Origin: Streptomyces sp. Je 1-369
GTDB taxonomy: Bacteria; Actinomycetota; Actinomycetes; Streptomycetales; Streptomycetaceae
Direction: 5' to 3'
Length of the DNA: 64,000 nt
Assembly: GCF_026810505.1 (NCBI RefSeq)
Contig: NZ_CP101750.1
Coordinates: 5,699,501 to 5,763,500 of the forward strand
Shown here: in pieces, positions 1-64,000 of the stretch
Position numbering within the stretch: position 1 is the stretch's first letter
How the letters are laid out: each line of letters begins with the position of its first letter
Program-made: the position numbers and the translations under genes
Notes under the pieces: model-generated
Database searches by the model: none
Seen by the model: the letters and a program-made list of their open reading frames with translations, nothing else
What the model was told of the DNA's origin: nothing

Positions 1-546
1 GCCGCGGGCGGCTCAGGTACGGCGCAGGAGGGCACGGTCAAGTTCGTGCCCGGCAAGGCCGTTCCGGTCTACGGCAAGGTCGGCAAGGGCATCGACCCGC
101 AGGCGTCGACCAAGGCGGTCGCCGAGGCGTACGAGAAGCAGGTCGAGACGGGCAGCGCGGGCACGGTCCAGGTGCCGGTCACGACGCGCAAGCCGACGAT
201 CGCCAAGGCCGAGGTCGACAAGTTCATGACCACGTTCGCCAAGCCGGCGATGTCCGCCAACGTCACCATCAAGGCGGGCGCCAAGTCGATCCCCTTCGGC
301 CCGGAGAGGTCGCTGCCGAAGATCCTCGAGACGAAGGCACTCAAGGACGGCACCCTCCAGGTGCACTACAACCTCGAAGAGCTCAAGAAGCTGTACGGCA
401 ACGTCTTCGACGGCGTGCTGATCCAGCGCGGCAACGGCTCCAAGACGCCGGTCCAGCCGACCGACGTGGCCCAGGCGATGGGCAAGGCGCTGACCGGCAA
501 GACGCCCGCGGACCGCATCGGGGTCATCGAGACGAACGCGAGCTGA
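1..546 (+). CDS. Peptidoglycan-binding-domain exported protein (C-terminal part, 5' end outside window)
   Basis: The reading frame is open from the first base and ends with TGA at 544-546, so only the last 181 residues are visible. A GTG at 46 is merely an internal codon. The visible part has the alternating pattern of the putative peptidoglycan-binding domain found in VanW and L,D-transpeptidase proteins: conserved GKAVPVYGKVGKGID, then a VQVPVTTRKPTI strand, then the next lobe. No catalytic VanW or YkuD motif follows, so the protein seems to end after the binding lobes. It is probably exported or membrane-anchored, but that would be shown by the missing N-terminus. A 96-base gap holding a palindrome separates it from the ABC operon, so it is probably not co-transcribed with it. 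Confidence 0.7.
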   Translation, partial: AAGGSGTAQEGTVKFVPGKAVPVYGKVGKGIDPQASTKAVAEAYEKQVETGSAGTVQVPVTTRKPTIAKAEVDKFMTTFAKPAMSANVTIKAGAKSIPFGPERSLPKILETKALKDGTLQVHYNLEELKKLYGNVFDGVLIQRGNGSKTPVQPTDVAQAMGKALTGKTPADRIGVIETNAS

Positions 547-589
547 CTTCGCCCGCGTAACCCGCGTAACCCGCGGCACCCGCGTCACC

Positions 590-621
590 GACTCCGGCAT
601 GACATCTGTCATGCCGGAGTC
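590..621. promoter_or_regulatory. Perfect 15-bp inverted repeat (core TGACA-TC-TGTCA) before the ABC/two-component operon
   Basis: Left arm 590-604 and right arm 607-621 are exact reverse complements with a 2-base TC spacer. It lies 22 bases upstream of the GTG at 643. The right arm (TGTCAT, 607-612) is 18 bases from a possible -10 GACACT (631-636), which would place transcription start at or next to the GTG. This fits a binding site for the NarL/LuxR-type regulator encoded at 3532-4137, which would control its own operon. It could also fold as a hairpin terminator for the upstream gene, but no T-run follows. Confidence 0.6.
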
Positions 622-642
622 GGCACATTCGACACTGCCGCC

Positions 643-1605
643 GTGACCAGCGCTTTTGTGACGATGGTCGGCATGACGACGACCACAGCACCGCCCGTCG
701 CAGACGTGGTGAGCTTCGAGCAGGTGACCAAGAGCTTCGGCGACGTCCGCGCCGTCGACGGCCTGACCCTCACCCTCCGCCCCGGCGAGACCGTGGCGCT
801 CCTCGGCCCGAACGGCGCGGGCAAGTCCACAACCCTCGACCTGCTCCTCGGCCTGCGCAGGCCGGACAGCGGCACGGTACGGGTCCTCGGCACCGAGCCG
901 CGCGAGGCGATCACCGCGGGCCGGGTCGGCGCCATGCTGCAGAGCGGCGGCCTGATGGGCGAGGTGACCGTACGCGAACTGGTCACCCTCGCCTGCGACC
1001 TGCACCCCAGGCCGTACCGCGTGAACGACGTGCTCGCCCACGCGGACATCACGAAGATCGCGGACCGCAAGGTCGACAAGCTCTCCGGCGGCCAGGAACA
1101 GCGCGTCCGCTTCGCGCTCGCCACCGCGGGCCCCCACGACCTGATCGTGCTCGACGAGCCGACCACCGGCATGGACGTCACCGCCCGCCAGGCGTTCTGG
1201 GCCACCATGCGTGAGCAGGCCGACCGGGGCCGCGCGGTCCTCTTCGCCACGCACTACCTGGAGGAGGCCGACGCGATCGCCGACCGCGTCCTGGTCCTGC
1301 ACCGCGGCCGCCTCCTCGCGGACGGCACCGCCGCCGAGATCAAGGCCACGGCGGGCGCCCGCAAGGTCGCCTTCGACCTGGAGCGGATCGACGCGGCGCT
1401 CACGGAGCGGCTGCGCGCGCTGCCCTTCCTGACCACGCTCGACATCGCGGGCCACACCGTCCGCGCCCAGTCGACGGACGCCGACGCCACGGTCCACGCG
1501 CTGTACGGACTCGGCGTCTACCCCCGCAACCTCGAAGTCGCCGGGCTCGGCCTGGAGCAGGCCTTCGTGGCGATCACCGAGGCCGAGGAGGCCAGGACCC
1601 GATGA
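643..1605 (+). CDS. ABC transporter ATP-binding protein, DrrA/LnrL-like exporter type
   Basis: Nucleotide-binding subunit of an ABC-2 exporter. In the 320-residue reading, Walker A GPNGAGKST is at about 55-63, the signature LSGGQ at 147-151 and Walker B LIVLDEP at 167-173, followed by the switch His (ATHYLEEAD). Three in-frame starts exist: GTG 643, ATG 664 and ATG 673. None has a good ribosome-binding site. The GTG fits a leaderless transcript, while ATG 673 gives the more usual N-terminus. It overlaps the permease start by 4 bases (ATGA). Exporters of this kind paired with a NarL-type two-component system often sense and expel membrane-active compounds, as in the Bacillus linearmycin system; the substrate here is unknown. 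Confidence 0.9.
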   Translation: MTSAFVTMVGMTTTTAPPVADVVSFEQVTKSFGDVRAVDGLTLTLRPGETVALLGPNGAGKSTTLDLLLGLRRPDSGTVRVLGTEPREAITAGRVGAMLQSGGLMGEVTVRELVTLACDLHPRPYRVNDVLAHADITKIADRKVDKLSGGQEQRVRFALATAGPHDLIVLDEPTTGMDVTARQAFWATMREQADRGRAVLFATHYLEEADAIADRVLVLHRGRLLADGTAAEIKATAGARKVAFDLERIDAALTERLRALPFLTTLDIAGHTVRAQSTDADATVHALYGLGVYPRNLEVAGLGLEQAFVAITEAEEARTR

Positions 1606-2342
1606 ACAGCCTGATCAAGCTCGAGATCACCCGCGCCCTGCGCAACCGCAAGTTCCTCTTCTTCTCCGTCATCTACCCGTCGGTGCTCTTCGTGATCATC
1701 GCGGGCAGCCAGGACGGCGCCGACAAGGTTCCCGGGACCGGTCTGTCCGTCCCCGCGTTCATGATGGTCTCGATGGCGTCCTTCGGCGCCCTGACCGCCG
1801 TACTCATGGGCAACAGCGAGCGCATCGCCAAGGAGCGCGAGAGCGGCTGGGTGCGGCAGCTGCGCCTGACGTCCCTGCCGGGCCGCGGCTACGTCCTCGC
1901 GAAGACCGCGAGCGCCGCCGTGGTCAGCCTGCCGTCCATCGTCGTGGTCTTCGCGGTCGCGGCGGTCTTCAAGGACGTCCGCTTCGACGCCTGGCAGTGG
2001 GCGGCGCTGACCGGCGCGATCTGGGCGGGCAGCCTCTGCTTCGCCGCGCTCGGCGTGGCCATCGGCTACCTCGCGACCGGCGACGCCGTACGCCCCATCA
2101 CGATGATCATCTACTTCGGGCTCTCCATCCTCGGCGGCCTGTGGATGCCCGTCACGACGTTCCCGCACTGGCTGCGGGAGACCGCGTCCTGGCTGCCCAC
2201 CCACGCGTACGCTGCCCTCGGGCAGGCCATCGAACTGGGCGAGGCGCCGCACGCGAAGGACATCACGCTCCTGGTCGCCTACTTCCTCCTCTTCGCGGGC
2301 GGCGCGGCATGGCTGTACCGGAAGGACACACTGAAGGCGTGA
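1602..2342 (+). CDS. ABC-2 type transporter permease
   Basis: A 246-residue integral membrane protein of the ABC-2 type. It has a basic cytoplasmic start (LEITRALRNRKFLFFSVIYP), then about six hydrophobic segments, with the typical stretch around GGLWMPVTTFPHWLRETASWLPTHAYAALGQ before the last helix. It pairs with the ATPase encoded just upstream and shares a 4-base stop/start overlap with it. Its own stop overlaps the sensor kinase GTG start. It should form the membrane channel of the exporter as a homodimer with two ATPase subunits. Confidence 0.9.
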   Translation: MNSLIKLEITRALRNRKFLFFSVIYPSVLFVIIAGSQDGADKVPGTGLSVPAFMMVSMASFGALTAVLMGNSERIAKERESGWVRQLRLTSLPGRGYVLAKTASAAVVSLPSIVVVFAVAAVFKDVRFDAWQWAALTGAIWAGSLCFAALGVAIGYLATGDAVRPITMIIYFGLSILGGLWMPVTTFPHWLRETASWLPTHAYAALGQAIELGEAPHAKDITLLVAYFLLFAGGAAWLYRKDTLKA

Positions 2343-3535
2343 ACACGACAGACGCTGAGGGCAGCGAACTCCACCCGGTCTACACGTTCGGACGCCCGCC
2401 GCAGGGCCGCCGCCAGCTCCTGACGAAGTCCGCCTGGATCGGTGTCTGGCTGGTGTTCCTGAGCGCCCCGGTCAAGGACCTGGCCGACGGACACCACGCG
2501 ACCCTCGCCACCGTCCTCGGCTCGCTCGGCCTCGCGCTCTTCGTGGCCTGCTATCTGACCCTCGTCTTCCGCTACACCACCAGGATCCTCAGGTGGCGCG
2601 CCGTCATCGCCTGCTTCGCGCTGCTCGTGGGCCTCGCCGTGGTCCTCGCGTTCAGCCTCGGCGACCACTGGCTCGGACTCTTCGTGTACGTGTCGGTCTC
2701 CGCGGGCGCCGTCCTGCCGGTGCGGTACGCGCTCGGGGTCATCCCCGCGGTCACGCTCCTGATGATCCTGGTCGGCCTGCGCGACGACGGACTCGGCGAC
2801 CTGGTCACCAACCTCGGAGTGATCACGCTCCTGGTGGGCTTCGCGATGTCCGGCGTACGCGAGCTGATCCGTACGACGGTCCAGCTCCGCCAGGCCCGCG
2901 CGACCGTCGCGCAACTCGCCGCCAACGAGGAGCGGCTGCGGCTCGCCAGGGACCTGCACGACCTGCTCGGCCACTCGCTCTCCCTGATCACACTCAAGAG
3001 CGAGCTCGCCGGGCGCATGCTCCCCACCCACCCCGACAAGGCCGCCCAGCAGGTCGCCGACATCGAACAGGTCAGCCGCCAGGCCCTGGTGGACGTGCGC
3101 GAGGCGGTCTCCGGCTACCGGCGGCGCACCCTCGCCGGTGAACTCGCGGGCGCCCGCACGGCGCTCACCGCCGCGGGCGTCGAGGCCGTGGTGCCGGAGG
3201 AGCCGCCCGCCGAGCTGCCGGGCGAGGAGGCGGAGGCGGCGCTCGCCTGGGCGCTGCGGGAGGCGGTCACCAATGTCGTACGGCACAGCGGGGCCCGGCG
3301 CTGCACGGTGGCGTTCACGGCGCGGCAGACGCTCGCGGGACGGCTCCTCGAACTCACCGTGGAGGACGACGGAGTGGGCGCCTCCGGTGCGGGGGCGGGC
3401 AACGGCCTGACGGGGCTCACCGAGCGCGTGGAGGCGGTCGGCGGGGCTCTGGACACGGGTCCCGCGGACCGCCGCGGGTTCCGCCTCGCGGTCCGCGTAC
3501 CCCTGGCGAGGGCCACCGTAGGATCCCCCTTATGA
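2339..3535 (+). CDS. Sensor histidine kinase, NarL/DesK type (HisKA_3)
   Basis: I start it at GTG 2339, which overlaps the permease stop; a longer frame runs upstream inside the permease gene and is a shadow. The 398-residue protein has four to five membrane helices in residues 30-175 with little extracytoplasmic sequence, so it probably senses within the membrane. A coiled linker follows, then the dimerisation motif ARDLHDLLGHSLS with the phospho-accepting His near 207. The ATPase N-box EAVTNVVRHS is near 308-317, with G-boxes DDGVG and GNGLTGL after it. It phosphorylates the response regulator encoded next, whose ATG overlaps the TGA here. Confidence 0.93.
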   Translation: MNTTDAEGSELHPVYTFGRPPQGRRQLLTKSAWIGVWLVFLSAPVKDLADGHHATLATVLGSLGLALFVACYLTLVFRYTTRILRWRAVIACFALLVGLAVVLAFSLGDHWLGLFVYVSVSAGAVLPVRYALGVIPAVTLLMILVGLRDDGLGDLVTNLGVITLLVGFAMSGVRELIRTTVQLRQARATVAQLAANEERLRLARDLHDLLGHSLSLITLKSELAGRMLPTHPDKAAQQVADIEQVSRQALVDVREAVSGYRRRTLAGELAGARTALTAAGVEAVVPEEPPAELPGEEAEAALAWALREAVTNVVRHSGARRCTVAFTARQTLAGRLLELTVEDDGVGASGAGAGNGLTGLTERVEAVGGALDTGPADRRGFRLAVRVPLARATVGSPL

Positions 3536-4137
3536 TCAGGATCCTGCTGGCCGAGGACCAGGCCATGGTCCGTGAGGCCCTCGCGGCGCTGCTCGGCCTC
3601 GAACCGGACATCGAGGTCGTCGCCCAGGTGGCGCGCGGCGACGAGGTGCTCGCGGCGGCCCGGGAACACGCCGTGGACGTGGCGCTGCTCGACATCGAGA
3701 TGCCGGGACAGACGGGCATCGAGGCCGCCGCCGAACTCCACGCCGCGCTCCCCGCGTTGAAGGTGGTCGTACTCACCACCTTCGGCCGCCCCGGCTATCT
3801 TCGCAGCGCCATGGAGGCAGGCGCCGACGCCTTCCTGGTCAAGGACGCGCCCGCGGCGCAGCTCGCGGCGGCGGTGCGCAAAGTGCTCGCGGGGGAGCGG
3901 GTCATCGACCCCACGCTGGCGGCGGCCGCCCTCGCGGGCGGTGCGAACCCGCTGACCGACCGCGAGCGCGAGGTGCTGCGCGCGGCGGCCGACGGCGCCA
4001 CCAACGCCGAACTCGCCACCGCCCTGCACCTCTCCCGGGGCACGGTCCGCAACTACCTCTCGACGGCGATCCAGAAGCTCGCGGTCCGCAACCGCGCGGA
4101 GGCGGTCAAGGCCGCCAGGGACAAGGGCTGGCTCTAG
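3532..4137 (+). CDS. Response regulator, NarL/LuxR family
   Basis: A 201-residue regulator. The receiver domain has the acidic pair E8-D9, the phosphoacceptor Asp54 (LLDIEMPG), Thr in VVLTTF and Lys in LVKDAP. A LuxR-type helix-turn-helix fills about 140-195 (LTDREREVLRAAADG, then LSRGTVRNYLSTAI). It completes the four-gene operon exporter ATPase, permease, kinase, regulator, all joined by 4-base overlaps. The palindrome at 590-621 is the natural candidate target. No terminator was obvious in the 25 bases before the convergent gene. Confidence 0.94.
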   Translation: MIRILLAEDQAMVREALAALLGLEPDIEVVAQVARGDEVLAAAREHAVDVALLDIEMPGQTGIEAAAELHAALPALKVVVLTTFGRPGYLRSAMEAGADAFLVKDAPAAQLAAAVRKVLAGERVIDPTLAAAALAGGANPLTDREREVLRAAADGATNAELATALHLSRGTVRNYLSTAIQKLAVRNRAEAVKAARDKGWL

Positions 4138-4162
4138 GGTCTGTGTCATCACCCTGGGGCGG

Positions 4163-5017
4163 TCAGTTCAGCATCGCCCGCGCCCCCTGCGCCTGCCGCC
4201 GCGCCCGGTCGGCCGTCGCCGGGTCCAGGGCGGCGACCTCCTCGGCGTAGGTGTCGAGCTCCCGCGCGCCCGCCTGGAACTCCCCTTTCTGTACGAGGAG
4301 TTGGGCCCGTTCGTAGTGCAGAAGCGGCGACGGCGAGGGCAGCAGCAGGCAGAGGTCGACCGCCCAGAGCGATACGTCGGAGCGCTCGGGGCGGGACGCG
4401 GCCCAGACGCGGATGTTGTTGAGGACGCGCGCCACGATGTCCAGCGGCTCCGCGACGCCCAGCATCGACGGCGCGAGCGGCGTCCCCGTGGCCGCGGCGA
4501 CCAGGAGCTCCACGTCCATGCCGGTCAGGAGCCGCCCGCCGCCGAACGGATCGGCGAGCACACGCTCCTCCGGCGGGCCGAAGCCGACGACGAAGTGCCC
4601 GGGCAGCGCCACGCCGTGGACGGGGGCACCGGCCCGCCGCGCCACCTCCATCCACACCACGGAGAGCAGGATCGGCAGCCCTCTGCGGCGCCGCAGGACC
4701 TGGTGCAGGAGGGAGGAGTCAAGACGCTGGTAGTCGCCGGGTCTGCCCTTGAACCCGAAGCCCTGGCCGAGGAGCTCGTTGAGGGCCACGGCCCAGGCCA
4801 GGGGGTCGCGGGACCGGCCGGACCGGTGGCCGGGCGCGATCTGTTCCGCCAGCCGGTCGAGCATGCGCCGTGCGGCGTCGATGTCCGTCTCGTCGAGGGA
4901 GGGGTCCGCCTCGGTGCCGATCAGCAGGCACAGCAGCGACAGGTCGGGCCGCGGTGACCCGGCCTCGGCCGCGAACAGCCGCCGCCACTCGGTGGTTCCG
5001 GGGGGTCGGGGGTGCAT
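4163..5017 (-). CDS. SirB1/transglutaminase-like family protein, copy 1
   Basis: A 284-residue soluble protein of the SirB1 (Transglut_core2) family. Conserved features are GDYQRLDSSLLHQVL, RRGLPILLSVVWMEVARRAG and GVALPGHFVVGFG, followed by DPFGGGRLL. Family members resemble transglutaminases but usually lack a clear Cys-His-Asp triad, and none is evident here. The C-terminal part (LHYERAQLLVQKGEF, then a helical repeat) looks like a TPR pair. The biochemical role is not established. A second, closely related copy follows at 5087-5917 in the same orientation. Both end in the same ARAMLN motif, which indicates a tandem duplication. Confidence 0.85.
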   Translation of the reverse strand: MHPRPPGTTEWRRLFAAEAGSPRPDLSLLCLLIGTEADPSLDETDIDAARRMLDRLAEQIAPGHRSGRSRDPLAWAVALNELLGQGFGFKGRPGDYQRLDSSLLHQVLRRRRGLPILLSVVWMEVARRAGAPVHGVALPGHFVVGFGPPEERVLADPFGGGRLLTGMDVELLVAAATGTPLAPSMLGVAEPLDIVARVLNNIRVWAASRPERSDVSLWAVDLCLLLPSPSPLLHYERAQLLVQKGEFQAGARELDTYAEEVAALDPATADRARRQAQGARAMLN

Positions 5018-5086
5018 ACGTCCCTCGTGCCCGGTCGCCTCGATCGATACGTGCCCCCGGGCGAGACCGCGCGCCCCCCCCGGAGG

Positions 5087-5917
5087 TCAGTTCAGCATCG
5101 CCCGAGCGGCCCGCGCCTGCTGACGGACCCGCTCCGCCGTCGTCGGCTCCACCGTCGTCACCACATCCGCGTAGGCGTCGAGCTCCGCCGCGCCCCCGAG
5201 GAAGTCACCCCGCTGCACGAGGAGTTGCGCCCTCTCGTAACGCAGCCGCGCCGGATGGGCGGGCAGCAGCAGCGACAGCTCGAGGGCCCACAGCGCGACG
5301 TCGGAGCGCTCGGGCCTGGCGGCCGCCCAGGCGCGGATGTTGTTGAGGATGCGCTGCACGATGTTCAGCGGATCGGCGGGCGTCAGCATCGACGGCTGGA
5401 TGCCCGTGCCCGCCGTACCCGCCACCAGGAGCTCCGCGTCGGCGCCGGTCAGCAGCCGCCCGCCGTCGAACGGGTCGGCGAGTATCTGGTCGTCCTTGGG
5501 CCCGAAGCCGACGACGAAGTGGCCCGGCAGCGCCACCCCGTACACCGGGGCGCCCGCACGCCGCGCCACCTCCATCCACACCACGGAGAGCAGGATCGGC
5601 AGCCCCCTGCGGCGCTTGAGGACCTGGTGCAGGAGAGAGGAGTCGAGGCGCTGGTAGTCGCCCGGTGTCCCCTCGAACCCGCACTGTTCACCGAGGAGTT
5701 CGGCCATCGCGACCGCCCACGCGCGGGGCCCGCCGGGACGGAACGGCAGCAGGCCCGCGAGACGGTCGAGCTCGATCTCCGCCGCGTCGATCCCCGCCTC
5801 GTCGAGGGAAGGGTCCGCCTCGGCACCGATCAGCAGGCACAGCGGCGCGAGACCGGGCCGCTCCGACCGTGCCTCCTCGGTGAACCGCCGCCGCCATTCG
5901 CCGGACTCCGCGTGCAT
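5087..5917 (-). CDS. SirB1/transglutaminase-like family protein, copy 2
   Basis: A 276-residue paralogue of the gene at 4163-5017, with the same domain order: SirB1 core (RRRGLPILLSVVWMEVARRAG, GVALPGHFVVGFG) and a C-terminal TPR-like tail ending in ARAMLN. By eye the core is almost identical, while the N-terminal 80 residues and the loops have diverged, so the duplication is not recent. It lies 69 bases upstream of copy 1 on the same strand and is probably co-transcribed with it. The ATG at 5915-5917 is the only sensible start. Function unknown. Confidence 0.85.
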   Translation of the reverse strand: MHAESGEWRRRFTEEARSERPGLAPLCLLIGAEADPSLDEAGIDAAEIELDRLAGLLPFRPGGPRAWAVAMAELLGEQCGFEGTPGDYQRLDSSLLHQVLKRRRGLPILLSVVWMEVARRAGAPVYGVALPGHFVVGFGPKDDQILADPFDGGRLLTGADAELLVAGTAGTGIQPSMLTPADPLNIVQRILNNIRAWAAARPERSDVALWALELSLLLPAHPARLRYERAQLLVQRGDFLGGAAELDAYADVVTTVEPTTAERVRQQARAARAMLN

Positions 5918-5983
5918 ACGTGCCTCGTGTCTGCCCTCGCCGGGCGCTGTTTCCGTGCCGTGCTCTGCCGTTGTGCCGCCCGC

Positions 5984-6985
5984 TCAGGCGGGGCCGTACC
6001 GGTAGTGGTGGTAGGCGTGGTGTGCGGCGAAACCCATTCCGTCGTACAGTGCCCGCGCGCCGTCGTTTTCGTCCTCGACCTGCAGCCAGGCCGCCGAAGC
6101 GCCCTCGGACAGGGCCTGCCGGGACAGCGCGGTCATCACCGCGGTGGCGAGCCCCTCGCGACGGTGCTCCGGGGCCACCTCGACCGCCATGAAGCCCGCC
6201 CAGCGCCCGTCGACGACGCACCGCCCGATGGCGGCCGGAGCGTCACCGCTCCCGGGCACGGAAGCGAACCATACCGAGGGCCCGCCCGCCAGCACCTCGA
6301 GCACATGCGGGCCGGGAACCCCGAACCGCTTGTACCGCCGCAGCCACGGCTCGTCGAAGGTCCGGGACAGCGTCACCCGGTCGGTGTCCGCGTCCAGGTC
6401 GGCGACGGGAGCGAGACCACCGACGTGCAGCCGCGCGCTGACCTCGCGCTTCCAACCGTGCTCCGCCAAGCCGGCGCAGAGCAGCTCCTGGGTGCCTTCG
6501 GCGCCGGTCGCGGTCTGTACGTAGGGCGGCAGGCCGCGGGCCGCGTACCACTCGCGGACGTACGACAGCGCCTCGTCCAGCGGCCGTCCGGGATCGCCCA
6601 GCGGCAGGACGGAGTTGGCGCGCCGCGTGAACCCGGCCGCCGACCGCAGCTCCCAGTCGCCGAGGCGCTCGCTCTCCACCGGCTGCCAGGCGCGGGCGGA
6701 GACGCGCGCCAGTTCCTCGTACGAGGCGGAGGGGCCCCTTCTGCGCGCGGGCGCGGCCGGCACGACCTTGCCCGCGACCAGGGACCCTTCCGGGATGCGG
6801 ACGATTTCGCCGGTCCGGCGTGTGATGAGCACCACACCTTCGTTCCACGATGCGAGAACGCCCACCGTGTCGGTGAACTTCTCACCCGAGATCAAAGCGT
6901 CGCTCAAGCGTCGTACCGAGACGCGTTTGCCCACGTCAGCAGGGGTAATGCGGACCTCGAGTCGTCCACCGGCAGCGAATTCCAC
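5984..6985 (-). CDS. GNAT family N-acetyltransferase
   Basis: I choose GTG 6985 as start because a strong AGGAGGGG lies 11 bases upstream, whereas the ATG at 7015 has no ribosome-binding site. That gives 333 residues beginning with a small beta-rich domain (GGRLEVRITPADVGKRVSVRRL, VLITRRTGEIVRIPEG). The C-terminal GNAT domain shows motif A (MAVEVAPEHRREGLATAVM, acetyl-CoA phosphate loop) and motif B (AAWLQVEDENDGARALYDGMGF). The substrate is unknown. It is divergent from the ferredoxin gene. Confidence 0.88.
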   Translation of the reverse strand: MEFAAGGRLEVRITPADVGKRVSVRRLSDALISGEKFTDTVGVLASWNEGVVLITRRTGEIVRIPEGSLVAGKVVPAAPARRRGPSASYEELARVSARAWQPVESERLGDWELRSAAGFTRRANSVLPLGDPGRPLDEALSYVREWYAARGLPPYVQTATGAEGTQELLCAGLAEHGWKREVSARLHVGGLAPVADLDADTDRVTLSRTFDEPWLRRYKRFGVPGPHVLEVLAGGPSVWFASVPGSGDAPAAIGRCVVDGRWAGFMAVEVAPEHRREGLATAVMTALSRQALSEGASAAWLQVEDENDGARALYDGMGFAAHHAYHHYRYGPA

Positions 6986-7128
6986 AGCTCTGTCAGCCCC
7001 TCCTGTTCGGATCATGCCCGGGAACGGAGATACTAGGGGTGGGCATCGACGACGCCGCGCTCCCGCGCGCCAGGCGAGCGGAGCCTGAGGACGGCCCGCC
7101 AACGCCCGTATCGAGGAGGAACGACAGC

Positions 7129-7449
7129 GTGACCTACGTCATCGCGCAGCCTTGTGTCGACGTCAAGGACAAGGCGTGCATCGAGGAGTGCCCGGTCGAC
7201 TGCATTTACGAGGGCTCCCGGTCCTTGTACATCCACCCGGACGAATGCGTCGACTGCGGAGCCTGCGAACCGGTCTGCCCGGTCGAGGCGATCTTCTACG
7301 AGGACGACACTCCTGAGGAGTGGAAGGACTACTACAAGGCGAACGTCGAGTTCTTCGACGAGCTCGGTTCGCCCGGTGGCGCGAGCAAGCTCGGCCTGAT
7401 CGAGCGCGACCACACCTTCATCGCCGCCCTGCCGCCGCAGAACCAGTAA
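7129..7449 (+). CDS. fdxA: Seven-iron ferredoxin (3Fe-4S plus 4Fe-4S)
   Basis: A 106-residue ferredoxin starting at GTG 7129 behind GAGGAGGA (7113-7120). Cysteines 9, 17, 21 and 25 and the run CVDCGACEPVCP (40, 43, 46, 50) give the pattern of FdxA-type 7Fe ferredoxins: one Cys of the first set is normally free, three ligate a 3Fe-4S cluster and four a 4Fe-4S cluster. The long C-terminal tail (EEWKDYYKANVEFFDELG) is also typical. It acts as a cytosolic electron carrier. Location directly before dapC is a conserved actinobacterial arrangement. Confidence 0.96.
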   Translation: MTYVIAQPCVDVKDKACIEECPVDCIYEGSRSLYIHPDECVDCGACEPVCPVEAIFYEDDTPEEWKDYYKANVEFFDELGSPGGASKLGLIERDHTFIAALPPQNQ

Positions 7450-7547
7450 ACAGCGGCAGCCCGAGCGTCGCCCCGGTCCCGTACGGCATCTTCGCCGCAC
7501 GGGACCGAGGCGTTTGCAACGACCAGTACCAGCACGGGAGTCACCAC

Positions 7548-8642
7548 GTGTCCGCAGTCTCCGACCGGCTTCCCACCTTCCCCTGGGACAAGCTCGAGCC
7601 GTACAAGGCCACGGCGGCCGCCCACCCCGGCGGCATCGTCGACCTGTCGGTGGGCACCCCCGTGGACCCGGTCCCCGAGCTGATCCAGAAAGCGCTGATC
7701 GCGGCCGCGGACTCGCCGGGCTATCCGACGGTCTGGGGCACGCCGGAGCTGCGTGACGCGCTCACCGGCTGGTGCGAGCGGCGGCTCGGCGCCCGTGGCT
7801 TCACGCACCGGAACGTGCTGCCGGTCGTCGGCTCCAAGGAGCTGGTGGCCTGGCTCCCGACGCAGCTGGGCCTCGGCCCGGGCGACGTGGTGGCCTACCC
7901 GCGCCTCGCCTACCCGACGTACGAGGTGGGCGCGCGCCTGGCCCGCGCCGAGTACGTCGCCTACGACGACCCGACGGCGCTCGACCCGACGCACCTCAAG
8001 CTGCTCTGGCTCAACTCGCCGTCCAACCCGACCGGACGCGTCCTGTCGAAGGACGAGCTGATCCGGACCGTCGCGTGGGCGCGCGAGCACGGCGTGCTGC
8101 TGGTCAGCGACGAGTGCTACCTGGAGCTCGGCTGGGAGGCCGAACCGGTGTCGGTGCTGCACCCGGACGTGTGCGGTGGTTCGTACGACGGGATCGTCGC
8201 CGTCCACTCGCTCTCCAAGCGGTCCAACCTGGCGGGCTACCGTGCGGCGTTCATCGCCGGTGACGCGGCCGTCCTCGGGGACCTGCTGCAGATCCGCAAG
8301 CACGGCGGCATGATGACCTCCGCGCCGACCCAGGCGGCCGTCGTGGCGGCGCTCGGCGACGACGAGCACGTGCGCGTGCAGCGCGAGCGGTACGTCGTCC
8401 GGCGCACCGCGCTGCGCGACGCCCTGGTGCGGCACGGCTTCCGGATCGAGCACAGCGAGGCGAGCCTGTACCTGTGGGCCACCCGCGACGAGTCCTGCTG
8501 GGACACCGTGGGCCACCTCGCGGAGCTGGGCATCCTGGTCGCGCCCGGCGACTTCTACGGCCCGGCGGGCGACCGCTTCGTGCGCGTCGCCCTGACGGCG
8601 ACGGACGAGCGCGTCGCCGCGGCGGTGGAGCGCCTGGGCTGA
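7548..8642 (+). CDS. dapC: Succinyldiaminopimelate aminotransferase
   Basis: A PLP-dependent class I/II aminotransferase of 364 residues, starting at GTG 7548 after GGGAG. Recognisable parts are the N-terminal LPTFPWDKLEPYK, the substrate/cofactor motif NSPSNPTGRV and the PLP-binding Lys near 224 in SLSKRSNLAGYR. The short actinobacterial DapC type fits the position next to fdxA and just before dapE (10455). It converts N-succinyl-2-amino-6-ketopimelate and glutamate to N-succinyl-LL-diaminopimelate in the lysine and peptidoglycan-precursor pathway. A strong terminator follows. Confidence 0.93.
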   Translation: MSAVSDRLPTFPWDKLEPYKATAAAHPGGIVDLSVGTPVDPVPELIQKALIAAADSPGYPTVWGTPELRDALTGWCERRLGARGFTHRNVLPVVGSKELVAWLPTQLGLGPGDVVAYPRLAYPTYEVGARLARAEYVAYDDPTALDPTHLKLLWLNSPSNPTGRVLSKDELIRTVAWAREHGVLLVSDECYLELGWEAEPVSVLHPDVCGGSYDGIVAVHSLSKRSNLAGYRAAFIAGDAAVLGDLLQIRKHGGMMTSAPTQAAVVAALGDDEHVRVQRERYVVRRTALRDALVRHGFRIEHSEASLYLWATRDESCWDTVGHLAELGILVAPGDFYGPAGDRFVRVALTATDERVAAAVERLG

Positions 8643-8663
8643 ACCAGGTGCCGTACGCACGGC

Positions 8664-8696
8664 GAAGGGCCCGGAGCCAGTGGCTCCGGGCCCTTC
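8664..8696. terminator. Intrinsic-type terminator hairpin after dapC
   Basis: Arms 8664-8679 and 8681-8696 are perfect 16-bp reverse complements with a single-base spacer. It sits between dapC and the convergent gene at 8712-9155 and probably serves both. No T-run, as usual in this genus. Confidence 0.85.
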
Positions 8697-8711
8697 GTGT
8701 GTGCCGGGTGA

Positions 8712-9155
8712 TCAGCCGAGGGGGAGGCTCTTGACCGGCAGCTGGTCGCCGGGGAGGGCGCCCTTGGTCAGCGAGTCGGTGGGCAGACCGCCGCCGGTCG
8801 CCGATTCGGTGGTCTCGCCGAGCGCCTTGCCCGCACCGCCCGCGACGTCACCGGCGGCCCGCTGGGCGACGGGGGTGGCCGTCTTGCCGACGCGGCCCAC
8901 GGCCTTGCCCGCGGTCGGGACGGACTTCTTCACGGCCTTGCTGCCGGTGTCACCGGCGAGGTTGCTGACGTTCTGAGCCGCATCGTCGACGGTGTTGCCG
9001 AGGCCGTCGCCGTCCAGCGTGGACACGCCGCCCAGGTCGGGGGCGGCCGGCAGGTCAACGGCGCTCGCGGAGCCGGCCGCACCGACCACGGAAGCTGCAC
9101 CCGCGGCGCTGAGCAGCGCGGCACGGGCGATCCGGCGGGTCAGGGGGAGGGACAT
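8712..9155 (-). CDS. Small secreted low-complexity protein
   Basis: A 147-residue protein with a clear Sec signal peptide: basic RRIAR, a hydrophobic stretch and a likely AxA cleavage site near ASA/VD at about residue 32. The mature part is rich in Gly, Ala, Thr and Lys, with no cysteine, no enzyme motif and repeated short helical pieces (DDAAQNVSNLAGD, GKAVGRVGKTATPV). I do not recognise a function; relatives in Streptomyces are only described as small exported proteins. It is single-gene, convergent with dapC across a terminator. Confidence 0.8.
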   Translation of the reverse strand: MSLPLTRRIARAALLSAAGAASVVGAAGSASAVDLPAAPDLGGVSTLDGDGLGNTVDDAAQNVSNLAGDTGSKAVKKSVPTAGKAVGRVGKTATPVAQRAAGDVAGGAGKALGETTESATGGGLPTDSLTKGALPGDQLPVKSLPLG

Positions 9156-9478
9156 GATGCTCCTTCAGACGGGAGAACGTTGGGGTGTCCGGCCGGTTCG
9201 GGTCCGGCGTCCCACCGGACGGCTTCCGGCGTTCGGACGCAGTGACTACCGCTCGAAGTCCGCGAAGGTTTCGCTGCGCCAACGTAAAGAGTTGGCAATG
9301 CGTCGCATTATCGGCTGCGGATAAAAACGGGCAAAGAGCGTACGGGCCGTTTCGCTGCAGAATCCTTAATCCCTAGTGATCTCAAGGGATCTCGGGTTTC
9401 GGCACGGCGTGCGCGGGAAAGTCGGACAGGGTGTCGGTCCGTAGCACTCGGCATGCCCCCATCGAGGGACCCGTCGTA
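9156..9478. other. Gene-free upstream region with an inverted repeat
   Basis: This stretch lies between the start of the small secreted protein gene and the 3' end of the lysozyme-like gene. It is less GC-rich than its surroundings around 9250-9390. At 9278-9296 there is a perfect 6-bp inverted repeat, GCCAAC-N7-GTTGGC, in the position of an operator for the minus-strand gene starting at 9155. No ORF with coding character was seen. Confidence 0.6.
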
Positions 9479-10393
9479 CTACTGACCGGTCACGATCCGG
9501 ACCTCGCCGACGGCCCCCTCCGGCCCCGCGGTCCCACCTTCCGCCGCCCCGCGGCCCACCGCGCGCCACGTCCCGCCGCCTCCGGCATGCCACTCCCGCC
9601 CGCCGTACGCCACCCGCTCGATGTGCAGCGCCGAGGAGTGCGCCACGGCCCAGTGCGCCAGTTCCCAGCCGCGCTGCGGGGCCCGGCCGGTGGCCACGGG
9701 GGCGGGCACCGGCACCGTCACCGTGCGCCCCCGGACCGCGCCGGGGCGCACCTCGCGGCCGAAGTCGCGGGCCAGGGCGGCCCGCACCTGCGCGGGGCCG
9801 CCGGGGTCCGGGTCCGGCCGCCCCTCGCAGCTGAACGTGGCGGGCGCGCGGCCCGTGAGCGCGGCGGCGAGCAGCGCGGCGTCCGGCTCGTGCTTGGCGT
9901 ACGCCTGCGGAAAGCCGCTGAGCTGCACCCGCTGCGCGGCGACCGTGAGGGGCAGCCGCGAATAGCCCGGAACCTCGGCCAGGTGCTCGTAGAAGCGGCC
10001 CGCCGAGTACGCCGGGTCCATGATCCGCCGCTCGTTGCCCCAGCCCTGCGAGGGGCGCTGCTGGAAGAGGCCGAGCGAGTCCCTGTCCCCATGCGTGATG
10101 TTGCGCAGCCCCGACTCCTGGAGCGCGGTGGCGAGCGCGATGGTCACCGCGCGCTCCGGCATCCCGCGCGAGGTGCCCGCCGCGGCGACCGTCGCGGCGT
10201 TCTCCGCCTGCTCGGCCGTGAACGTGTACGAAGCGCCGTCGCCCTTCCCCGACACCACCGTGCACCGCGGCTCGGGCTTCCCCCCGTACACGTACTGCAA
10301 CGCCACATAGCCGACGACGGCGAGCAGCACGGCGGCCGCGGCCCCGCTACGGAGGAGACGGCCGCGCCGGACGAGGGTGGGGGGCTCAGGCAC
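9479..10393 (-). CDS. Membrane-anchored lysozyme/transglycosylase-like protein
   Basis: Starting at GTG 10393 the protein has 304 residues: a short basic cytoplasmic start, one membrane helix at about 14-35 (AAAAVLLAVVGYVALQYVYG) and an extracytoplasmic part. The motif ALQESGLRNITHGDRDSLGLFQQRPSQGWG is that of lysozyme-like (soluble lytic transglycosylase-type) folds, with the Glu in QESGL as likely catalytic acid. Similar Streptomyces proteins carry a misleading heavy-metal-transporter label. It should act on peptidoglycan outside the cell. The region downstream of about residue 210 is Pro/Gly-rich and unassigned. It is divergent from dapE, with about 60 bases between the starts. Confidence 0.75.
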   Translation of the reverse strand: MPEPPTLVRRGRLLRSGAAAAVLLAVVGYVALQYVYGGKPEPRCTVVSGKGDGASYTFTAEQAENAATVAAAGTSRGMPERAVTIALATALQESGLRNITHGDRDSLGLFQQRPSQGWGNERRIMDPAYSAGRFYEHLAEVPGYSRLPLTVAAQRVQLSGFPQAYAKHEPDAALLAAALTGRAPATFSCEGRPDPDPGGPAQVRAALARDFGREVRPGAVRGRTVTVPVPAPVATGRAPQRGWELAHWAVAHSSALHIERVAYGGREWHAGGGGTWRAVGRGAAEGGTAGPEGAVGEVRIVTGQ

Positions 10394-10454
10394 GCGTCCA
10401 AGGTACTGGAGTCCACCGACAGGCCCACGCGACCGCTGGCTTAGGGTCGACGGC

Positions 10455-11534
10455 ATGCCTCACACACCGCTTGACCTCACGCTCGACGCCGCGGAGCTGA
10501 CCGCGCGACTGGTCGATTTCCCGTCCCCGAGCGGCGAGGAGAAGGCGCTCGCCGACGCCATCGAGACGGCCCTGCGCGCCCTGCCGCACCTCACCGTCGA
10601 CCGGCACGGCAACAACGTGGTGGCCCGCACGGACCTCGGCCGCGCGGAGCGCGTCATCCTCGCCGGGCACATCGACACCGTGCCGATCGCGGACAACGTG
10701 CCCTCCCGCCTCGACGAGGACGGCGTCCTGTGGGGCTGCGGCACCTGTGACATGAAGTCGGGCGTCGCCGTCCAGCTGCGCATCGCGCAGACCGTGACCG
10801 AGCCCAACCGCGACCTCACCTTCGTCTTCTACGACAACGAAGAAGTGGCCGCCCACCTCAACGGCCTCGGACACGTCGCCGAGGCCCACCCCGACTGGCT
10901 GGCCGGTGACTTCGCCGTCCTCCTCGAACCCACCGACGGACAGGTCGAGGGCGGCTGCCAGGGCACCCTGCGGGTCCTGTTGAAGACCACGGGCGTACGG
11001 GCGCACTCCGCACGCGCGTGGATGGGCTCCAACGCGATCCACGCGGCCACCCCGATCCTCCAGAAGCTCGCCGCGTACGAGCCGCGCAAGCCGGTCGTGG
11101 AGGGCCTGGAGTTCCACGAGGGCCTCAACGCCGTCCGCATCGAGGGCGGCGTCGCCACGAACGTCATCCCCGACGAGTGCACCGTCACCGTCAACTTTCG
11201 CTATGCCCCCGACCGCAGCGAGGAAGAGGCCCTCGCCTTTGTCCGCGACTACTTCGCGGACTGCGGCGTCGACGAGTTCATCGTCGACGACCACACGGGC
11301 GCGGCACGCCCCGGCCTCACCCACCCGGCCGCCGCGGCGTTCATGGCGGCCGTCGGCGGCGAGGCGCGCCCCAAGTTCGGCTGGACGGACGTCTCCCGCT
11401 TCAGCGCGCTCGGCGTGCCCGCGGTGAACTACAGCCCCGGCAACCCGCTGCTCGCGCACAAGATCGACGAGCGCGTCGAGGCGTCGCTGATCCCGGTGGC
11501 GGAGGAGAGGCTGCGGTCCTGGCTGACCATGTAG
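10455..11534 (+). CDS. dapE: Succinyl-diaminopimelate desuccinylase
   Basis: An M20-family zinc hydrolase of 359 residues. Metal-ligand motifs are in order: LAGHIDTVP (His), WGCGTCDMKSG (bridging Asp), YDNEEV (catalytic Glu then ligand Glu), LLEPTD (Glu) and NPLLAHKIDE (His). It removes succinate from N-succinyl-LL-diaminopimelate, the step after DapC (7548-8642). A TAGGGT at 10442-10447 lies 7 bases before the ATG and there is no ribosome-binding site, so the message is probably leaderless. The next gene (LOG) is also its neighbour in Mycobacterium. Confidence 0.95.
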   Translation: MPHTPLDLTLDAAELTARLVDFPSPSGEEKALADAIETALRALPHLTVDRHGNNVVARTDLGRAERVILAGHIDTVPIADNVPSRLDEDGVLWGCGTCDMKSGVAVQLRIAQTVTEPNRDLTFVFYDNEEVAAHLNGLGHVAEAHPDWLAGDFAVLLEPTDGQVEGGCQGTLRVLLKTTGVRAHSARAWMGSNAIHAATPILQKLAAYEPRKPVVEGLEFHEGLNAVRIEGGVATNVIPDECTVTVNFRYAPDRSEEEALAFVRDYFADCGVDEFIVDDHTGAARPGLTHPAAAAFMAAVGGEARPKFGWTDVSRFSALGVPAVNYSPGNPLLAHKIDERVEASLIPVAEERLRSWLTM

Positions 11535-11582
11535 GGATGCGTGGAGGTCCCTCGGACGTAACCCGCGTAGATCTACGCTGTG

Positions 11583-11606
11583 AGTCACGTACGCAGTCAC
11601 GTACGC
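11583..11606. repeat. Two tandem 12-bp repeats before the LOG gene
   Basis: The unit AGTCACGTACGC occurs twice in direct succession at 11583-11594 and 11595-11606, only 16 bases upstream of the LOG ATG. A 12-base palindrome, CGTAGATCTACG, precedes it at 11567-11578. It may be part of a regulated 5' leader; no known factor is recognised. Confidence 0.5.
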
Positions 11607-11622
11607 ATGGAGGGAGCAGACG

Positions 11623-12405
11623 ATGGGCCATCCCGAGAAAAGCGCCGAGAGCGCTGCCCGCGACACCGGTGCCAGGAAGCGTCCTGAGGAGCAGCGGCTC
11701 GGTCCGGTGCTGCGCCGGCGGGACAAGGTGCAGGCCGGCACCACCGATCAGCGTCTCCTCGACTCCGACGGACCCTCCGAATGGGTCCACACGGACCCCT
11801 GGAGAGTGCTGCGCATCCAGTCCGAGTTCATCGAGGGCTTCGGCACCCTCGCCGAACTCCCGCCCGCGATCAGCGTGTTCGGTTCGGCGCGCACGGGGGA
11901 GGGTTCTCCGGAGTACGCGGCCGGGGTCGAGATCGGCAAGGCGCTCGTGGAGGCGGGGTTCGCGGTGATCACGGGCGGCGGGCCCGGCGCGATGCAGGCC
12001 GCCAACCAGGGTGCCGTCGAGGCGAAGGGCACGTCGGTCGGCCTGGGCATCGAGCTGCCCTTCGAGCAGGGCCTCAACCCGTACGTCGACATCGGCGTGA
12101 ACTTCCGCTACTTCTTCGTCCGCAAGACGATGTTCGTGAAGTACGCGCAGGGCTTCGTGGTCCTGCCCGGCGGCCTCGGCACCCTGGACGAGCTCTTCGA
12201 AGCGCTCACCCTCGTCCAGACCCGCAAGGTCACGCGGTTCCCGATCGTCCTCTTCGGGTCGCAGTACTGGGGCGGCCTGATCGACTGGCTGAAGAACACG
12301 GTCATCGCCCAGGGCAAGGCCTCCGAGGCCGACCTGCTCCTCTTCCACGTCACGGACGACGTGGAAGAGGCGATCTCTTTGGTGACGAAGGAAGTCGGGA
12401 AGTAG
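11623..12405 (+). CDS. LOG family protein (TIGR00730 Rossmann fold)
   Basis: A 260-residue protein with the LOG/lysine-decarboxylase-like signature: ISVFGSAR near the fold start, GGGPGAMQAAN, then RKTMF and PGGLGTLDELFE. Enzymes of this family are phosphoribohydrolases that release cytokinin-type bases from their 5'-monophosphates; the mycobacterial neighbour of dapE (Rv1205) is of this type. The first 60 residues are charged and family-specific. The start at ATG 11623 has GGAGGGAG 7 bases upstream. The substrate in this organism is unknown. It is convergent with folP2 across a hairpin. Confidence 0.9.
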   Translation: MGHPEKSAESAARDTGARKRPEEQRLGPVLRRRDKVQAGTTDQRLLDSDGPSEWVHTDPWRVLRIQSEFIEGFGTLAELPPAISVFGSARTGEGSPEYAAGVEIGKALVEAGFAVITGGGPGAMQAANQGAVEAKGTSVGLGIELPFEQGLNPYVDIGVNFRYFFVRKTMFVKYAQGFVVLPGGLGTLDELFEALTLVQTRKVTRFPIVLFGSQYWGGLIDWLKNTVIAQGKASEADLLLFHVTDDVEEAISLVTKEVGK

Positions 12406-12429
12406 AAGCGGGAGTCCCCGAAGGGGAGT

Positions 12430-13290
12430 TCACGCAAGCCCCCGGCGGGCGACCGCCGGGGGCCTGTGCCCCGCAATCGTCGCCACCATGTCCAGCACCT
12501 GCTTCGTCTCCGCCACCTCGTGCACGCGGTACACCTGCGCGCCGAGCCAGGCCGAGACGGCCGTCGTCGCGAGGGTGCCGAGGACGCGCTCCTTGACCGG
12601 CTTGTCGAGGGTCTCGCCGACGAAGTCCTTGTTGGAGAGGGAGACCAGGACGGGCCAGCCCGTGTCGGTCATCTCGCCGAGGCGGCGGGTCGCCTCCAGG
12701 CTGTGCCGGGTGTTCTTGCCGAAGTCGTGCCCCGGGTCGATCATCACGGACTCGCGGGGCACACCCAGCTCCACCGCGCGCTCGGCCAGGCCGACCGTCA
12801 CCCGCAGGATGTCCGCCATCACGTCGTCGTACGTGACGCGGTGCGGCCTCGTACGCGGCTCGGCGCCGCCCGCGTGCGTGCAGACCAGGCCCGCCCCGTA
12901 CCGCGCGGCGACCTCCGCGAGCTTCGGGTCGACGCCGCCCCACGCGTCGTTGAGCACGTCGGCGCCCGCCTCGCAGACCGCCTCGCCGACGTCGTGCCGC
13001 CAGGTGTCGACGCTGATGACCACGTCGGGGAACCGCCTGCGCACCTCGGCGACGAAGCCGACCGTGCGGCGTGCCTCCTCCTCGGCGCTCACCTCGTCGC
13101 CGGGGCCCGCCTTGACCCCACCGATGTCGATGATCGCGGCACCCTCGGCCACGGCCTGCTCCACGCGCGCGAGCGCCGGTTCGTCGCGGAACGTGGCCCC
13201 CTGGTCGTAGAACGAGTCCGGGGTCCGGTTCACGATCGCCATGATCACCGGCTCGTGCGCGTCGAACTCGCGCCTGCCAAGCCTGAGCAT
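12430..13290 (-). CDS. folP2: FolP2-type dihydropteroate synthase homologue
   Basis: A 286-residue TIM-barrel protein of the dihydropteroate synthase family. It differs from true FolP at both signature loops: the first reads NRTPDSFYDQG (about 21-31) rather than NVTPDSFSDGG, and the second reads GGVKAGPG (57-64) where active enzymes have the ESTRPG loop that handles p-aminobenzoate. These are the features of mycobacterial FolP2, which is reported not to act as dihydropteroate synthase. Gene order dapE, LOG, folP2, DivIVA-like, tag matches Mtb Rv1202-Rv1210 except that the glycosyltransferase gpgS is missing. Other motifs (SVDTW, NDAWGG, DPGHDFGKN) are kept. Actual reaction unknown. Confidence 0.88.
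   Translation of the reverse strand: MLRLGRREFDAHEPVIMAIVNRTPDSFYDQGATFRDEPALARVEQAVAEGAAIIDIGGVKAGPGDEVSAEEEARRTVGFVAEVRRRFPDVVISVDTWRHDVGEAVCEAGADVLNDAWGGVDPKLAEVAARYGAGLVCTHAGGAEPRTRPHRVTYDDVMADILRVTVGLAERAVELGVPRESVMIDPGHDFGKNTRHSLEATRRLGEMTDTGWPVLVSLSNKDFVGETLDKPVKERVLGTLATTAVSAWLGAQVYRVHEVAETKQVLDMVATIAGHRPPAVARRGLA
12438..12463. terminator. GC hairpin overlapping the 3' end of folP2
   Basis: Arms 12438-12448 and 12453-12463 (11 bp, 4-base loop GCGA) lie inside the last codons of folP2 and 33 bases after the LOG stop. As the only hairpin between two convergent genes it probably ends LOG transcription, at the cost of overlapping coding sequence. Confidence 0.6.
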
Positions 13291-13415
13291 CCCCTGCGGC
13301 CCTCCTGGGTCCTAGTCGCGGTTAGGCCGCCTGTGACCTTAACTGTCAGAACCACGTGGCACGATCGGACCCTGACAGTTTGAGCACGGGCAGTCGAGCG
13401 TGAGGGCCTGAAGAG

Positions 13416-13838
13416 ATGGTCTTGTTCTTGTTCCTGGTCATCGCCCTCCTCGTGGTGGTCGGCGCGGTGACCCTGGCCGTGATCGGCGGCGGGGAGAGCG
13501 GCGCGCTGCCCGACGCCGCACCCGAGCGGTTCACCGACCCGCTGCCCCCGGACCGCCCGCTGCGCCGGGCCGACGTCGACCTGGTGCGCTTCCCGATGAC
13601 CCTGCGGGGCTATCACATGGGCGAGGTGGACGACGTGCTCGGCCGTCTGGGCGCCGAGCTCGCCGAGCGGGACGCCCGCATCGCCGAGCTGGAGGCCGCC
13701 CTGGCCGGCGCGCAGGCCACCGCGGTCGCGGGCCCCGCCCTCTTCGAGGGGTACGAACCGGGGGCGGTCGAGGACGAGTCCGTCGAGGGCAGGTCCGTCC
13801 AGGACAAGGTGCGGGACGAGAAGGGCGACGAACAGTGA
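13416..13838 (+). CDS. DivIVA-domain membrane protein
   Basis: A 140-residue protein with one N-terminal membrane helix (residues 2-25, FLFLVIALLVVVGAVTLAVIG), then a Pro-rich linker and a short DivIVA-type segment: VDLVRFPMTLRGYHMGEVDDVLGRLG followed by the coiled coil LAERDARIAELEAALA. The RFPMTLRGYHMGEVD box is the hallmark of actinobacterial DivIVA-domain proteins, which gather at curved membranes or poles. It corresponds to Mtb Rv1209. Its stop overlaps the next start by 4 bases (GTGA), so it is coupled to the DNA glycosylase gene. Confidence 0.88.
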   Translation: MVLFLFLVIALLVVVGAVTLAVIGGGESGALPDAAPERFTDPLPPDRPLRRADVDLVRFPMTLRGYHMGEVDDVLGRLGAELAERDARIAELEAALAGAQATAVAGPALFEGYEPGAVEDESVEGRSVQDKVRDEKGDEQ

Positions 13839-14425
13839 GCGGCGAGAGCGGCGCGGTCGCGGGCCCGGACGGCGGTCTCCGCTGCCCGTGGGGCCTGTCG
13901 ACCGAGGACTACGTGACGTACCACGACGAGGAGTGGGGCCGCCCGGTCCACGGTGACGACGCGCTGTACGAGAGGCTCTGCCTGGAGGCGTTCCAGTCGG
14001 GCCTCTCCTGGATCACGATCCTGCGCCGCCGCGAGGGCTTCCGCGCGGCCTTCGCCGACTTCAGGATCGCCTCGGTGGCGGAGTTCACCGACAAGGACCG
14101 CGAGCGGCTCCTCGCCGACCCGGGGATCATCCGCAACCGCGCGAAGATCGACGCGACCCTCGCCAACGCGCGCGTGCTCGCCGACTGGTCCGAGGGCGAA
14201 CTGGACTCCCTGATCTGGTCCTTCGCGCCGGACCCGGCGACCCGCGAGGTCCCGCGGACCCTCGCCGACGTGCCCGCGATCACCGACGAGTCCACGGCCC
14301 TGTCCAAGGAGCTCAAGAAGCGCGGCATACGCTTCGTCGGCCCCACGACGGCGTACGCGCTGATGCAGGCCTGCGGCCTGGTCGACGACCACCTCGCGGA
14401 CTGCGTGGCCCGCGAGGCGGCGTGA
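13835..14425 (+). CDS. tag: DNA-3-methyladenine glycosylase I
   Basis: A 196-residue Tag-family glycosylase that removes 3-methyladenine from DNA. The zinc-snap ligands are present with correct spacing: Cys17 (CPWG), His30 (YHDEEWG), and near the end His186 and Cys190 (DDHLADC). Core motifs LYERLCLEAFQSGLSWITIL and FVGPTTAYALMQACG are intact. GTG start overlaps the stop of the DivIVA-domain gene. Corresponds to Mtb Rv1210. Confidence 0.95.
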   Translation: MSGESGAVAGPDGGLRCPWGLSTEDYVTYHDEEWGRPVHGDDALYERLCLEAFQSGLSWITILRRREGFRAAFADFRIASVAEFTDKDRERLLADPGIIRNRAKIDATLANARVLADWSEGELDSLIWSFAPDPATREVPRTLADVPAITDESTALSKELKKRGIRFVGPTTAYALMQACGLVDDHLADCVAREAA

Positions 14426-14439
14426 CGGGGTGACCTGCG

Positions 14440-15240
14440 TCAGCGCCCCAGGTACTTCGGCTTCTCCTTGGCGATGAAGGCCTGGACGGCGATCGCGTGG
14501 TCCTCGGACGCCCCGGCCCTGCCCTGGAGCTCGTCCTCCTTGTCCAGCGCCTCGTCCAGGGAGTGGCCCGCCGCGTAGGCCAGGGACTCCTTGAGCGCCG
14601 CGTAGGCGAGCGTCGGGCCGTCCGCGAGGGCGCGGGCCACCTGCGCGGCCTCCGTGGCGAGGTCGGCCGCGGGGACGACCTTGTTGGCGATCCCCAGGTC
14701 GTACGCCTCCCGTGCGTCGATGTTGCGCGGGAACAGCAGCAGGTCCGCGGCGCGGCCCGGGCCGATCACGCGCGGCAGCGTCCAGGAGACGCCCGAGTCG
14801 GCGGTCAGCGCGACGCCCGCGAAGGAGGTGTTGAACTTGGCGGTGTCCGCGACCACGCGGTAGTCGGCGGCGAGGGCGAAGCCGAGGCCCGCCCCGGCGG
14901 CGACTCCGTTGACGCCCGCCACGACCGGCTTCCGCATGCCGGTGAGCGCCCGGACGATGGGGTTGTAGTGCTCCCGGACGGTGCTCATCGTCTGCCCGGT
15001 GCCCGCCTCGCGGTCCGCGGCCAGGCTGCCGATGTGTTCCTTGAGGTCCTGGCCCACACAGAAGGCGCGGCCCGTCGCGGTGAGCAGGACCGCGCGCACC
15101 GCGTCATCCGCCGCGGCCGCGAGCGCGGCCTCCCGCAGTGCGACCTTGGCCTCCGTGTTCATGGCGTTCATCGCCTCGGGACGGTTGATGGTGATCGTCG
15201 CGAGTCCGTCGTGCACCTCGTAGAGCACGCTGTCGGCCAT
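14440..15240 (-). CDS. Enoyl-CoA hydratase/isomerase family protein
   Basis: Start chosen at ATG 15240 because GGAGGGGG precedes it; an in-frame extension upstream lacks family homology. The 266-residue crotonase-fold protein has the CoA/oxyanion motifs AFCVGQDLKEH and GVAAGAGLGFALAADYR, and ends in VQAFIAKEKPKYLGR. At the second catalytic site it has ADSGVSWTLPRVIG, close to the PaaG/isomerase subgroup (an Asp rather than the hydratase Glu), so ring-1,2-epoxyphenylacetyl-CoA isomerase or enoyl-CoA isomerase activity is possible. No other fatty-acid or phenylacetate genes are adjacent. Confidence 0.88.
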   Translation of the reverse strand: MADSVLYEVHDGLATITINRPEAMNAMNTEAKVALREAALAAAADDAVRAVLLTATGRAFCVGQDLKEHIGSLAADREAGTGQTMSTVREHYNPIVRALTGMRKPVVAGVNGVAAGAGLGFALAADYRVVADTAKFNTSFAGVALTADSGVSWTLPRVIGPGRAADLLLFPRNIDAREAYDLGIANKVVPAADLATEAAQVARALADGPTLAYAALKESLAYAAGHSLDEALDKEDELQGRAGASEDHAIAVQAFIAKEKPKYLGR

Positions 15241-15548
15241 GGTGGCCCCCTCCGCTGGTCCAGTACGTAGGAGGTCAGCATGACGGAGATCATCGGGGTC
15301 CGGCATGAGGCCATCCATGTGACCTGCGTCAAAGAAATGCGGGGCCCCGGGGCGTATGGGGCGGCGAAGTATCGCAGCCACATCGCCGAATTATGTGGTT
15401 TTGCGGGCGCGCGTTGCCCAAGCGATGCCGACCGATGTTGGTCATCGGGTCCTGCCATGCGGGATAATGGCCTGGAAGCAATGTGTTCGATGCCGGTGAC
15501 ACCTGGGTTGTCGGCTGCGATGAGCTGGTTTCAGGAAGGGGAACGAGC
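15241..15548 (+). promoter_or_regulatory. Intergenic region with candidate promoter for DUF3117
   Basis: About 300 bases between divergent genes. A vegetative-type promoter is visible for the plus-strand gene: -35 TTGGTC (15438-15443), 19-base spacer, -10 GATAAT (15463-15468), giving a leader of roughly 75 bases. The GC content dips around 15330-15480. I find no convincing ORF in the rest. Confidence 0.6.
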
Positions 15549-15716
15549 ATGGCGGCCATGAAGCCGCGGACGGGCGACGGCCCGCTCGAGGTGACCAAGG
15601 AGGGGCGGGGCATCGTCATGCGCGTTCCGCTCGAAGGCGGCGGACGACTTGTCGTCGAACTGACTCCGGACGAGGCCGACGCGCTCGGCGACGCCCTGAA
15701 GAAGGTCGTCGGCTGA
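15549..15716 (+). CDS. DUF3117 small conserved protein
   Basis: A 55-residue protein beginning MAAMKPRTGDGPLEVTKEG and containing GRGIVMRVPLEGGGRLVVEL. This is the very conserved actinobacterial DUF3117 family, equivalent to Mtb Rv1211. ATG 15549 has GGAAGGGG 6 bases upstream; a longer frame upstream is a shadow. Two beta strands and a C-terminal helix (LTPDEADALGDALKKV) are suggested. Function unknown, but length and sequence are nearly invariant between genera. It is followed by a strong terminator. Confidence 0.93.
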   Translation: MAAMKPRTGDGPLEVTKEGRGIVMRVPLEGGGRLVVELTPDEADALGDALKKVVG

Positions 15717-15740
15717 CGCGGAAGCGCGCGCATACTTTTC

Positions 15741-15784
15741 CACTGCCCCGGCATCGTACGACGATGCCGGGGCAGTGCCGTTTT
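15741..15784. terminator. Rho-independent terminator after DUF3117
   Basis: Perfect 17-bp stem (15741-15757 and 15761-15777) with a 3-base loop, followed by CCGTTTT. One of the few hairpins in this window with a real T-run. It separates DUF3117 from the convergent methyltransferase gene. Confidence 0.92.
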
Positions 15785-15822
15785 CCGGGTTTCCCGGGTC
15801 CGATGTCCCGAAGGGCCGGGCG

Positions 15823-16455
15823 CTAGCGCTTCACGGCGCAGAGCAGCCCGTCGCCCACGGGCAGCAGCGAGGGCACCAGATCCGGGCTCTCGCGCACGGT
15901 GCGCAGCAGATCGCGCAGGTGCAGGACCTCCAGCGGCTGGGGTCCCGAGTCGACGGTCCTGCCGTCCGCGAGGACGCCCTCGAAGCAGACGAGCCCGCCG
16001 GGCCGCAGCAGGCGCAACGATTCAGCGAGGTATTCGAGGGACTCCAGGCGGTCGCCGTCACAGAAGACGAGGTCGTACCCGCCGTCCGCGAGGCGCGGCA
16101 GGACGTCCAGGGCGCGGCCCGGGATGAACCGCGCGCGGTTGCCCGCGAAGCCCGCCTCCCGGAAGGCCTGACGGGCGAACTGCTGTCGGTCGGGTTCGGG
16201 GTCGACGGTGGTCAGCACGCCGTCGGGCCGCATGCCGTGCAGCAGGTGGATGCCCGACACTCCGGTGCCCGTACCGATTTCGGCCACCGCTTTCGCGTCA
16301 GCCGTCGCGGCGAGCATGCGCAGCGCGGCGCCGGTGCCGGGGGACACCGAGGGCAGGCCTGCCTCCCGGGCCCGGTCCCGGGCCCAGCGCAGCGCCTCGT
16401 CCTCGGCGACAAAGGCGTCGGCGAACGCCCATCCCGTCTGCCGGTTGCCGGTAAT
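15823..16455 (-). CDS. O-methyltransferase (SAM-dependent, catechol-type family)
   Basis: Class I methyltransferase with VAEIGTGTGVSGIHLLHGM (SAM loop), TTVDPEP (acidic residue binding ribose), DVLPRL, and YDLVFCDGDR (metal-binding Asp of family 3 enzymes). The first normal start is GTG 16347, but family homology (ITGNRQTGWAFADAFVAEDEALRWARDRAREAG) continues 36 codons upstream. There the only plausible start is ATT 16453-16455, placed after AGGAGAGGGCC. I therefore extend to 16455 (210 residues) with an unusual start. It is divergent from sigE, as is Rv1220c in Mtb. Confidence 0.82.
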   Translation of the reverse strand: MTGNRQTGWAFADAFVAEDEALRWARDRAREAGLPSVSPGTGAALRMLAATADAKAVAEIGTGTGVSGIHLLHGMRPDGVLTTVDPEPDRQQFARQAFREAGFAGNRARFIPGRALDVLPRLADGGYDLVFCDGDRLESLEYLAESLRLLRPGGLVCFEGVLADGRTVDSGPQPLEVLHLRDLLRTVRESPDLVPSLLPVGDGLLCAVKR

Positions 16456-16508
16456 GGCCCTCTCCTGTCCCCGTGGTTGCCTGGCCGTGACTGTATCCGT
16501 TGGGGGCG

Positions 16509-16534
16509 GGAACCCGCAGATGGGACTGCGCGTT
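16509..16534 (+). promoter_or_regulatory. Candidate ECF-type (SigE-like) promoter upstream of sigE
   Basis: GGAACC (16509-16514), a 16-base spacer and CGTT (16531-16534) match the ECF consensus of Mtb SigE-type factors (GGAAC, 15-16 bases, CGTT). Transcription would begin around 16540, ahead of ATG 16567. This suggests autoregulation of sigE. Confidence 0.6.
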
Positions 16535-16566
16535 TATAGGGGGTGGGAGCACAGCGGGGGTAACGG

Positions 16567-17448
16567 ATGGATCAAGACTTGAAGTGGGCGGCTCGCAGGG
16601 GCAGGACACCTGCAGCGAAGCCCGTACCAAATTCACGTAAAAACGCTTATCCGGAGCTAACGGGCGGGGTGGTTATGGTAGGGGCTCCACTGGACACCAC
16701 CAGAGCCGACAGGGGAGGTGCGGCTGCGTCCGCGGATCGGGGAGGAGTGCTCCGGCGCTTTCTCGGATTGGCGGGTGAGCCGAAATCCGTGACCGACACC
16801 GCTGACCGCATCCGTGTCAACGACTCCGCTCAGACCGCGACCTTTGCCGCTGACGCGGAATCGCAGGCGTGGACTCCGCCCACCTGGGAGGAGATCGTCA
16901 GCACGCACAGCGGCCGCGTATACCGCCTGGCGTACCGCCTGACCGGCAACCAGCACGACGCCGAGGACCTCACGCAAGAGGTCTTCGTCCGTGTCTTCCG
17001 GTCCCTCTCGACCTACACCCCCGGCACGTTCGAGGGCTGGCTGCACCGCATCACCACGAACCTCTTCCTGGACATGGTGCGCCGCAAGCAGCGCATCCGC
17101 TTCGACGCGCTCGGGGACGACGCGGCGGAGCGGCTGCCGAGCCGTGAGCCGTCGCCCCAGCAGGTGTTCAACGACACGCACTTCGACGCGGACGTCCAGC
17201 AGGCGCTGGACACCCTCGCGCCCGAGTTCCGTGCGGCCGTCGTCCTCTGCGACATCGAAGGCCTTTCGTACGAGGAGATCGCCGCCACCCTCGGCGTCAA
17301 GCTCGGTACGGTCCGCAGCCGTATCCACCGGGGCCGCTCGCAGCTGCGCAAGGCCCTCCAGCACCGGTCTCCCGAGGCCCGAGCCGAGCGCCGTTCGCTC
17401 GCGGTCACGGGTGCCGTGGCGCTGGGAGGAGGGGGCGCGACCGCGTGA
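16567..17448 (+). CDS. sigE: ECF RNA polymerase sigma factor, SigE type
   Basis: Mtb SigE-like ECF factor. Sigma region 2 covers about residues 110-180 ([43 protein letters not shown]) and region 4 about 215-265 ([31 protein letters not shown]). From ATG 16567 it has 293 residues with about 100 variable N-terminal residues. ATG 16675 is a second in-frame start with a weaker site (GGGGTGG), so two isoforms are possible, as described for Mtb sigE. The downstream overlapping anti-sigma, htrA and tatB genes match Rv1221-Rv1224. This factor is distinct from the S. coelicolor factor also called sigE (cell-envelope CseABC system). Confidence 0.92.
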
Positions 17449-18455
17449 GTGGATCACGGTCGAATCCTGCCGAACGGCACGTAGCCGAGGCCGAGCAGCA
17501 TCTGGGGGACCGGCTCGCCGCCCTTGTGGACGGCGAGTTGGGCCATGACGCGCGCGAGCGCGTCCTCGCACATCTGGCGACCTGTCCGATGTGCAAGACC
17601 GAGGCGGACGCGCAGCGTCGCCTGAAGAACGTCTTCGCGCAGGCGGCCCCGCCGCCGCCCACCGAGAGTTTCCTCGCCCGCCTCCAAGGTCTTCCAGGAG
17701 GCGGTTCCGGGCCGTCCGGCGGGCCCGGCGCCGAGGACGGGTTCGCCACGGGTGCGACCGACTCCGCCGGGCTCCCGCGGGGCGGGATCTTCGGCGTGAG
17801 CACGGAGCCCTTCGTGGAGTACGTGCCCGCGGGCGCCCATGCCGCGGTGCTGCCCAGCGAGCAGCGCGGCTTCCGCATCCACGAGGTCGCCCGGCGGTCC
17901 GAGGCGGAGCGTCCGTCCTGGCGCGGGCGCCGGTTCGCCTTCGCGGCGGCGGGTGCGGTGTCGATGGCCGCGATCGCCCTCGGCGGTGTCACGGTCGGCG
18001 TCCCCGTCGACTCCGGGGGCGACACCCGTGCGGGTGGCTCCGGAAGCAATGTGACCCCGCAGCGCAGTCAGGGTTCCGGCACCGCCGCGACCCCCGACTC
18101 CGTGCGCCGTCGCGGCGGCGGCAATCCGCTGTCGGTGCAGGGACAGCGTCCCGGTGCGCTGTCGGCGCCGGTCGCGCCGACGGAGGTCACGGGCCCGCTG
18201 CTGCCCGGGGCGCCCGCGCAGCCGCTCCGCTCCAGCGATCCCGTGTACGAGCTGGCGGCTCCCATGCTCGCCGGCGCCGCCGCCATCTCACCTCTCATAC
18301 GCCCGGCGCCGCCCGGCCGTCACACCGCCGCCCTGCCCGGCATCAAGCTGCCGCGGGCGGCGGACGCGGTGCTGCCGGGGGACGCGGATCCGGTGACCGC
18401 CGGCGCGGTGGCTCCGGGCGCGGGACCGCTGAAGGGCACGTCGCAGGTCCGCTGA
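17445..18455 (+). CDS. rseA: Zinc-binding anti-sigma factor (RseA-like) with membrane anchor
   Basis: GTG start overlaps the sigE stop (GTGA). In the 336-residue protein the ZAS motif His43-x3-Cys47-x2-Cys50 (HLATCPMC) lies in the N-terminal cytoplasmic domain that would hold SigE. A single membrane helix is at about 164-186 ([18 protein letters not shown]). The remaining 150 residues are extracytoplasmic and rich in Pro, Ala and Gly. Mtb RseA is short and lacks such a tail, so the long outer segment may be a lineage-specific sensor or spacer. Metal- or redox-linked release of SigE is expected from the family. Confidence 0.9.
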
Positions 18456-18597
18456 CGCGGTGGCTGACGCGACGGCGCCCTGCGCTTCCGCGCGTGAACC
18501 TGGTTGAATCCTCGGTGGGCCGTGCCCGCCGGGGATTCGGCGGTCACGGGGTTGAGCATGCAAACGGCGTCCGCCGCGGGCCAGTTGTGGGGAGAAC

Positions 18598-20643
18598 ATG
18601 GACGAGGGGAAGCCCACGAAGGCGAACTGGTGGAGCCGCCCACGGCCGGGCGAGCGGGCTACGTCAGACGAGCCCTCGCCACAGCCCCCGCACCCCACCG
18701 ACGCCTCGCCCCCCGCTTCGGAGGCCCCGGCCCAGCCGGACGCGACGAGGACCGAGCCGTCGCACCCGGCCAACGTTCCGCCGGGGCAGCCGCAGGGCGA
18801 CTCCGCCGAGGTCCCGGGTCAGCCGGGCGGGGCGTGGGCCGAGCCGTCGCTCGCGGCCGACGTTGCGCCGGGCCGGGCGCCGGACGCTTCGGCGGTGCCC
18901 GGCCGTTCCGCGCAGGCCCCGGGCCAGTCGGACGCGACGTGGAGCGAGCCGTTGCCTCCCGCCGACGTACCGCAGGGCCAAACGCAGGCGCAGCCGGATG
19001 TGGCGTGGGCCGAGCCTGGCGCGCAGCCGCAGTCGCAGCCGCAGCCGCAGCCGCAGTCTCCGGGTGGTTCGGCGCTGTCCGGTGAGTACCCGGCCGCGCC
19101 CGGCGGGTCGGGCGCGCAGGAGCCCGTGCCCATGGAGCGGCCGCGGCCCCTGCACGACCCGGATCCGTACAGCACTCCGCCCTACGGTGAACCCGGGCCC
19201 TGGGCGCCCGCGCCGCCCGTGCAGCATCCCGCGGCGACTCCGGCGCACGGGACCCAGCTCCCACCGCCCCCGCACGGCGGCACGCCTCCGCACGGGACGC
19301 CCGGGCCCACGCCGCACCAGCCCCAACAGCAGCCCCAGGCCCCTTACAGCGGCACGCCCCCGCACGGCACGCCCGGGCCCGCCCCGCACGTGCCCCAGCA
19401 GCACCAGCACCAGCCCTCGGGAGCCCCCGTGCAGCCCGGGGCCGCTCAGGGCGCGCCCCGTCAGCCGTACGACCCCTGGAACGCTCCGCTTCAGCAGGTC
19501 GGGTCCCTGCCTCCCGAGACTCGGGAGAAGCGGGACAAGCGGGGGCGACGCGCGTTGTTCATCGGGGTGGCCGTCATCGCCCTGCTCTCGGGGCTCATCG
19601 GTGGCGCCACCGGTGCGTACCTGGAGCGGAACGGGACCGGTGACGTCGAGCTGCGGCAGGCCGACGCCGAGTCCGCCGACCGGCCCAAGGGCAGCGTCGC
19701 CGGCATCGCGTCCGCCACCCTGCCCGGCGTCGTGACGCTGCACGTCAGTGGCGACTCCGCGCAGGGCACCGGCACCGGCTTCGTCCTCGACGACAAGGGC
19801 CACATCCTCACCAACAACCACGTCGTGGAGCCCGCGGGCACCGGCGGCGAGGTCTCCGTGACCTTCAGCGGCGGCGAGACCGCCAAGGCGGAGGTCGTCG
19901 GCCGCGACTCCGGCTACGACCTCGCGGTCGTCAAGGTGAGCGGCGTCCGCGGCCTCAAGCCCCTGCCCCTCGGCAACTCCGAGAACGTACAGGTGGGCGA
20001 CGCCGTCGTGGCCATCGGCGCCCCCTTCGACCTGGAGAACACCGTCACCTCCGGGATCATCAGCGCCAAGGAGCGCCCCATCACCGCGGGCGGCGAGAAG
20101 GGCGACGGCAGCGACATCTCGTACGTGGACGCACTCCAGACCGACGCGCCGATCAACCCGGGCAACTCCGGCGGCCCCCTCGTCGACTCCAAGGCCCGCG
20201 TCGTCGGCATCAACAGCGCCATACGCTCCGCCGACGAGGGCTCGGAGCCGGGCGGCGGCCAGGCAGGCTCCATCGGCCTCGGCTTCGCCATCCCGATCAA
20301 CCAGGGCAAGCGCGTCGCCGAAGAGCTGATCAACTTCGGCAAGGCGACGCACCCCGTGATCGGCGTCACGCTCGACACGGAGTTCAACGGCGACGGAGCC
20401 CGCATAGCGGACAAGGGCAAGAACGGCGGCTCTTCGGTCAACAAGAACGGCCCCGGAGACAAGGCGGGCCTCAAGCCGGGCGACGTCATCACCGAGGTCG
20501 ACGGCCGCGCCGTGCACTCCAGCGACGAACTGATCGTCAAGGTCCGCGCGCACCGTCCCAAGGACCGCCTGCGGCTGACCGTCGAGCGCGACGGCGACGA
20601 CCGCGAGGTGACCCTGGTGCTCGGATCGGCCGGCAGCGGCTGA
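18598..20643 (+). CDS. htrA: HtrA/DegP-type membrane serine protease
   Basis: A 681-residue protease, ATG after GGGGAG. About 315 N-terminal cytoplasmic residues are Pro/Gln-rich and repetitive (PSEPL-type repeats, then HGTPGP repeats), followed by one membrane helix at about 317-340. The trypsin-like domain outside has His408 (TNNHVV), Asp441 (GYDLAVV) and Ser524 (GNSGGPL). A C-terminal PDZ domain (AGLKPGDVITEVDGRAV) follows. It degrades or refolds damaged exported proteins. In Mtb the equivalent htrA is in the SigE regulon. The cytoplasmic region is far longer than in the model proteins. A 142-base gap separates it from rseA. Confidence 0.93.
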   Translation: MDEGKPTKANWWSRPRPGERATSDEPSPQPPHPTDASPPASEAPAQPDATRTEPSHPANVPPGQPQGDSAEVPGQPGGAWAEPSLAADVAPGRAPDASAVPGRSAQAPGQSDATWSEPLPPADVPQGQTQAQPDVAWAEPGAQPQSQPQPQPQSPGGSALSGEYPAAPGGSGAQEPVPMERPRPLHDPDPYSTPPYGEPGPWAPAPPVQHPAATPAHGTQLPPPPHGGTPPHGTPGPTPHQPQQQPQAPYSGTPPHGTPGPAPHVPQQHQHQPSGAPVQPGAAQGAPRQPYDPWNAPLQQVGSLPPETREKRDKRGRRALFIGVAVIALLSGLIGGATGAYLERNGTGDVELRQADAESADRPKGSVAGIASATLPGVVTLHVSGDSAQGTGTGFVLDDKGHILTNNHVVEPAGTGGEVSVTFSGGETAKAEVVGRDSGYDLAVVKVSGVRGLKPLPLGNSENVQVGDAVVAIGAPFDLENTVTSGIISAKERPITAGGEKGDGSDISYVDALQTDAPINPGNSGGPLVDSKARVVGINSAIRSADEGSEPGGGQAGSIGLGFAIPINQGKRVAEELINFGKATHPVIGVTLDTEFNGDGARIADKGKNGGSSVNKNGPGDKAGLKPGDVITEVDGRAVHSSDELIVKVRAHRPKDRLRLTVERDGDDREVTLVLGSAGSG

Positions 20644-20802
20644 GTAAAGGACTGGCCACGTCTGATCCGGGTTGTCGTGCAGCGGCTACCGGACAGACAT
20701 CAGCGACGGGTACCGTGGTCACGGTCCGACCCGGACGACGACCTGTTGCCGACGACCTGCTGCGGGCTGAGGACATCGCGGACATCGCGCAAGGAGCTCT
20801 AG

Positions 20803-21264
20803 GTGTTCAATGACATTGGCGCACTCGAGATAGTGACGCTGGTCGTCCTCGCCGTGCTCATCTTCGGTCCGGACAAGCTGCCGAAGGTCATCCAGGACAT
20901 CTCCCGCACGATCCGCAAGATCCGCGAGTTCTCCGACAGTGCGAAAGCGGACATCCGCGATGAGCTGGGCCCCGAGTTCAAGGACTTCGAGTTCGAGGAC
21001 CTGAACCCCAAGAAGTTCATCCGCAAGCAGCTCGACAACGACGAGCTCGGGCTCAAGGAAATCCGCAACGGATTCGACCTGAAGAAGGAGATGAACGAGG
21101 TCGCGGACGCCGTGCACGGCCGCGAGAGCGACTCCTCCGACACCGGCTCGGCGGCCTCCGCCGCCCCGTCCGGCGGAGGCCGCGTCGACATGCTGAAGAA
21201 GTCCGAGGAGCCCGGGAAGCCGGTCGCCGACGACCGCCCGCCCTTCGACGCGGACGCCACCTGA
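20803..21264 (+). CDS. tatB: Sec-independent protein translocase TatB
   Basis: A 153-residue protein with the single TatA/B-type membrane helix at residues 1-21 (MFNDIGALEIVTLVVLAVLIFGPDKLP) including the FGP hinge. An amphipathic helix and a charged tail follow. The acidic N-terminal residues before the helix and the long tail favour TatB over TatA. GTG start after AAGGAGC. It exports folded proteins with the twin-arginine system. tatA and tatC are not in the window. Gene order htrA-tatB agrees with Rv1223-Rv1224. Confidence 0.92.
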   Translation: MFNDIGALEIVTLVVLAVLIFGPDKLPKVIQDISRTIRKIREFSDSAKADIRDELGPEFKDFEFEDLNPKKFIRKQLDNDELGLKEIRNGFDLKKEMNEVADAVHGRESDSSDTGSAASAAPSGGGRVDMLKKSEEPGKPVADDRPPFDADAT

Positions 21265-21384
21265 GGCCTCTCCTGGACTGCCCCCGCCAACAGGTGTGGC
21301 TATCCTGCCTTGTTGTCCGGCGTGAGGACGCCCGAGGGGGGCGGGCCGCTCCGGACAGACGAGAGCGAGGAGGCGGCCGGGTAC

Positions 21385-22056
21385 ATGGAGACGACAAGTC
21401 GGGTGGGCGCGCAGGCGCCGACCGCGGAAGGCACCGCACCAGCGGTGTCGACCGCCCGGCGCACGGTCGACGGCTACCTGCTGGCGCCCTTCCCCTGGTA
21501 CGGCCTCGACGAGGCCTTCACGGGGCAGCGCTGGTTGATGCAGGTCGGCGCGACATCGGACGGTGCCGTGGAGCACGGTTCCATCGGACACGGTGACGAG
21601 CCGTCGGTCGTGGCCGAGGGCACCCTCGGCAACAGCGACAAGGAGCGCTTCGCGGTCGTGGTGACCGTCGCGGCCAACCCGGTGCGGCGCACCGCGGACG
21701 GCACGGGCGTCCTGGAGGCCACGTCGGTCTCCTCGGCGGCCTGGCTCGCCGGGGTCGGCCTGCTGAACTTCACCTGGCCCGGCCAGATGGACCACTCCCT
21801 GCGCGACGACTGGCTCGACCAGCAGACGGAGACCGCCTGGGTCCTCGCCGACGACCTCGACGGTTCCGACTGGTCGTCGCTGTCGCTGCCGGTCGACGGG
21901 GTGCCGACGCCGTTCCACTACCGCGAGTCCGAGTTCGGCTGGATCCTCGCGGGCTCCACGAAGGAGGGCGTGCACCTGGGCGCGTACGGGCGCGGCATGA
22001 GCGCGTACGGGCTCGGCTTCTCAGTGGTCCAGGACATCGGCGCGTACGCCTCGTAG
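21385..22056 (+). CDS. Conserved hypothetical protein
   Basis: A 223-residue protein of unknown function; ATG 21385 lies 11 bases after GAGGAGG, and a longer upstream frame lacks such a site. No membrane helix or signal peptide. The sequence contains recognisable strands (RFAVVVTVAANPVRRTADG, HYRESEFGWILAGSTKEGVHLGAYGRGMSAYGLGF) that suggest a compact beta-rich fold. The wording of the ends (YGLGFSVVQDIGAY) is typical of an actinobacterial family without assigned role. It is separated from the convergent mrp gene by a hairpin. Confidence 0.78.
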   Translation: METTSRVGAQAPTAEGTAPAVSTARRTVDGYLLAPFPWYGLDEAFTGQRWLMQVGATSDGAVEHGSIGHGDEPSVVAEGTLGNSDKERFAVVVTVAANPVRRTADGTGVLEATSVSSAAWLAGVGLLNFTWPGQMDHSLRDDWLDQQTETAWVLADDLDGSDWSSLSLPVDGVPTPFHYRESEFGWILAGSTKEGVHLGAYGRGMSAYGLGFSVVQDIGAYAS

Positions 22057-22071
22057 GACCGCCGCACACGC

Positions 22072-22110
22072 CGACGGGGGCGTCGCTCACACGGAGCGGC
22101 GCCCCCGTCG
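22072..22110. terminator. Bidirectional hairpin between convergent genes
   Basis: Arms 22072-22088 and 22094-22110 pair over 17 bp with one G-T wobble and a 5-base loop. It lies between the hypothetical gene and mrp, which face each other. Confidence 0.82.
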
Positions 22111-22130
22111 ACGTAACGGAAGAGCGGAAC

Positions 22131-23264
22131 TCAGAACTTGTTGCGCGGCGTGATGCCAAGCGACATGCCCGACAGGCCGCGCTGGCGGCCGCCCAGCTTG
22201 CCCGCGATGGCGCGCAGCGCCGAGCCCGCGGGGGACTCCGGGTCGGTCAGGACGACGGGCTTGCCCTCGTCGCCGCCCTCCCGCAGCCGCACGTCGATCG
22301 GGATGGAGCCGAGGACCGGCACCGTCGCGCCCGTCGTCTTCGTGAGGCCCTCGGCGACCTTCTGGCCGCCGCCCGTGCCGAACACGTCGACCATCTCGCC
22401 GCAGTGCGGGCAGGGCAGGCCCGACATGTTCTCGACGACGCCGACGATCTTCTGGTGGGTCTGCACGGCGATGGAGCCGGCCCGCTCGGCGACCTCGGCG
22501 GCCGCCTGCTGAGGCGTCGTCACGACCAGGATCTCGGCGTTCGGGACGAGCTGCGCGACCGAGATCGCGATGTCGCCCGTGCCCGGCGGCAGGTCGAGGA
22601 GCAGCACGTCCAGGTCGCCCCAGAAGACGTCCGCGAGGAACTGCTGGAGCGCGCGGTGCAGCATCGGGCCGCGCCACACGACCGGCGCGTTGCCCGGCGT
22701 GAACATGCCGATGGAGATGACCTTCACGCCGTGCGCCGACGGCGGCATGATCATGTTCTCGACCTGGGTGGGCTTGCCGTCGGCGCCCAGCATGCGGGGC
22801 ACCGAGTGGCCGTAGATGTCCGCGTCGACGACGCCGACCTTCAGGCCGTCGGCGGCCATCGAGGCGGCGAGGTTCACCGTCACCGAGGACTTGCCGACGC
22901 CGCCCTTGCCGGACGCGACCGCGTAGACCCGGGTCAGCGAGCCGGGCTTGGCGAAGGGGACCTCACGCTCGGCGGTGCCGCCGCGCAGCGCGGCCGCCAG
23001 TTCCTTGCGCTGTTCGTCGCCCATCACGTCCAGGGTCACGGTGACGTCCGTGACGCCTTCGACCGCCGCGACCGCGTCGGTCACGTTCTTGGTGATGGTC
23101 TCGCGCATGGGGCAGCCGGAGACCGTCAGGTACACGGTGACCGCTACTGCCCCCTCGGCGGAGATGTCCACCGATTTGACCATCCCCAGTTCGGTGATGG
23201 GTCGCTGGATCTCGGGGTCGTTCACCGTCGCCAGTGCTTCACGCACCGCGTCTTCCGTAGCCAT
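22131..23264 (-). CDS. mrp: Mrp/NBP35-type Fe-S cluster carrier ATPase
   Basis: A 377-residue protein. The N-terminal MIP18 (DUF59) domain covers residues 1-90 and contains the conserved SGCPMRETI. The deviant Walker A GKGGVGKSS is at 119-127, the switch DADIYGHS near 148, LLLDLPPGTGD near 221 and the cluster-binding CPHC motif at Cys285/Cys288. It scaffolds and transfers Fe-S clusters in the cytosol, in line with ferredoxin and nitrate-reductase genes elsewhere in the window. Equivalent to Rv1229c. Confidence 0.95.
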   Translation of the reverse strand: MATEDAVREALATVNDPEIQRPITELGMVKSVDISAEGAVAVTVYLTVSGCPMRETITKNVTDAVAAVEGVTDVTVTLDVMGDEQRKELAAALRGGTAEREVPFAKPGSLTRVYAVASGKGGVGKSSVTVNLAASMAADGLKVGVVDADIYGHSVPRMLGADGKPTQVENMIMPPSAHGVKVISIGMFTPGNAPVVWRGPMLHRALQQFLADVFWGDLDVLLLDLPPGTGDIAISVAQLVPNAEILVVTTPQQAAAEVAERAGSIAVQTHQKIVGVVENMSGLPCPHCGEMVDVFGTGGGQKVAEGLTKTTGATVPVLGSIPIDVRLREGGDEGKPVVLTDPESPAGSALRAIAGKLGGRQRGLSGMSLGITPRNKF

Positions 23265-23308
23265 GGGACCGATAGTACGGCGCGGTAACCCCGCCCCGGA
23301 AAGGTATG

Positions 23309-23866
23309 TCAGCGGTCGCCTACGTCACTTCTGCGCGAGCGCTCCGACGGGAACAGGGCGCGCTGCTCCTCCAGCTCCTTGACCAGGTCTTGGAGCTCGG
23401 AGCGGATCCAGTCGCGGGTGGCCACCTCGCCGAGGCCCATGCGCAGCGAGGCGATCTCGCGCGTGAGGTACTCGGTGTCCGCGATGGACCGCTCGTTCTG
23501 CTTGCGGTCCTGTTCGAGGTTGACGCGGTCGCGGTCGTCCTGGCGGTTCTGTGCGAGGAGGATCAGCGGGGCGGCGTACGACGCCTGCAAGGACAGCATC
23601 AGCGTCAGGAAGATGAACGGGTACTGGTCGAAGCGCAGGTGGTCGGGGGCGGCGATGTTCCACACCACCCACATGATGATGACGACCGTCATCCAGACGA
23701 TGAACCTGCCGGTGCCCAGGAACCGCGCGATGCGCTCCGAGAGGCGCCCGAAGGCCTCCGGGTCGTAGTCGGGCAGGAGCCTGTTGCGCGGGGGCCTGGG
23801 CTGGTCCAGACGGAAGCGCGGGGTCCGCGCTTCGGGACGGTTCTCGCGGTCGCGGTCAGCCGCCAT
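23309..23866 (-). CDS. DUF1003 membrane protein
   Basis: Start at ATG 23866 (GGAGGAGGAAGGGG upstream) gives 185 residues; a longer frame is a shadow of the next gene. Two membrane helices (FIVWMTVVIIMWVVWNIAA and FIFLTLMLSLQASYAAPLILLAQ) flank RFDQYPF, which is the DUF1003 signature. The C-terminus is a coiled coil (DRDRVNLEQDRKQNERSIAD). Function unknown. The start overlaps the end of the MgtE-like gene by 11 bases, so both are co-translated, as in Rv1231c-Rv1232c. Confidence 0.9.
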   Translation of the reverse strand: MAADRDRENRPEARTPRFRLDQPRPPRNRLLPDYDPEAFGRLSERIARFLGTGRFIVWMTVVIIMWVVWNIAAPDHLRFDQYPFIFLTLMLSLQASYAAPLILLAQNRQDDRDRVNLEQDRKQNERSIADTEYLTREIASLRMGLGEVATRDWIRSELQDLVKELEEQRALFPSERSRRSDVGDR

Positions 23867-25133
23867 GGCCCGCCCCTTCCTCCTCCAGGTGGAACTCCGT
23901 CTCGCGCCAGTCGTCCGGCAGCATGTGGTCGAGCACGTCGTCGACCGTGATCGCGCCGAGCAGCGAGCCGCTCTCGTCGACGACCGGGGCCGCCACCATG
24001 TCATACGTCGCGAAGTACCCGGCGACGGCCGGCAGCGTCGTGCCGGGCGCGAGCGGCAGCAGATCGTCGTCCAGGATCGAGCCGACCAGCGTGTACGGGG
24101 GATCGCGCAGCAGCCGTTGGAAGTGCACGGTGCCCAGGTACTTGCCCGTCGGCGTCTCGTCCGGCGGGCGGCACACGTACACCTGCGCGGCGAGCGCCGG
24201 GGAGAGGTCCTGCTGCCGCACCCGGGCGAGCGCGTCGGCGACCGTCGCGTCGGGCCGCAGCACGATCGGCTCGGTGGTCATCATGCCGCCGGCGGTCCGC
24301 TCCTCGTACGCCATCAGGCGCCGCACGTCCGCCGCGTCGCCGGGCTGCATCAGGGTCAGCAGCCGTTCCTTGTCCTCCTCGGGCAGCTCGGCCAGGAGGT
24401 CGGCCGCGTCGTCCGGGTCCATGGCCTCCAGGACGTCGGCCGCGCGCTCCTCCTTGAGCTTCCCGAGGATCTCGATCTGGTCGTCCTCGGGGAGCTCCTC
24501 CAGGACGTCGGCGAGCCGGTCGTCGTCGAGGGCGGCGGCCACCTCGGTCCGCCGCTTGGGGGTGAGGTGGTGCAGGACGTTGGCGAGGTCGGCGGGGCGC
24601 AGCTGCTCGAAGGTGGCCAGGAGGCTCTCCGCGCCCTGCCCGTGCTCCTCCAGGGAGAAGCCGTCCACGGCGGACCAGTCGACGGTGAGCGTCTCGCCCT
24701 TGCGCCGGAACGTGCCGGCCTTGCCCTTCCGTGCGAAGACCCGGTCGATCTCCCAGTCGCGCCGGGCGGGCAGCTGCTGAATCGATACGTCGAGGACGGT
24801 GACCTCGTCACCCGTCTCGACGAGCCGCACCCGCCGGTCGAGCATCTCACCGAGGACGAGCCGCTCGGTGGGCCGCTGCTCGAAGCGCCGCACGTTCAGG
24901 ACGCCGGTGGTGATGACCTGGCCCGACTCGATGCCGGTGACGCGGGTCATCGGCAGGAAGATGCGGCGCCGGGTCGCGAGCTCGACGACGAGCCCGAGGA
25001 GCCGGGGCGGCCGTCTGCCGACCCGCAGCATCGCCACCAGATCGCGCACCCGGCCCACCTGGTCGCCGTTCGGGTCGAAGACGGGGGTGCCGGAAAGGTG
25101 TGAGACGAAGACCCTGGGGGCACCTGCCGCCAT
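23856..25133 (-). CDS. MgtE N-domain/CBS-domain protein lacking the transport domain
   Basis: A 425-residue soluble protein. It has a PRC-barrel-like N-terminus (HLSGTPVFDPNGDQVGRVRDLV), a second such half, then the superhelical MgtE intracellular domain at about 175-275 (LRPADLANVLHHLTPKRR, LADVLEELPEDDQIEIL, DPDDAADLLAELPEED). A CBS pair follows at about 290-410 (GGMMTTEPIVLRPDATVADAL, YDMVAAPVVDESGSLLGAITVDDV). MgtE channels sense Mg2+ with just these domains, but the five-helix pore is absent here. It may be a cytosolic Mg2+ sensor acting on DUF1003 or CorA (26745-27881). Confidence 0.9.
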   Translation of the reverse strand: MAAGAPRVFVSHLSGTPVFDPNGDQVGRVRDLVAMLRVGRRPPRLLGLVVELATRRRIFLPMTRVTGIESGQVITTGVLNVRRFEQRPTERLVLGEMLDRRVRLVETGDEVTVLDVSIQQLPARRDWEIDRVFARKGKAGTFRRKGETLTVDWSAVDGFSLEEHGQGAESLLATFEQLRPADLANVLHHLTPKRRTEVAAALDDDRLADVLEELPEDDQIEILGKLKEERAADVLEAMDPDDAADLLAELPEEDKERLLTLMQPGDAADVRRLMAYEERTAGGMMTTEPIVLRPDATVADALARVRQQDLSPALAAQVYVCRPPDETPTGKYLGTVHFQRLLRDPPYTLVGSILDDDLLPLAPGTTLPAVAGYFATYDMVAAPVVDESGSLLGAITVDDVLDHMLPDDWRETEFHLEEEGAGHGG

Positions 25134-25325
25134 ACGCGCGCTCCTTCAGGCCGGGGGTTTCATGCCGGTTGGTCCGTCAATACGGGCTTCAGGCTAGCCC
25201 GTCCCGGTCGGGTACGCCCCAGTGGAGGGTCCGGAAGGACTGCTGCCGGTCGGCTCGGCCGACACGGGTACGCTGCCGTACTGCCAAAGCCGTAGAGGTC
25301 GTCCGTACGAGAGGCAGCGCCACCT

Positions 25326-26096
25326 GTGACCGCTCTTCCCCTGGCCAGCCGCGCCCGCAGGGCAGCGTTCGTGAGCGCGATGTGCGCGGGCCTGGTCGCG
25401 GCGGCGACGAGTCTGACGGGCTGCAGCAGCGGCGAGGACCCGGACGCGGGCACCAACGGCGTCGGGAAGCTCTCGGCGTCGAAGATCCAGGGCAAGGCGG
25501 ACAAGGCGGCCGACGCGGCGTCGGCGGTCCGGCTCTCCGGCACGGTGGTCAGCAAGAGCCACTCGTACAGCCTCGACATGCGTCTCAAGGGCGAGGGCGG
25601 CACCGGCTCGGTCACCTCCAAGGGGAGGACGTTCCAGCTGCTTCGGATCGGCGAGCAGCTGTACCTGAAGGCCGACACGGAGTTCTGGACGGGCGGCGGC
25701 CAGGCCGACGGCAAGTCCGGGAAGGCCGACGCGACGGCCGCGGCCAAGCTGGACGGCAAGTACGTCAAGGTCCCGCAGGGCGACCCCGCCTACCAGCAGC
25801 TGAGCGGCTTCACGGACAAGGACAAGCTCCTGAGCGGCATGCTCACGCTGCACGGCAAGCTCACCGTGGGCGACCGCGGCAAGACGGGCGCACTGCGCAG
25901 CATCAAGATCACCGGCGACGAGGGCGCGGGCGGCACGCTCTCCGTCTCCCTGGACGGCAAGCCGTACCCGCTGCGCCTGGACCGCGGCGGCGACGCGGGC
26001 ACCCTGAAGCTCACGGACTGGAACAAGGACTTCCCCTTGGAGGAGCCGGCCAAGGACGAGATGGTCGACTACGGGAAGCAGCTGCCGACGTCTTGA
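25326..26096 (+). CDS. Lipoprotein, LppX/LprAFG-like
   Basis: A 256-residue exported lipoprotein from GTG 25326: basic start, hydrophobic core and lipobox LTGC with the modified Cys near 37. The mature part repeats the pattern of LppX/LprG-type half-barrel proteins (SYSLDMRLKGEGGTGSV, QLLRIGEQLYLKAD, GKYVKVPQGDPAYQQL, LDGKPYPLRLD). Such proteins bind or carry lipid-like molecules at the outer face of the membrane. The ligand here is unknown. It is monocistronic and followed by a dispersed repeat element. Confidence 0.85.
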   Translation: MTALPLASRARRAAFVSAMCAGLVAAATSLTGCSSGEDPDAGTNGVGKLSASKIQGKADKAADAASAVRLSGTVVSKSHSYSLDMRLKGEGGTGSVTSKGRTFQLLRIGEQLYLKADTEFWTGGGQADGKSGKADATAAAKLDGKYVKVPQGDPAYQQLSGFTDKDKLLSGMLTLHGKLTVGDRGKTGALRSIKITGDEGAGGTLSVSLDGKPYPLRLDRGGDAGTLKLTDWNKDFPLEEPAKDEMVDYGKQLPTS

Positions 26097-26126
26097 GGGG
26101 GCCGGGATCGCGGGCCGGATGAGGCG

Positions 26127-26190
26127 AGCCCCGCAGGGGCAGCCTCAGGGGCGCGGGGAACTGCGCGACCAGCCACAGCGCACCCGCGGA
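26127..26190. repeat. Streptomyces dispersed extragenic repeat element
   Basis: This intergenic stretch contains GGGGCGCGGGGAACTGCGCG followed by ACCAGCCAC and an AGCCCCGCAGGGGC mini-hairpin. I recognise it as the short element found in many copies between genes in Streptomyces chromosomes. Only one copy is seen in this window. It lies between two convergent genes. Confidence 0.7.
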
Positions 26191-26207
26191 GCGAAGCAAC
26201 CCCGCCC

Positions 26208-26720
26208 TCAACGCCGCTTGCGCTTGAAGAGCAGCCGAGGAAGCCCCCCGGGCAAGGGCTCACGCGTAGCCGCCCCGGTCGGCAGCGGCGCAGCCGCAAG
26301 GGACCCCGAGGGCAGCTCCGTCGTCACCTCGCGCGGCGTGAGCCGGAGCACTCGACACTGCTCGGCCCACCGCACGGTGACCCGCTCGGCGTCCGGCGCG
26401 TTCAACCGCTTCCCCTTGAGCTCCGCGGCCACCGCCTCCCACTCCTCCGACCCGGGCGCGAGTTCGTGGACCGCCGCCGTCCAGGCGACGACACGCCCGC
26501 CCTTGTCCTTGCTGCGCACGGTCACCTCGGCGGTGCCCCCGTCGACGAGCCCGGGCAGCGGCTGCTCGCCGGGCCCGTCGCCGACGAGATGCACGGCACC
26601 CTCGTACCAGACATGCCAGAGCGCCCGGGCGGGCGAACCCTCGCCCTGGACCCAGACGAGGCCGGACTTCTTGGTGGCCTCCTCGACGAGGGCACGGTCG
26701 AGCAGCGGGTCAGCAGTCAT
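26208..26720 (-). CDS. Conserved hypothetical protein
   Basis: A 170-residue soluble protein. The first part (MTADPLLDRALVEEATKKSGLVWVQGEGSPARALWHVWYEGAVHLVGDGPGEQ, read as strands) resembles the split-barrel fold of F420/FMN-binding proteins, with ARALWHVWYEG as its most conserved run, but no cofactor motif can be claimed. The C-terminus ends in a basic RLLFKRKRR. No signal peptide. Its ATG lies about 25 bases from the corA stop, so both may share a transcript with corA upstream on the minus strand. Confidence 0.75.
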   Translation of the reverse strand: MTADPLLDRALVEEATKKSGLVWVQGEGSPARALWHVWYEGAVHLVGDGPGEQPLPGLVDGGTAEVTVRSKDKGGRVVAWTAAVHELAPGSEEWEAVAAELKGKRLNAPDAERVTVRWAEQCRVLRLTPREVTTELPSGSLAAAPLPTGAATREPLPGGLPRLLFKRKRR

Positions 26721-26744
26721 GGACGGCAGCCTACCGAGTGGGGG

Positions 26745-27881
26745 TCACAGCCAGCCGTTGCGCTTCAGGGTCCGGTGGATCGCGAAGCAGACGCCGCCGA
26801 TGAGGGCGAGCACCATCGGGTAGCCGTACCGCCAGTGCAGCTCGGGCATGTGCTCGAAGTTCATGCCGTAGACGCCGCAGACGGCCGTCGGGACGGCGAT
26901 GATCGCCGCCCACGAGGTGATCTTGCGCATGTCCTCGTTCTGCGCGACGGCGGCCTGCGCGAGGTTGGCCTGGAGGATCGAGTTGAGGAGCTCGTCGAAG
27001 CCGATGACCTGTTCCTGGACGCGCGTGAGGTGGTCGGCGACGTCACGGAAGTACTTCTGGATGTCGGGGTCGACGAGCCGCATCGGCCGCTCACTGAGCA
27101 GCAGCATGGGCCGCAGCAGCGGGGACACGGCCCGCTTGAACTCCAGGACCTCGCGCTTGAGCTGGTAGATCCGCCCGGCGTCGACGCCGCGCGAGGTCCC
27201 CTTGCCCTTGCTCGGCGCGGAGAACACCTCGCTCTCCACGTCGTCGATGTCGTCCTGCATGGCGTCGGCGACCGCGATGTACCCGTCGACGACGTGGTCG
27301 GCGATGGTGTGCAGGACGGCGGAGGGGCCCTTGCCGAGCAGCTCGGGGTCCTCCTGGAGACGGCGGCGCAGGGCGCGCAGGGAGCCGTGGCCGCCGTGCC
27401 GGACGGTGATGAAGAAGTCCCGGCCGGTGAAGCACATCACCTCGCCGGTCTCCACGACCTCGCTGGTGGCGGTGAGTTCGGTGTGCTCCACGTAGTGGAT
27501 GGTCTTGAAGACGGTGAACAGCGTGTCGTCGTACCGCTCCAGCTTGGGCCGCTGATGGGCGTGGACGGCGTCCTCGACGGCGAGCGGGTGCAGCCCGAAC
27601 TCGGCTGCGATACCGGCGAATTCGGCCTCGGTCGGCTCGTGCAGGCCGATCCAGGCGAAGCCGCCCCGGCGGCGCACCTCGAGCATCGCCTCGTGCGGGG
27701 TGAGGGCGTCGGTGCACTCCAGACGGCGCCCGTCGCGGTAGACGGCGCAGTCGACGACGGCGGACGCGGCGTCACGGGTGGCGTCGTAGGTGTCGTACGA
27801 CGCGGGGGAGGAAGGGTAGGCGGTGCCGTCCTTGCGCAGCGAGGGGCGGACGGCGGCACGAAGGTCGCGGATCATCGACAT
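26745..27881 (-). CDS. corA: Magnesium/cobalt transporter CorA
   Basis: Start at ATG 27881 (AAGGAGCC upstream) yields 378 residues. The large cytosolic N-terminal funnel carries the usual motifs (HPLAVEDAVHAHQRPKLERYDDTLF, MCFTGRDFFITVRHG). Two C-terminal helices flank the selectivity motif: VYGMNFEHMPEL with the invariant Gly-Met-Asn. It takes up Mg2+ as a pentamer. A Mg2+-linked protein with MgtE-N and CBS domains is encoded 1.6 kb away. Equivalent to Rv1239c. Confidence 0.95.
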   Translation of the reverse strand: MSMIRDLRAAVRPSLRKDGTAYPSSPASYDTYDATRDAASAVVDCAVYRDGRRLECTDALTPHEAMLEVRRRGGFAWIGLHEPTEAEFAGIAAEFGLHPLAVEDAVHAHQRPKLERYDDTLFTVFKTIHYVEHTELTATSEVVETGEVMCFTGRDFFITVRHGGHGSLRALRRRLQEDPELLGKGPSAVLHTIADHVVDGYIAVADAMQDDIDDVESEVFSAPSKGKGTSRGVDAGRIYQLKREVLEFKRAVSPLLRPMLLLSERPMRLVDPDIQKYFRDVADHLTRVQEQVIGFDELLNSILQANLAQAAVAQNEDMRKITSWAAIIAVPTAVCGVYGMNFEHMPELHWRYGYPMVLALIGGVCFAIHRTLKRNGWL

Positions 27882-28383
27882 GGGCAGGCTCCTTCGAAGG
27901 AGGCCGCCGGCGACGGTTGGAACTGCCCGGAATGGGGACGTCCTACGGCGGGGTGTTTGGCACGTCCGCAAAGCGGGAAGCACCGCACCGTCGCGGTGGC
28001 AGCTTCGCTACTGACACAGATCAGGAAACTCAGACAGATCAGGTGGGAACGAAGTGCTCTTCCGACGCACACGGCACGAACAGTGCTCGCGGTGCGTGCG
28101 TGTGCTCGCGCAGCAGCTACGGGGCTGCGGGAATCACCGGGCGGAAGAGCGGGTGGTACTGCACGGTCGACTTCGGTCCATTGCAGCCCCACCTCCTCCG
28201 GCCGGTCCCCCGTAAGGGAAGTCCCATGCGCCCTCTACGCCCGTGGCGCAAAGTCAGTGTCTGTCTGCAGAGCTTGAGAGCGACGCTTCTGAGTGCTGCC
28301 CTGAGCCAGCGGCCAACACTATCAGCCGACTGAAGTGTCAAGCCCCCGCTTTGCCCATACCTGACGAGTTCTATGCTCGCGTC
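27882..28383. other. Gene-poor upstream region between divergent corA and SUFU-like gene
   Basis: About 500 bases with no ORF I can support. It contains two CAGATCAGG direct repeats near 28015-28045 and weaker coding bias than its flanks. A 36-codon frame at 28226-28333 starts after AAGGGAAG but has no recognised relative. Close to the right end a -10-like TATGCT (28372-28377) lies 6 bases before the ATG of the SUFU-like gene, fitting a leaderless transcript. No magnesium riboswitch fold was recognised for corA. Confidence 0.5.
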
Positions 28384-28968
28384 ATGGCTGATGTTCTTGC
28401 GCTGGTCGAGGCCCGTCTCCTCACCGGCCTGGGGGAACCCGACGCGCGTGCCGCGGTGACCTTCCTCGGGACCGACCGCGTCGAAGTGCTGCGGTTCACG
28501 GACGGCGACGTGGTGCGCTACGCCACGCTCGGGATGTCGGCCCAGCCGATGGCCGACCCGACCGCCGCGCTGGCCGACCCGGTCAAGGGGCCGCGCGCCG
28601 AGCTGGTGCTCTCGGTACGAGGGGGGCTCGCCGACACGGACAAGGTGCTGCGGCCGCTCGCCGTCCTCGCCGCCTCGCCGGTGGTCGAGGGGCTGATCGT
28701 GGCGCCCGGCGCATCGCTGGACGTGGGCGAACCGCTGTGGCCGGGCGCCCCGTTCACCTCGGTGCTCGTGGCGGAGTCCGGCGGTCTGGTCGAGGACCTC
28801 GCGCTGGACGAGCCCATGGATCCCGTACGGTTCCTGCCGCTGCTCCCCATGACGCCGAACGAGGCGGCATGGAAGCGGGTGCACGGCGCGGCCGCCCTCC
28901 AGGAGCGCTGGCTGAACAGCGGAACGGACCTGCGCGATCCACTGCGCAAGTCCGTGTCCCTGGACTGA
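28384..28968 (+). CDS. Suppressor-of-fused (SUFU) domain protein
   Basis: A 194-residue cytosolic protein of the bacterial SUFU family: TDRVEVLRFTDGDVVRYATLGMS, then RAELVLSVRGG and a C-terminal FTSVLVAESGGLVEDLALDEPMDPVRFLPLLPMTPNEAAW, which is the most conserved part. Bacterial members often act as immunity-type or unknown proteins; the role here is not known. ATG 28384 is probably leaderless. The stop codon lies inside the first unit of a 20-bp tandem repeat, so the C-terminal codons are part of a repeat array. Confidence 0.83.
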   Translation: MADVLALVEARLLTGLGEPDARAAVTFLGTDRVEVLRFTDGDVVRYATLGMSAQPMADPTAALADPVKGPRAELVLSVRGGLADTDKVLRPLAVLAASPVVEGLIVAPGASLDVGEPLWPGAPFTSVLVAESGGLVEDLALDEPMDPVRFLPLLPMTPNEAAWKRVHGAAALQERWLNSGTDLRDPLRKSVSLD

Positions 28969-29010
28969 AATCCGTGTCCCTGGACTGAAGTCCGTGTTTC
29001 TGGACTGAAG
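28951..29010. repeat. Three tandem 20-bp repeats across the SUFU stop codon
   Basis: Units at 28951-28970, 28971-28990 and 28991-29010 share TCCGTGTCCCTGGACTGAA; the third has two changed bases (CCC to TTC). Each unit carries CTGGACTGA, so each holds a stop codon, and the palindromic GGACTGAAGTCC appears at unit junctions. The array probably arose by slippage and may double as the terminator. Confidence 0.85.
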
Positions 29011-29026
29011 TCCAGCCGGTCGTAGG

Positions 29027-30280
29027 TCAGTTGGCGAAGACCGTGACGCTGTCCTCGGTGGCGTGCTTCGGTTCCAGTTCTTCGGCTTCGTGCGTGAGGG
29101 CGTTCCTGCGTACCCACACCACGACCGCGCCGAGCACCGCCGTGACGGCCGCGACCACGAACGGGATGTGGATGTTGCTCCACTCCTCGATCTTCGGCGC
29201 GAAGAACGGCGCGGCGGCGGCCGCGAACCAGCGGACGAAGTTGTAGCCGGCGCTGGCCACCGGGCGCGGCGCGTCGGAGACCCCGAGGGCGAGCTCCGTG
29301 TACACCGTGTTGTTCACGCCGATGAATGCGCCGGACAGGATGGTGCAGACGACAGCGACCGTGTGGTTGCCGTAGCCGAGCACCAGGACGTCGGCGGCGA
29401 GCAGCACCAGGGAGCCGCCGAGCACCTTCAGCGAGCCGAACCGCGCCTGCAGCCGCGGCGCCACAAGGACGGAGAACACCGCGAGGAGCACGCCCCAGGC
29501 GAAGAACACCGCGCCCGATTTGTACGGGGACATGTTCAGCACGAACGGCGTGAAGGCCAGCACGGTGAAGAACGTGTAGTTGTAGAAGAAGGCGGAGGCG
29601 GCCGCGGAGGCGAGCCCGCCGTGGCCGAGCGCCTTGACCGGGTCGAGCAGGGACGTCTTCCTCGCGGGCTTCGGCTGTTCCTTGAGGAACGCGGTGATGC
29701 AGAGGAAACCGACCGCCATCAGGGCCGCGGTGCCGAAGAACGGATAGCGCCAGCTGGCGTCGCCGAGCAGGGCGCCGACCAGCGGGCCGCAGGCCATGCC
29801 GAGGCCGAGCGCCGACTCGTAGAGCAGGATCGCGGCCGCGCTGCCGCCGGCCGCGGCGCCGACGATGACGGCGAGGGCGGTCGAGACGAAGAGCGCGTTG
29901 CCGAGCCCCCAGCCCGCCCGGAAGCCGACGAGCTCGCCGACCGATCCCGACGTGCCGGAGAGGGCCGCGAAGACCACGACGAGTGCGAGGCCGAGCAGCA
30001 GGGTCTTCTTGCCGCCGATGCGGCTGGAGACGAAGCCGGTGACCAGCATCGCGACGGCGGTGATCAGGAAGTACGAGGTGAAGAGGAGGGACACCTGGCT
30101 CGCGCTCGCGTCCAGGCCCTTGGCGATGGAGGGCAGGATCGGGTCGACGAGTCCGATGCCCATGAACGCCACGACGGACGCGCCGGCCGTCGCCCAGACG
30201 GCCTTCGGCTGCCGCAGCAGGCTGCCCGCCCCGGCGTCGAACGGGTCCCCTTCGGCGGGACCCCCTGTGCTGCTGTTCAT
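29027..30280 (-). CDS. Major facilitator superfamily exporter
   Basis: A 417-residue MFS protein with 12 hydrophobic segments. The motif between helices 2 and 3 is GFVSSRIGGKKTLLLG (drug-exporter form of the conserved loop), and helix 1 contains FMGIGLVDPILPSIAKGL, the pattern of the ACDE-type antiporters. ATG after AAGGAG. Its promoter (30336-30365) has an almost ideal -10 and an inverted repeat inside the spacer, so it is tightly repressible. Part of that site resembles half of a DtxR-type iron box, which makes a siderophore exporter a possibility but not more than that. Confidence 0.9.
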   Translation of the reverse strand: MNSSTGGPAEGDPFDAGAGSLLRQPKAVWATAGASVVAFMGIGLVDPILPSIAKGLDASASQVSLLFTSYFLITAVAMLVTGFVSSRIGGKKTLLLGLALVVVFAALSGTSGSVGELVGFRAGWGLGNALFVSTALAVIVGAAAGGSAAAILLYESALGLGMACGPLVGALLGDASWRYPFFGTAALMAVGFLCITAFLKEQPKPARKTSLLDPVKALGHGGLASAAASAFFYNYTFFTVLAFTPFVLNMSPYKSGAVFFAWGVLLAVFSVLVAPRLQARFGSLKVLGGSLVLLAADVLVLGYGNHTVAVVCTILSGAFIGVNNTVYTELALGVSDAPRPVASAGYNFVRWFAAAAAPFFAPKIEEWSNIHIPFVVAAVTAVLGAVVVWVRRNALTHEAEELEPKHATEDSVTVFAN

Positions 30281-30335
30281 ACAGCCGCTCCTTCGCTGCT
30301 TCCGCTGCCTCCACGGAAGTCGTTGACGTATACAT

Positions 30336-30365
30336 ATATTAAGTTAGGGAGGCTAAATGATGCAA
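30336..30365 (-). promoter_or_regulatory. MFS promoter with embedded operator
   Basis: On the minus strand: -35 TTGCAT (30360-30365), 18-base spacer, -10 TAATAT (30336-30341). The spacer holds TTAGCCTCCCTAA (30344-30356), an inverted repeat of TTAG/CTAA. Reading on, CCTAACTTAA matches one half of the DtxR/IdeR-type iron box with one mismatch, while the other half does not match. The surrounding 60 bases are strikingly AT-rich. Confidence 0.65.
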
Positions 30366-30452
30366 GTTACATCTAATTTCGCCTGGTGACAGCGCCACCG
30401 GACGGGTGATCGTCCTTGACGGGGCGGCAACCGGGGAGGACCGTTGGGCGCT

Positions 30453-31094
30453 ATGAGGGGCGAACCCAGTTGCCCGAAGTGTGGTGGCCGGGTCAGGGCT
30501 CCCGGTCTCTTTGCCGACTCCTGGCAGTGCGACGTGCACGGCACGGTGCACCCGCTGCAACCCGTGATCCCGCCCAGCGTCGAGGCCGTCCAGGTCGTGG
30601 TGCACCGCACGCAGGTCCCGGTGTGGATGCCGTGGCCGCTGCCGGTCGGCTGGCTCTTCACGGGCGTGGCCTGCGCGGGCGACGACCGGAGCGGTGGCCG
30701 TGCGACGGCCGTTGCCTGCTCGGGTCCCGCGCCGCTCGGCGGCGTCGGTGAGCTGGTGCTCGTCGCCGAGGAGCTCGGTGTCGGGCTCGGCGCGCGGTAC
30801 GCCGGTATCGACGGCCCCGACCCGGGCCCCCACATGAGCGTCGAGAAACCGCCGCAGACCAAGGTGCTCGCCGCCGGACGGCCGACACCGATGTGGCACG
30901 TCTCCGGGACACCGGACGACCGCGCCGTCTTCGCGGGGGAGGCGCGCGGCCTGTGGTTGTGGGCCATCGCGTGGCCGGAGCAGTCGGGCCTGCTCATGTA
31001 CGACGAGCTGGTCCTCACGGATCTGCGGGACGCGGGCGCGGAGGTGGACCTGCTGCCGTGCGGGGCGCTGTCGCCGCGACTGCTCACGCCGTGA
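30453..31094 (+). CDS. DUF6758-type conserved protein with zinc-ribbon start
   Basis: A 213-residue protein starting at ATG 30453, 12 bases after GGGGAGGA; an upstream TTG is less likely. The N-terminus has CPKCGGRVRAPG then WQCDVHG, which suggests a zinc ribbon. The middle is marked by VPVWMPWPLPVGWLFTGVACAGDD, and the C-terminal part by GLWLWAIAWPEQSGLLMYDELVLTDLRD. Actinobacterial family without known role. It is divergent from the MFS gene and 137 bases before the PHP gene. Confidence 0.8.
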   Translation: MRGEPSCPKCGGRVRAPGLFADSWQCDVHGTVHPLQPVIPPSVEAVQVVVHRTQVPVWMPWPLPVGWLFTGVACAGDDRSGGRATAVACSGPAPLGGVGELVLVAEELGVGLGARYAGIDGPDPGPHMSVEKPPQTKVLAAGRPTPMWHVSGTPDDRAVFAGEARGLWLWAIAWPEQSGLLMYDELVLTDLRDAGAEVDLLPCGALSPRLLTP

Positions 31095-31231
31095 GGGGGT
31101 GGCGGCTGTTCGAACGGGCGGGGTGAGCGACGCCTCTCCCGGGGCGGCCCGTGCGGCGGCTGATCCCCGTTATCCTTGAGCGTCCTCTCTCATCTTGTCG
31201 TCCGCCCCGTCAGAGCCCTGGAGTCAGCGTC

Positions 31232-32107
31232 GTGCGCATCGATCTGCACACCCACTCCACCGCGTCCGACGGCACGGACACCCCGGCCGAGCTGGTCCGC
31301 AACGCCGCGGCCGCGGGTCTCGACGTCGTCGCGCTGACCGACCACGACACCACCCGGGGATACGCCGAGGCGAAGAAGGCCCTGAGCGAGCTGTCGACGG
31401 GTCTGACCCTGGTGACCGGCGCCGAACTCTCCTTCAAGCTCAACGGCATGGGCCTGCACATGCTGGCCTACCTCTTCGACCCCGAGGAGCCGGAGCTCGC
31501 CCGCGAATGCGAGCTGGTCCGCGACGACCGGGTGCCGCGCGCGAAGGCGATGATCGAGAAGTTGCAGGGCCTCGGCGTACCCGTGACCTGGGAGCAGGTC
31601 GCGCGCATCGCGGGCGACGGCTCCGTGGGACGCCCGCACATCGCCGAGGCGCTCGTCGACCTCGGCGTCGTGCCCACCGTCTCCGACGCCTTCACGGCCG
31701 AGTGGCTCGCCGACGGCGGCCGCGCGTTCGCCGACAAGCACGAACTCGACCCCTTCGACGCGATCCGCCTGGTCAAGGCGGCCGGCGGCGTCACCGTCCT
31801 CGCGCACCCCGGCGCCGTCAAGCGCGGCAAGATCGTGCCGGAGAGCGTGATGGCCGACCTCGCGGCGGCCGGCCTCGACGGCATCGAGGTCGACCACATG
31901 GACCACACGCCCGAGACCCGCACCCGGCTCCGTGCCCTCGCGGGCGACCTGGGCCTGCTGGTCACCGGCTCAAGCGACTACCACGGCAGCCGCAAGACCT
32001 GCGTACTCGGCGAGTTCACCACGGACCCCGAGATCTACGGCGAGATCACGCGCCGGGCCACGGGCGCGTTCCCGGTGCCCGGAGCCGGCGGACGCCCCGC
32101 CGCCTAG
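31232..32107 (+). CDS. PHP-domain phosphoesterase
   Basis: Start at GTG 31232 (GGAG upstream), 291 residues. All four PHP motifs are present: IDLHTHSTASDG (His-x-His), VVALTDHDT, GAELSF, VLAHPG and, near the end, GSSDYHG. The three-metal site is thus complete. Relatives are 5'-3' exoribonuclease/nucleoside-3',5'-bisphosphate phosphatase (RNase AM, YciV type), and the length fits that group better than histidinol phosphatase. Function is inferred. Confidence 0.88.
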   Translation: MRIDLHTHSTASDGTDTPAELVRNAAAAGLDVVALTDHDTTRGYAEAKKALSELSTGLTLVTGAELSFKLNGMGLHMLAYLFDPEEPELARECELVRDDRVPRAKAMIEKLQGLGVPVTWEQVARIAGDGSVGRPHIAEALVDLGVVPTVSDAFTAEWLADGGRAFADKHELDPFDAIRLVKAAGGVTVLAHPGAVKRGKIVPESVMADLAAAGLDGIEVDHMDHTPETRTRLRALAGDLGLLVTGSSDYHGSRKTCVLGEFTTDPEIYGEITRRATGAFPVPGAGGRPAA

Positions 32108-32264
32108 CGGCCCGCCTTCCCCACGCGGGATCGCCCTTCTTCACTTCACCGCTCACTTCACCGCACCCCGCCCCACTCCACGGTTCCGGGGCTGCGGCCG
32201 CCCGCCCCGCGCTCGGTGCCGCACGCCGCGGCACCTTCGTACGACTCTCTGCAAGGCCATCACT

Positions 32265-32870
32265 GTGTTCGACGTCGCCGTTTTCGGATCCCTCTTTCTC
32301 ACGCTTTTCGTGATTATGGACCCCCCTGGAATCACCCCGATCTTCCTCGGGCTCACCGCGGGCCGCCCCGCCAAGGTGCAGCAGCGGATGGCCTTCCAGG
32401 CCGTGTGCGTCGCCTTCGGCGTCATCTCGGTCTTCGGCCTCGTGGGCCACCAGATCCTCGACTACCTGCATGTCTCCGTCCCCGCGCTGATGATCGCGGG
32501 CGGTCTGCTGCTGCTCCTCATCGCGCTCGACCTGCTCACCGGCAAGACCGACGAGCCGAAGCAGACCAAGGACGTCAACGTCGCGCTGGTCCCGCTCGGC
32601 ATGCCGTTGCTCGCGGGCCCCGGCGCGATCGTCTCCGTCATCCTGGCCGTCCAGGACGCCGACAGCGTCGGCACGCAGATCTCCGTCTGGGCGGCGATCG
32701 TGGCCATGCACGTGGTGCTGTGGCTCGTGATGCGGTACTCGCTGCTGATCATCCGCGTCATCAAGGACGGCGGCGTGGTGCTCGTGACGCGCCTCGCGGG
32801 CATGATGCTGTCCGCCATCGCCGTGCAGCAGATCATCAACGGCGTGACGCAGGTGATCAACGGGGCTTGA
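32265..32870 (+). CDS. MarC family integral membrane protein
   Basis: A 201-residue protein with six membrane helices and the family signature FVIMDPPGITPIFLGLT in helix 1, plus PLGMPLLAGPGAIVSVIL mid-protein. GTG start 32265. MarC proteins were once thought to give multiple antibiotic resistance, later disproved; the function is open. A perfect 20-bp hairpin follows at 32898-32938. Confidence 0.9.
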   Translation: MFDVAVFGSLFLTLFVIMDPPGITPIFLGLTAGRPAKVQQRMAFQAVCVAFGVISVFGLVGHQILDYLHVSVPALMIAGGLLLLLIALDLLTGKTDEPKQTKDVNVALVPLGMPLLAGPGAIVSVILAVQDADSVGTQISVWAAIVAMHVVLWLVMRYSLLIIRVIKDGGVVLVTRLAGMMLSAIAVQQIINGVTQVINGA

Positions 32871-32897
32871 CGCAGGCTCTGAGCGCTCCGGTACATA

Positions 32898-32938
32898 CGA
32901 AGGGCCCCCGGTACGGAATCCGTACCGGGGGCCCTTCG
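32898..32938. terminator. Perfect 20-bp hairpin terminator
   Basis: Arms 32898-32917 and 32919-32938 are exact reverse complements with a single-base spacer. It lies between marC and the convergent 50-residue gene. It is the longest perfect inverted repeat in the window. Confidence 0.88.
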
Positions 32939-32947
32939 ACGTCTGCG

Positions 32948-33100
32948 TTACGAGGCCGTGGTGTCGGCCGGGCGGATGTAGATGCGCTGGCCGATCGCTG
33001 CGGCCTGCTGCACGATCCGATTGACGGAGGCGGCGTCCACGACGGTGCTGTCCACGGCCGAGCCGTCGACATCGTCGAGTCGCATGATTTCGAAGCGCAT
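32948..33100 (-). CDS. Small conserved protein, 50 residues
   Basis: A short gene: ATG 33098-33100 after GGGAGAAGCCCT, stop TAA 32948-32950. The protein reads MRFEIMRLDDVDGSAVDSTV, then VDAASVNRIVQQAAAIGQR and IYIRPADTTAS. No helix or signal. The good ribosome-binding site, codon use and adjoining terminator support it; similar short proteins occur in Streptomyces. Function unknown. Confidence 0.75.
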   Translation of the reverse strand: MRFEIMRLDDVDGSAVDSTVVDAASVNRIVQQAAAIGQRIYIRPADTTAS

Positions 33101-33210
33101 AGGGCTTCTCCCTTCGTCTGGTCATCCTCCTGCAAGGAGAACTGCTGGTGTATCTGATGGTGTCAACGAGTTGCCCCCTGCAAACATTCCCTACGCTAAA
33201 GAAATTTTTC

Positions 33211-33225
33211 GGTAACCTAATTACC
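33211..33225. promoter_or_regulatory. Inverted repeat GGTAA-N5-TTACC in an AT-rich island
   Basis: Between the divergent 50-residue gene (start 33100) and the NYN gene (33283) there is an AT-rich stretch around 33180-33225. GGTAACCTAATTACC has exact 5-base arms. It could be an operator for either gene; the binding factor is unknown. Confidence 0.45.
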
Positions 33226-33282
33226 TGCGAGTAGCGAGAGCGGTTGTGTTCGCTGCGTGACCGGCGGGAGACTGGGACCGAT

Positions 33283-34191
33283 ATGAACGACGCCGACCCC
33301 AGTGCAGCCGACATCAGCGCCCAGCTGGAGCGCACCAACGGACTGCTCGAGCGCGTCCTCGCCGAGGTGGCGAGGACGCCCTCCACACACGCGATCTTCG
33401 TGGACGCCGGGTACCTGTACGCCGCGGCGGGCCGCCTCGCCACGGGGACCGAGGACCGGCGCGCCTTCGACCTCGACGCGGAGGGCCTCATCGAGGCACT
33501 CATCGACAAGGCGCGCACGATCTTCGCGGACAGCCGGCTGCTGCGCGTCTACTGGTACGACGGTGCCAGGCGCCGCATCCACACCACCGAGCAGCAGTCG
33601 ATCGCCGAGCTCCCCGACGTCAAGGTCAGGCTCGGCAACCTCAACGCCAACAACCAGCAGAAGGGCGTCGACTCCCTGATCCGCAGCGACCTGGAGTCAC
33701 TCGCCAGGCACCGCGCCATCAGCGACGCGGCGCTCATCGGCGGCGACGAGGACCTCGTCTCGGCCGTCGAGGCGGCACAGGGGTACGGCGCGCGAGTCCA
33801 CCTGTGGGGCATCGAGGCCCCCGACGGACGCAACCAGGCGGAGGCGCTGCTCTGGGAGGTCGACAGCCAGCGCACGTTCGACCTGGACTTCTTCAAGCCG
33901 TACGTGGCGCGGCGCACCCTCGCGACGTACGAGACGGCCACGGCCGCGCACCGCCCCTCCCGCGACGACGTCCGCTTCGTCGGCGCGCAGATCGCCGCGA
34001 AGTGGCTCGGGGCGCGGGGCCGCGAGGCTCTGGTGGGCCTGCTGCCCGGGCACCCTTACCTGCCCGGCTCCGTGGACCAGGACCTGCTGGTCGAGGCGGA
34101 GCGGCTGCTCCAGTACTCGCTGCGCGGGCAGTCCGATCTGCGGAGGGCGCTGCGGGACGGGTTCTGGGAGCACTTGCAGGCGCAGTACTGA
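33283..34191 (+). CDS. NYN (PIN-like) domain ribonuclease
   Basis: A 302-residue protein. The NYN core runs about residues 38-190, with acidic clusters typical of the PIN/NYN nuclease site: HAIFVDAGYLYAAAG (Asp), then KGVDSLIRSDLESLA (Asp pair) and ALIGGDEDLVSAVEAAQGYG (Asp-Glu-Asp). The C-terminal part (LGARGREALVGLLPGHPYLPGSVDQDLL) is a winged-helix-like module. It probably cleaves RNA in the cytosol. Start ATG 33283 has GGGAG 12 bases upstream. Confidence 0.85.
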   Translation: MNDADPSAADISAQLERTNGLLERVLAEVARTPSTHAIFVDAGYLYAAAGRLATGTEDRRAFDLDAEGLIEALIDKARTIFADSRLLRVYWYDGARRRIHTTEQQSIAELPDVKVRLGNLNANNQQKGVDSLIRSDLESLARHRAISDAALIGGDEDLVSAVEAAQGYGARVHLWGIEAPDGRNQAEALLWEVDSQRTFDLDFFKPYVARRTLATYETATAAHRPSRDDVRFVGAQIAAKWLGARGREALVGLLPGHPYLPGSVDQDLLVEAERLLQYSLRGQSDLRRALRDGFWEHLQAQY

Positions 34192-34195
34192 GCCC

Positions 34196-35119
34196 TTACG
34201 CCGTCGGGCGCCAGAAGCCGATCAGTGCCGCGGCCGTCTCCGCGGGGCGGTCGGTGTTGGGGGAGTGCTCGGCGCCGTGGATCACCGTGCGGTGGGCGTC
34301 CAGACGGCGGGCCATGTCGTCCAGGAGCGGCACGGGCCACGTGTCGTCGCGCTCGCCCGAGATCACGTGCTTGGGCAGCGGCAGCGCGGCGAGCTCGGCC
34401 ACGCGGTCCGGTTCCGTGGAGAGCTGCCTGCCGGTGGCGATGAGCTGGGCCGGACTGTGCAGCAGCCAACGGGCACGCAACGCCTCGCTGCCGTCCGCGT
34501 CCCCCTCGACGTCCGCGCCCGTCTCCGCCTCCTGCGGGGGCGGCGGCTCCATGGCCCGCATCGCCTGCCACACCTCGGCCATGGACAGCGTCGCGAGGGC
34601 GTCCGCCAGCATCCTGGCACGGGTCTGCTGGACGGGGACGATCGCGGCGGGGCCCGACGACATCAGGGTGAGGCTGGCGAAGGGGCCGGGGTCGAGCAGG
34701 ACGGCGGCGCGGGCGATCTGGCCGCCCAGGGAGTGGCCGAGGAGGTGGAGGGGGGCGGGCGCGTTCTTACCCGTGGCGGGGGAGTTCCCACCCGTGTTCT
34801 CGGACAGGGCGGCGGCCTGTGCCAGTACGTCGCGGGCCAGCTCCTCCTGGGCGTACGCCGACACGTCGTCCGGGCCGGGCGTCTCGTACTGTCCGCGCCC
34901 GTCCACGGTCACCGCGCGGTAGCCGGCGGCGGCGAGCGGCTCCAGGAGGGCGATGAAGTCCTCCTTGCTGCCGGTGAATCCGGGGAGGAGAAGTACGGTC
35001 CCCCGTCGCAGGACACCTGCCGCCGGAACGGCGTCGAGAACGGCGAAGTCACCCCGCGTGGTGCGGAGGGTCCGCGCACTCGCGCAGGGGGGCGGGACGA
35101 AGGTCGGCGGCCTGCTCAT
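34196..35119 (-). CDS. Alpha/beta hydrolase
   Basis: A 307-residue alpha/beta hydrolase-fold enzyme. Oxyanion region LLLPGFTGSKEDF, nucleophile elbow GHSLGG (Ser), acid near SGERDDTWPV (Asp) and catalytic His in HGAEHSPN are in order. Substrate unknown. Its 3' end is 4 bases from the stop of the convergent NYN gene. Confidence 0.9.
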   Translation of the reverse strand: MSRPPTFVPPPCASARTLRTTRGDFAVLDAVPAAGVLRRGTVLLLPGFTGSKEDFIALLEPLAAAGYRAVTVDGRGQYETPGPDDVSAYAQEELARDVLAQAAALSENTGGNSPATGKNAPAPLHLLGHSLGGQIARAAVLLDPGPFASLTLMSSGPAAIVPVQQTRARMLADALATLSMAEVWQAMRAMEPPPPQEAETGADVEGDADGSEALRARWLLHSPAQLIATGRQLSTEPDRVAELAALPLPKHVISGERDDTWPVPLLDDMARRLDAHRTVIHGAEHSPNTDRPAETAAALIGFWRPTA

Positions 35120-35171
35120 GGCCCGAGGCTAACGGGTGCCGTACACACGTGTGTTCCGGGTGCACGACGCG

Positions 35172-35204
35172 AGAAGGCCCGCCCCGGGTGGGGGCGGGCC
35201 TTCT
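35172..35204. terminator. Terminator downstream of the helicase gene
   Basis: 14-bp perfect stem (35172-35185 with 35191-35204), 5-base loop. Located 45 bases after the helicase stop on the minus strand and before the hydrolase gene start at 35119. Confidence 0.85.
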
Positions 35205-35249
35205 GCGGGGCGGGTGGCCGGTGCAGGACCGGCCGGTGGGGACCGGAGG

Positions 35250-37898
35250 TCAGCCCTCCGGCGTCTCCACGGCTTCCGCCTTCTTGCGCGTGCGACGACG
35301 CGGCGCCGGGGTGGTCGCCTCGGCCTCGGCCGTCTCCGCCGGGGCGGCGGCGGCCTTACGCGTACGACGGCGGGGTTTGGGCTCCTCCGTCGCCTGAGCC
35401 GGGATCCCGGCCTCGGGGGCGGCTGCCTCCGTGGCTTCGGGGGCCTTGGCCGTGGTCTTGCGGGTCCGGCGCTTGGGCTTTTCGGCCTCGGCGGGGGCTT
35501 CCGGGGCGGTTGCCTCGACAGCCTTGTCCGCAGCCTTACGGGTCCGGCGCTTCGGCTTTTCCTCGACCGGGGTCTCGGTGGCGGGTGCCTCCGTGGCCTC
35601 GGGTGCCTTGTCCGCGGTCTTGCGGGTCCGGCGCTTCGGCTTTTCCTCGACCGGGGTCTCGGTGGCGGGTGCCTCCGTGGCCTCGGGTGCCTTGTCCGCG
35701 GCCTTGCGGGTGCGCCGCTTCGGCTTGTCCTCGGCCGCGGCTTCCGTGGTGGCCTCGGGGGCGGTTGCCTCGACGGCCTTGTCCGCAGCCTTACGGGTGC
35801 GGCGCTTCGGCTTTTCCTCAGCGGGGGCTTCCGCGACGGCGGCCTCGGGTGCCTTGTCCGCGGTCTTGCGGGTGCGGCGCTTCGGCTTGTCCTCGGCCGC
35901 GGCTTCCGTGGTGGCCTCGGGGGCGGTTGCCTCGACGGCCTTCTCCGCGGTCTTGCGGGTCCGGCGCTTCGGCTTGTCCTCGGCCGGGGTCTCGGTGGCG
36001 GGTGCCTCAGTGGCCTCGGGTGCCTTGTCCGCGGTCTTGCGGGTGCGGCGCTTCGGCTTCTCGGCGGCCGGAGCCTCCGTGGCGGCCTCGGCGGCGGGTG
36101 CCTCGGCAGCCGCCTCGGCGGGCTTCTCCGCGGCCTTGCGGGTACGGCGGCGCGGCTTCGTGGCCGGAGCCTCCGCCTCGACGGCGGGGGCGGCGACGAC
36201 CTCGGCGGCCGACGCGGGTGCCTCCGTCTCGATGACGGTCGCGGTCGCGGTCCCGGCCGAGGCCAGAGCCGCCTCCGACGCCCCACCGGAACGCGTGCGC
36301 CGACGGCGACGCGGCGTACGCGGCTCGGACGCCTCGGCCACCGGTGCGCTCACCTCGGCGACCGGAGCGCTCGCCTCGGTCGTCGCGGCGGTCGGAGCCG
36401 ACGCGGTGGCCTCCAGCGGGGTGCCGCCACGGGTACGGCGACGACGACGCGGCGTGCGCGCGGGGCGCTCGCCCTCGGCGGCCGCCGGGCCCGAACGGTC
36501 CCGGTCCCTGTCCCGGTCGCGATCCCTGTCCCGGTCGCGGCCGCGGTCCCGACCGCGGTCACGGTCGCGGTCCTGCGTACGACCACCGGAGCGGCCGCCG
36601 CGGCCGCGCCCACCGGTCTCGCCGAGGTCCTCGACCTCCTCCGCGCCCAGGCCCGCACGGGTCCGCTCGGCGCGGGGCAGGACACCCTTGGTGCCCGCCG
36701 GGATGTCCAGGTCCTCGTAGAGGTGCGGGGAGCTGGAGTACGTCTCGACCGGGTCGTTGAACCCGAGGTCGAGCGCCTTGTTGATCAGCTGCCAGCGCGG
36801 GATGTCGTCCCAGTCGACCAGCGTGATCGCGATGCCCTTGGCGCCCGCGCGGCCTGTACGGCCGATGCGGTGCAGGTACGTCTTCTCGTCCTCGGGGGAC
36901 TGGTAGTTGATGACGTGCGTGACTCCACCGACGTCGATGCCGCGCGCGGCGACGTCCGTGCAGACGAGCACGTCCACCTTGCCGTTGCGGAACGCGCGCA
37001 GGGCCTGCTCGCGCGCGCCCTGCCCGAGGTCGCCGTGCACGGCGCCCGAGGCGAAACCGCGGCGCTCCAGCTGCTCGGCGATGTCGGCGGCGGTCCGCTT
37101 CGTACGGCAGAAGATCATCGCGAGTCCGCGGCCGTCGGCCTGGAGGATGCGCGAGACCATCTCGGGCTTGTCCATGTTGTGCGCGCGGTACACGTGCTGC
37201 TTCGTGTTCGCGACGGTCTGGCCCTCGTCGTCCGGCGCGGTGGCGCGGATGTGCGTGGGCTGCGACATGTACCGACGGGCGAGGCCGATGACGGCGCCCG
37301 GCATGGTCGCCGAGAACAGCATCGTCTGACGCTTCGCGGGCAGCATGTTGATGATCTTCTCGACGTCGGGCAGGAAGCCCAGGTCGAGCATCTCGTCGGC
37401 CTCGTCGAGGACCAGGCACTTGACGTGCTTGAGGTCGACCTTGCGCTGGCCGGCGAGGTCGAGCAGACGGCCCGGGGTGCCGACGATCACGTCGACGCCC
37501 TTCTTGAGGGCCTCGACCTGCGGTTCGTAGGCCCGGCCGCCGTATATGGCGAGGACGCGGACATTACGCGCCTTGCCTGCGGTCAGGAGGTCGTTCGTCA
37601 CCTGCTGGCACAGCTCGCGCGTGGGAACCACCACGAGGGCCTGCGGGGCCTCGGTCAGCTGCTCGGGCTTGGCGCGACCGGCCTCGACGTCGGCGGGGAC
37701 GGTCACGCGCTCCAGGATCGGGAGGCCGAAGCCGAGCGTCTTGCCGGTGCCGGTCTTGGCCTGGCCGATGACGTCCGTGCCCGAGAGGGCGACAGGGAGC
37801 GTCAGCTCCTGGATGGGAAAGGGATTGATGATGCCGACGGCTTCAAGGGCCTCGGCCGTCTCGGGAAGAATCCCGAGCTCTCGGAAAGTCGTAGTCAG
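35250..37898 (-). CDS. DEAD-box RNA helicase with long basic repeat tail
   Basis: The first ordinary start is GTG 37706, but that would lose the Q motif (INPFPIQELTLP) and the Walker A AKTGTGKT. The frame continues up to a CTG at 37896-37898 (L/M-TTTFRELGILPE), 7 bases after AAGAGG, so I take CTG as start (882 residues). Other motifs: PTRELCQQV, GTPGRLLDL, DEAD, SATMP, and the HRIGRTGRAG motif VI. After about residue 440 comes an RD-repeat and then a Lys/Arg-rich, Ala/Pro/Glu-rich tail with 11 copies of RRTRK, which probably binds RNA. RhlE/DeaD-type; Mtb Rv3211 is the equivalent. Confidence 0.9.
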   Translation of the reverse strand: MTTTFRELGILPETAEALEAVGIINPFPIQELTLPVALSGTDVIGQAKTGTGKTLGFGLPILERVTVPADVEAGRAKPEQLTEAPQALVVVPTRELCQQVTNDLLTAGKARNVRVLAIYGGRAYEPQVEALKKGVDVIVGTPGRLLDLAGQRKVDLKHVKCLVLDEADEMLDLGFLPDVEKIINMLPAKRQTMLFSATMPGAVIGLARRYMSQPTHIRATAPDDEGQTVANTKQHVYRAHNMDKPEMVSRILQADGRGLAMIFCRTKRTAADIAEQLERRGFASGAVHGDLGQGAREQALRAFRNGKVDVLVCTDVAARGIDVGGVTHVINYQSPEDEKTYLHRIGRTGRAGAKGIAITLVDWDDIPRWQLINKALDLGFNDPVETYSSSPHLYEDLDIPAGTKGVLPRAERTRAGLGAEEVEDLGETGGRGRGGRSGGRTQDRDRDRGRDRGRDRDRDRDRDRDRDRSGPAAAEGERPARTPRRRRRTRGGTPLEATASAPTAATTEASAPVAEVSAPVAEASEPRTPRRRRRTRSGGASEAALASAGTATATVIETEAPASAAEVVAAPAVEAEAPATKPRRRTRKAAEKPAEAAAEAPAAEAATEAPAAEKPKRRTRKTADKAPEATEAPATETPAEDKPKRRTRKTAEKAVEATAPEATTEAAAEDKPKRRTRKTADKAPEAAVAEAPAEEKPKRRTRKAADKAVEATAPEATTEAAAEDKPKRRTRKAADKAPEATEAPATETPVEEKPKRRTRKTADKAPEATEAPATETPVEEKPKRRTRKAADKAVEATAPEAPAEAEKPKRRTRKTTAKAPEATEAAAPEAGIPAQATEEPKPRRRTRKAAAAPAETAEAEATTPAPRRRTRKKAEAVETPEG
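35541..35700. repeat. 84-bp direct repeat inside the helicase tail
   Basis: The segment from 35541 is repeated from 35625 at a period of 84 bases (28 codons), almost without difference for about 76 bases. Shorter degenerate copies of the same KPKRRTRK-plus-acidic-linker module fill 35280-36140. All are in frame, so the tail can grow and shrink by recombination without breaking the gene. Confidence 0.85.
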
Positions 37899-38268
37899 GG
37901 CTATGCCTCTTCTGTGAGACGCGGCGTGAGGCGAACGCTGGGGGTCGTGACCGTGCCACTACCGCCGGCCGCTTGGGGGGCGGGCCGGGGGCGCGGGACC
38001 ACTGCCGGCGCTCGAGCGCTCTTACCGCTGAGGTTCCCTCCTCGTGCCGCACGCACCTGTGCGTACCGCCCGGAGGGCTGTCGGGTCGGAGCCGATCGGG
38101 CCACCGACCGGGCATCCTCATTCGTACGGCCCGTCGAATATTCGGCAGGCGCATTACCACTGTACCGCGTAATCTCGCATGTGTGTCCGGCGAATTCGTC
38201 ACATGGTCGTGGTCACAGTCACTGACCAGGGCCTTACGCCGTCCGGCAAGCGGGCTATTGTGCGCTTC
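37899..38268 (+). promoter_or_regulatory. Divergent intergenic region with leaderless promoter for the ferritin-like gene
   Basis: 370 bases between the divergent helicase and ferritin-like genes. For the plus strand a promoter is visible: TTACGC (38234-38239), 16-base spacer, TATTGT (38256-38261), then 7 bases to ATG 38269, so the message is probably leaderless. The part next to the helicase contains only its short leader. No ORF supported. Confidence 0.55.
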
Positions 38269-39006
38269 ATGGAGACCCCCGACACCCCTGCCGAATCCGC
38301 CCCCGAGCTCACCGGAATCGCCGCCCAGGACTGGGCGAAAGCCGCTACCGAGCCGCAGTACCGCGCCGCTGTCGTGGACCTCCTCGGCGCGCTCGCCTAC
38401 GGGGAGCTCGCCGCGTTCGAGCGGCTCGCGGAGGACGCGAAGCTCGCGCCGACGCTCGGCGACAAGGCGGAGCTGGCGAAGATGGCGTCGGCCGAGTTTC
38501 ACCACTTCGAGCAGCTCAGGAACCGGCTCTCGGCGATCGGCGTGGAGCCGACGGACGCGATGGAGCCGTTCGTCGCCGCGCTCGACGGCTTCCACCGGCA
38601 GACCGCGCCGTCCGACTGGCTCGAGGGCCTCGTCAAGGCGTACGTCGGCGACTCGATCGCCAGTGACTTCTACCGCGAGGTCGCGGCGCGCCTCGACGGC
38701 GACACGCGTGCGCTGGTGCTCGGTGTCCTCGACGACACGGGGCACGCGAGTTTCGCCGTGGAGAAGGTGCGCGCCGCGATCGAGGCGGACCCTCGGGTCG
38801 GCGGACGGCTCGCGCTGTGGGCGCGGCGGCTGATGGGCGAGGCGCTGTCGCAGTCCCAGCGAGTGGTGGCCGACCGGGACGCGCTGTCGACCATGCTAGT
38901 CGGGGGCGTAGCCGACGGGTTCGACCTCGCTGAGGTCGGGCGGATGTTCTCCCGGATCACCGAGGCCCACACCAAGCGGATGGCGGCGCTGGGCCTCGCG
39001 GCCTAG
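38269..39006 (+). CDS. Ferritin-like domain protein
   Basis: A 245-residue all-helical protein of the ferritin-like fold. Possible di-iron ligands: YGELAAFERLAED (Glu), then ASAEFHHFEQL (Glu-x-x-His type) and, in the second half, DTGHASF. This group is related to the tRNA hydroxylase MiaE and is equivalent to Mtb Rv3210c, next to the helicase Rv3211. Start ATG 38269; the longer upstream frame is not supported. Activity unknown. Confidence 0.85.
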   Translation: METPDTPAESAPELTGIAAQDWAKAATEPQYRAAVVDLLGALAYGELAAFERLAEDAKLAPTLGDKAELAKMASAEFHHFEQLRNRLSAIGVEPTDAMEPFVAALDGFHRQTAPSDWLEGLVKAYVGDSIASDFYREVAARLDGDTRALVLGVLDDTGHASFAVEKVRAAIEADPRVGGRLALWARRLMGEALSQSQRVVADRDALSTMLVGGVADGFDLAEVGRMFSRITEAHTKRMAALGLAA

Positions 39007-39010
39007 CTGA

Positions 39011-39039
39011 GCGGGCGGGGGCGGCGCGCCCCCGCCCGC
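39011..39039. terminator. Bidirectional GC hairpin
   Basis: 12-bp arms 39011-39022 and 39028-39039 with a 5-base loop, just after the ferritin-like gene and touching the stop of the convergent membrane-protein gene. Confidence 0.78.
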
Positions 39040-39308
39040 TACGCCGTCGCCGAGCGGCGGAGTCTTGTGCGGGTGGGGCGGAGGAGGAGGGACAGCAGCG
39101 CTGCCGAGACCGCTGCCGCTCCTACGAGGGTTGCGGTGGCGTGGTCGGGGCCGAGCGTCATGTGGGTGATGAAGGCGCCGATGAGTGCGCCTGCGGGGCC
39201 CGTCGACAGGACCAGAGCGCGCGCGGGCAGCCGGTGCCCGAAGCGGTGCGCGGCGGCCCAGGCCAGGGCCAGGCCGAGCAGTGTGGAGCCGAGTGCTTCC
39301 AGAATCAC
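39039..39308 (-). CDS. Small integral membrane protein, 89 residues
   Basis: Start at GTG 39308 (GGGAGGG upstream, 9-base spacing); the longer frame is not supported. Three hydrophobic segments rich in Gly and Ala (EALGSTLLGLALAWAAAH, ALVLSTGPAGALIGAFITHMTLG, ATLVGAAAVSAALLSLLL) recall the small GlsB/YeaQ-type membrane proteins with Gly zippers. Basic C-terminus. Function unknown. Confidence 0.75.
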   Translation of the reverse strand: MILEALGSTLLGLALAWAAAHRFGHRLPARALVLSTGPAGALIGAFITHMTLGPDHATATLVGAAAVSAALLSLLLRPTRTRLRRSATA

Positions 39309-39423
39309 GGTGTGTGCCCTCCCTTGCGGCCGGTGCAAATCGGTCGTAGCCGGTCTACCCCCGGCGGCCGGAATGCAACCCTCCAAGATCGGTTGACATC
39401 GGCGTGCCCTCGTACAACACACA

Positions 39424-39460
39424 GGAACGGCCCGGTGGTTGAGAACCACCGGGCCGTTCC
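39424..39460. terminator. Terminator after the DUF3107 gene
   Basis: 17-bp perfect stem (39424-39440 with 39444-39460) and a GAG loop, 23 bases downstream of the DUF3107 stop (minus strand). Confidence 0.87.
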
Positions 39461-39482
39461 GACAAGATCCACCAAGAGCGTC

Positions 39483-39710
39483 CTACAGGGCGCTGAAGCC
39501 CACCTTGCGCGCGGTGGGCTCGCCGAGCTCCACGTACGCGAGGCGGTCGGCCGGAACCAGGACCTTGCGGCCGTGGTCGTCCACGAGGCTCAGCAGCGGC
39601 GACTTGCCGGTCAGCGCCTCGGACACCGCGTGCTCGACTTCCTCGGCGCTCTGGCCGCTCTCCAGCACGATCTCGCGGGGCGCGTACTGCACGCCGATCT
39701 TGACCTCCAC
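39483..39710 (-). CDS. DUF3107 small protein (TB9.4-like)
   Basis: A 75-residue protein beginning with VEVKIGVQYAPREIVLESGQ, from GTG 39710 after GGAGGGAC; this is the full family length. It ends in LVPADRLAYVELGEPTARKVGF. Equivalent to Mtb Rv3208A (TB9.4), a conserved actinobacterial protein of unknown function. It sits downstream of the TetR gene, as in Mtb. Confidence 0.93.
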   Translation of the reverse strand: MEVKIGVQYAPREIVLESGQSAEEVEHAVSEALTGKSPLLSLVDDHGRKVLVPADRLAYVELGEPTARKVGFSAL

Positions 39711-39849
39711 GGCTTTGTCCCTCCGACGGTCAGTCTGTGCGCGGCCGTCCGCGCCGTACCCAGCACACATTAGCCCGGTGCGGGGACGGGGACGGCCGCG
39801 GCCGTGCACGCCGGTAGCGAACACGGGACGGGAACAAATCGGCGAGGGG

Positions 39850-40491
39850 TCAGTGTCCCTCGGCGCCGTGCAGCGGGAAGCCCGCGATGCCGCGCCAGGC
39901 GAGGGACGTGATCAGCTGGACCGCCTTCTCGCGGGGGACCGTGCTGGAGCTGGCCAGCCAGTACCGGGCGACGACCTGCGAGTATCCGCCGAGTCCGACG
40001 GCGAGGAGCATCGCCTCGTCGCGCGGCAGACCGGTGTCCTCGGCGATGACCTCACAGATCGCCTCGGCGCACTGCAGGGTGACGCGGTCCACGCGCTCCC
40101 GCACGGCCGCCTCGTTGGTCAGGTCCGACTCGAAGACCAGGCGGAACGCGCCGCCCTCGTCCTCCACGTACGCGAAGTAGGCGTCCATCGTCGCGGCGAC
40201 GCGCAGCTTGTTGTCCGTGGTGGACGCCAGCGCCGTGCGCACCGATTGCAGCAGCGACTCGCAGTGCTGGTCGAGCAGGGCGAGGTACAGGTCGAGCTTG
40301 CCCGGGAAGTGCTGGTAGAGCACGGGCTTGCTGACGCCGGCGCGCTCGGCGATGTCGTCCATCGCCGCCGCGTGGTACCCCTGCGCGACGAAAACTTCCT
40401 GGGCAGCCCCGAGGAGCTGGTTGCGTCGGGCACGGCGCGGCAGGCGTGTGCCCCGCGGGCGTGCCGCCTCTGTCTGCTCGATGGCTGTCAC
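39850..40491 (-). CDS. TetR family transcriptional regulator
   Basis: Start at GTG 40491 with GGGAGGCGGC upstream (a TTG 12 bases further would overlap that site). The 213-residue protein has an N-terminal HTH at about 20-66 (QLLGAAQEVFVAQGYHAAAMDDIAERAGVSKPVLYQHFPGK, in two parts here) and an all-helical ligand domain. Equivalent to Rv3208. The ligand and targets are not known. Confidence 0.92.
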   Translation of the reverse strand: MTAIEQTEAARPRGTRLPRRARRNQLLGAAQEVFVAQGYHAAAMDDIAERAGVSKPVLYQHFPGKLDLYLALLDQHCESLLQSVRTALASTTDNKLRVAATMDAYFAYVEDEGGAFRLVFESDLTNEAAVRERVDRVTLQCAEAICEVIAEDTGLPRDEAMLLAVGLGGYSQVVARYWLASSSTVPREKAVQLITSLAWRGIAGFPLHGAEGH

Positions 40492-40669
40492 GCCGCCTCC
40501 CAAATCGTCCGATGTGCGGTGAGCGCCGCGCCGCCATCGTACTTTTCGGTAACAGCGATGTGCGCGGTACGAGCGCAGAATTTCATGGACCGGACCATCG
40601 TTGAAGGCCCGCCCAACAGTGCGTAGCAGGGCAAATGCGGGCAGGTCTCAACGAGGGCCCCGCCGGGTC

Positions 40670-40888
40670 TCAGCGGTAGTCGTCCTCGTCGAGGTCGACG
40701 ACACGGGCCTGTTCCGCCAGATCGGCCTCGTTCGCGGCGGCCGGGTCGGCGTCCTGGAGGGAGTCGTCCCGGCTCGGCGTGAGATCCGTGTGCTGTTCCG
40801 CCGTGTCCGCCTCCGGGGCCTCGACATCGGCCTCGGCCGCGGTGCTCTCGGTCTCGAAGGTGTCGGGATCGGTCGGGTCGACACTCAT
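40670..40888 (-). CDS. Small acidic protein, 72 residues
   Basis: A 72-residue strongly acidic protein (MSVDPTDPDTFETESTAAEA at the start, VVDLDEDDYR at the end), with no Cys, helix or signal, apparently disordered. ATG 40888 lies after GAGGGAAG at rather long spacing. Coding probability rests on codon use and on the fact that an antisense frame is weaker. Function unknown. Confidence 0.6.
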   Translation of the reverse strand: MSVDPTDPDTFETESTAAEADVEAPEADTAEQHTDLTPSRDDSLQDADPAAANEADLAEQARVVDLDEDDYR

Positions 40889-41063
40889 GTGTGGCTCGCT
40901 TCCCTCGCGGTACTCGGTGGTCTGCAGATGCGAGTGCCCCGTATCCCCTCAATTCATCGCTCTTCGTGACTATCTACGCAAGTCTTCACAAACTGATTCG
41001 AGCGTAGAAGAGACACGCATGGGGCGCTACGCGATCCATGCACAATCTGTGACAGCGAACACG

Positions 41064-41092
41064 TGAACTACCGCGTGATCGTCTCGTAACAT
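41064..41092 (+). promoter_or_regulatory. Promoter of the hydrolase gene, leaderless type
   Basis: Weak -35 TGAACT (41064-41069), 17-base spacer, -10 TAACAT (41087-41092), then 6 bases to ATG 41099. Absence of a ribosome-binding site supports a leaderless message. Confidence 0.55.
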
Positions 41093-41098
41093 TGCCGC

Positions 41099-42100
41099 AT
41101 GTCTTCGACCGAGCTGCCCGGCCTGCTGGCCTCCACCGTCGCTCCCAAGCCGGGTGTCGTGGCGGTCGCGGACGGCGAGCGGCTCGACTCCGTGGCCCTG
41201 CCAGGACTGTCGCTGACCGTGCGGTCACGGCCCTCGACCGGCCCCGGACTGCCGCCCGCGCTCTTCGTGCACGGGCTAGGCGGCTCCTCCCAGAACTGGT
41301 CGGCCCTGATGCCGCGCCTTGCGGACGTCGTCGACTGCGAGGCGCTCGACCTGCCGGGGTTCGGGGACTCCCCGCCACCGGACGACGGGGACTACTCCGT
41401 CACGGGGCACGCCCGCGCCGTCATCCGCTATCTCGACGCGACCGGTCGCGGTCCCGTCCATCTCTTCGGGAACTCGCTGGGCGGCGCCATCACGACGCGC
41501 GTCGCCGCGGTCCGTCCCGACCTGGTCCGGACGCTCACCCTGGTCTCGCCCGCCCTGCCCGAGCTGCGCGTGCAGCGCACGGCGGTGCCGACCGGGCTCC
41601 TCGCGGTGCCGGGCGTCGCCGCCCTCTTCACGCGGCTCACCAGGGAGTGGACGGCCGAGCAGCGGGTGCGCGGCGTCATGGGGCTCTGTTACGGCGACCC
41701 GGGCAAAGTGACGCCGGAGGGATTCTCCGCGGCGGTCCACGAGATGGAGCGCAGGCTCCAGCTCCCCTACTTTTGGGACGCGATGGCCCGCACGGCGCGC
41801 GGCATCGTCAACGCGTACACGCTGGGCGGCCAGCACGGACTGTGGCGGCAGGCCGAGCGGGTGCTCGCGCCGACCCTGCTCGTCTACGGCGGCCGCGACC
41901 TGCTCGTCTCCTTCCGCATGGCGCGCAGGGCGGCCGCCGCGTTCCGCGACTCGCGGCTGCTCACGCTGCCCGACGCGGGACACGTCGCGATGATGGAGTA
42001 CCCCGAGACCGTGGCCACCGGCTTCCGTGAACTGCTCGTCGAAACGGGCGAGTTGACCGCCGTGGGCCAGGGTGGCGCGCGCGTGGGTTCGGGGAGCTGA
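41099..42100 (+). CDS. Alpha/beta hydrolase
   Basis: A 333-residue alpha/beta hydrolase: LFVHGLGGSSQNW (oxyanion), GNSLGG (nucleophile Ser), YGGRDLLVS (Asp) and DAGHVAMMEYP (His). The cap region (LTREWTAEQRVRGVMGLCYGDP) is specific for an actinobacterial group. It is not the same family as the hydrolase at 34196. Only 8 bases separate it from the DUF3152 gene, so both form an operon. Substrate unknown. Confidence 0.9.
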   Translation: MSSTELPGLLASTVAPKPGVVAVADGERLDSVALPGLSLTVRSRPSTGPGLPPALFVHGLGGSSQNWSALMPRLADVVDCEALDLPGFGDSPPPDDGDYSVTGHARAVIRYLDATGRGPVHLFGNSLGGAITTRVAAVRPDLVRTLTLVSPALPELRVQRTAVPTGLLAVPGVAALFTRLTREWTAEQRVRGVMGLCYGDPGKVTPEGFSAAVHEMERRLQLPYFWDAMARTARGIVNAYTLGGQHGLWRQAERVLAPTLLVYGGRDLLVSFRMARRAAAAFRDSRLLTLPDAGHVAMMEYPETVATGFRELLVETGELTAVGQGGARVGSGS

Positions 42101-42108
42101 GGCGGCGC

Positions 42109-43464
42109 GTGGGACGTCACAGCCGCCGGGCTCCGGCAGACACGACGGACAACACCAGCACCTCGGGCACACCGCTGTCGCAGCGCGTGGGCCCGCAGCC
42201 GGGACCCGGCCCGGGACGGCGCAGGCGGGGGCGCGCGGCGGACGGCACGCCGGAGGACGGCACCCCCGCACACGGAACCCCCGCCCACGGAACCCCCGCA
42301 CACGGTGTCCCGCACGTCCGCGGCGGGCATCCCGAGCAGCGGGAGCCCGGCGGCGCGTGGGGCGACTCGACGGACGCCGGTACGGACACCGGTACGGACG
42401 CCGGTACGGGCCCCGGTCCCCGCGTCGTGACCGGCCCCGGCGCAGTCCCCGGCCCCCGCCAGGATTACGTCGCCGCCTTCCCCGAACGCCAGGGTCGGCG
42501 TCCGGACGCGCGAACACCGGCCCCTCGGGACCCCTACGCCTCCGTCACCCGATGGGAAACGGAGGCCGACGGAGGCGGTGACGGCAACGGAGACGGTGAC
42601 CTCGCGGACGGCGAGGACGGCGGCGGCAGGAAACGCGGCCGCAGCCGCGCCCTGTCCGGCGTCGTGGCCGCTGCCGTGACCACCGTCATCGCCGTGGTCG
42701 TCGCGGGCCAGCTGGCCGGCGGGGCCGAGGACTCGGACCCGAAGACCCGCGCCGCCCCGGGCGGCGCGCGCGACACCGAGGACCCCGCCTCCCGCAGCGA
42801 CCGCCGCCCCACCCCCGCCGAGGTGCGGAAGGAGGCCCCGGCGACGTACGACGACAAGATGAAGGAGACGTACCCGCTGGACGCGAAGCTCAAGGCGTCC
42901 GGTGACTTCGCCGCGATGGCAGGCTTCGACAAGGCCCCCGGCAAGGGGCAGAAGTTCCGCTACCGCGTCGACGTGGAGAAGGGCCTCGGTCTGGACGGGA
43001 AACTCTTCGCGCAGGCCGTACAGAAAACCCTGAACGACGACCGCAGTTGGGCCCACGCGGGTGCCCGCACCTTCGAGCGCATTTCGTCGGGCAGGCCCGA
43101 CTTCGTCATTACGCTCGCGAGCCCGGGAACGACCGGCGTCTGGTGCGCGAAATCCGGCCTCGACACGACCCAGGACAACGTGTCCTGCGATTCCGCGGCG
43201 ACGGACCGCGTGATGATCAACGCCTATCGGTGGGCACAGGGCGCGCCCACCTACGGCGACGAGGTCAAGAAGAAGTTCGGCAACGCCATCCATCCGTACC
43301 GGCAGATGCTGATCAACCACGAGGTCGGTCACCGGCTCGGCTTCAATCACACGGACTGCTCGAAGAGCGGGGACCTCGCGCCCGTCATGCAGCAGCAGAC
43401 GAAGTTCCTCGAGCACGACGGAATCAAGTGCAAGGCCAACCCCTGGGCTTTCCCGAAGAGTTGA
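42109..43464 (+). CDS. DUF3152 zinc metalloprotease-like protein
   Basis: A 451-residue protein from GTG 42109. The first 190 residues are disordered, with tandem HGTPA and DTGTDAG repeats, then one membrane helix at about 183-206 (ALSGVVAAAVTTVIAVVVAGQLAGG). The extracellular DUF3152 domain carries the metzincin-type zinc motif HEVGHRLGFNH (His404, Glu405, His408, His414) and paired cysteines. It is thus a membrane-anchored zinc peptidase candidate. Equivalent to Rv3207c, which is adjacent to moeZ in Mtb; here about 10.7 kb lies between. Confidence 0.9.
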   Translation: MGRHSRRAPADTTDNTSTSGTPLSQRVGPQPGPGPGRRRRGRAADGTPEDGTPAHGTPAHGTPAHGVPHVRGGHPEQREPGGAWGDSTDAGTDTGTDAGTGPGPRVVTGPGAVPGPRQDYVAAFPERQGRRPDARTPAPRDPYASVTRWETEADGGGDGNGDGDLADGEDGGGRKRGRSRALSGVVAAAVTTVIAVVVAGQLAGGAEDSDPKTRAAPGGARDTEDPASRSDRRPTPAEVRKEAPATYDDKMKETYPLDAKLKASGDFAAMAGFDKAPGKGQKFRYRVDVEKGLGLDGKLFAQAVQKTLNDDRSWAHAGARTFERISSGRPDFVITLASPGTTGVWCAKSGLDTTQDNVSCDSAATDRVMINAYRWAQGAPTYGDEVKKKFGNAIHPYRQMLINHEVGHRLGFNHTDCSKSGDLAPVMQQQTKFLEHDGIKCKANPWAFPKS

Positions 43465-43473
43465 GCAGCCGCT

Positions 43474-43502
43474 TTGACTTCTGTCGGAAGTTCGTTCATA
43501 TT
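43474..43502 (+). promoter_or_regulatory. Vegetative promoter of the leader ORF/ABC operon
   Basis: -35 TTGACT (43474-43479), exactly 17 bases, -10 CATATT (43497-43502). The expected start is 43509-43510, which coincides with the ATG of the 30-codon ORF. This is one of the best promoter matches in the window. Confidence 0.75.
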
Positions 43503-43509
43503 TCTCCAC

Positions 43510-43602
43510 ATGTCGAATCGTCACGCCCCTTCGAGCGCCGCCATTGAGCTGGCACTCCTCGGCGTGACCGCGCTCTGCGTGGCCGACATCCACTGTTGCT
43601 GA
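43510..43602 (+). CDS. Putative leaderless leader peptide, 30 residues, Cys-rich end
   Basis: ATG 43510 sits at the predicted transcription start, so it would be read without a ribosome-binding site. The peptide begins MSNRHAPSSAAIELALLG, continues VTALC, and ends VADIHCC before TGA 43600-43602. Three Cys codons (one at residue 23, two just before the stop) fall in the last eight codons. A hairpin with T-run begins at the stop codon. This is the arrangement of an amino-acid attenuator that reports Cys supply and controls the ABC importer starting at 43739. It is not a known named family to me. An alternative is a small exported or modified peptide, but no signal peptide or modification genes are present. 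Confidence 0.65.
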   Translation: MSNRHAPSSAAIELALLGVTALCVADIHCC

Positions 43603-43630
43603 CGCCCGCCCCGGCGAGTGCGTCGCTTTT
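43601..43630 (+). terminator. Attenuator-like terminator at the leader ORF stop
   Basis: GACGC (43601-43605) pairs with GCGTC (43620-43624), with a further small GCC/GGC stem inside, and GCTTTT follows directly. The hairpin starts within the leader stop codon, so a stalled ribosome would block its folding. Confidence 0.55.
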
Positions 43631-43738
43631 CTCCGGCTCCTGGCATTTCCGCGCCCGTGTGCCGATTTCTCCCGCGCCTTTCCCGGGGTGAGCTCTGTCG
43701 CTCCCTTTTCTCACTCATCCCCGAGAGGTCTCTTTCCG

Positions 43739-45466
43739 ATGCGTCGAACGTCCGTCATAGCCCGCCGCGTGGCAGCGGCATCCGTCAGCCTGGTCCTGGC
43801 CTCGGGCGCCGTCGCCTGCGCGGGCCCGAAGGACGGCGGCGCCGGGAACGGCGACGGCAAGCCCGCCGAGGGCGGCACGCTCACCGTCCTCAACCGCGAT
43901 CCACAGACCGACTTCGACCCCGCGCGGCTCTACACCTCCGGCGGCGGCAACGTGCCGAGCCTCGTCTTCCGCACGCTGACCACCCGCAACCGCGAGGACG
44001 GCGCCAAGGGCGCCGAGGTCGTCCCGGACCTCGCGACGGACCTCGGCAAGCCGAGCAAGAACGCCACTGTGTGGACGTACAAGCTGAAGAAGGGCGTCAA
44101 GTACGAGGACGGTTCGGCGATCACCTCGGCGGACGTGAAGTACGGCATCGAGCGGTCCTTCGCCGCCGAACTCAGCGGCGGCGCGCCCTACTTGAGGGAC
44201 TGGCTCATCGGCGGCGACAAGTACCAGGGGCCGTACAAGGACAAGAGCGGCAAGGGGCTCGCGTCCATCGAGACGCCCGACGAGCGGACCATCGTCTTCC
44301 ATCTGAACAAGCCCGAGGGCGAGTTCCCCTACCTGGCGACGCAGACGCAGTTCACGCCGGTGCCGAAGGCCAAGGACAAGGGCACCAAGTACGAGGAGCA
44401 CCCGGTCTCGTCCGGTCCCTACAAGGTCGTCAAGAACGAGAACGACGGCGAGCGGCTGCGTCTCGAGCGCAATCCGCACTGGTCGGCGAAGACCGACCCG
44501 GAGCGCAAGGCCTACCCGGACGTCATCGACGTACGGTCCGGGCTCGACTCGTCCGTCATCAACCAGCGGCTCTCCGCGGGCCAGGGCGCCGACGCCGCCG
44601 CCGTCACCACCGACACCAACCTCGGCCCGGCCGAACTCGCCAAGGTCACCGGCGACAAGGAGCTCTCCTCGCACGTCGGCACCGGCCACTTCGGCTACAC
44701 GAACTACCTCGCCTTCAACCCGAAGGTGAAACCGTTCGACGACCCGAAGGTGCGCCAGGCGATCTCGTACGCCGTGGACCGCTCCTCGGTCGTCAACGCG
44801 GCGGGCGGCTCCTCGCTCGCCGAGCCCGCCACCACGTACCTGCCGAACCAGAAGTCATTCGGATACACGAAGTACGACCACTTCCCGGCGGGCCCGTCCG
44901 GCAACCCGAAGAAGGCCAAGGAGCTCCTGGAGGAAGCCGGTCACAAGGACGGGCTCACCATCACGCTCACGCACTCCAACGCCAAGGACTTCGAGACCAG
45001 CCCCGAGATCGCCACCGCCGTCCAGGACGCGCTGAAGAAGGCCGGGATCACCGTCAAGCTCCAGGGCCTCGAGGACAACGACTACAAGGACAAGACCCAC
45101 AGCGCCAAGGACGAGCCCGGCCTCTTCCTCGCCCACTGGGGTGCCGACTGGCCCTCCGGCGGCCCCTTCCTCGCCCCGATCTTCGACGGCCGGCAGATCG
45201 TGAAGGACGGCGCCAACTTCAACACCGGCTTCCTCGACGACAAGTCCGTCAACGACGAGATCGACGAGATCAACAAGCTGACCGACCTGAAGGCCGCCGC
45301 GGAGCGGTGGGGCGCCCTCGACAAGAAGATCGGCGAGGAGGCGCTGACCGTGCCGCTCTTCCACCCGGTCTACAAGCGCCTGTACGGCAAGGACGTCAAG
45401 AACGTCGTCATCAGCGACTGGACCGGCGTGCTCGACATCTCGCAGGTCGCGGTGGAGTCGTCGTGA
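43739..45466 (+). CDS. Peptide/nickel-type ABC transporter substrate-binding lipoprotein
   Basis: A 575-residue SBP_bac_5 family protein. Signal peptide with basic MRRTSVIARRV and lipobox-like VAC (Cys near 27). The SBP5 signature is present (LVFRTLTTRNREDGAKG, KYEDGSAITSADVKYGIERSF, HPVSSGPYKVV). It ends in HPVYKRLYGKDVKNVVISDW. Start ATG 43739 follows GAGAGG. It delivers an oligopeptide-like substrate to the two permeases encoded next, which are linked to it by a GTGA overlap. The substrate is unknown; the leader peptide points to a Cys link. Confidence 0.93.
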   Translation: MRRTSVIARRVAAASVSLVLASGAVACAGPKDGGAGNGDGKPAEGGTLTVLNRDPQTDFDPARLYTSGGGNVPSLVFRTLTTRNREDGAKGAEVVPDLATDLGKPSKNATVWTYKLKKGVKYEDGSAITSADVKYGIERSFAAELSGGAPYLRDWLIGGDKYQGPYKDKSGKGLASIETPDERTIVFHLNKPEGEFPYLATQTQFTPVPKAKDKGTKYEEHPVSSGPYKVVKNENDGERLRLERNPHWSAKTDPERKAYPDVIDVRSGLDSSVINQRLSAGQGADAAAVTTDTNLGPAELAKVTGDKELSSHVGTGHFGYTNYLAFNPKVKPFDDPKVRQAISYAVDRSSVVNAAGGSSLAEPATTYLPNQKSFGYTKYDHFPAGPSGNPKKAKELLEEAGHKDGLTITLTHSNAKDFETSPEIATAVQDALKKAGITVKLQGLEDNDYKDKTHSAKDEPGLFLAHWGADWPSGGPFLAPIFDGRQIVKDGANFNTGFLDDKSVNDEIDEINKLTDLKAAAERWGALDKKIGEEALTVPLFHPVYKRLYGKDVKNVVISDWTGVLDISQVAVESS

Positions 45467-46398
45467 CCGTCCGCTCCGTCTTCTGGGGGCGGCTGCGCGC
45501 ACAGCGCGCCGCCCTCGTGGCGGCGGGCGTCGTCGGACTGCTCGTCGTCGTGGCGCTCGCCGCGCCCCTGCTCACCGCTCTGACGGGGCAGGACCCCACC
45601 ACGTACCACCCGGACCTCATCGACTCGGCGCGCGGTGGCGTGCCGGTCGGCCCGCTCGGCGGGATCAGCGGCGAGCACTGGCTCGGCGTCGAGCCGCAGA
45701 CCGGACGCGACCTCTTCGCCCGCCTCGTGTACGGGGCGCGGGTCTCGCTCGGCGTCGCGCTCGCCGCGACCGTCGTGCAGGTCGTCGTCGGTGTCGCGGT
45801 CGGGATCGCCGCCGGGTTCGGCAACCGCTGGGTCGACCAGGTGCTCAGCAGGGCCACCGATGTCATCGTGGCCCTGCCGCTCATGGTCTTCGCGCTCGCG
45901 CTGATGGCGGTCGTGCCCAGCACCTTCCCGCGGCCCGTGCTCGTCGCCCTCGTCATCGGTCTCGTCGCCTGGGGCAACATGGCCAAGATCGTGCGCGCGC
46001 AGACCGTCACGCTCAAGGAGCTCGACCACGTGGCCGCCGCGCGGCTCAGCGGCTGGGGCTCCGTGCGGATCGCCCGCCGCGAACTGCTGCCCGCGCTCGC
46101 CGCGCCCGTCATCACCTACGCCGCGCTGCTCGTCCCCGTCAACATCACGGTCGAGGCCGCACTGTCCTTCCTCGGCGTGGGCGTGAAGCCGCCCACCGCG
46201 TCGTGGGGACAGATGCTCACGGCCGCGGACGTCTGGTACCAGGCGGCACCGCAGTACCTGCTGTACCCGGCGGGCGCGCTGTTCGTGACCGTGCTCGCCC
46301 TCACCGTCCTCGGTGACGGCGTGCGCAGGGCGCTCGACCCGCGCGCCACGTCGCGGCTGCGGATCGGCACCGGACGCAAGCAGGAGGCCCGCGCGTGA
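45463..46398 (+). CDS. ABC transporter permease, DppC/OppC type
   Basis: A 311-residue inner-membrane permease with about six helices. It has the OppC-type N-terminus (WGRLRAQRAALVAAGVVGLLVVVALAAPL), HWLGVEPQTGRDLFARLVYGARVSL, and the EAA loop ELDHVAAARLSGWGSVRIARRELLPALAAP, which contacts the ATPase. GTG start overlaps the binding-protein stop, and its own stop overlaps the next GTG. The C-type permease precedes the B-type, the reverse of the usual dpp/opp order. Confidence 0.92.
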   Translation: MTVRSVFWGRLRAQRAALVAAGVVGLLVVVALAAPLLTALTGQDPTTYHPDLIDSARGGVPVGPLGGISGEHWLGVEPQTGRDLFARLVYGARVSLGVALAATVVQVVVGVAVGIAAGFGNRWVDQVLSRATDVIVALPLMVFALALMAVVPSTFPRPVLVALVIGLVAWGNMAKIVRAQTVTLKELDHVAAARLSGWGSVRIARRELLPALAAPVITYAALLVPVNITVEAALSFLGVGVKPPTASWGQMLTAADVWYQAAPQYLLYPAGALFVTVLALTVLGDGVRRALDPRATSRLRIGTGRKQEARA

Positions 46399-47393
46399 CC
46401 GGCCTCCCCGGGTTCCTGCTGCGCCGCCTCATCGGCGCAGTGGTCACCCTCCTCGCCCTCTCCGTCATCATCTACGCGGTCTTCTACGCCGCTCCGGGTG
46501 ACGTCGCCCAGATCACCTGCGGCCCGCGCTGCTCGCCCGCCCAGGTCCAGCAGGTCGCCGAACAACTGCGACTCGACGACCCGCTGTACGTCCGCTACTG
46601 GGACTTCCTACAAGGCATCGTCGTAGGGCATGACTACTCGACGGGCACCGGCACCGAACACTGCGACGCGCCCTGCCTCGGGATCTCCTACCAGAGCGAC
46701 CAGCAGGTCACCGCGCTGATCACGGCGAAGCTGCCGGTCACCGGTTCGCTCGCGCTGGGCGCGATGGTGCTGTGGCTCGTCCTCGGGGTGGGCGCGGGCG
46801 TGCTCTCCGCCTGGCGGCGCGGCCGCATCAGCGAGCGCGTGCTGACCGCCGTCACGCTCGCGGGCACCGCCACACCCGTCTTCGTGATCGGCCTGCTCCT
46901 GATGATCGTGGTCTGCGGTCAGCTCCAGTGGCTGCCCTTCCCGCAGTACGTGAACTTCGCGGACGATCCGACGCAGTGGGCGTGGAACCTGCTGCTGCCC
47001 TGGCTCTCGCTGGCCCTCATCGAGGCCGCCAAGTACGCGCGCCTGACCCGCTCCTCGATGCTGGAGACCCTCGCCGACGACCACGTGCGGACCTTCCGCG
47101 CGTACGGCGTGGGGGAGCGGTCGATCGTCGGGAAGCACGCGCTGCGCGGCGCCGTCGCGCCCGTCATCGCGCTGACCGCCAACGACTTCGGGTCGATGTT
47201 CGGCGGCGCGGTGCTCAGCGAGACGCTGTTCGGACTGCCCGGACTCGGGCGCGAACTCGTGCACGCGGTCAAGGTCGTCGACCTGCCGGTGGTCGTCGGG
47301 ATGGTCATGGTCACCGGCTTCTTCGTGGTGCTCGCCAATGCCGTCGCGGACGTGCTGTACGCGGTGGCCGACCGACGGGTGGTGCTGTCATGA
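46395..47393 (+). CDS. ABC transporter permease, DppB/OppB type
   Basis: A 332-residue permease with six helices and a large first outer loop. Typical DppB start (FLLRRLIGAVVTLLALSVIIYAVFYAAPGD), EAA loop YGVGERSIVGKHALRGAVAPV, and FGGAVLSETLFGLPGLGRELVHAV near the end. The outer loop carries four Cys (CGPRC, HCDAPC), unusual for this family and perhaps disulfide-forming. GTG start coupled with the upstream permease; the stop overlaps the ATPase ATG. Confidence 0.92.
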   Translation: MTGLPGFLLRRLIGAVVTLLALSVIIYAVFYAAPGDVAQITCGPRCSPAQVQQVAEQLRLDDPLYVRYWDFLQGIVVGHDYSTGTGTEHCDAPCLGISYQSDQQVTALITAKLPVTGSLALGAMVLWLVLGVGAGVLSAWRRGRISERVLTAVTLAGTATPVFVIGLLLMIVVCGQLQWLPFPQYVNFADDPTQWAWNLLLPWLSLALIEAAKYARLTRSSMLETLADDHVRTFRAYGVGERSIVGKHALRGAVAPVIALTANDFGSMFGGAVLSETLFGLPGLGRELVHAVKVVDLPVVVGMVMVTGFFVVLANAVADVLYAVADRRVVLS

Positions 47394-48991
47394 GTCTCGT
47401 CCACGTCACCGATCTGTCCGTCGAGTTCGCGTCCGGCGTACGCGCCGTCGACGGGCTCTCCTTCACGCTGGAGAAGGGCGGCGCGCTCGCCCTCGTCGGC
47501 GAGTCGGGATCCGGCAAGTCCACCGTGGCGTCCGCGCTCCTCGGCCTCCACCGCGGCACGGGCGCGCACGTCGGCGGGACGGTACTGGTCGACGGCGTCG
47601 ACGTACAGGCCGCGTCCGAGGCGGAACTGCGCGGGCTGCGCGGCGGGAAGGCCGCGATGGTCTTCCAGGACCCGCTCTCCTCGCTCGACCCGTACTACGC
47701 GGTCGGCGACCAGATCGCCGAGGTCTACCGCGTGCACACCGGGGCGTCCCGGCGGGCGGCACGCGCGCGTGCCGTGGAAGTGCTCGACCGGGTCGGCATC
47801 CCCGACGCGGCCCGCCGCTCCCGCTCACGGCCGCACGAGTTCAGCGGCGGCATGCGCCAGCGCACACTGATCGCCATGGCGCTGGCGTGCGAGCCCGCGC
47901 TGCTGGTCGCCGACGAGCCGACCACCGCGCTCGACGTCACCGTCCAGGCCCAGATCCTCGACCTGCTGCACACGCTGCGGACCGAGACCGGCATGGGACT
48001 GCTCCTCATCACCCACGACGTGGGCGTCGCGGCGGAGAGCGTCGACGAGGTCCTGGTCATGCGCGACGGGCGCGCGGTGGAGCGCGGCGAGGTACGCGAC
48101 ATCCTCGGCGCGCCCCGTGAGGCGTACACGCAGGAACTCCTCAAAGCAGTGCCCCGGGTGGACGCACCGCTCGCGCCGTCCGTCGGGGAGCCGGGCGAGG
48201 TCGTGCTCGAAGCGGTCGCGCTCCGGCGCGCGTTCGGGCGCGGGAAGCGCGCGGTCACCGCCGTCGACGACGTCTCCCTCACCGTCCGCCGCGGGGAGAC
48301 CCTCGGAGTGGTCGGCGAGAGCGGCAGCGGCAAGACCACACTCGGGCGCATGCTGGTCGGCCTCCTCGCGCCGACCTCCGGGCAGCTCCTCCACGGGGGT
48401 GTGGAGAAGCCAGGGGGGCAGGTGGTGCCCGGCGTGCAGATGGTGTTCCAGGACCCCGTCTCCTCGCTCAACCCGCGGCGCTCCGTCGGCGAGTCGATCG
48501 CCGATCCGCTGCGCGCACGGGGCGAGAGCGACACCTTCGTACGGGGGCGTGCGCGGGAACTCCTGGAGCGCGTCGGCCTGGAACCGGCGCACTACGACCG
48601 CTACCCGCACGAGTTCAGCGGCGGACAGCGCCAGCGCGTGGGCATCGCGCGGGCGCTCGCGGCCGAGCCGCGCCTCATCGTGTGCGACGAACCGGTGTCG
48701 GCGCTCGACGTGACGACCCAGGCGCAGGTCATGGACCTGCTCGCCGAGCTGCAGCGCGAATTGGGCCTCGCCCTGGTCTTCGTCGCGCACGACCTCGCCG
48801 TGGTGCGCCAGGTCAGCGACCGGGTCGCCGTGATGCGACAGGGGCGGATCGTGGAGCAGGGCCCCGTGGCGGAGGTGTACGGAGCGCCCCGTGACCCGTA
48901 CACGAGACAGCTGCTCGCGGCCGTGCCCGCGCTCGACCCGGAGGCCGCGGCGCGGCGGCGGGCGGTCCGCGAGGAGCTGGCCGCAGCCTGA
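47390..48991 (+). CDS. Fused dual-ATPase subunit of the peptide importer (DppD-DppF type)
   Basis: One 533-residue chain with two complete ABC ATPase units. Unit 1: Walker [39 protein letters not shown]. Unit 2: [38 protein letters not shown]. The unit ends carry the oligopeptide-transporter tails ([13 protein letters not shown] and [13 protein letters not shown]). Fused ATPases are known from GsiA and YejF. ATG overlaps the permease stop, closing the four-gene operon, and a hairpin follows at 49079. Confidence 0.94.
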
Positions 48992-49078
48992 CGGACGGTG
49001 ACGAAAAGTGGCTTCTGAACTGCTATAGCGCGACAGAACGCCACCGACGCGGGAAAGTTACTGCCGTTCACCCCTTCT

Positions 49079-49112
49079 GGTGGCGCGATGGACAACCGTC
49101 CGTCGCGCCACC
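49079..49112. terminator. Hairpin terminator after the peptide importer operon
   Basis: 10-bp outer arms (49079-49088, 49103-49112), then a T-G wobble and a GGAC/GTCC inner stem around an AACC loop: about 15 bp in all. 88 bases after the ATPase stop. No T-run. Confidence 0.7.
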
Positions 49113-49141
49113 CGCATGACCGCTTACGTTCGTCCCGCTGC

Positions 49142-49164
49142 GAGCCGCCGGCCAACGGCGGCTC
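49142..49164 (+). promoter_or_regulatory. Leader hairpin before the PelF-like gene
   Basis: Perfect 9-bp stem GAGCCGCCG/CGGCGGCTC with a GCCAA loop, ending 27 bases before the GTG start at 49192. It may lie in the 5' leader of the polysaccharide operon or be part of the upstream termination zone. Confidence 0.5.
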
Positions 49165-49191
49165 ACCGAACGGGAGATCGGGGGTGGGCTC

Positions 49192-50844
49192 GTGCGCGTC
49201 GGACTGCTTACGGAGGGTGGCTATCCGTATGTGAGCGGTGAGGCGGGGCTCTGGTGCGGCCGGCTCGTACGGGGGCTCGCGCGGCACGAGTTCGACCTCT
49301 ACGCACTCAGCCGCAGCGAGCGGCAGGAGGCGCGGGGCCGGGTCGAGCTGCCGCCCCAGGTCGGCAGGGTGCGCACGGCGCCGCTGTGGACCGTCGACGA
49401 CGAGGCGCTCTGCGCCGCCGGGCCCCGTGGAGGGCGCGGGCGGCGGGCGCGGCGGCGGTTCGAGGAGCACTTCGCCGAGCTCGCGGAGGCCGTCTGCCGG
49501 GGCGATCGCGACGCGGTGGCGGACCGTTTCGGCAACGCTCTGTACGGACTCGCCGAACTCGCACGCGACGAAGGCGGTCTGGTCGGCGCGCTGCGCTCGG
49601 AGTTCGCGGTCCGCGCCCTGGAACGCGCCTGCCACGCGCCCGGCGCGCTCCGGACCGCCCACTCCGCACGCGTCCCCGACCTGCTCGCCGCCGTCGGCCT
49701 GATGGAGCGGGCACTGCGGCCGCTCTCCCTCGACTGGTACGGGCCCGACGCGCTCGGCGCCGTCGACCTCTGCCACGCCACATCCGGCGGACCCGCGGCG
49801 CTCCCGGGGCTCCTCGCCAAGCACTTCGTGGGGGTGCCGCTGCTCGTCACCGAGTACGGCGTGCAGCTGCGCGCGCACTACCTGGCGGCGGGCGGCACGG
49901 GCCTGAGCGTGCCGACACGCGCCCTGCTCGCCTCCTTCCACGGCCTCCTCGCCGCGGAGGTCTACCGCGCGGCCACGATCGTCACCCCCGGCGACACCCA
50001 CGCCCGGCGCTGGCAGGAACGCTGCGGCGCCGACCGCGCCAAGCTGCGCACGGTTCACCCCGGCATGGAGGCAGGCCGCTTCGCCGAGATCGGCGAGCAG
50101 GGTTACGACGACTTCGTCACCGACCCCGACACCATCCTGTGGGTCGGCCGCGTCGAGCCCGCCAAGGACCTGATCTCCCTGCTCCACGCCTTCGCGGAGA
50201 TCCGCGCGCGGGTGCCGGGGGCGCGTCTGCGGATCGTGGGGGCCGCGGCAGGGCCCGAGGCGCAGGCCTACCTCGCGCACTGCCGCGCCCTCGCCGCACA
50301 GCTCTTCCCGGACGAGGCGCCGGGCGCGCACGCCGTCGGCGACAACCCCGTCTCCTTCGAGGAGATCGGCGGGCCCGACGTGCCCGGCCTCGCCGAGGCG
50401 TACGCCGCCGCGGGCGTCGTCGTCCTCTCCAGTGTCGTCGAGGGCTTCCCGGTCAGCCTGGTCGAGGCCATGTTCTGCGGACGCGCGACCGTCTCGACGG
50501 ACGTCGGCGCGGTGGTCGAGGTCATCGGCGGCACGGGACTCGTCGTACCGCCGCGCAACCCGCGGGCGCTCGCGGAGGCGTGCGTGGCGCTCCTGCGCGA
50601 CCCCGAGCGGTGCGCACGCCTCGGGGCGGCGGCGCGGGCGCGGGCTCTCGAACTCTTCACCGTCGAGCAGAACATCGCGGCATTTCGAAGCATCTACCTG
50701 GAGATCGTCTCGCACTGCCCCGTCCGCAGGGACGCGGTGGACGAGGCGGGCGACCCGGTGCCGTTCGCGCACCCGGCGGAGGCGTACGTACCGGGGCGCT
50801 GGGCGGTCGCGGTGGGGGACCGGTTGAAGGGGGCCGCCGTATGA
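49192..50844 (+). CDS. PelF-like glycosyltransferase (DUF3492 + GT4)
   Basis: A 550-residue cytosolic enzyme. Residues 1-270 form the DUF3492 domain as in PelF: LLTEGGYPYVSGEAGLWCGRLVRGL, HATSGGPAALPGLLAK, LLVTEYGVQLRAHYL and TIVTPGDTHARRWQERCG. The GT4 nucleotide-sugar domain follows: ILWVGRVEPAKDL and the E-x7-E motif EGFPVSLVEAMFCGRA, then GAVVEVIGGTGLVVPPRNP. In Pel systems this enzyme polymerises N-acetylgalactosamine. GTG 49192 after GGGGGTGGG. Stop overlaps the next ATG (ATGA). Confidence 0.88.
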   Translation: MRVGLLTEGGYPYVSGEAGLWCGRLVRGLARHEFDLYALSRSERQEARGRVELPPQVGRVRTAPLWTVDDEALCAAGPRGGRGRRARRRFEEHFAELAEAVCRGDRDAVADRFGNALYGLAELARDEGGLVGALRSEFAVRALERACHAPGALRTAHSARVPDLLAAVGLMERALRPLSLDWYGPDALGAVDLCHATSGGPAALPGLLAKHFVGVPLLVTEYGVQLRAHYLAAGGTGLSVPTRALLASFHGLLAAEVYRAATIVTPGDTHARRWQERCGADRAKLRTVHPGMEAGRFAEIGEQGYDDFVTDPDTILWVGRVEPAKDLISLLHAFAEIRARVPGARLRIVGAAAGPEAQAYLAHCRALAAQLFPDEAPGAHAVGDNPVSFEEIGGPDVPGLAEAYAAAGVVVLSSVVEGFPVSLVEAMFCGRATVSTDVGAVVEVIGGTGLVVPPRNPRALAEACVALLRDPERCARLGAAARARALELFTVEQNIAAFRSIYLEIVSHCPVRRDAVDEAGDPVPFAHPAEAYVPGRWAVAVGDRLKGAAV

Positions 50845-52310
50845 AGGGACTTGAGGGGGCTGGTGCGGCTCTCCCCGGTGAGGGGGTGTCTGTTCCTGGC
50901 TCACCGTCCGTTCCCGCCTTCGGCGAAGGCGGACGGGGTGAGTGCGGCGAGCGAGGTGGGCGGGGTGAGCCTGCCGGGCTCGGGGACGGCGATGACGGTG
51001 ACAGCGGCTGGGACGCGCGGGGCAAGGGGCGGCGCGGTGGCGCCGGAGCGCGGTCGCCGCTCGCCCGCGCCGCCGCCCGCGCCAAGCCGCCCCGACGCGG
51101 CGCCGCCGACCCCGTGAAGGCGCTCATGCACCGGCACCGCGAACTGTGCGAGCGAGCCGTCGACCCGCTGGAGATCGCGGCGGGCCTGGAGGCGCACGGA
51201 GTCACCGACCGGGCGGCCGCACGCTTCCGGCACCGGGACGTGTTCGCGCTGGCGGAAGAGATGTACGCGCGCGTGCCGACGCACCCGGACGGACCGACGC
51301 CCTCGACGGCGACGGTGCGTCCGGCGCCGCCCCCGCAGCGGAAAGTCCCCTGCGGCTGGGCCCTGTTCGCCCTCCTGCCCGGCGCCGTATGCGCGGCCGC
51401 AGTCGCGGGGGCCTCTTCCAGCGAGGGGTACGTCCGGCTCGTGACCGTCGTCGTCGGCGCACTCGCCGCAGCCCTCGCCCTGCACGTCGCCCTGCGGTAC
51501 GGGCCCCTGCGCGCCGCCACCCCTCCGGTACGCGCCACGCGCGCGTGGGTGTGCTGGCTCCTTACGTACGCCCTGCTCGGCGACGGACTCCTGAACGGCG
51601 CCGTCACCGGCGGCCCCGACGGCCCCGGCGACCTCTGGGACCCGGCGGTCGCCGCGCTCCTCGGCCTCGCGCTCGCCGTCGCGCCCGCGATCTGGTGTGC
51701 CCGCCTCTTCGCCGTACGGGCCGGGGTACGGCTCGCCGCGAGCCGCGGGCTCGACGAGTTCGCCTCCTCCGTACGGCCGTTGCTCCTCGGCGTCCTCGCG
51801 CTGTTCCTGGGCGCGCTCGGCGCGCTGCTCGCGGGGGCGTACGCGCTGCTCGGCGACGCGGGCACCGGCCCCGGACACGGCACCCCCGCACTGGTCGGCG
51901 CGTTCGCACTCGGCGCGCTGCTCCTGCTCGCCCGGCTCCTCGGTGTCCACGGCTTCACCCGCGCCCCCGTCCTGCTCCTCGGCGCCGCGGGCTCCTGCGA
52001 AGCGGCCGCCCTGGCCCTGGTGTTCACCGGCCGACTGCCCGGGCTCGACGCCCTCGCCGCCCCCGTCACGGCCGCCGTGGACGCGTGGGGTCCCGGCGTC
52101 GTACCGGCCGCCGCATGCGGCACCGCCGCCCTCGTCCTCCTCGTCCACGCGGCCAGGACCCTGACCCTGGCCTCGGCCCACGCCGGCCCCGGCCCCGGTT
52201 TCGGCCCCGGTTTCGGTGGAGACCGCCCTTCCGACCACTCTCCCGCGGGGCCGACACCGCGGGCCCACCCCGTGCACCACGGCAACTTCCCGAAGGAGAA
52301 ACACAGATGA
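50841..52310 (+). CDS. Polytopic membrane protein of the polysaccharide cluster
   Basis: A 489-residue protein. The first 165 residues are cytoplasmic: a low-complexity Gly/Glu/Arg stretch, then ADPVKALMHRHRELCERAVDPLEIAAGLEAHGVTDRAAARFRHRDVFALAEEMYARV, a compact helical domain. About ten hydrophobic helices follow, ending in a cytoplasmic Gly/Pro tail. I cannot assign it to PelG, Wzx or Wzy, but its placement between a glycosyltransferase and an epimerase suggests sugar-polymer export or assembly. ATG overlaps the glycosyltransferase stop and the stop overlaps the 18-codon ORF. Confidence 0.8.
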   Translation: MKGLEGAGAALPGEGVSVPGSPSVPAFGEGGRGECGERGGRGEPAGLGDGDDGDSGWDARGKGRRGGAGARSPLARAAARAKPPRRGAADPVKALMHRHRELCERAVDPLEIAAGLEAHGVTDRAAARFRHRDVFALAEEMYARVPTHPDGPTPSTATVRPAPPPQRKVPCGWALFALLPGAVCAAAVAGASSSEGYVRLVTVVVGALAAALALHVALRYGPLRAATPPVRATRAWVCWLLTYALLGDGLLNGAVTGGPDGPGDLWDPAVAALLGLALAVAPAIWCARLFAVRAGVRLAASRGLDEFASSVRPLLLGVLALFLGALGALLAGAYALLGDAGTGPGHGTPALVGAFALGALLLLARLLGVHGFTRAPVLLLGAAGSCEAAALALVFTGRLPGLDALAAPVTAAVDAWGPGVVPAAACGTAALVLLVHAARTLTLASAHAGPGPGFGPGFGGDRPSDHSPAGPTPRAHPVHHGNFPKEKHR

Positions 52311-52363
52311 CCACCCGCAGCCGTCTCCGCCGCCGTGCGGCCACCCCGGGAGGCGCCCGATGA
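52307..52363 (+). CDS. 18-codon coupling ORF
   Basis: ATG 52307 overlaps the TGA of the membrane-protein gene, and its own TGA overlaps the epimerase ATG at 52360 (both ATGA). A strong GAAGGAGA lies 9 bases upstream, better than for most genes around. It encodes a very basic peptide, MTTRSRLRRRAATPGGAR. It may work only as a ribosome relay to the epimerase. A chance ORF cannot be ruled out. Confidence 0.45.
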   Translation: MTTRSRLRRRAATPGGAR

Positions 52364-53319
52364 GGGTGCTGCTGATCGGAGCCAACGGATACCTCGGCCG
52401 GTTCGTCGCCGACCGGCTGCTCGCCGACCCGGCCGTGCAGCTCACCGCACTCGGCCGCGGCGACGACTCGGACGTACGGTTCGACCTCGCCAGCGGGAGC
52501 CCCGGCGCGCTCACCCGCTTCCTGGACGCCGTCCACCCGGGCGTCGTCATCAACTGCGCCGGTGCCACCCGGGGCGGCGCCCGCGACCTGACCCGGCACA
52601 ACACCGTCGCCGTCGCCACCATCTGCGAAGCCCTGCGGCGCAGCGGCTGCGGGGCGCGCCTCGTGCAGCTCGGCTGCGGCGCGGAGTACGGACCGAGCCA
52701 GCCGGGCTCCTCCACGGCCGAGGACGCGGTGCCGCGGCCCGGCGGACCCTACGGCGTCAGCAAGCTGGCGGCCACGGAACTGGTGCTCGGCTCCGGGCTC
52801 GACGCCGTCGTCCTGCGCGTCTTCTCGCCCGCGGGGCCCGGCACGCCCGCCGGGTCGCCGCTCGGGCGGCTCGCGGAGGCCATGCGGCGTGCCATGCAGG
52901 CGGGGGACGGCGAGCTGAAGCTCGGGGGGCTCGGCGTGCAGCGCGACTTCGTCGACGTACGCGACGTGGCGCGCGCCGTGCACGCCGCCTCGCTCTCCGC
53001 GGCGCAGGGAGTCGTGAACATCGGCGCCGGGCGGGCCGTACGACTACGTGACGCGGCCGCCGTCCTGGCCCGCGTCGCGGGGTACGGCGGCGCGCTGCAC
53101 GAACTCGACCAGGTGCCCGTACGGACATCCATCGGCCACCCTCGCGGCGAATCCGAGCACGGGGGGCCGGCCGCGGCCGCGTACCCCTACCCGGACGGCT
53201 GCGGGAGCTGGCAGCAGGCCGACGTCCGCACCGCGCGGGACCGGCTCGGCTGGCGGCCCCGCATCAACCTCGAAGAGTCACTCGCCGACATCTGGATGGA
53301 GGCCGCATGCCGCATCTGA
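52360..53319 (+). CDS. NAD-dependent epimerase/dehydratase
   Basis: A 319-residue short-chain dehydrogenase-type sugar epimerase from ATG 52360 (GGAGGCGCCCG upstream). Rossmann motif LIGANGYLGRFVADRL, NCAG, catalytic YGVSK (Tyr-x3-Lys), LRVFSPAGPG, and RDFVDVRDVARAV are in order. It probably converts a nucleotide sugar used by the PelF-like enzyme, for example UDP-GlcNAc to UDP-GalNAc; that is inferred from context. Its end overlaps the next start by 13 bases. Confidence 0.88.
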   Translation: MRVLLIGANGYLGRFVADRLLADPAVQLTALGRGDDSDVRFDLASGSPGALTRFLDAVHPGVVINCAGATRGGARDLTRHNTVAVATICEALRRSGCGARLVQLGCGAEYGPSQPGSSTAEDAVPRPGGPYGVSKLAATELVLGSGLDAVVLRVFSPAGPGTPAGSPLGRLAEAMRRAMQAGDGELKLGGLGVQRDFVDVRDVARAVHAASLSAAQGVVNIGAGRAVRLRDAAAVLARVAGYGGALHELDQVPVRTSIGHPRGESEHGGPAAAAYPYPDGCGSWQQADVRTARDRLGWRPRINLEESLADIWMEAACRI

Positions 53320-54056
53320 CCAGGACCACGAGGGGTACCGCGAGCACCGGGATACGCATCGGCTTCGGCATCCCGGGCTTCGCCCACCCCCTGGTCGCCC
53401 CCGTCGAATGGTCCGAACTCACCCGCCCGGGCACCCCTTTGAAATGGGTTGTCCTGAATGTCGCCAACGGTCCGGGGGAGCGGCCGGACCCGCACTGCCT
53501 GGAGGCGGCGGGCCGACTGCGGAACGCGGGCGTCCGCGTGCTCGGGCACCTGGACGTGACGTACGGCGCGCGCGCCTTCGGAGAGCTGATCTCCGACGCG
53601 CACCGCTACCTGGACTGGTACCAGGTCGACGGCTTCTCGCTGGACCGCTGTCCCACCGAGCGCGCCGCGCTCCCGGAGGTGCGCAGGACCGTGGCGACCC
53701 TCCGGGCTCTGGTCGGGGACGCGCACATCGTCCTCGGGCACGGGACGCATCCCTATCCCGGGTATGCCGAGACGGCCGATCAGATGGTCACCTTCGCGGG
53801 GCCTTGGAGCGATTACCGCTGGTCGCAGGTTGCCGAGTGGACCGCGGAGTACCCGCCCGAGCGCTTCTGCCACTTCGTGCACGGCATGCCGCGCGGGCAT
53901 CTGGAGGAGGCGCTGCGCATCGCCCGCTGGCAGGGCGCCTCGACGATCTACTTCACGGACAGCGTGGACGGGGGTGGTCAGGGCGACGCCTGGCAGTCCA
54001 TGCCCGGCTACTGGGACGAAATCGTCTCGCGCATCGGAACGGGTGTCTCGGAATGA
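53307..54056 (+). CDS. Spherulin-4 type glycosidase-like protein
   Basis: A 249-residue TIM-barrel protein of the spherulation-specific family 4, related to GH135 (Sph3) and to the hydrolase domain of PelA. Clear features: IGFGIPGFAHPLVAPVEWSEL, KWVVLNVANGPG, GHLDVTYGARAFGELISDAHRYLDWYQVDGFSLD and TIYFTDSVDGGG. Sph3-like enzymes cleave galactosaminogalactan. No signal peptide is seen, so it would act inside or leave the cell by another route; alternatively the true start lies further upstream. It overlaps the epimerase gene. Confidence 0.85.
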   Translation: MPHLTRTTRGTASTGIRIGFGIPGFAHPLVAPVEWSELTRPGTPLKWVVLNVANGPGERPDPHCLEAAGRLRNAGVRVLGHLDVTYGARAFGELISDAHRYLDWYQVDGFSLDRCPTERAALPEVRRTVATLRALVGDAHIVLGHGTHPYPGYAETADQMVTFAGPWSDYRWSQVAEWTAEYPPERFCHFVHGMPRGHLEEALRIARWQGASTIYFTDSVDGGGQGDAWQSMPGYWDEIVSRIGTGVSE

Positions 54057-54119
54057 AGAAGGGCGTGGCAGTGTTACTTGCAGAACAACCGTTCCGCATA
54101 ACCGACCAACGGAGTCCCC

Positions 54120-55298
54120 GTGTCGCTGCCACCCCTGGTCGAGCCCGCATCCGAGCTCACCGTCGATGAGGTTCGCAGGTACTCCCGCCACCTGATCATC
54201 CCCGACGTCGGGATGGACGGGCAGAAGCGGCTGAAGAACGCCAAGGTGCTGTGTGTCGGCGCCGGCGGCCTCGGGTCGCCGGCGCTGATGTACCTGGCCG
54301 CGGCGGGTGTCGGCACGCTCGGCATCGTCGAGTTCGACGAGGTCGACGAGTCCAACCTGCAGCGGCAGATCATCCACAGCCAGGCGGACATCGGCCGTTC
54401 CAAGGCGGAGTCCGCGAAGGACTCGGTCCTCGGCATCAATCCGTACGTGAACGTGATCCTTCACAAGGAGCGGCTCGAGGCCGACAACGTGATGGACATC
54501 TTCAGCCAGTACGACCTGATCGTCGACGGCACCGACAACTTCGCGACCCGTTACCTGGTCAACGACGCGTGTGTGCTGCTCAACAAGCCGTACGTATGGG
54601 GTTCCATCTACCGCTTCGACGGCCAGGCGTCCGTCTTCTGGAGCGAGCACGGCCCCTGCTACCGCTGCCTCTACCCGGAGCCCCCGCCGCCCGGCATGGT
54701 CCCCTCCTGCGCCGAGGGCGGCGTGCTCGGCGTGCTGTGCGCGTCGATCGGCTCCATCCAGGTCACCGAGGCGATCAAGGTCCTCACCGGCACCGGCGAC
54801 GCGCTGGTCGGCCGCCTGATGATCTACGACGCCCTGGAGATGCAGTACCGCCAGGTCAAGGTCCGCAAGGACCCCGACTGCGCCGTCTGCGGCGAGAACC
54901 CCACCGTCACCGAGCTCATCGACTACGAGGCCTTCTGCGGCGTCGTGTCCGAGGAGGCCCAGGAGGCGGCGGCCGGTTCGACGATCACTCCCAAGCAGCT
55001 CAAGGAGTGGATCGACGACGGCGAGAGCATCGAGATCATCGACGTCCGTGAGGTCAACGAGTACGAGATCGTCTCGATCCCCGGTGCCAAGCTGATCCCG
55101 AAGAACGAGTTCCTCATGGGCAATGCGCTCCAGGACCTCCCGCAGGACAAGAAGATCGTCTTGCACTGCAAGACGGGTGTCCGCAGTGCGGAAGTCCTCG
55201 CCGTGCTGAAGTCCGCGGGCTTCTCGGACGCGGTGCACGTGGGCGGCGGCGTGATCGGCTGGGTCCACCAGATCGAGCCCGACAAGCCGGTCTACTGA
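54120..55298 (+). CDS. moeZ: Adenylyltransferase/sulfurtransferase MoeZ
   Basis: A 392-residue two-domain protein. The N-terminal MoeB/ThiF E1-like domain has GAGGLGSPALMYLAAAGVG (ATP loop), NLQRQI, zinc knuckle cysteines CYRC and CAVCG. The C-terminal rhodanese domain covers about 285-390 with the sulfur-carrying Cys350 (LHCKTGVRS). It adenylates and sulfurates small carriers such as MoaD and CysO for molybdopterin and cysteine synthesis, suiting the molybdenum nitrate reductase encoded nearby. GTG start. Equivalent to Rv3206c. Confidence 0.96.
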   Translation: MSLPPLVEPASELTVDEVRRYSRHLIIPDVGMDGQKRLKNAKVLCVGAGGLGSPALMYLAAAGVGTLGIVEFDEVDESNLQRQIIHSQADIGRSKAESAKDSVLGINPYVNVILHKERLEADNVMDIFSQYDLIVDGTDNFATRYLVNDACVLLNKPYVWGSIYRFDGQASVFWSEHGPCYRCLYPEPPPPGMVPSCAEGGVLGVLCASIGSIQVTEAIKVLTGTGDALVGRLMIYDALEMQYRQVKVRKDPDCAVCGENPTVTELIDYEAFCGVVSEEAQEAAAGSTITPKQLKEWIDDGESIEIIDVREVNEYEIVSIPGAKLIPKNEFLMGNALQDLPQDKKIVLHCKTGVRSAEVLAVLKSAGFSDAVHVGGGVIGWVHQIEPDKPVY

Positions 55299-55305
55299 CC
55301 TGCTG

Positions 55306-55340
55306 GAAAGCCCCGCTCACCGGAGGTGAGCGGGGCTTTC
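55306..55340. terminator. Bidirectional terminator between moeZ and the peptidase
   Basis: 15-bp perfect stem (55306-55320 with 55326-55340) with a CGGAG loop; A and T runs at its base on both strands. Confidence 0.9.
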
Positions 55341-55341
55341 C

Positions 55342-56907
55342 TCATGAGCAGACCTTGTTGTTCTCCGGCGGGGTGCCGTCGAGGAGATACGTGTCGATCG
55401 CGTCGTCCACGCAGTCGCTGCCCTTGCCGTACGCCCCGTGGCCCTCGCCCTTCCAGGTCAGGTGGACGCCGACGTCCTTGCCGAGCTCGTCCGCCATTTT
55501 GCGGGCGCCCTCGTACGGGGTGGCCGGGTCGCCGGTGTTGCCGACGACGAGGATCGGGTCGGCGCCGGGCGCGCTGACCTCAGGGGAGTCGTGCTGACCG
55601 GCCACCGGCCACTCGTGGCACCAGCCCGCGGTGTCCCAGCCGAGGAACTCGCCGAACACCGGCGATATCCCGCGGAACCGGTCCAGGCGCTTCTTCGCCT
55701 CCGCCGGAGTGGTCCGCGCCTTTGTGTCCAGACAGGCGATCGCCCGCTGGGAGTGGCTCTGCGTGCTGTAGCGCCCCGAGGCGTCGCGTTCGTTGTAGGC
55801 GTCGGCGAGCTGGAGCAGCGCCGAACCGTCGCCCTTCTCGGCGTCCGCCAGGCCGCGGGTCAGCGCGGGCCAGGTCTGCTTGCTGTAGAGGGTGACCAGG
55901 ACGCCGGTGCTCGCGAGGGACTCGGTCAGCTTCCGGTCGCCCGAGGTGCGCATCGGTTCGGCGTCCAGGCGCTCGAACAGCTTCTGTATCTTCGCGGAGC
56001 CCGCCTCGGGGTCCTGGCCGCGGGACTTGAAGTAGTTGTCCAGGGCGCGCTGGAAGCCCCGTGCCTGGTTCTCCGCGTGGCCGATCGAGTCGGCGCTCGG
56101 GTCGACGACCGCGTCGAAGACGAGGCGGCCGACGCGCCGGGGGAACAAGTGGGCGTACGTGCCGCCGAGTTCCGTGCCGTACGAGACGCCGAAGTAGTGC
56201 AGCTTGTCGTCGCCGAGGACCTGGCGCAGGACGTCCATGTCACGGGCCGCGTCGTCCGTCGAGACGTGCCCGATGACGTTCTTCGAGTTCTGCGCGCAGC
56301 CCGCGCCGAAGTCCTTGGCGTCCTTGAAGTACGCCTTCTCCTCGGCCGCGGTGTCCGGCGTGAGGTCGACCTTCTTCTCCGCTGCCTGGGTCGCCGCGTC
56401 GTCGCGGCAGCGCACTCCCTCGCTCGCCGCGACCCCGCGCGGGTCGAAGCTCACCAGGTCGTACCGCTCGCGCAGCGTGTCGTACGAGTCGGCGAAGGAC
56501 GGGAGCCCGGAGACGCCCGAGCCGCCGGGACCGCCGAAGTTGAAGAGGAGGGAGCCGATGCGGTCGCCCTCGCCCGTGCTCTTGGCGCGTATCAGGGCGA
56601 TGCCCATGGTCCCGCCGTCCGGCTTGCCGTAGTCCAGCGGGACCTTCAGCGTCGAGCACTGCCACGCGGCGCCGGGCGCGCTGCCGCCCTCGGGCGCCTT
56701 GCAGCGGCTCCAGTCCAGCTTCTGGGAGGTCAGCGAGGCGGGCAGGGTGGAGGAGGGGTCCGGCTTGGGCTTCGGCTCGGGGGCGGTCGCCGAGGGGTGC
56801 TTGCCGTCGTCCCCGTCCCCGTCGTCGGACGAGCCGCACCCGGCGGCCAGACCCGCCACGAGCACGCCTGCTGCGGCCAGGGCCGCGGACCGTACGAAAC
56901 GCTGCAT
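55342..56907 (-). CDS. Secreted tripeptidyl-aminopeptidase-type lipoprotein, copy 1
   Basis: A 521-residue exported hydrolase. Signal peptide with lipobox LAAGC (Cys24), then a Ser/Pro linker and the TAP/Slp alpha/beta hydrolase fold: FNFGGPGGSG (oxyanion), DPRGV, nucleophile in GVSYGTELGG (Ser242), NTGDPATPYEGA (Asp) and GEGHGAY (His). It removes tripeptides from extracellular peptides. Ends in a Cys-Ser tail (NNKVCS) that can disulfide-bond. A paralogue follows upstream at 57020. Confidence 0.93.
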   Translation of the reverse strand: MQRFVRSAALAAAGVLVAGLAAGCGSSDDGDGDDGKHPSATAPEPKPKPDPSSTLPASLTSQKLDWSRCKAPEGGSAPGAAWQCSTLKVPLDYGKPDGGTMGIALIRAKSTGEGDRIGSLLFNFGGPGGSGVSGLPSFADSYDTLRERYDLVSFDPRGVAASEGVRCRDDAATQAAEKKVDLTPDTAAEEKAYFKDAKDFGAGCAQNSKNVIGHVSTDDAARDMDVLRQVLGDDKLHYFGVSYGTELGGTYAHLFPRRVGRLVFDAVVDPSADSIGHAENQARGFQRALDNYFKSRGQDPEAGSAKIQKLFERLDAEPMRTSGDRKLTESLASTGVLVTLYSKQTWPALTRGLADAEKGDGSALLQLADAYNERDASGRYSTQSHSQRAIACLDTKARTTPAEAKKRLDRFRGISPVFGEFLGWDTAGWCHEWPVAGQHDSPEVSAPGADPILVVGNTGDPATPYEGARKMADELGKDVGVHLTWKGEGHGAYGKGSDCVDDAIDTYLLDGTPPENNKVCS

Positions 56908-57019
56908 GAAGGCGCTTCCCCCCTCGGAAGACAGTTCAGGCCATCGTAGGCGGGACCACTGACAGGGCCGGGTGGGGGATGGGCGGGGACGGGCAGAGGG
57001 CGGGCCGGGAGGCGCGGCG

Positions 57020-58570
57020 TCAGGAACAGACCGTTCCCTCCTTCGGGACCTTCCCGCCCAGCAGATAGCCGTTCACGGCGTCCCGCACGCACTTGTTCTT
57101 GCTGTCGTACGCCCCGTGCCCCTGGCCCTTGTACGTCAGCTCGACCCCGACGCCCTCGCCGAGCGCCTGCGCCATCTTGCGGGCCCCTTCGTACGGCGTG
57201 GCCGGGTCGCCGGTGTTGCCGATGACGACGATGGGCGGCGCGCCCGCCGCGCTCACGTCGGGGTGGTCCACCTGGCCCTCGACGGCCCAGTCGGTGCAGC
57301 TGACCATGCCCCACGCGAGGTAGTCGCCGAACAGGGGTGATGCCTTACGGAACTCGGGGAGCTTCTTCTCGACGTACTCCGTGTCGTAACGCGCCTTGTC
57401 GTCCGCACAGTTGATCGAGACGTTGGCGGACTGGATGTTGCTGTACTCGCCGTCCTCGCTGCGCCCGTTCATCGAGTCGGAGAGCGCCATCAGGATCTTG
57501 CCGTCGCCCTCGTAGGCCTCTTCGAGGCCCTGGGTCAGATACGGCCAGAAGTCCTTGGAGTACAGGGACTGCGCGATGCCGTTGGTGGCGGCCGTCTGCG
57601 TCAGCTCGCGCGGTGCGATGCCCTTGATCGGCTTGCTGTCCAGGTCCTTGAGGAGCTTCGCGATCCGGTCCTTGACGTCCTGCTCCGTGTCGCCGACGGG
57701 ACAGTCCGCCTCCTGTGACGTGCAGTCCTTCGCGAAGTTGTCGAGCGCGAGCTGGAAGCCCTCCGCCTGGCCGAGGGAGCCCTTCTCGGCGGTCTGGGTG
57801 GGGTCGACGACCGCGTCGAAGACGGCGCGGCCCACCTTCTTGGGGAACAAGTGTGCGTAGACCCCGCCGAGTTCGGTGCCGTACGAGATGCCGAAGTAGT
57901 GCAGCTTGTCGTCGCCGAGGACCTGGCGCATCAGGTCCATGTCGCGGGCGGCGTCGGTGGTGCGGACGTGCGGGAGGGTCTTTCCCGCGTTCTTCTCGCA
58001 GCCGTTGTTGAAGTCGCGGACGTTGGCGAGGTGCTTCTCGCGCTCGGCCTCGTCGTCGGGCGTGGAGTCCTGCTGGAAGTACGTGTCCAGTGCGGAGTCG
58101 TCCTCGCACCTGATGCCGGCGCTGCGGCCGACACCGCGCGGGTCGAAACTGACCAGGTCGTAGCGGGTGCGCAGCTTCGCGTAGTCCTCTCCGAAGGCGG
58201 GCAGCGTGGTGATGCCCGAGCCGCCGGGGCCGCCGAAGTTGAAGACGAGCGAGCCGATGCGGTCGCCCTTGTCGCCGCTGGTGGCCGCCTTGATCAACGC
58301 GATGTCTACCGTGTCGCCCTTGGGCTTCGACCAGTCGAGGGGAGCCTTCATGGTGGCGCACTGCCACTCGGCGCCGCCCGGCAGCGGGGACGGGGCCTCG
58401 CCGCCGCCCTCCGCGGCGTCGGGCGCGGGGCAGTCCTTCCAGCTCAGCTTCTGAGCCGACAGATCCTCGTCCTTGGAGTCGTCGCTGCCGCCGCACCCCG
58501 CGAGGGCGGCGGACAGGAGAAGGGTCGCGGCGGCCAGCGCGGTGACGCGCGGCGTGGACTGTGTGGGCAT
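57020..58570 (-). CDS. Secreted tripeptidyl-aminopeptidase-type lipoprotein, copy 2
   Basis: ATG 58570 (AGGATGG upstream) gives 516 residues; a longer frame is spurious. Lipobox AALAGC (Cys26), FNFGGPGGSG, DPRGVGRSAG, Ser229 in GISYGTELGG, NTGDPATPYEGARKMAQ and GQGHGAY. Similar to copy 1 throughout the core. It lies 112 bases upstream of copy 1 on the same strand. The pair likely arose by duplication and now differs in the lid region (about 240-330) that should set substrate choice. Confidence 0.93.
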   Translation of the reverse strand: MPTQSTPRVTALAAATLLLSAALAGCGGSDDSKDEDLSAQKLSWKDCPAPDAAEGGGEAPSPLPGGAEWQCATMKAPLDWSKPKGDTVDIALIKAATSGDKGDRIGSLVFNFGGPGGSGITTLPAFGEDYAKLRTRYDLVSFDPRGVGRSAGIRCEDDSALDTYFQQDSTPDDEAEREKHLANVRDFNNGCEKNAGKTLPHVRTTDAARDMDLMRQVLGDDKLHYFGISYGTELGGVYAHLFPKKVGRAVFDAVVDPTQTAEKGSLGQAEGFQLALDNFAKDCTSQEADCPVGDTEQDVKDRIAKLLKDLDSKPIKGIAPRELTQTAATNGIAQSLYSKDFWPYLTQGLEEAYEGDGKILMALSDSMNGRSEDGEYSNIQSANVSINCADDKARYDTEYVEKKLPEFRKASPLFGDYLAWGMVSCTDWAVEGQVDHPDVSAAGAPPIVVIGNTGDPATPYEGARKMAQALGEGVGVELTYKGQGHGAYDSKNKCVRDAVNGYLLGGKVPKEGTVCS

Positions 58571-58674
58571 GTGCCCATCCTGCGGCGGGACCTGACGGGA
58601 CGCTCGGGGCGCGGGCCGTGTGGGTGAGGAATCGGCCACTTCGTGCGGGTGGGGCAGGTCCGCGCGACTCCGTG

Positions 58675-60114
58675 TCAGTCCTCGGCGATCTGCCGGGCCG
58701 CGGCCGTCCCCGTCGCCACGCACGCGGCGACGCCCACCCCGTCGTACGCGGCGCCGCACAGGGCGAGCCCCGGCAGCTTGCCGACGGCCTCACGGACGCG
58801 GGCGACGCGCTCGGTGTGTCCGACGCCGTACTGCGGCAGACCGCGCTCCCAGCGGGTGACGCGGGCCGCGACGGGCTCGCCGATGGAGCCCAGGGCCTGG
58901 TGCAGCTCGATGACGGAGCTGCGGACCAGATGGCGGTCGGGGACGGCGAGCCGGTGCTCCTCGGCGACGCGGCCGATGGAGGTGCGCAGCAGGAAGACGT
59001 CGGGCGCCTCCTCGCGCTGCCACCGCCACTTGTTGGAGAGGAACGTGGCGGCCTTGAGGGTGCGCCCGTCGACAGCGGGCACCAGGAAGCCGTTTCCCTC
59101 GGGAAACACCTCTCCGGAGACGTGGCCCGGCCCGCTCCCGTGCGCCCGGGTGAGGGCCTCCGCGCGCGGAAACGCCAACGTCACCACGGCGGTGCTGGCG
59201 TGCTGGATCGCGCCGAGGTCGGCGTCGGCCAGCGGCGCGTGCGGCCGCAGCAGCTCCGCGGCCTCGTACGCGGGCACGGCGAGGATCACCGCGTCCGCCT
59301 CCAGGAGGAGGGGACCGTCGCCTGTGGAGGCCAGGACACGCCACCGTCCTGCCGGGGTGCGCTGCAGCTCACGCGCGCGCGTGCCGGTGAGCACCCGGGC
59401 GCCGCTCGCCGCGGCGACGGCGAGGGGCAGACGCCCGGTGCCGCCGTGCAGGCCCTGGACGGGGACGGCACGGGGGGCGCCCGCGCGCGGGAAGGACCCG
59501 CCGTCGGGCGTACGCGTCCGGCGCAGCGCCGCGAGCAGCGGCTCCCCGCGCTCGGCGACCGCCGCCACGCGCGGCAGCACGGTACGCAGCGAGAGCCGGT
59601 CGGGGCGGCCCGCGTAGACCCCGCCGAGCAGCGGCTCCACGAGCCGGTCCACGGTCTCCTGCCCGAGCCGGCCGCCGAGGTACTCGGCCACCGACGCGTC
59701 CTCGGTCATCGGCTCGGCCGGCAGCGCCTCCTCGTGGCGCAGCCTGGCCACGCCCTCGTCGGACAGCAGCCCCGTGCCCGCCAGCGCGTCCGGGTCGGTG
59801 GGGATGCCCATGACGTGGCCGGGCGGCAGCGGGCGCAGCGCACCGTTCGACCACAGGGTGGTGGGCGCGGGAGCGGGGTCGCACAGCGCGTCGCCGAGGC
59901 CGACCTCCTGGGCCAGGCGCACGGCCTCGGGGCGGAGCGCCATCAGGGACTCGGCGCCCTCGTCGACGGGGACGCCCGCGAGGGTGCCGGTGCGCAGCTT
60001 CCCGCCGATGCGAGGGGCACCCTCCAGGACGGTCACTTCCGCGTCGGCGCGCAGCCGCCAGGCGGCGGTAAGGCCGCTGATGCCGCCGCCGACGACGATC
60101 ACTGAACGCGTCAT
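58675..60114 (-). CDS. Copro/protoporphyrinogen oxidase (CgoX/HemY type)
   Basis: A 479-residue FAD flavoenzyme: GGGISGLTAAWRLR (residues 9-22), GRTLKAATFLSNKW, and the C-terminal CGAAYDGVGVAACVATGTAAARQI that closes the FAD site. Such enzymes oxidise coproporphyrinogen III or protoporphyrinogen IX in haem synthesis using O2. Actinobacteria use the coproporphyrin branch. ATG 60114 overlaps the radical SAM stop (ATGA). It is the last gene of the nar-linked operon. Confidence 0.92.
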   Translation of the reverse strand: MTRSVIVVGGGISGLTAAWRLRADAEVTVLEGAPRIGGKLRTGTLAGVPVDEGAESLMALRPEAVRLAQEVGLGDALCDPAPAPTTLWSNGALRPLPPGHVMGIPTDPDALAGTGLLSDEGVARLRHEEALPAEPMTEDASVAEYLGGRLGQETVDRLVEPLLGGVYAGRPDRLSLRTVLPRVAAVAERGEPLLAALRRTRTPDGGSFPRAGAPRAVPVQGLHGGTGRLPLAVAAASGARVLTGTRARELQRTPAGRWRVLASTGDGPLLLEADAVILAVPAYEAAELLRPHAPLADADLGAIQHASTAVVTLAFPRAEALTRAHGSGPGHVSGEVFPEGNGFLVPAVDGRTLKAATFLSNKWRWQREEAPDVFLLRTSIGRVAEEHRLAVPDRHLVRSSVIELHQALGSIGEPVAARVTRWERGLPQYGVGHTERVARVREAVGKLPGLALCGAAYDGVGVAACVATGTAAARQIAED

Positions 60115-61310
60115 GCCGTACGTCCTTCCCGGAGCAGCTCCCGCAGCTCGTCCTGGTAGGGGAAGCTCCCCGGTTCGTACGCGCACCAGGGGTCGGCGGC
60201 GAGCACCCGCCCCGTCGCCCCGTACGCGCGTGAACGGGAGCCCCCGCACACGGTGTTGAACTCGCAGCGTCCGCACGCGCCGCCGAGCAGCGTGGGTTCG
60301 CGCAACGTCGTGAACAGCGCGGAGCCGCGGTAGATGTCGACCAGCGGATGGTGCTTCACGTTGCCGGCCGACAGCGGCAGGAAGCCGCTGGGACGGACCT
60401 CTCCGGTGTGCGACACGAAGACGAAGCCGCGCCCCGAGCCGACGTCCATGGGCGGCCTGCGCACCGCGCGCCGCTCCCCGTCGTGCAGGCCGAGGGCACG
60501 CGCGCGTGCCGTCAGACGGGCGTACAGGGAGCCCAACGCGGGCTCCTCGCCGTGCCGTTCCAGCAGGGTGCGCTGGAGGGCCACGCGGCGGAAGTGATGG
60601 CCCTCCGTGGTCTTGGTGGCCATGACCGCGCCCGTGTCGTACAGGAAGTGCAGGACGTCCTCGACCTCGTCGGCGGTGAGCGAGGCCAGCTGTTCGCCGC
60701 GCCCTGTCGGCACCAGCACGAAGCCGCTCCACAGCATCGCGCCCTCCCTGCGCACCAGGGCCGCGATGTCCGCGAGGTCCTCCAGGCTGTCGCGGGTGAC
60801 GGTGGTGTTGACCTGCACCTTCAGGCCTAGTTCGCGGGCCGTGCGCCAGCCGTCGAGGGTCCATTCGAAGACGCCGTCCACGCCGCGGAAGGCGTCGTGC
60901 CGCACGGCCGTGGACCCGTCGATGCTCAGGGACAGGGCGACGGCGCCCGCGTCGCGCACGGCGGCCAGGTTCGCCCGGTCCAGCGTCGGCGTCCCCGAGG
61001 GGGAGACGGCGACGCGCAGTCCGAGGGCTGTTCCGTAGGCGACGAGGTCGGTGAGGTCGGGCCGCTGGAACGGGTCGCCGCCGGTGATCACGAAGAGCGG
61101 GCCCGGCTTCCCGAAGGCGGCGATCTGGTCCATGAGGCGGCGGGCGTCCGCGCCGTCCAGCTCGCGCGGGTCGCGTGCGGGCTGCGCCTCGGCCCTGCAG
61201 TGCAGACAGGCCAGGGGGCACGCGCGCGTGGCCTCCCAGATGACGATGAAGGGGCGCTCGGCGACGTCGTGCCGCGGACGCCGTACGACGCGGCTTGCGG
61301 CGCGGCTCAC
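60111..61310 (-). CDS. Radical SAM/SPASM protein, haem-associated (TIGR04053-like)
   Basis: A 399-residue radical SAM enzyme. The cluster motif is Cys31-x3-Cys35-x2-Cys38 (CPLACLHC), followed by ITGGDPFQR and SIDGSTAVRHDAFRG. A C-terminal SPASM-like set (CGRCEFNTVCGGSRSRAYGATG, then DPWC) would bind a second Fe-S cluster. Family members lie near haem genes (AhbD/NirJ relatives), suggesting decarboxylation or other tailoring of a tetrapyrrole, but the exact reaction is unknown. GTG 61310 overlaps the narI stop; its stop overlaps the oxidase ATG. Confidence 0.88.
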   Translation of the reverse strand: MSRAASRVVRRPRHDVAERPFIVIWEATRACPLACLHCRAEAQPARDPRELDGADARRLMDQIAAFGKPGPLFVITGGDPFQRPDLTDLVAYGTALGLRVAVSPSGTPTLDRANLAAVRDAGAVALSLSIDGSTAVRHDAFRGVDGVFEWTLDGWRTARELGLKVQVNTTVTRDSLEDLADIAALVRREGAMLWSGFVLVPTGRGEQLASLTADEVEDVLHFLYDTGAVMATKTTEGHHFRRVALQRTLLERHGEEPALGSLYARLTARARALGLHDGERRAVRRPPMDVGSGRGFVFVSHTGEVRPSGFLPLSAGNVKHHPLVDIYRGSALFTTLREPTLLGGACGRCEFNTVCGGSRSRAYGATGRVLAADPWCAYEPGSFPYQDELRELLREGRTA

Positions 61311-62029
61311 GAGGCGCGCTCCCAGCCGCGCTTCGGACGCCGGTTCGCGAGCTCCTGGGGGTCCCGGCCGCGGTAGACGACGTAGGGCCTGAACACGTAC
61401 TTGAAGGGCGCGCTGACGACGTGGGCGAGCCGTGAGAACGGGATCAGTGCGAACAGCGCGAAGCCGAAGACGATGTGCAGCTTGAAGGCGAGGGGCGCGG
61501 CGCCCATCAGGTGGTAGTCGGGCTGGAGCGTGAACAGGCTGCGGAACCAGACGGAGATGCCCTCGCGGTAGTTGTAGTCGACCACTCCGGAGGAGTTGAG
61601 GACGGTCGCGAGGAGGCCGAGCAGCATCGCCCCGAGCAGCACCGTGTACATCAGGTGGTCACTACGGAGAGTGGCTTTGCGGACGGCCGGCACCGTGCAG
61701 CGCCGGTACACGAGGATGCCGATGCCGACGGCGGCCGCGACACCCGCGACCGCGCCGGTGGAGACCGCCATCAGGTGGTACGTGTGGTCGCTGACGCCCA
61801 CCGCGTCGGTCCAGCTGTCCGGGATGACGAGGCCCACGACGTGGCCGAGCACCACGAACACCATGCCGAAGTGGAAGAGCGGTGAGCCGATGCGCAGCAG
61901 CCGTGACTCCTGCAGCTGCGAGGAGTGCGTGGTCAGGCCGAACCGGTCGTAGCGGGCCCGCCAGACCAGACCCGCGATCAGGAGGGTGACGGCGACGTAG
62001 GGCATGACGCCCCACAGGAGGAGGTCCAT
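61307..62029 (-). CDS. narI: Respiratory nitrate reductase gamma subunit
   Basis: A 240-residue cytochrome b membrane subunit with five helices. Haem ligands match E. coli NarI in spacing: His53 and His63 in HFGMVFVVLGH, and His185 and His203 in HIVFGFALFALIPFSRLAH. It passes quinol electrons to NarH. ATG 62029 overlaps the narJ TGA; the stop overlaps the radical SAM gene. Confidence 0.95.
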   Translation of the reverse strand: MDLLLWGVMPYVAVTLLIAGLVWRARYDRFGLTTHSSQLQESRLLRIGSPLFHFGMVFVVLGHVVGLVIPDSWTDAVGVSDHTYHLMAVSTGAVAGVAAAVGIGILVYRRCTVPAVRKATLRSDHLMYTVLLGAMLLGLLATVLNSSGVVDYNYREGISVWFRSLFTLQPDYHLMGAAPLAFKLHIVFGFALFALIPFSRLAHVVSAPFKYVFRPYVVYRGRDPQELANRRPKRGWERAS

Positions 62030-62676
62030 CACGCCGGGGTCCTTTCCTGGGCGGCGGTTTTCCGGACGGCGGATGTCCGGGCGGTGGGCCAGGGGAGGTC
62101 CACGCCGGGGCCGAAGGGTTCGAGTCCGACGGTCTCGCGGGGCGGCCCGCTGCGGGCCAGCGCCTTCGCCTCGGCGCGCGTCTTCGGGGAGGGACCGGGG
62201 AGCGTCCCGCAGACCGCTTCGAGCACGCGCGCGTAGGGCGTGTCCGCGTCGGTCACGGCGAGCCGCAGCAGTTCGAGTCCGGCCCGGTGCTCCTCCAGGA
62301 GGGCGGTGCCGGCCTCCTCCTCGCGGGCGGCGAACTCCAGCAGCACCGGGAGGAAGTCGGGCAGCTCCTTGGAGGCGAACTCCAGGCCGTGCTCGCGGTA
62401 CACCTGCTTGACGCGCACCAGGGAGAGCCCCCGGTTGCGGGTGTCGCCGTCCGACCACCAGGTGAGGTAGAGGCAGCGGCGGTTACGGGTGTCGAAGACG
62501 TCCGTGTAGTGCGCGGCGAGGTCCAGGGGGCGTCGCACGCGCGCGTGGGCGATGAATTCCCGCAGCAGCGGGTGGTCGGTCGCTTCGTGGAGGCGGTCCA
62601 GCTCCGCGTACAGCCGCTCGTCCGGGTACTGCAGGAGCCGCCCGGCGACGAGCCGGACGACGGCGTCGGGGGTCAT
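62029..62676 (-). CDS. narJ: Nitrate reductase molybdenum cofactor assembly chaperone
   Basis: A 215-residue NarJ/TorD family chaperone that holds NarG while the molybdenum cofactor is inserted. Recognisable: LAAHYTDVFDTRNRRCLYLTWWSDGDTRNRG and FASKELPDFLPVLLEFAA. The last 40 residues are a Pro/Arg-rich extension. ATG 62676 overlaps the narH stop; the stop overlaps the narI ATG. Confidence 0.94.
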   Translation of the reverse strand: MTPDAVVRLVAGRLLQYPDERLYAELDRLHEATDHPLLREFIAHARVRRPLDLAAHYTDVFDTRNRRCLYLTWWSDGDTRNRGLSLVRVKQVYREHGLEFASKELPDFLPVLLEFAAREEEAGTALLEEHRAGLELLRLAVTDADTPYARVLEAVCGTLPGPSPKTRAEAKALARSGPPRETVGLEPFGPGVDLPWPTARTSAVRKTAAQERTPA

Positions 62677-64000
62677 ACGTTCCTCCGGGTGGGGCTGAGG
62701 TTGAGCATGACGCGCTCCTGGGGAGCACTGCCCGGGGCGTCGGCGACCGGGCAGCCGTCGGCCACGTCGTTCAGGGGGTGCGTCTCCGCGAGGGCGTCCG
62801 CGTCGGCGCGGGCGGCGGTCGGGACCACGTACCGGTCCTCGTACTTGGCGATCGCCAGGAGCCGGAACATGTCCTCCATCTCCTGGCCGGTGAGGCCGAC
62901 CGCCGAGGCGATGGACTCGTCGCGCTCCTCACCGAGGTTGACGCGGCGCATGTAGGCGCGCATGGCGGCCATCCGGTGCAGCACCGCGTCCACGGCGTGG
63001 GTGTCGCCCGCGGTGAGCAGCGCGGCGAGGTACTCCACCGGGATGCGCAGTGCGTCGATCGCTCCGAAGAGGTTGCCCGCGTCCTCCCCGTCGCGGCCCG
63101 CGGCGGCCACCGCCTCGACCACCGGGGACAGCGGCGGCACGTACCAGACCATCGGCATGGTGCGGTACTCCGGATGCAGCGGCAGCGCGACCTGGTACGT
63201 CCTGATGAGGTCGTACACGGGGGAGCGGCGGGCCGCGTCGAGCCACTCGTCGGTGATGCCCGAGGCCCGGGCGGCGGCCACGACCGCCGGGTCGTTCGGA
63301 TCGAGGAAGCACTCCAACTGGGCCGGATAGAGGTCCTGTTCGTCCTCCACGGCGGCGGCCTCGGCGACCTTGTCGGCGTCGTACAGCATGACGCCCAGGT
63401 AGCGCATGCGGCCGACGCAGGTCTCCGAGCAGATGGTCGGCATCCCGGCCTCCACGCGCGGGAAGCAGAAGGTGCACTTCTCCGCCTTGCCGGTGGCGTG
63501 GTTGAAGTAGACCTTCTTGTAGGGGCAGCCGGTCACGCACATCCGCCAGCCGCGGCACTGGTCCTGGTCGACGAGGACGATGCCGTCCTCCACGCGCTTG
63601 TACATCGCTCCGGAGGGGCACGACGAGACGCACGCGGGGTTGAGGCAGTGCTCGCAGATCCGCGGCAGGTAGAACATGAAGCTCTGCTCGAACTCGAAGC
63701 GGATCTTCTCGCCCACCTCGTCGCGGACCTTCTCGACCAGCGGGTCCTTGGGGCCGTGCTCCGGGGCGCCGCCGAGGTTGTCGTCCCAGTTGGGGCCCCA
63801 TTCGATGGTGCCGATGGGCTCGCCCGTCACCTGCGAGACCGGCTTGGCGACGGGCATGTCGTCGCCCGCCGGGGCGTCGGTGAGGTTCTTGTACTCGTAC
63901 GTCCACGGCTGGTAGTAGTCCGAAAGCTCAGGCAGCTCGGGGTTGGCGAAGATCTGCCCGAGCCGCTTGAGGCGCCCTCCGGCCCTCAGCCGCAGCCGGC
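62673..64000 (-). CDS. narH: Respiratory nitrate reductase beta subunit (5' end outside window)
   Basis: 442 codons are visible and the frame is open through base 64000; ATG 63857 is internal. Upstream of it the frame continues as LRAGGRLKRLGQIFANPELP and DYYQPWTYEYKNLTDAP, typical of NarH. Cys groups for four clusters: CEHCLNPACVSSCP, CRGWRMCVTGCP and CTFCFPRVEAGMPTICSETC, with the Trp in CRGWRMC marking the 3Fe-4S site. It passes electrons from NarI to NarG. The operon (narG presumably beyond the edge) reads narGHJI, then radical SAM, then oxidase. Confidence 0.96.
   Translation of the reverse strand, partial: RLRLRAGGRLKRLGQIFANPELPELSDYYQPWTYEYKNLTDAPAGDDMPVAKPVSQVTGEPIGTIEWGPNWDDNLGGAPEHGPKDPLVEKVRDEVGEKIRFEFEQSFMFYLPRICEHCLNPACVSSCPSGAMYKRVEDGIVLVDQDQCRGWRMCVTGCPYKKVYFNHATGKAEKCTFCFPRVEAGMPTICSETCVGRMRYLGVMLYDADKVAEAAAVEDEQDLYPAQLECFLDPNDPAVVAAARASGITDEWLDAARRSPVYDLIRTYQVALPLHPEYRTMPMVWYVPPLSPVVEAVAAAGRDGEDAGNLFGAIDALRIPVEYLAALLTAGDTHAVDAVLHRMAAMRAYMRRVNLGEERDESIASAVGLTGQEMEDMFRLLAIAKYEDRYVVPTAARADADALAETHPLNDVADGCPVADAPGSAPQERVMLNLSPTRRNV

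Follow-up and report, generated by a model that had tools for sequence, protein, structure and literature searches.

As presented in a review, Canestrari et al. showed that leaderless ORFs with Cys codons regulate the genes downstream of them by attenuation in M. smegmatis. Candidate Cys leaders were also predicted upstream of mycobacterial cys operons by Seliverstov 2005 (PMC1262725), where the part of the text covered here describes them without a conserved hairpin, and the accessible part of a survey of S. lividans (PMC8079986) gives eight leader peptides, for Leu, Trp, Ala, Ile, Met and Thr. Here we analysed a leader ORF in a window of 64,000 nucleotides (the whole stretch of Streptomyces DNA studied), and we consider it likely that it is a Cys-responsive leader of the Ms4533A family controlling a sulfur-scavenging importer. 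With the other members of that family (NCBIfam NF042937) it has in common a full-length match, Cys codons at its end and a leaderless layout, the start being a predicted one here. It differs in that a peptide-type SBP_bac_5 importer is found behind it, whereas five tested members elsewhere precede a sulfate importer, and in that 75 of the 106 Streptomyces members end in Cys-Arg and 28 of the 106 have a single Cys.

As far as the M. smegmatis polycysteine ORFs are described in the review, they share with the Streptomyces leaders a short leaderless ORF, Cys codons near the stop and a sulfur-linked gene behind, but only 18 of the 106 Streptomyces members have the Cys-Cys end, and these members show a conserved core of residues other than Cys. 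The leaders of PMC1262725, which precede cys operons, are likewise short ORFs with Cys codons at the end; the part of that paper covered names no Cys leader of Streptomyces, and, in contrast to it, a hairpin is supported here in Streptomyces and suggested outside the genus (p 0.08). Similarly, several of the leaders in PMC8079986 are leaderless ORFs with hairpins, but in the accessible text none belongs to an SBP_bac_5 operon and none is called Cys-dependent. A literature search, made mostly by title and with little coverage of subscription journals, found no report pointing to the pairing of a Cys leader with an SBP_bac_5 importer. So far as that search goes, the fixed pairing with this importer, the fixed UGU codon, the constraint on the peptide and the helices are new; Cys-responsive leader control would be extended to an Opp/Dpp-type importer in Streptomyces, for which an organosulfur substrate is predicted.

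The leader ORF and its importer in Streptomyces

An earlier note, made from the letters of the window, had singled out a 30-codon ORF ending in IHCC-stop with a further Cys shortly before. Translation confirms it: the ORF (Table 1) encodes MSNRHAPSSAAIELALLGVTALCVADIHCC, with Cys23 and the contiguous Cys29 and Cys30, and is closed by TGA (43600-43602). The note had found the peptide unlike the known leaders of this kind, but it matches NF042937 ("Ms4533A family Cys-rich leader peptide") along its full length (positions 1-30), scoring 52.7 bits where the cut-off is 31 (E 3.5e-14), a membership that lends support to the note's view of a Cys leader. In a search of its own genome it is the single match above the cut-off. 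A scan of the window with Rfam at gathering scores gave no match.

The promoter that the note had read as TTGACT, 17 bases and CATATT is indeed present, and at the level of sequence it is conserved in Streptomyces. It was the only site returned by a sigma-70 scan of 42500-45000, where shuffled sequences average 0.1. With positions and spacers chosen for best score, a best-scoring -10-like hexamer was present in 104/106 Streptomyces leaders, 7 nt 5' of the ATG in 88 of them, and the -35 hexamer was TTGACA in 90/106. Since the ATG at 43510 lies 7 nt behind CATATT, transcription probably starts on this ATG and the ORF would be leaderless.

Table 1. Features of the leader and importer region, in window positions
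Feature	Position	Strand	Details
Promoter	43474..43502	+	TTGACT 43474-43479, 17-nt spacer, CATATT 43497-43502
Leader ORF, 30 codons	43510..43602	+	Ms4533A-family leader peptide (NF042937), probably leaderless
Helix 5' arm (S1) within ORF	43520..43527	+	GTCACGCC, codons 4-6
Helix 3' arm (S2) within ORF	43561..43568	+	GGCGTGAC, codons 18-20; pairs with 43520-43527
Invariant Cys29 codon TGT	43594..43596	+	
Hairpin from last codon through stop codon	43598..43626	+	followed by TTTTCTCC
Shine-Dalgarno-like GAGAGG of importer operon	43723..43728	+	in many relatives
Solute-binding lipoprotein, SBP_bac_5	43739..45466	+	272 bits (run with 43688 start); ATG 43739
Permease, OppC_N + BPD_transp_1 domains	45463..46398	+	
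Permease, BPD_transp_1 domains	46395..47393	+	
Fused double ATPase, Opp/Dpp type	47390..48991	+	

The peptide was also sought upstream of SBP_bac_5 operons in other Streptomyces, as the note had advised, and leader and importer were found in the same genomes. In a sample of 199 Streptomyces genomes, with 38 leader candidates scored per genome, 95 had a leader match (E <= 0.001; 92 above the cut-off) and 94 had the permease (E <= 1e-100), the two sets being identical save for one genome (G121), with 94 genomes in common. The leader candidate of G121 (L126, a 23-bit match) was rejected as spurious, there being no importer gene in its 9.5 kb. A class-wide sample of 394 genomes (20 candidates per genome) gave the leader in 40 (36 above the cut-off) and the permease (E <= 1e-90) in 30; the 18 leader-bearing Streptomyces genomes were the same 18 that had the permease, and the remaining 12 permease matches were 41-47% identical and came from genomes absent from the leader matches. 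Because only 38 or 20 candidates per genome were scored, absence of the leader is less certain than its presence. When the SBP alone was used to retrieve named loci, the leader was present in 80/80 of the best 80 among 287, which overlap with genomes of the 199-genome sample; it was recognised in 79 by pattern and in one (L243, which has Leu in place of Val24 and TAG as its stop) by eye from the sequence. Since it was the family profile that detected the leaders, some of their mutual likeness is inherent in the search; the coincidence of the leader and importer sets means that this bias is limited in Streptomyces, but not outside.

The distance from leader stop to SBP start was 135-313 nt in 105 of the 106 Streptomyces loci. 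The exception, L121 (genome G079), has an importer operon shortened by deletion, in which no SBP start was found and a stop codon interrupts the permease match; its leader is off consensus (Leu16 changed to Pro, -35 CTGACA, -10 CATAGT) and may be decaying along with its importer. On the other side of the leader, directly 5' of the promoter, the window carries a DUF3152 gene (42109-43464), which is also upstream in most relatives. It was undetected at some loci that still have the leader (L089, L093, L096 and L125, for example), so that the leader follows the importer.

RNA structure and the proposed mechanism

A hairpin at the stop codon, also claimed in the note, was found in the window and is conserved in Streptomyces. 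Taken alone, the window hairpin (-13.8 kcal/mol, z -0.26) is no better than chance, 64/200 shuffles being as good. Its reality rests on the relatives, because there the arms pair better than in shuffles (p 6e-12) and some of them change in step, as in TGACAC:GTGTCG (L066, L068, L123), TGACCC:GGGTCG (L092) and TGACGG:CCGTCG (L094). Of 14 arm types, 11 paired best with their own partner and three paired no better with it than with others. An alignment of 53 of the 106 leaders, selected by us for a GGCG-type 3' arm, was compared with 500 shuffles, and these did as well in 1/500 for double-change cells, 5/500 for paired cells, 20/500 for further pair types, 86/500 for pairs with double change and 159/500 for the covariation score; such shuffle tests leave the relatedness of the sequences in place. 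The structure counts omit L072 and L073, in which the ORF has no stop after Cys29-Arg and runs about nine codons longer, the usual stop-codon hairpin arm being altered. Outside Streptomyces, GACACC:GGTGTC in three loci and GACTCC:GGGGTC in two (p 0.08 over 22 leaders) suggest that a stop-codon hairpin is present there also.

The note had placed termination at this hairpin and a TTTT behind it, but the T-run proved variable and poor in many relatives. Termination of transcription by the hairpin is plausible given the excess of terminator-like hairpins (T-rich after, <= -15 kcal/mol), which were present in 61/103 intergenic regions vs 115/412 shuffles. The window has a second terminator-like stem between leader and SBP gene, at 43685-43704 before CTTTTCTC; a scan for stems of this type gave 2, where shuffles average 1.8.

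Within the ORF there is a further helix between S1 and S2, with variants such as GCCACACC:GGTGTGGC and GTCACACC:GGTGTGAC among relatives. Double-change cells numbered 35 vs 15.8 in shuffles (0/500), and paired cells and covariation score were also matched in 0/500, but pairs with double change (136/500) and further pair types (449/500) did not beat the shuffles. Two of the base pairs are broken in 28-30 of the 101 rows, and the RNAalifold consensus did not pick the helix. The leader ORF as a whole folds somewhat better than its synonymous recodings (mean z -0.93, below zero in 90/104), and RNA-level constraint overlaps the ORF (102/106 leaders, those with 30 or 31 codons).

We propose the following course of events. 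Transcription would begin on the ATG behind the conserved promoter, and the ribosome would enter the leader directly. A shortage of charged tRNA-Cys would slow the ribosome while the UGU codon of Cys29 is in its A site, and the constrained segment Leu16-x-Gly-Val...Val-Ala-Asp-Ile, then in the exit tunnel, may help to hold it there. By the geometry of the sequence, a ribosome so held would extend from the last codon across the stop codon to a few bases beyond, and so cover the 5' arm of the hairpin; as this arm is within reach of a ribosome at Cys29, pausing should prevent the hairpin, and the operon would be expressed. With enough Cys, the ribosome would finish and leave, the hairpin would form and expression would fall, most likely through premature termination. 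The importer would then serve to take up a sulfur-containing compound, perhaps a peptide. Against this reading it may be argued that a ribosome standing on the stop codon would shield that hairpin arm as well, and that 28 of the 106 leaders contain one Cys codon only.

A four-region attenuator was considered for a group of relatives with GCCGCGCC...GGCGCGGC hairpins and was rejected, since a ribosome-sized mask at Cys29 does not dissolve the hairpin on average. In equilibrium folds of 33 relatives with a second terminator-like hairpin, a group distinct from that of the window, this hairpin went on average from 0.865 to 0.77 under the mask, and it opened in L059, L103, L122 and L123.

The stalled ribosome might instead release the SBP ribosome-binding site from RNA structure, and expression would then be controlled by translational attenuation. 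In M. smegmatis, the stalled ribosome has reportedly been proposed to free the Shine-Dalgarno site. In 52 sampled loci, the Shine-Dalgarno region was indeed slightly less accessible than in shuffled intergenic sequence (0.152 vs 0.202, p 0.007), and the RNAalifold fold of one group of 32 relatives closes this region in two places, the Shine-Dalgarno site (GGTCGTC) by GACGACC and the SBP start codon by the 3' arm of the stop-codon hairpin. However, the mask at Cys29 left the ribosome-binding site no freer: in equilibrium folds of 102 sequences the mean unpaired value of the Shine-Dalgarno site went from 0.176 to 0.181, with no switch, accessibility rising by >0.1 in 9/102 and falling by >0.1 in 4/102. 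Moreover, stretches complementary to the Shine-Dalgarno site were not in excess (p 0.29). We rejected the long-range pairing in the 32 relatives, as its pairs hardly vary and are thus without covariation, and its sign is wrong for the model: the 3' arm of the hairpin, once freed, would close the SBP start codon, where the model calls for it to open. We therefore hold translational attenuation to be unlikely, if conceivable. As against the M. smegmatis model, the stop-codon hairpin is in Streptomyces better supported than Shine-Dalgarno masking.

Constraint on the peptide and its Cys29 codon

Codon changes were counted by parsimony on the SBP-protein tree for 103 leaders, a set without L072, L073, L121 and L243, and the p values are uncorrected for the 29 codons tested. 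Leu16 showed 21 synonymous and no non-synonymous changes (p 9e-10), Gly18 showed 15 and none (p 7e-8), Val24 13 and none (p 6e-7), and Ile27 21 and 12 (p 1e-6). Outside this count, L121 has Pro16 and L243 has Leu24, so that with L121 included Leu16 is no longer free of non-synonymous change. Among 22 leaders from outside Streptomyces, Val24, Ala25, Asp26 and Cys29 were invariant, the first three by way of several codons; residue 16 was Leu in 19 and residue 18 was Ala in all. That Leu16, Gly18 and Val24 are kept while their codons change points to selection on the leader peptide, and the nascent peptide therefore seems to matter beyond its Cys codons. The N-terminal third, on the other hand, varies freely. 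The last codon showed the pattern opposite to that of Leu16, Gly18 and Val24 (15 non-synonymous changes and no synonymous one in the 103 leaders), as would be expected if the RNA is paired there.

The note would have counted a lack of conservation of the ORF or of its Cys codons in relatives as a refutation; the check was made and did not refute its reading. The ORF and Cys29 are conserved, but Cys23 and Cys30 are not: at residue 23 the 103 leaders have Cys in 69 cases, Ser in 28 and Ala in 6, and the endings of the Streptomyces leaders vary as given above. Cys29 is encoded by UGU in 106/106 Streptomyces and 22/22 other leaders (128 in all), whereas the first 500 codons of 105 SBP genes include 106 Cys codons, one of them UGU. 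This codon is read by wobble where the usual single tRNA-Cys (GCA) is present, and poor charging may thus be felt most strongly at it. A small hairpin, GACA:UGUC, formed by codons 26-29 was considered as the whole cause of the fixed UGU and ruled out on the leaders outside Streptomyces, since there Asp26 is GAT in 14/22 and UGU is nevertheless kept in 22/22.

Residues other than Cys held at the amino-acid level point to sensing at the level of the peptide, unlike what is seen in ordinary amino-acid attenuators, where leader residues of this kind are not so held. We put forward, tentatively and as somewhat less than probable, a Cys sensor assisted by the nascent chain (L-x-[GA]-V-x4-V-[AS]-D-[IVL]-x-C), in which the conserved tunnel segment would make the ribosome extremely sensitive to one fixed UGU that replaces the usual run of Cys codons, and which would have been set before unrelated sulfur-gathering systems, namely a sulfate importer, a sulfatase and the peptide-type importer. 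If this reading is true, the Streptomyces importer gets a predicted organosulfur substrate. The same constraint could also belong to an arrest peptide that responds, through its conserved core, not to tRNA charging but to a putative small ligand (free Cys, sulfide or a thiol). The synonymous changes at Leu16, Gly18 and Val24 and the Val-Ala-Asp kept in 22/22 leaders outside Streptomyces through changing codons would fit such a peptide, but the fixed and rare UGU at Cys29 points to decoding, and we regard direct sensing of a ligand as quite improbable.

Sulfur-linked genes behind the leader outside Streptomyces

In the 394-genome sample there were 22 leader matches outside Streptomyces, 21 in genomes of one family (f4), which from the leader family name and the operon we infer to be Mycobacteriaceae, and one in a genome of another (f18). 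In the five loci tested among the 22, the next gene was in each case a sulfate-binding protein above its NCBIfam cut-off; L157 was also confirmed to have CysT, CysW and the sulfate ATPase, and L155 to have CysT. In the f18 locus (L174), the leader match is below the cut-off (29.9 bits) and is followed, 41 nt on, by an ORF in which Pfam recognises a Sulfatase domain (213 bits). This leader, at 2154-2252, is possibly leaderless and has a GTG start. A search of 34 other f18-family genomes gave no leader match. That members of one leader family stand ahead of sulfate importers and of a sulfatase ORF is the main argument for a sulfur substrate of the Streptomyces importer; judged from the leader alone, it suggests that the SBP_bac_5 importer brings in sulfur.

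The note had arrived at a sulfur-linked importer by way of the likeness of the fused ATPase to GsiA. The sulfur link is likely through the leader family, but the ATPase likeness is weak (518 bits against the GsiA family NF007613, with a cut-off of 1077). It could also be that the leader is responsive to Cys while the substrates of the importer, peptides or signals, have no relation to sulfur. Consistent with this, the best solved-structure match of the SBP is 2wok, an oligopeptide-binding protein of clavulanic acid biosynthesis, and a Pfam scan of nine neighbouring ORFs, some of them without any match, found no sulfur enzyme. Since the same leader family elsewhere stands before sulfate importers and the sulfatase ORF, an importer unrelated to sulfur seems to us rather unlikely, and control of a sulfur-scavenging importer is the reading we prefer. 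Finally, that the 30-residue peptide acts in trans as a small protein would agree with its conservation at the amino-acid level, but is very improbable given that the leader goes with the importer in Streptomyces, that its N-terminal third varies freely and that RNA-level constraint overlaps the ORF.

Cys codons may also have a role in a leader already described in S. lividans. The metL peptide MSTTSDRTPATEATTTPGARCMCRRMCAF, called Met-dependent in the accessible part of PMC8079986, has as many Cys as Met residues near its end, and it may sense Cys rather than Met.
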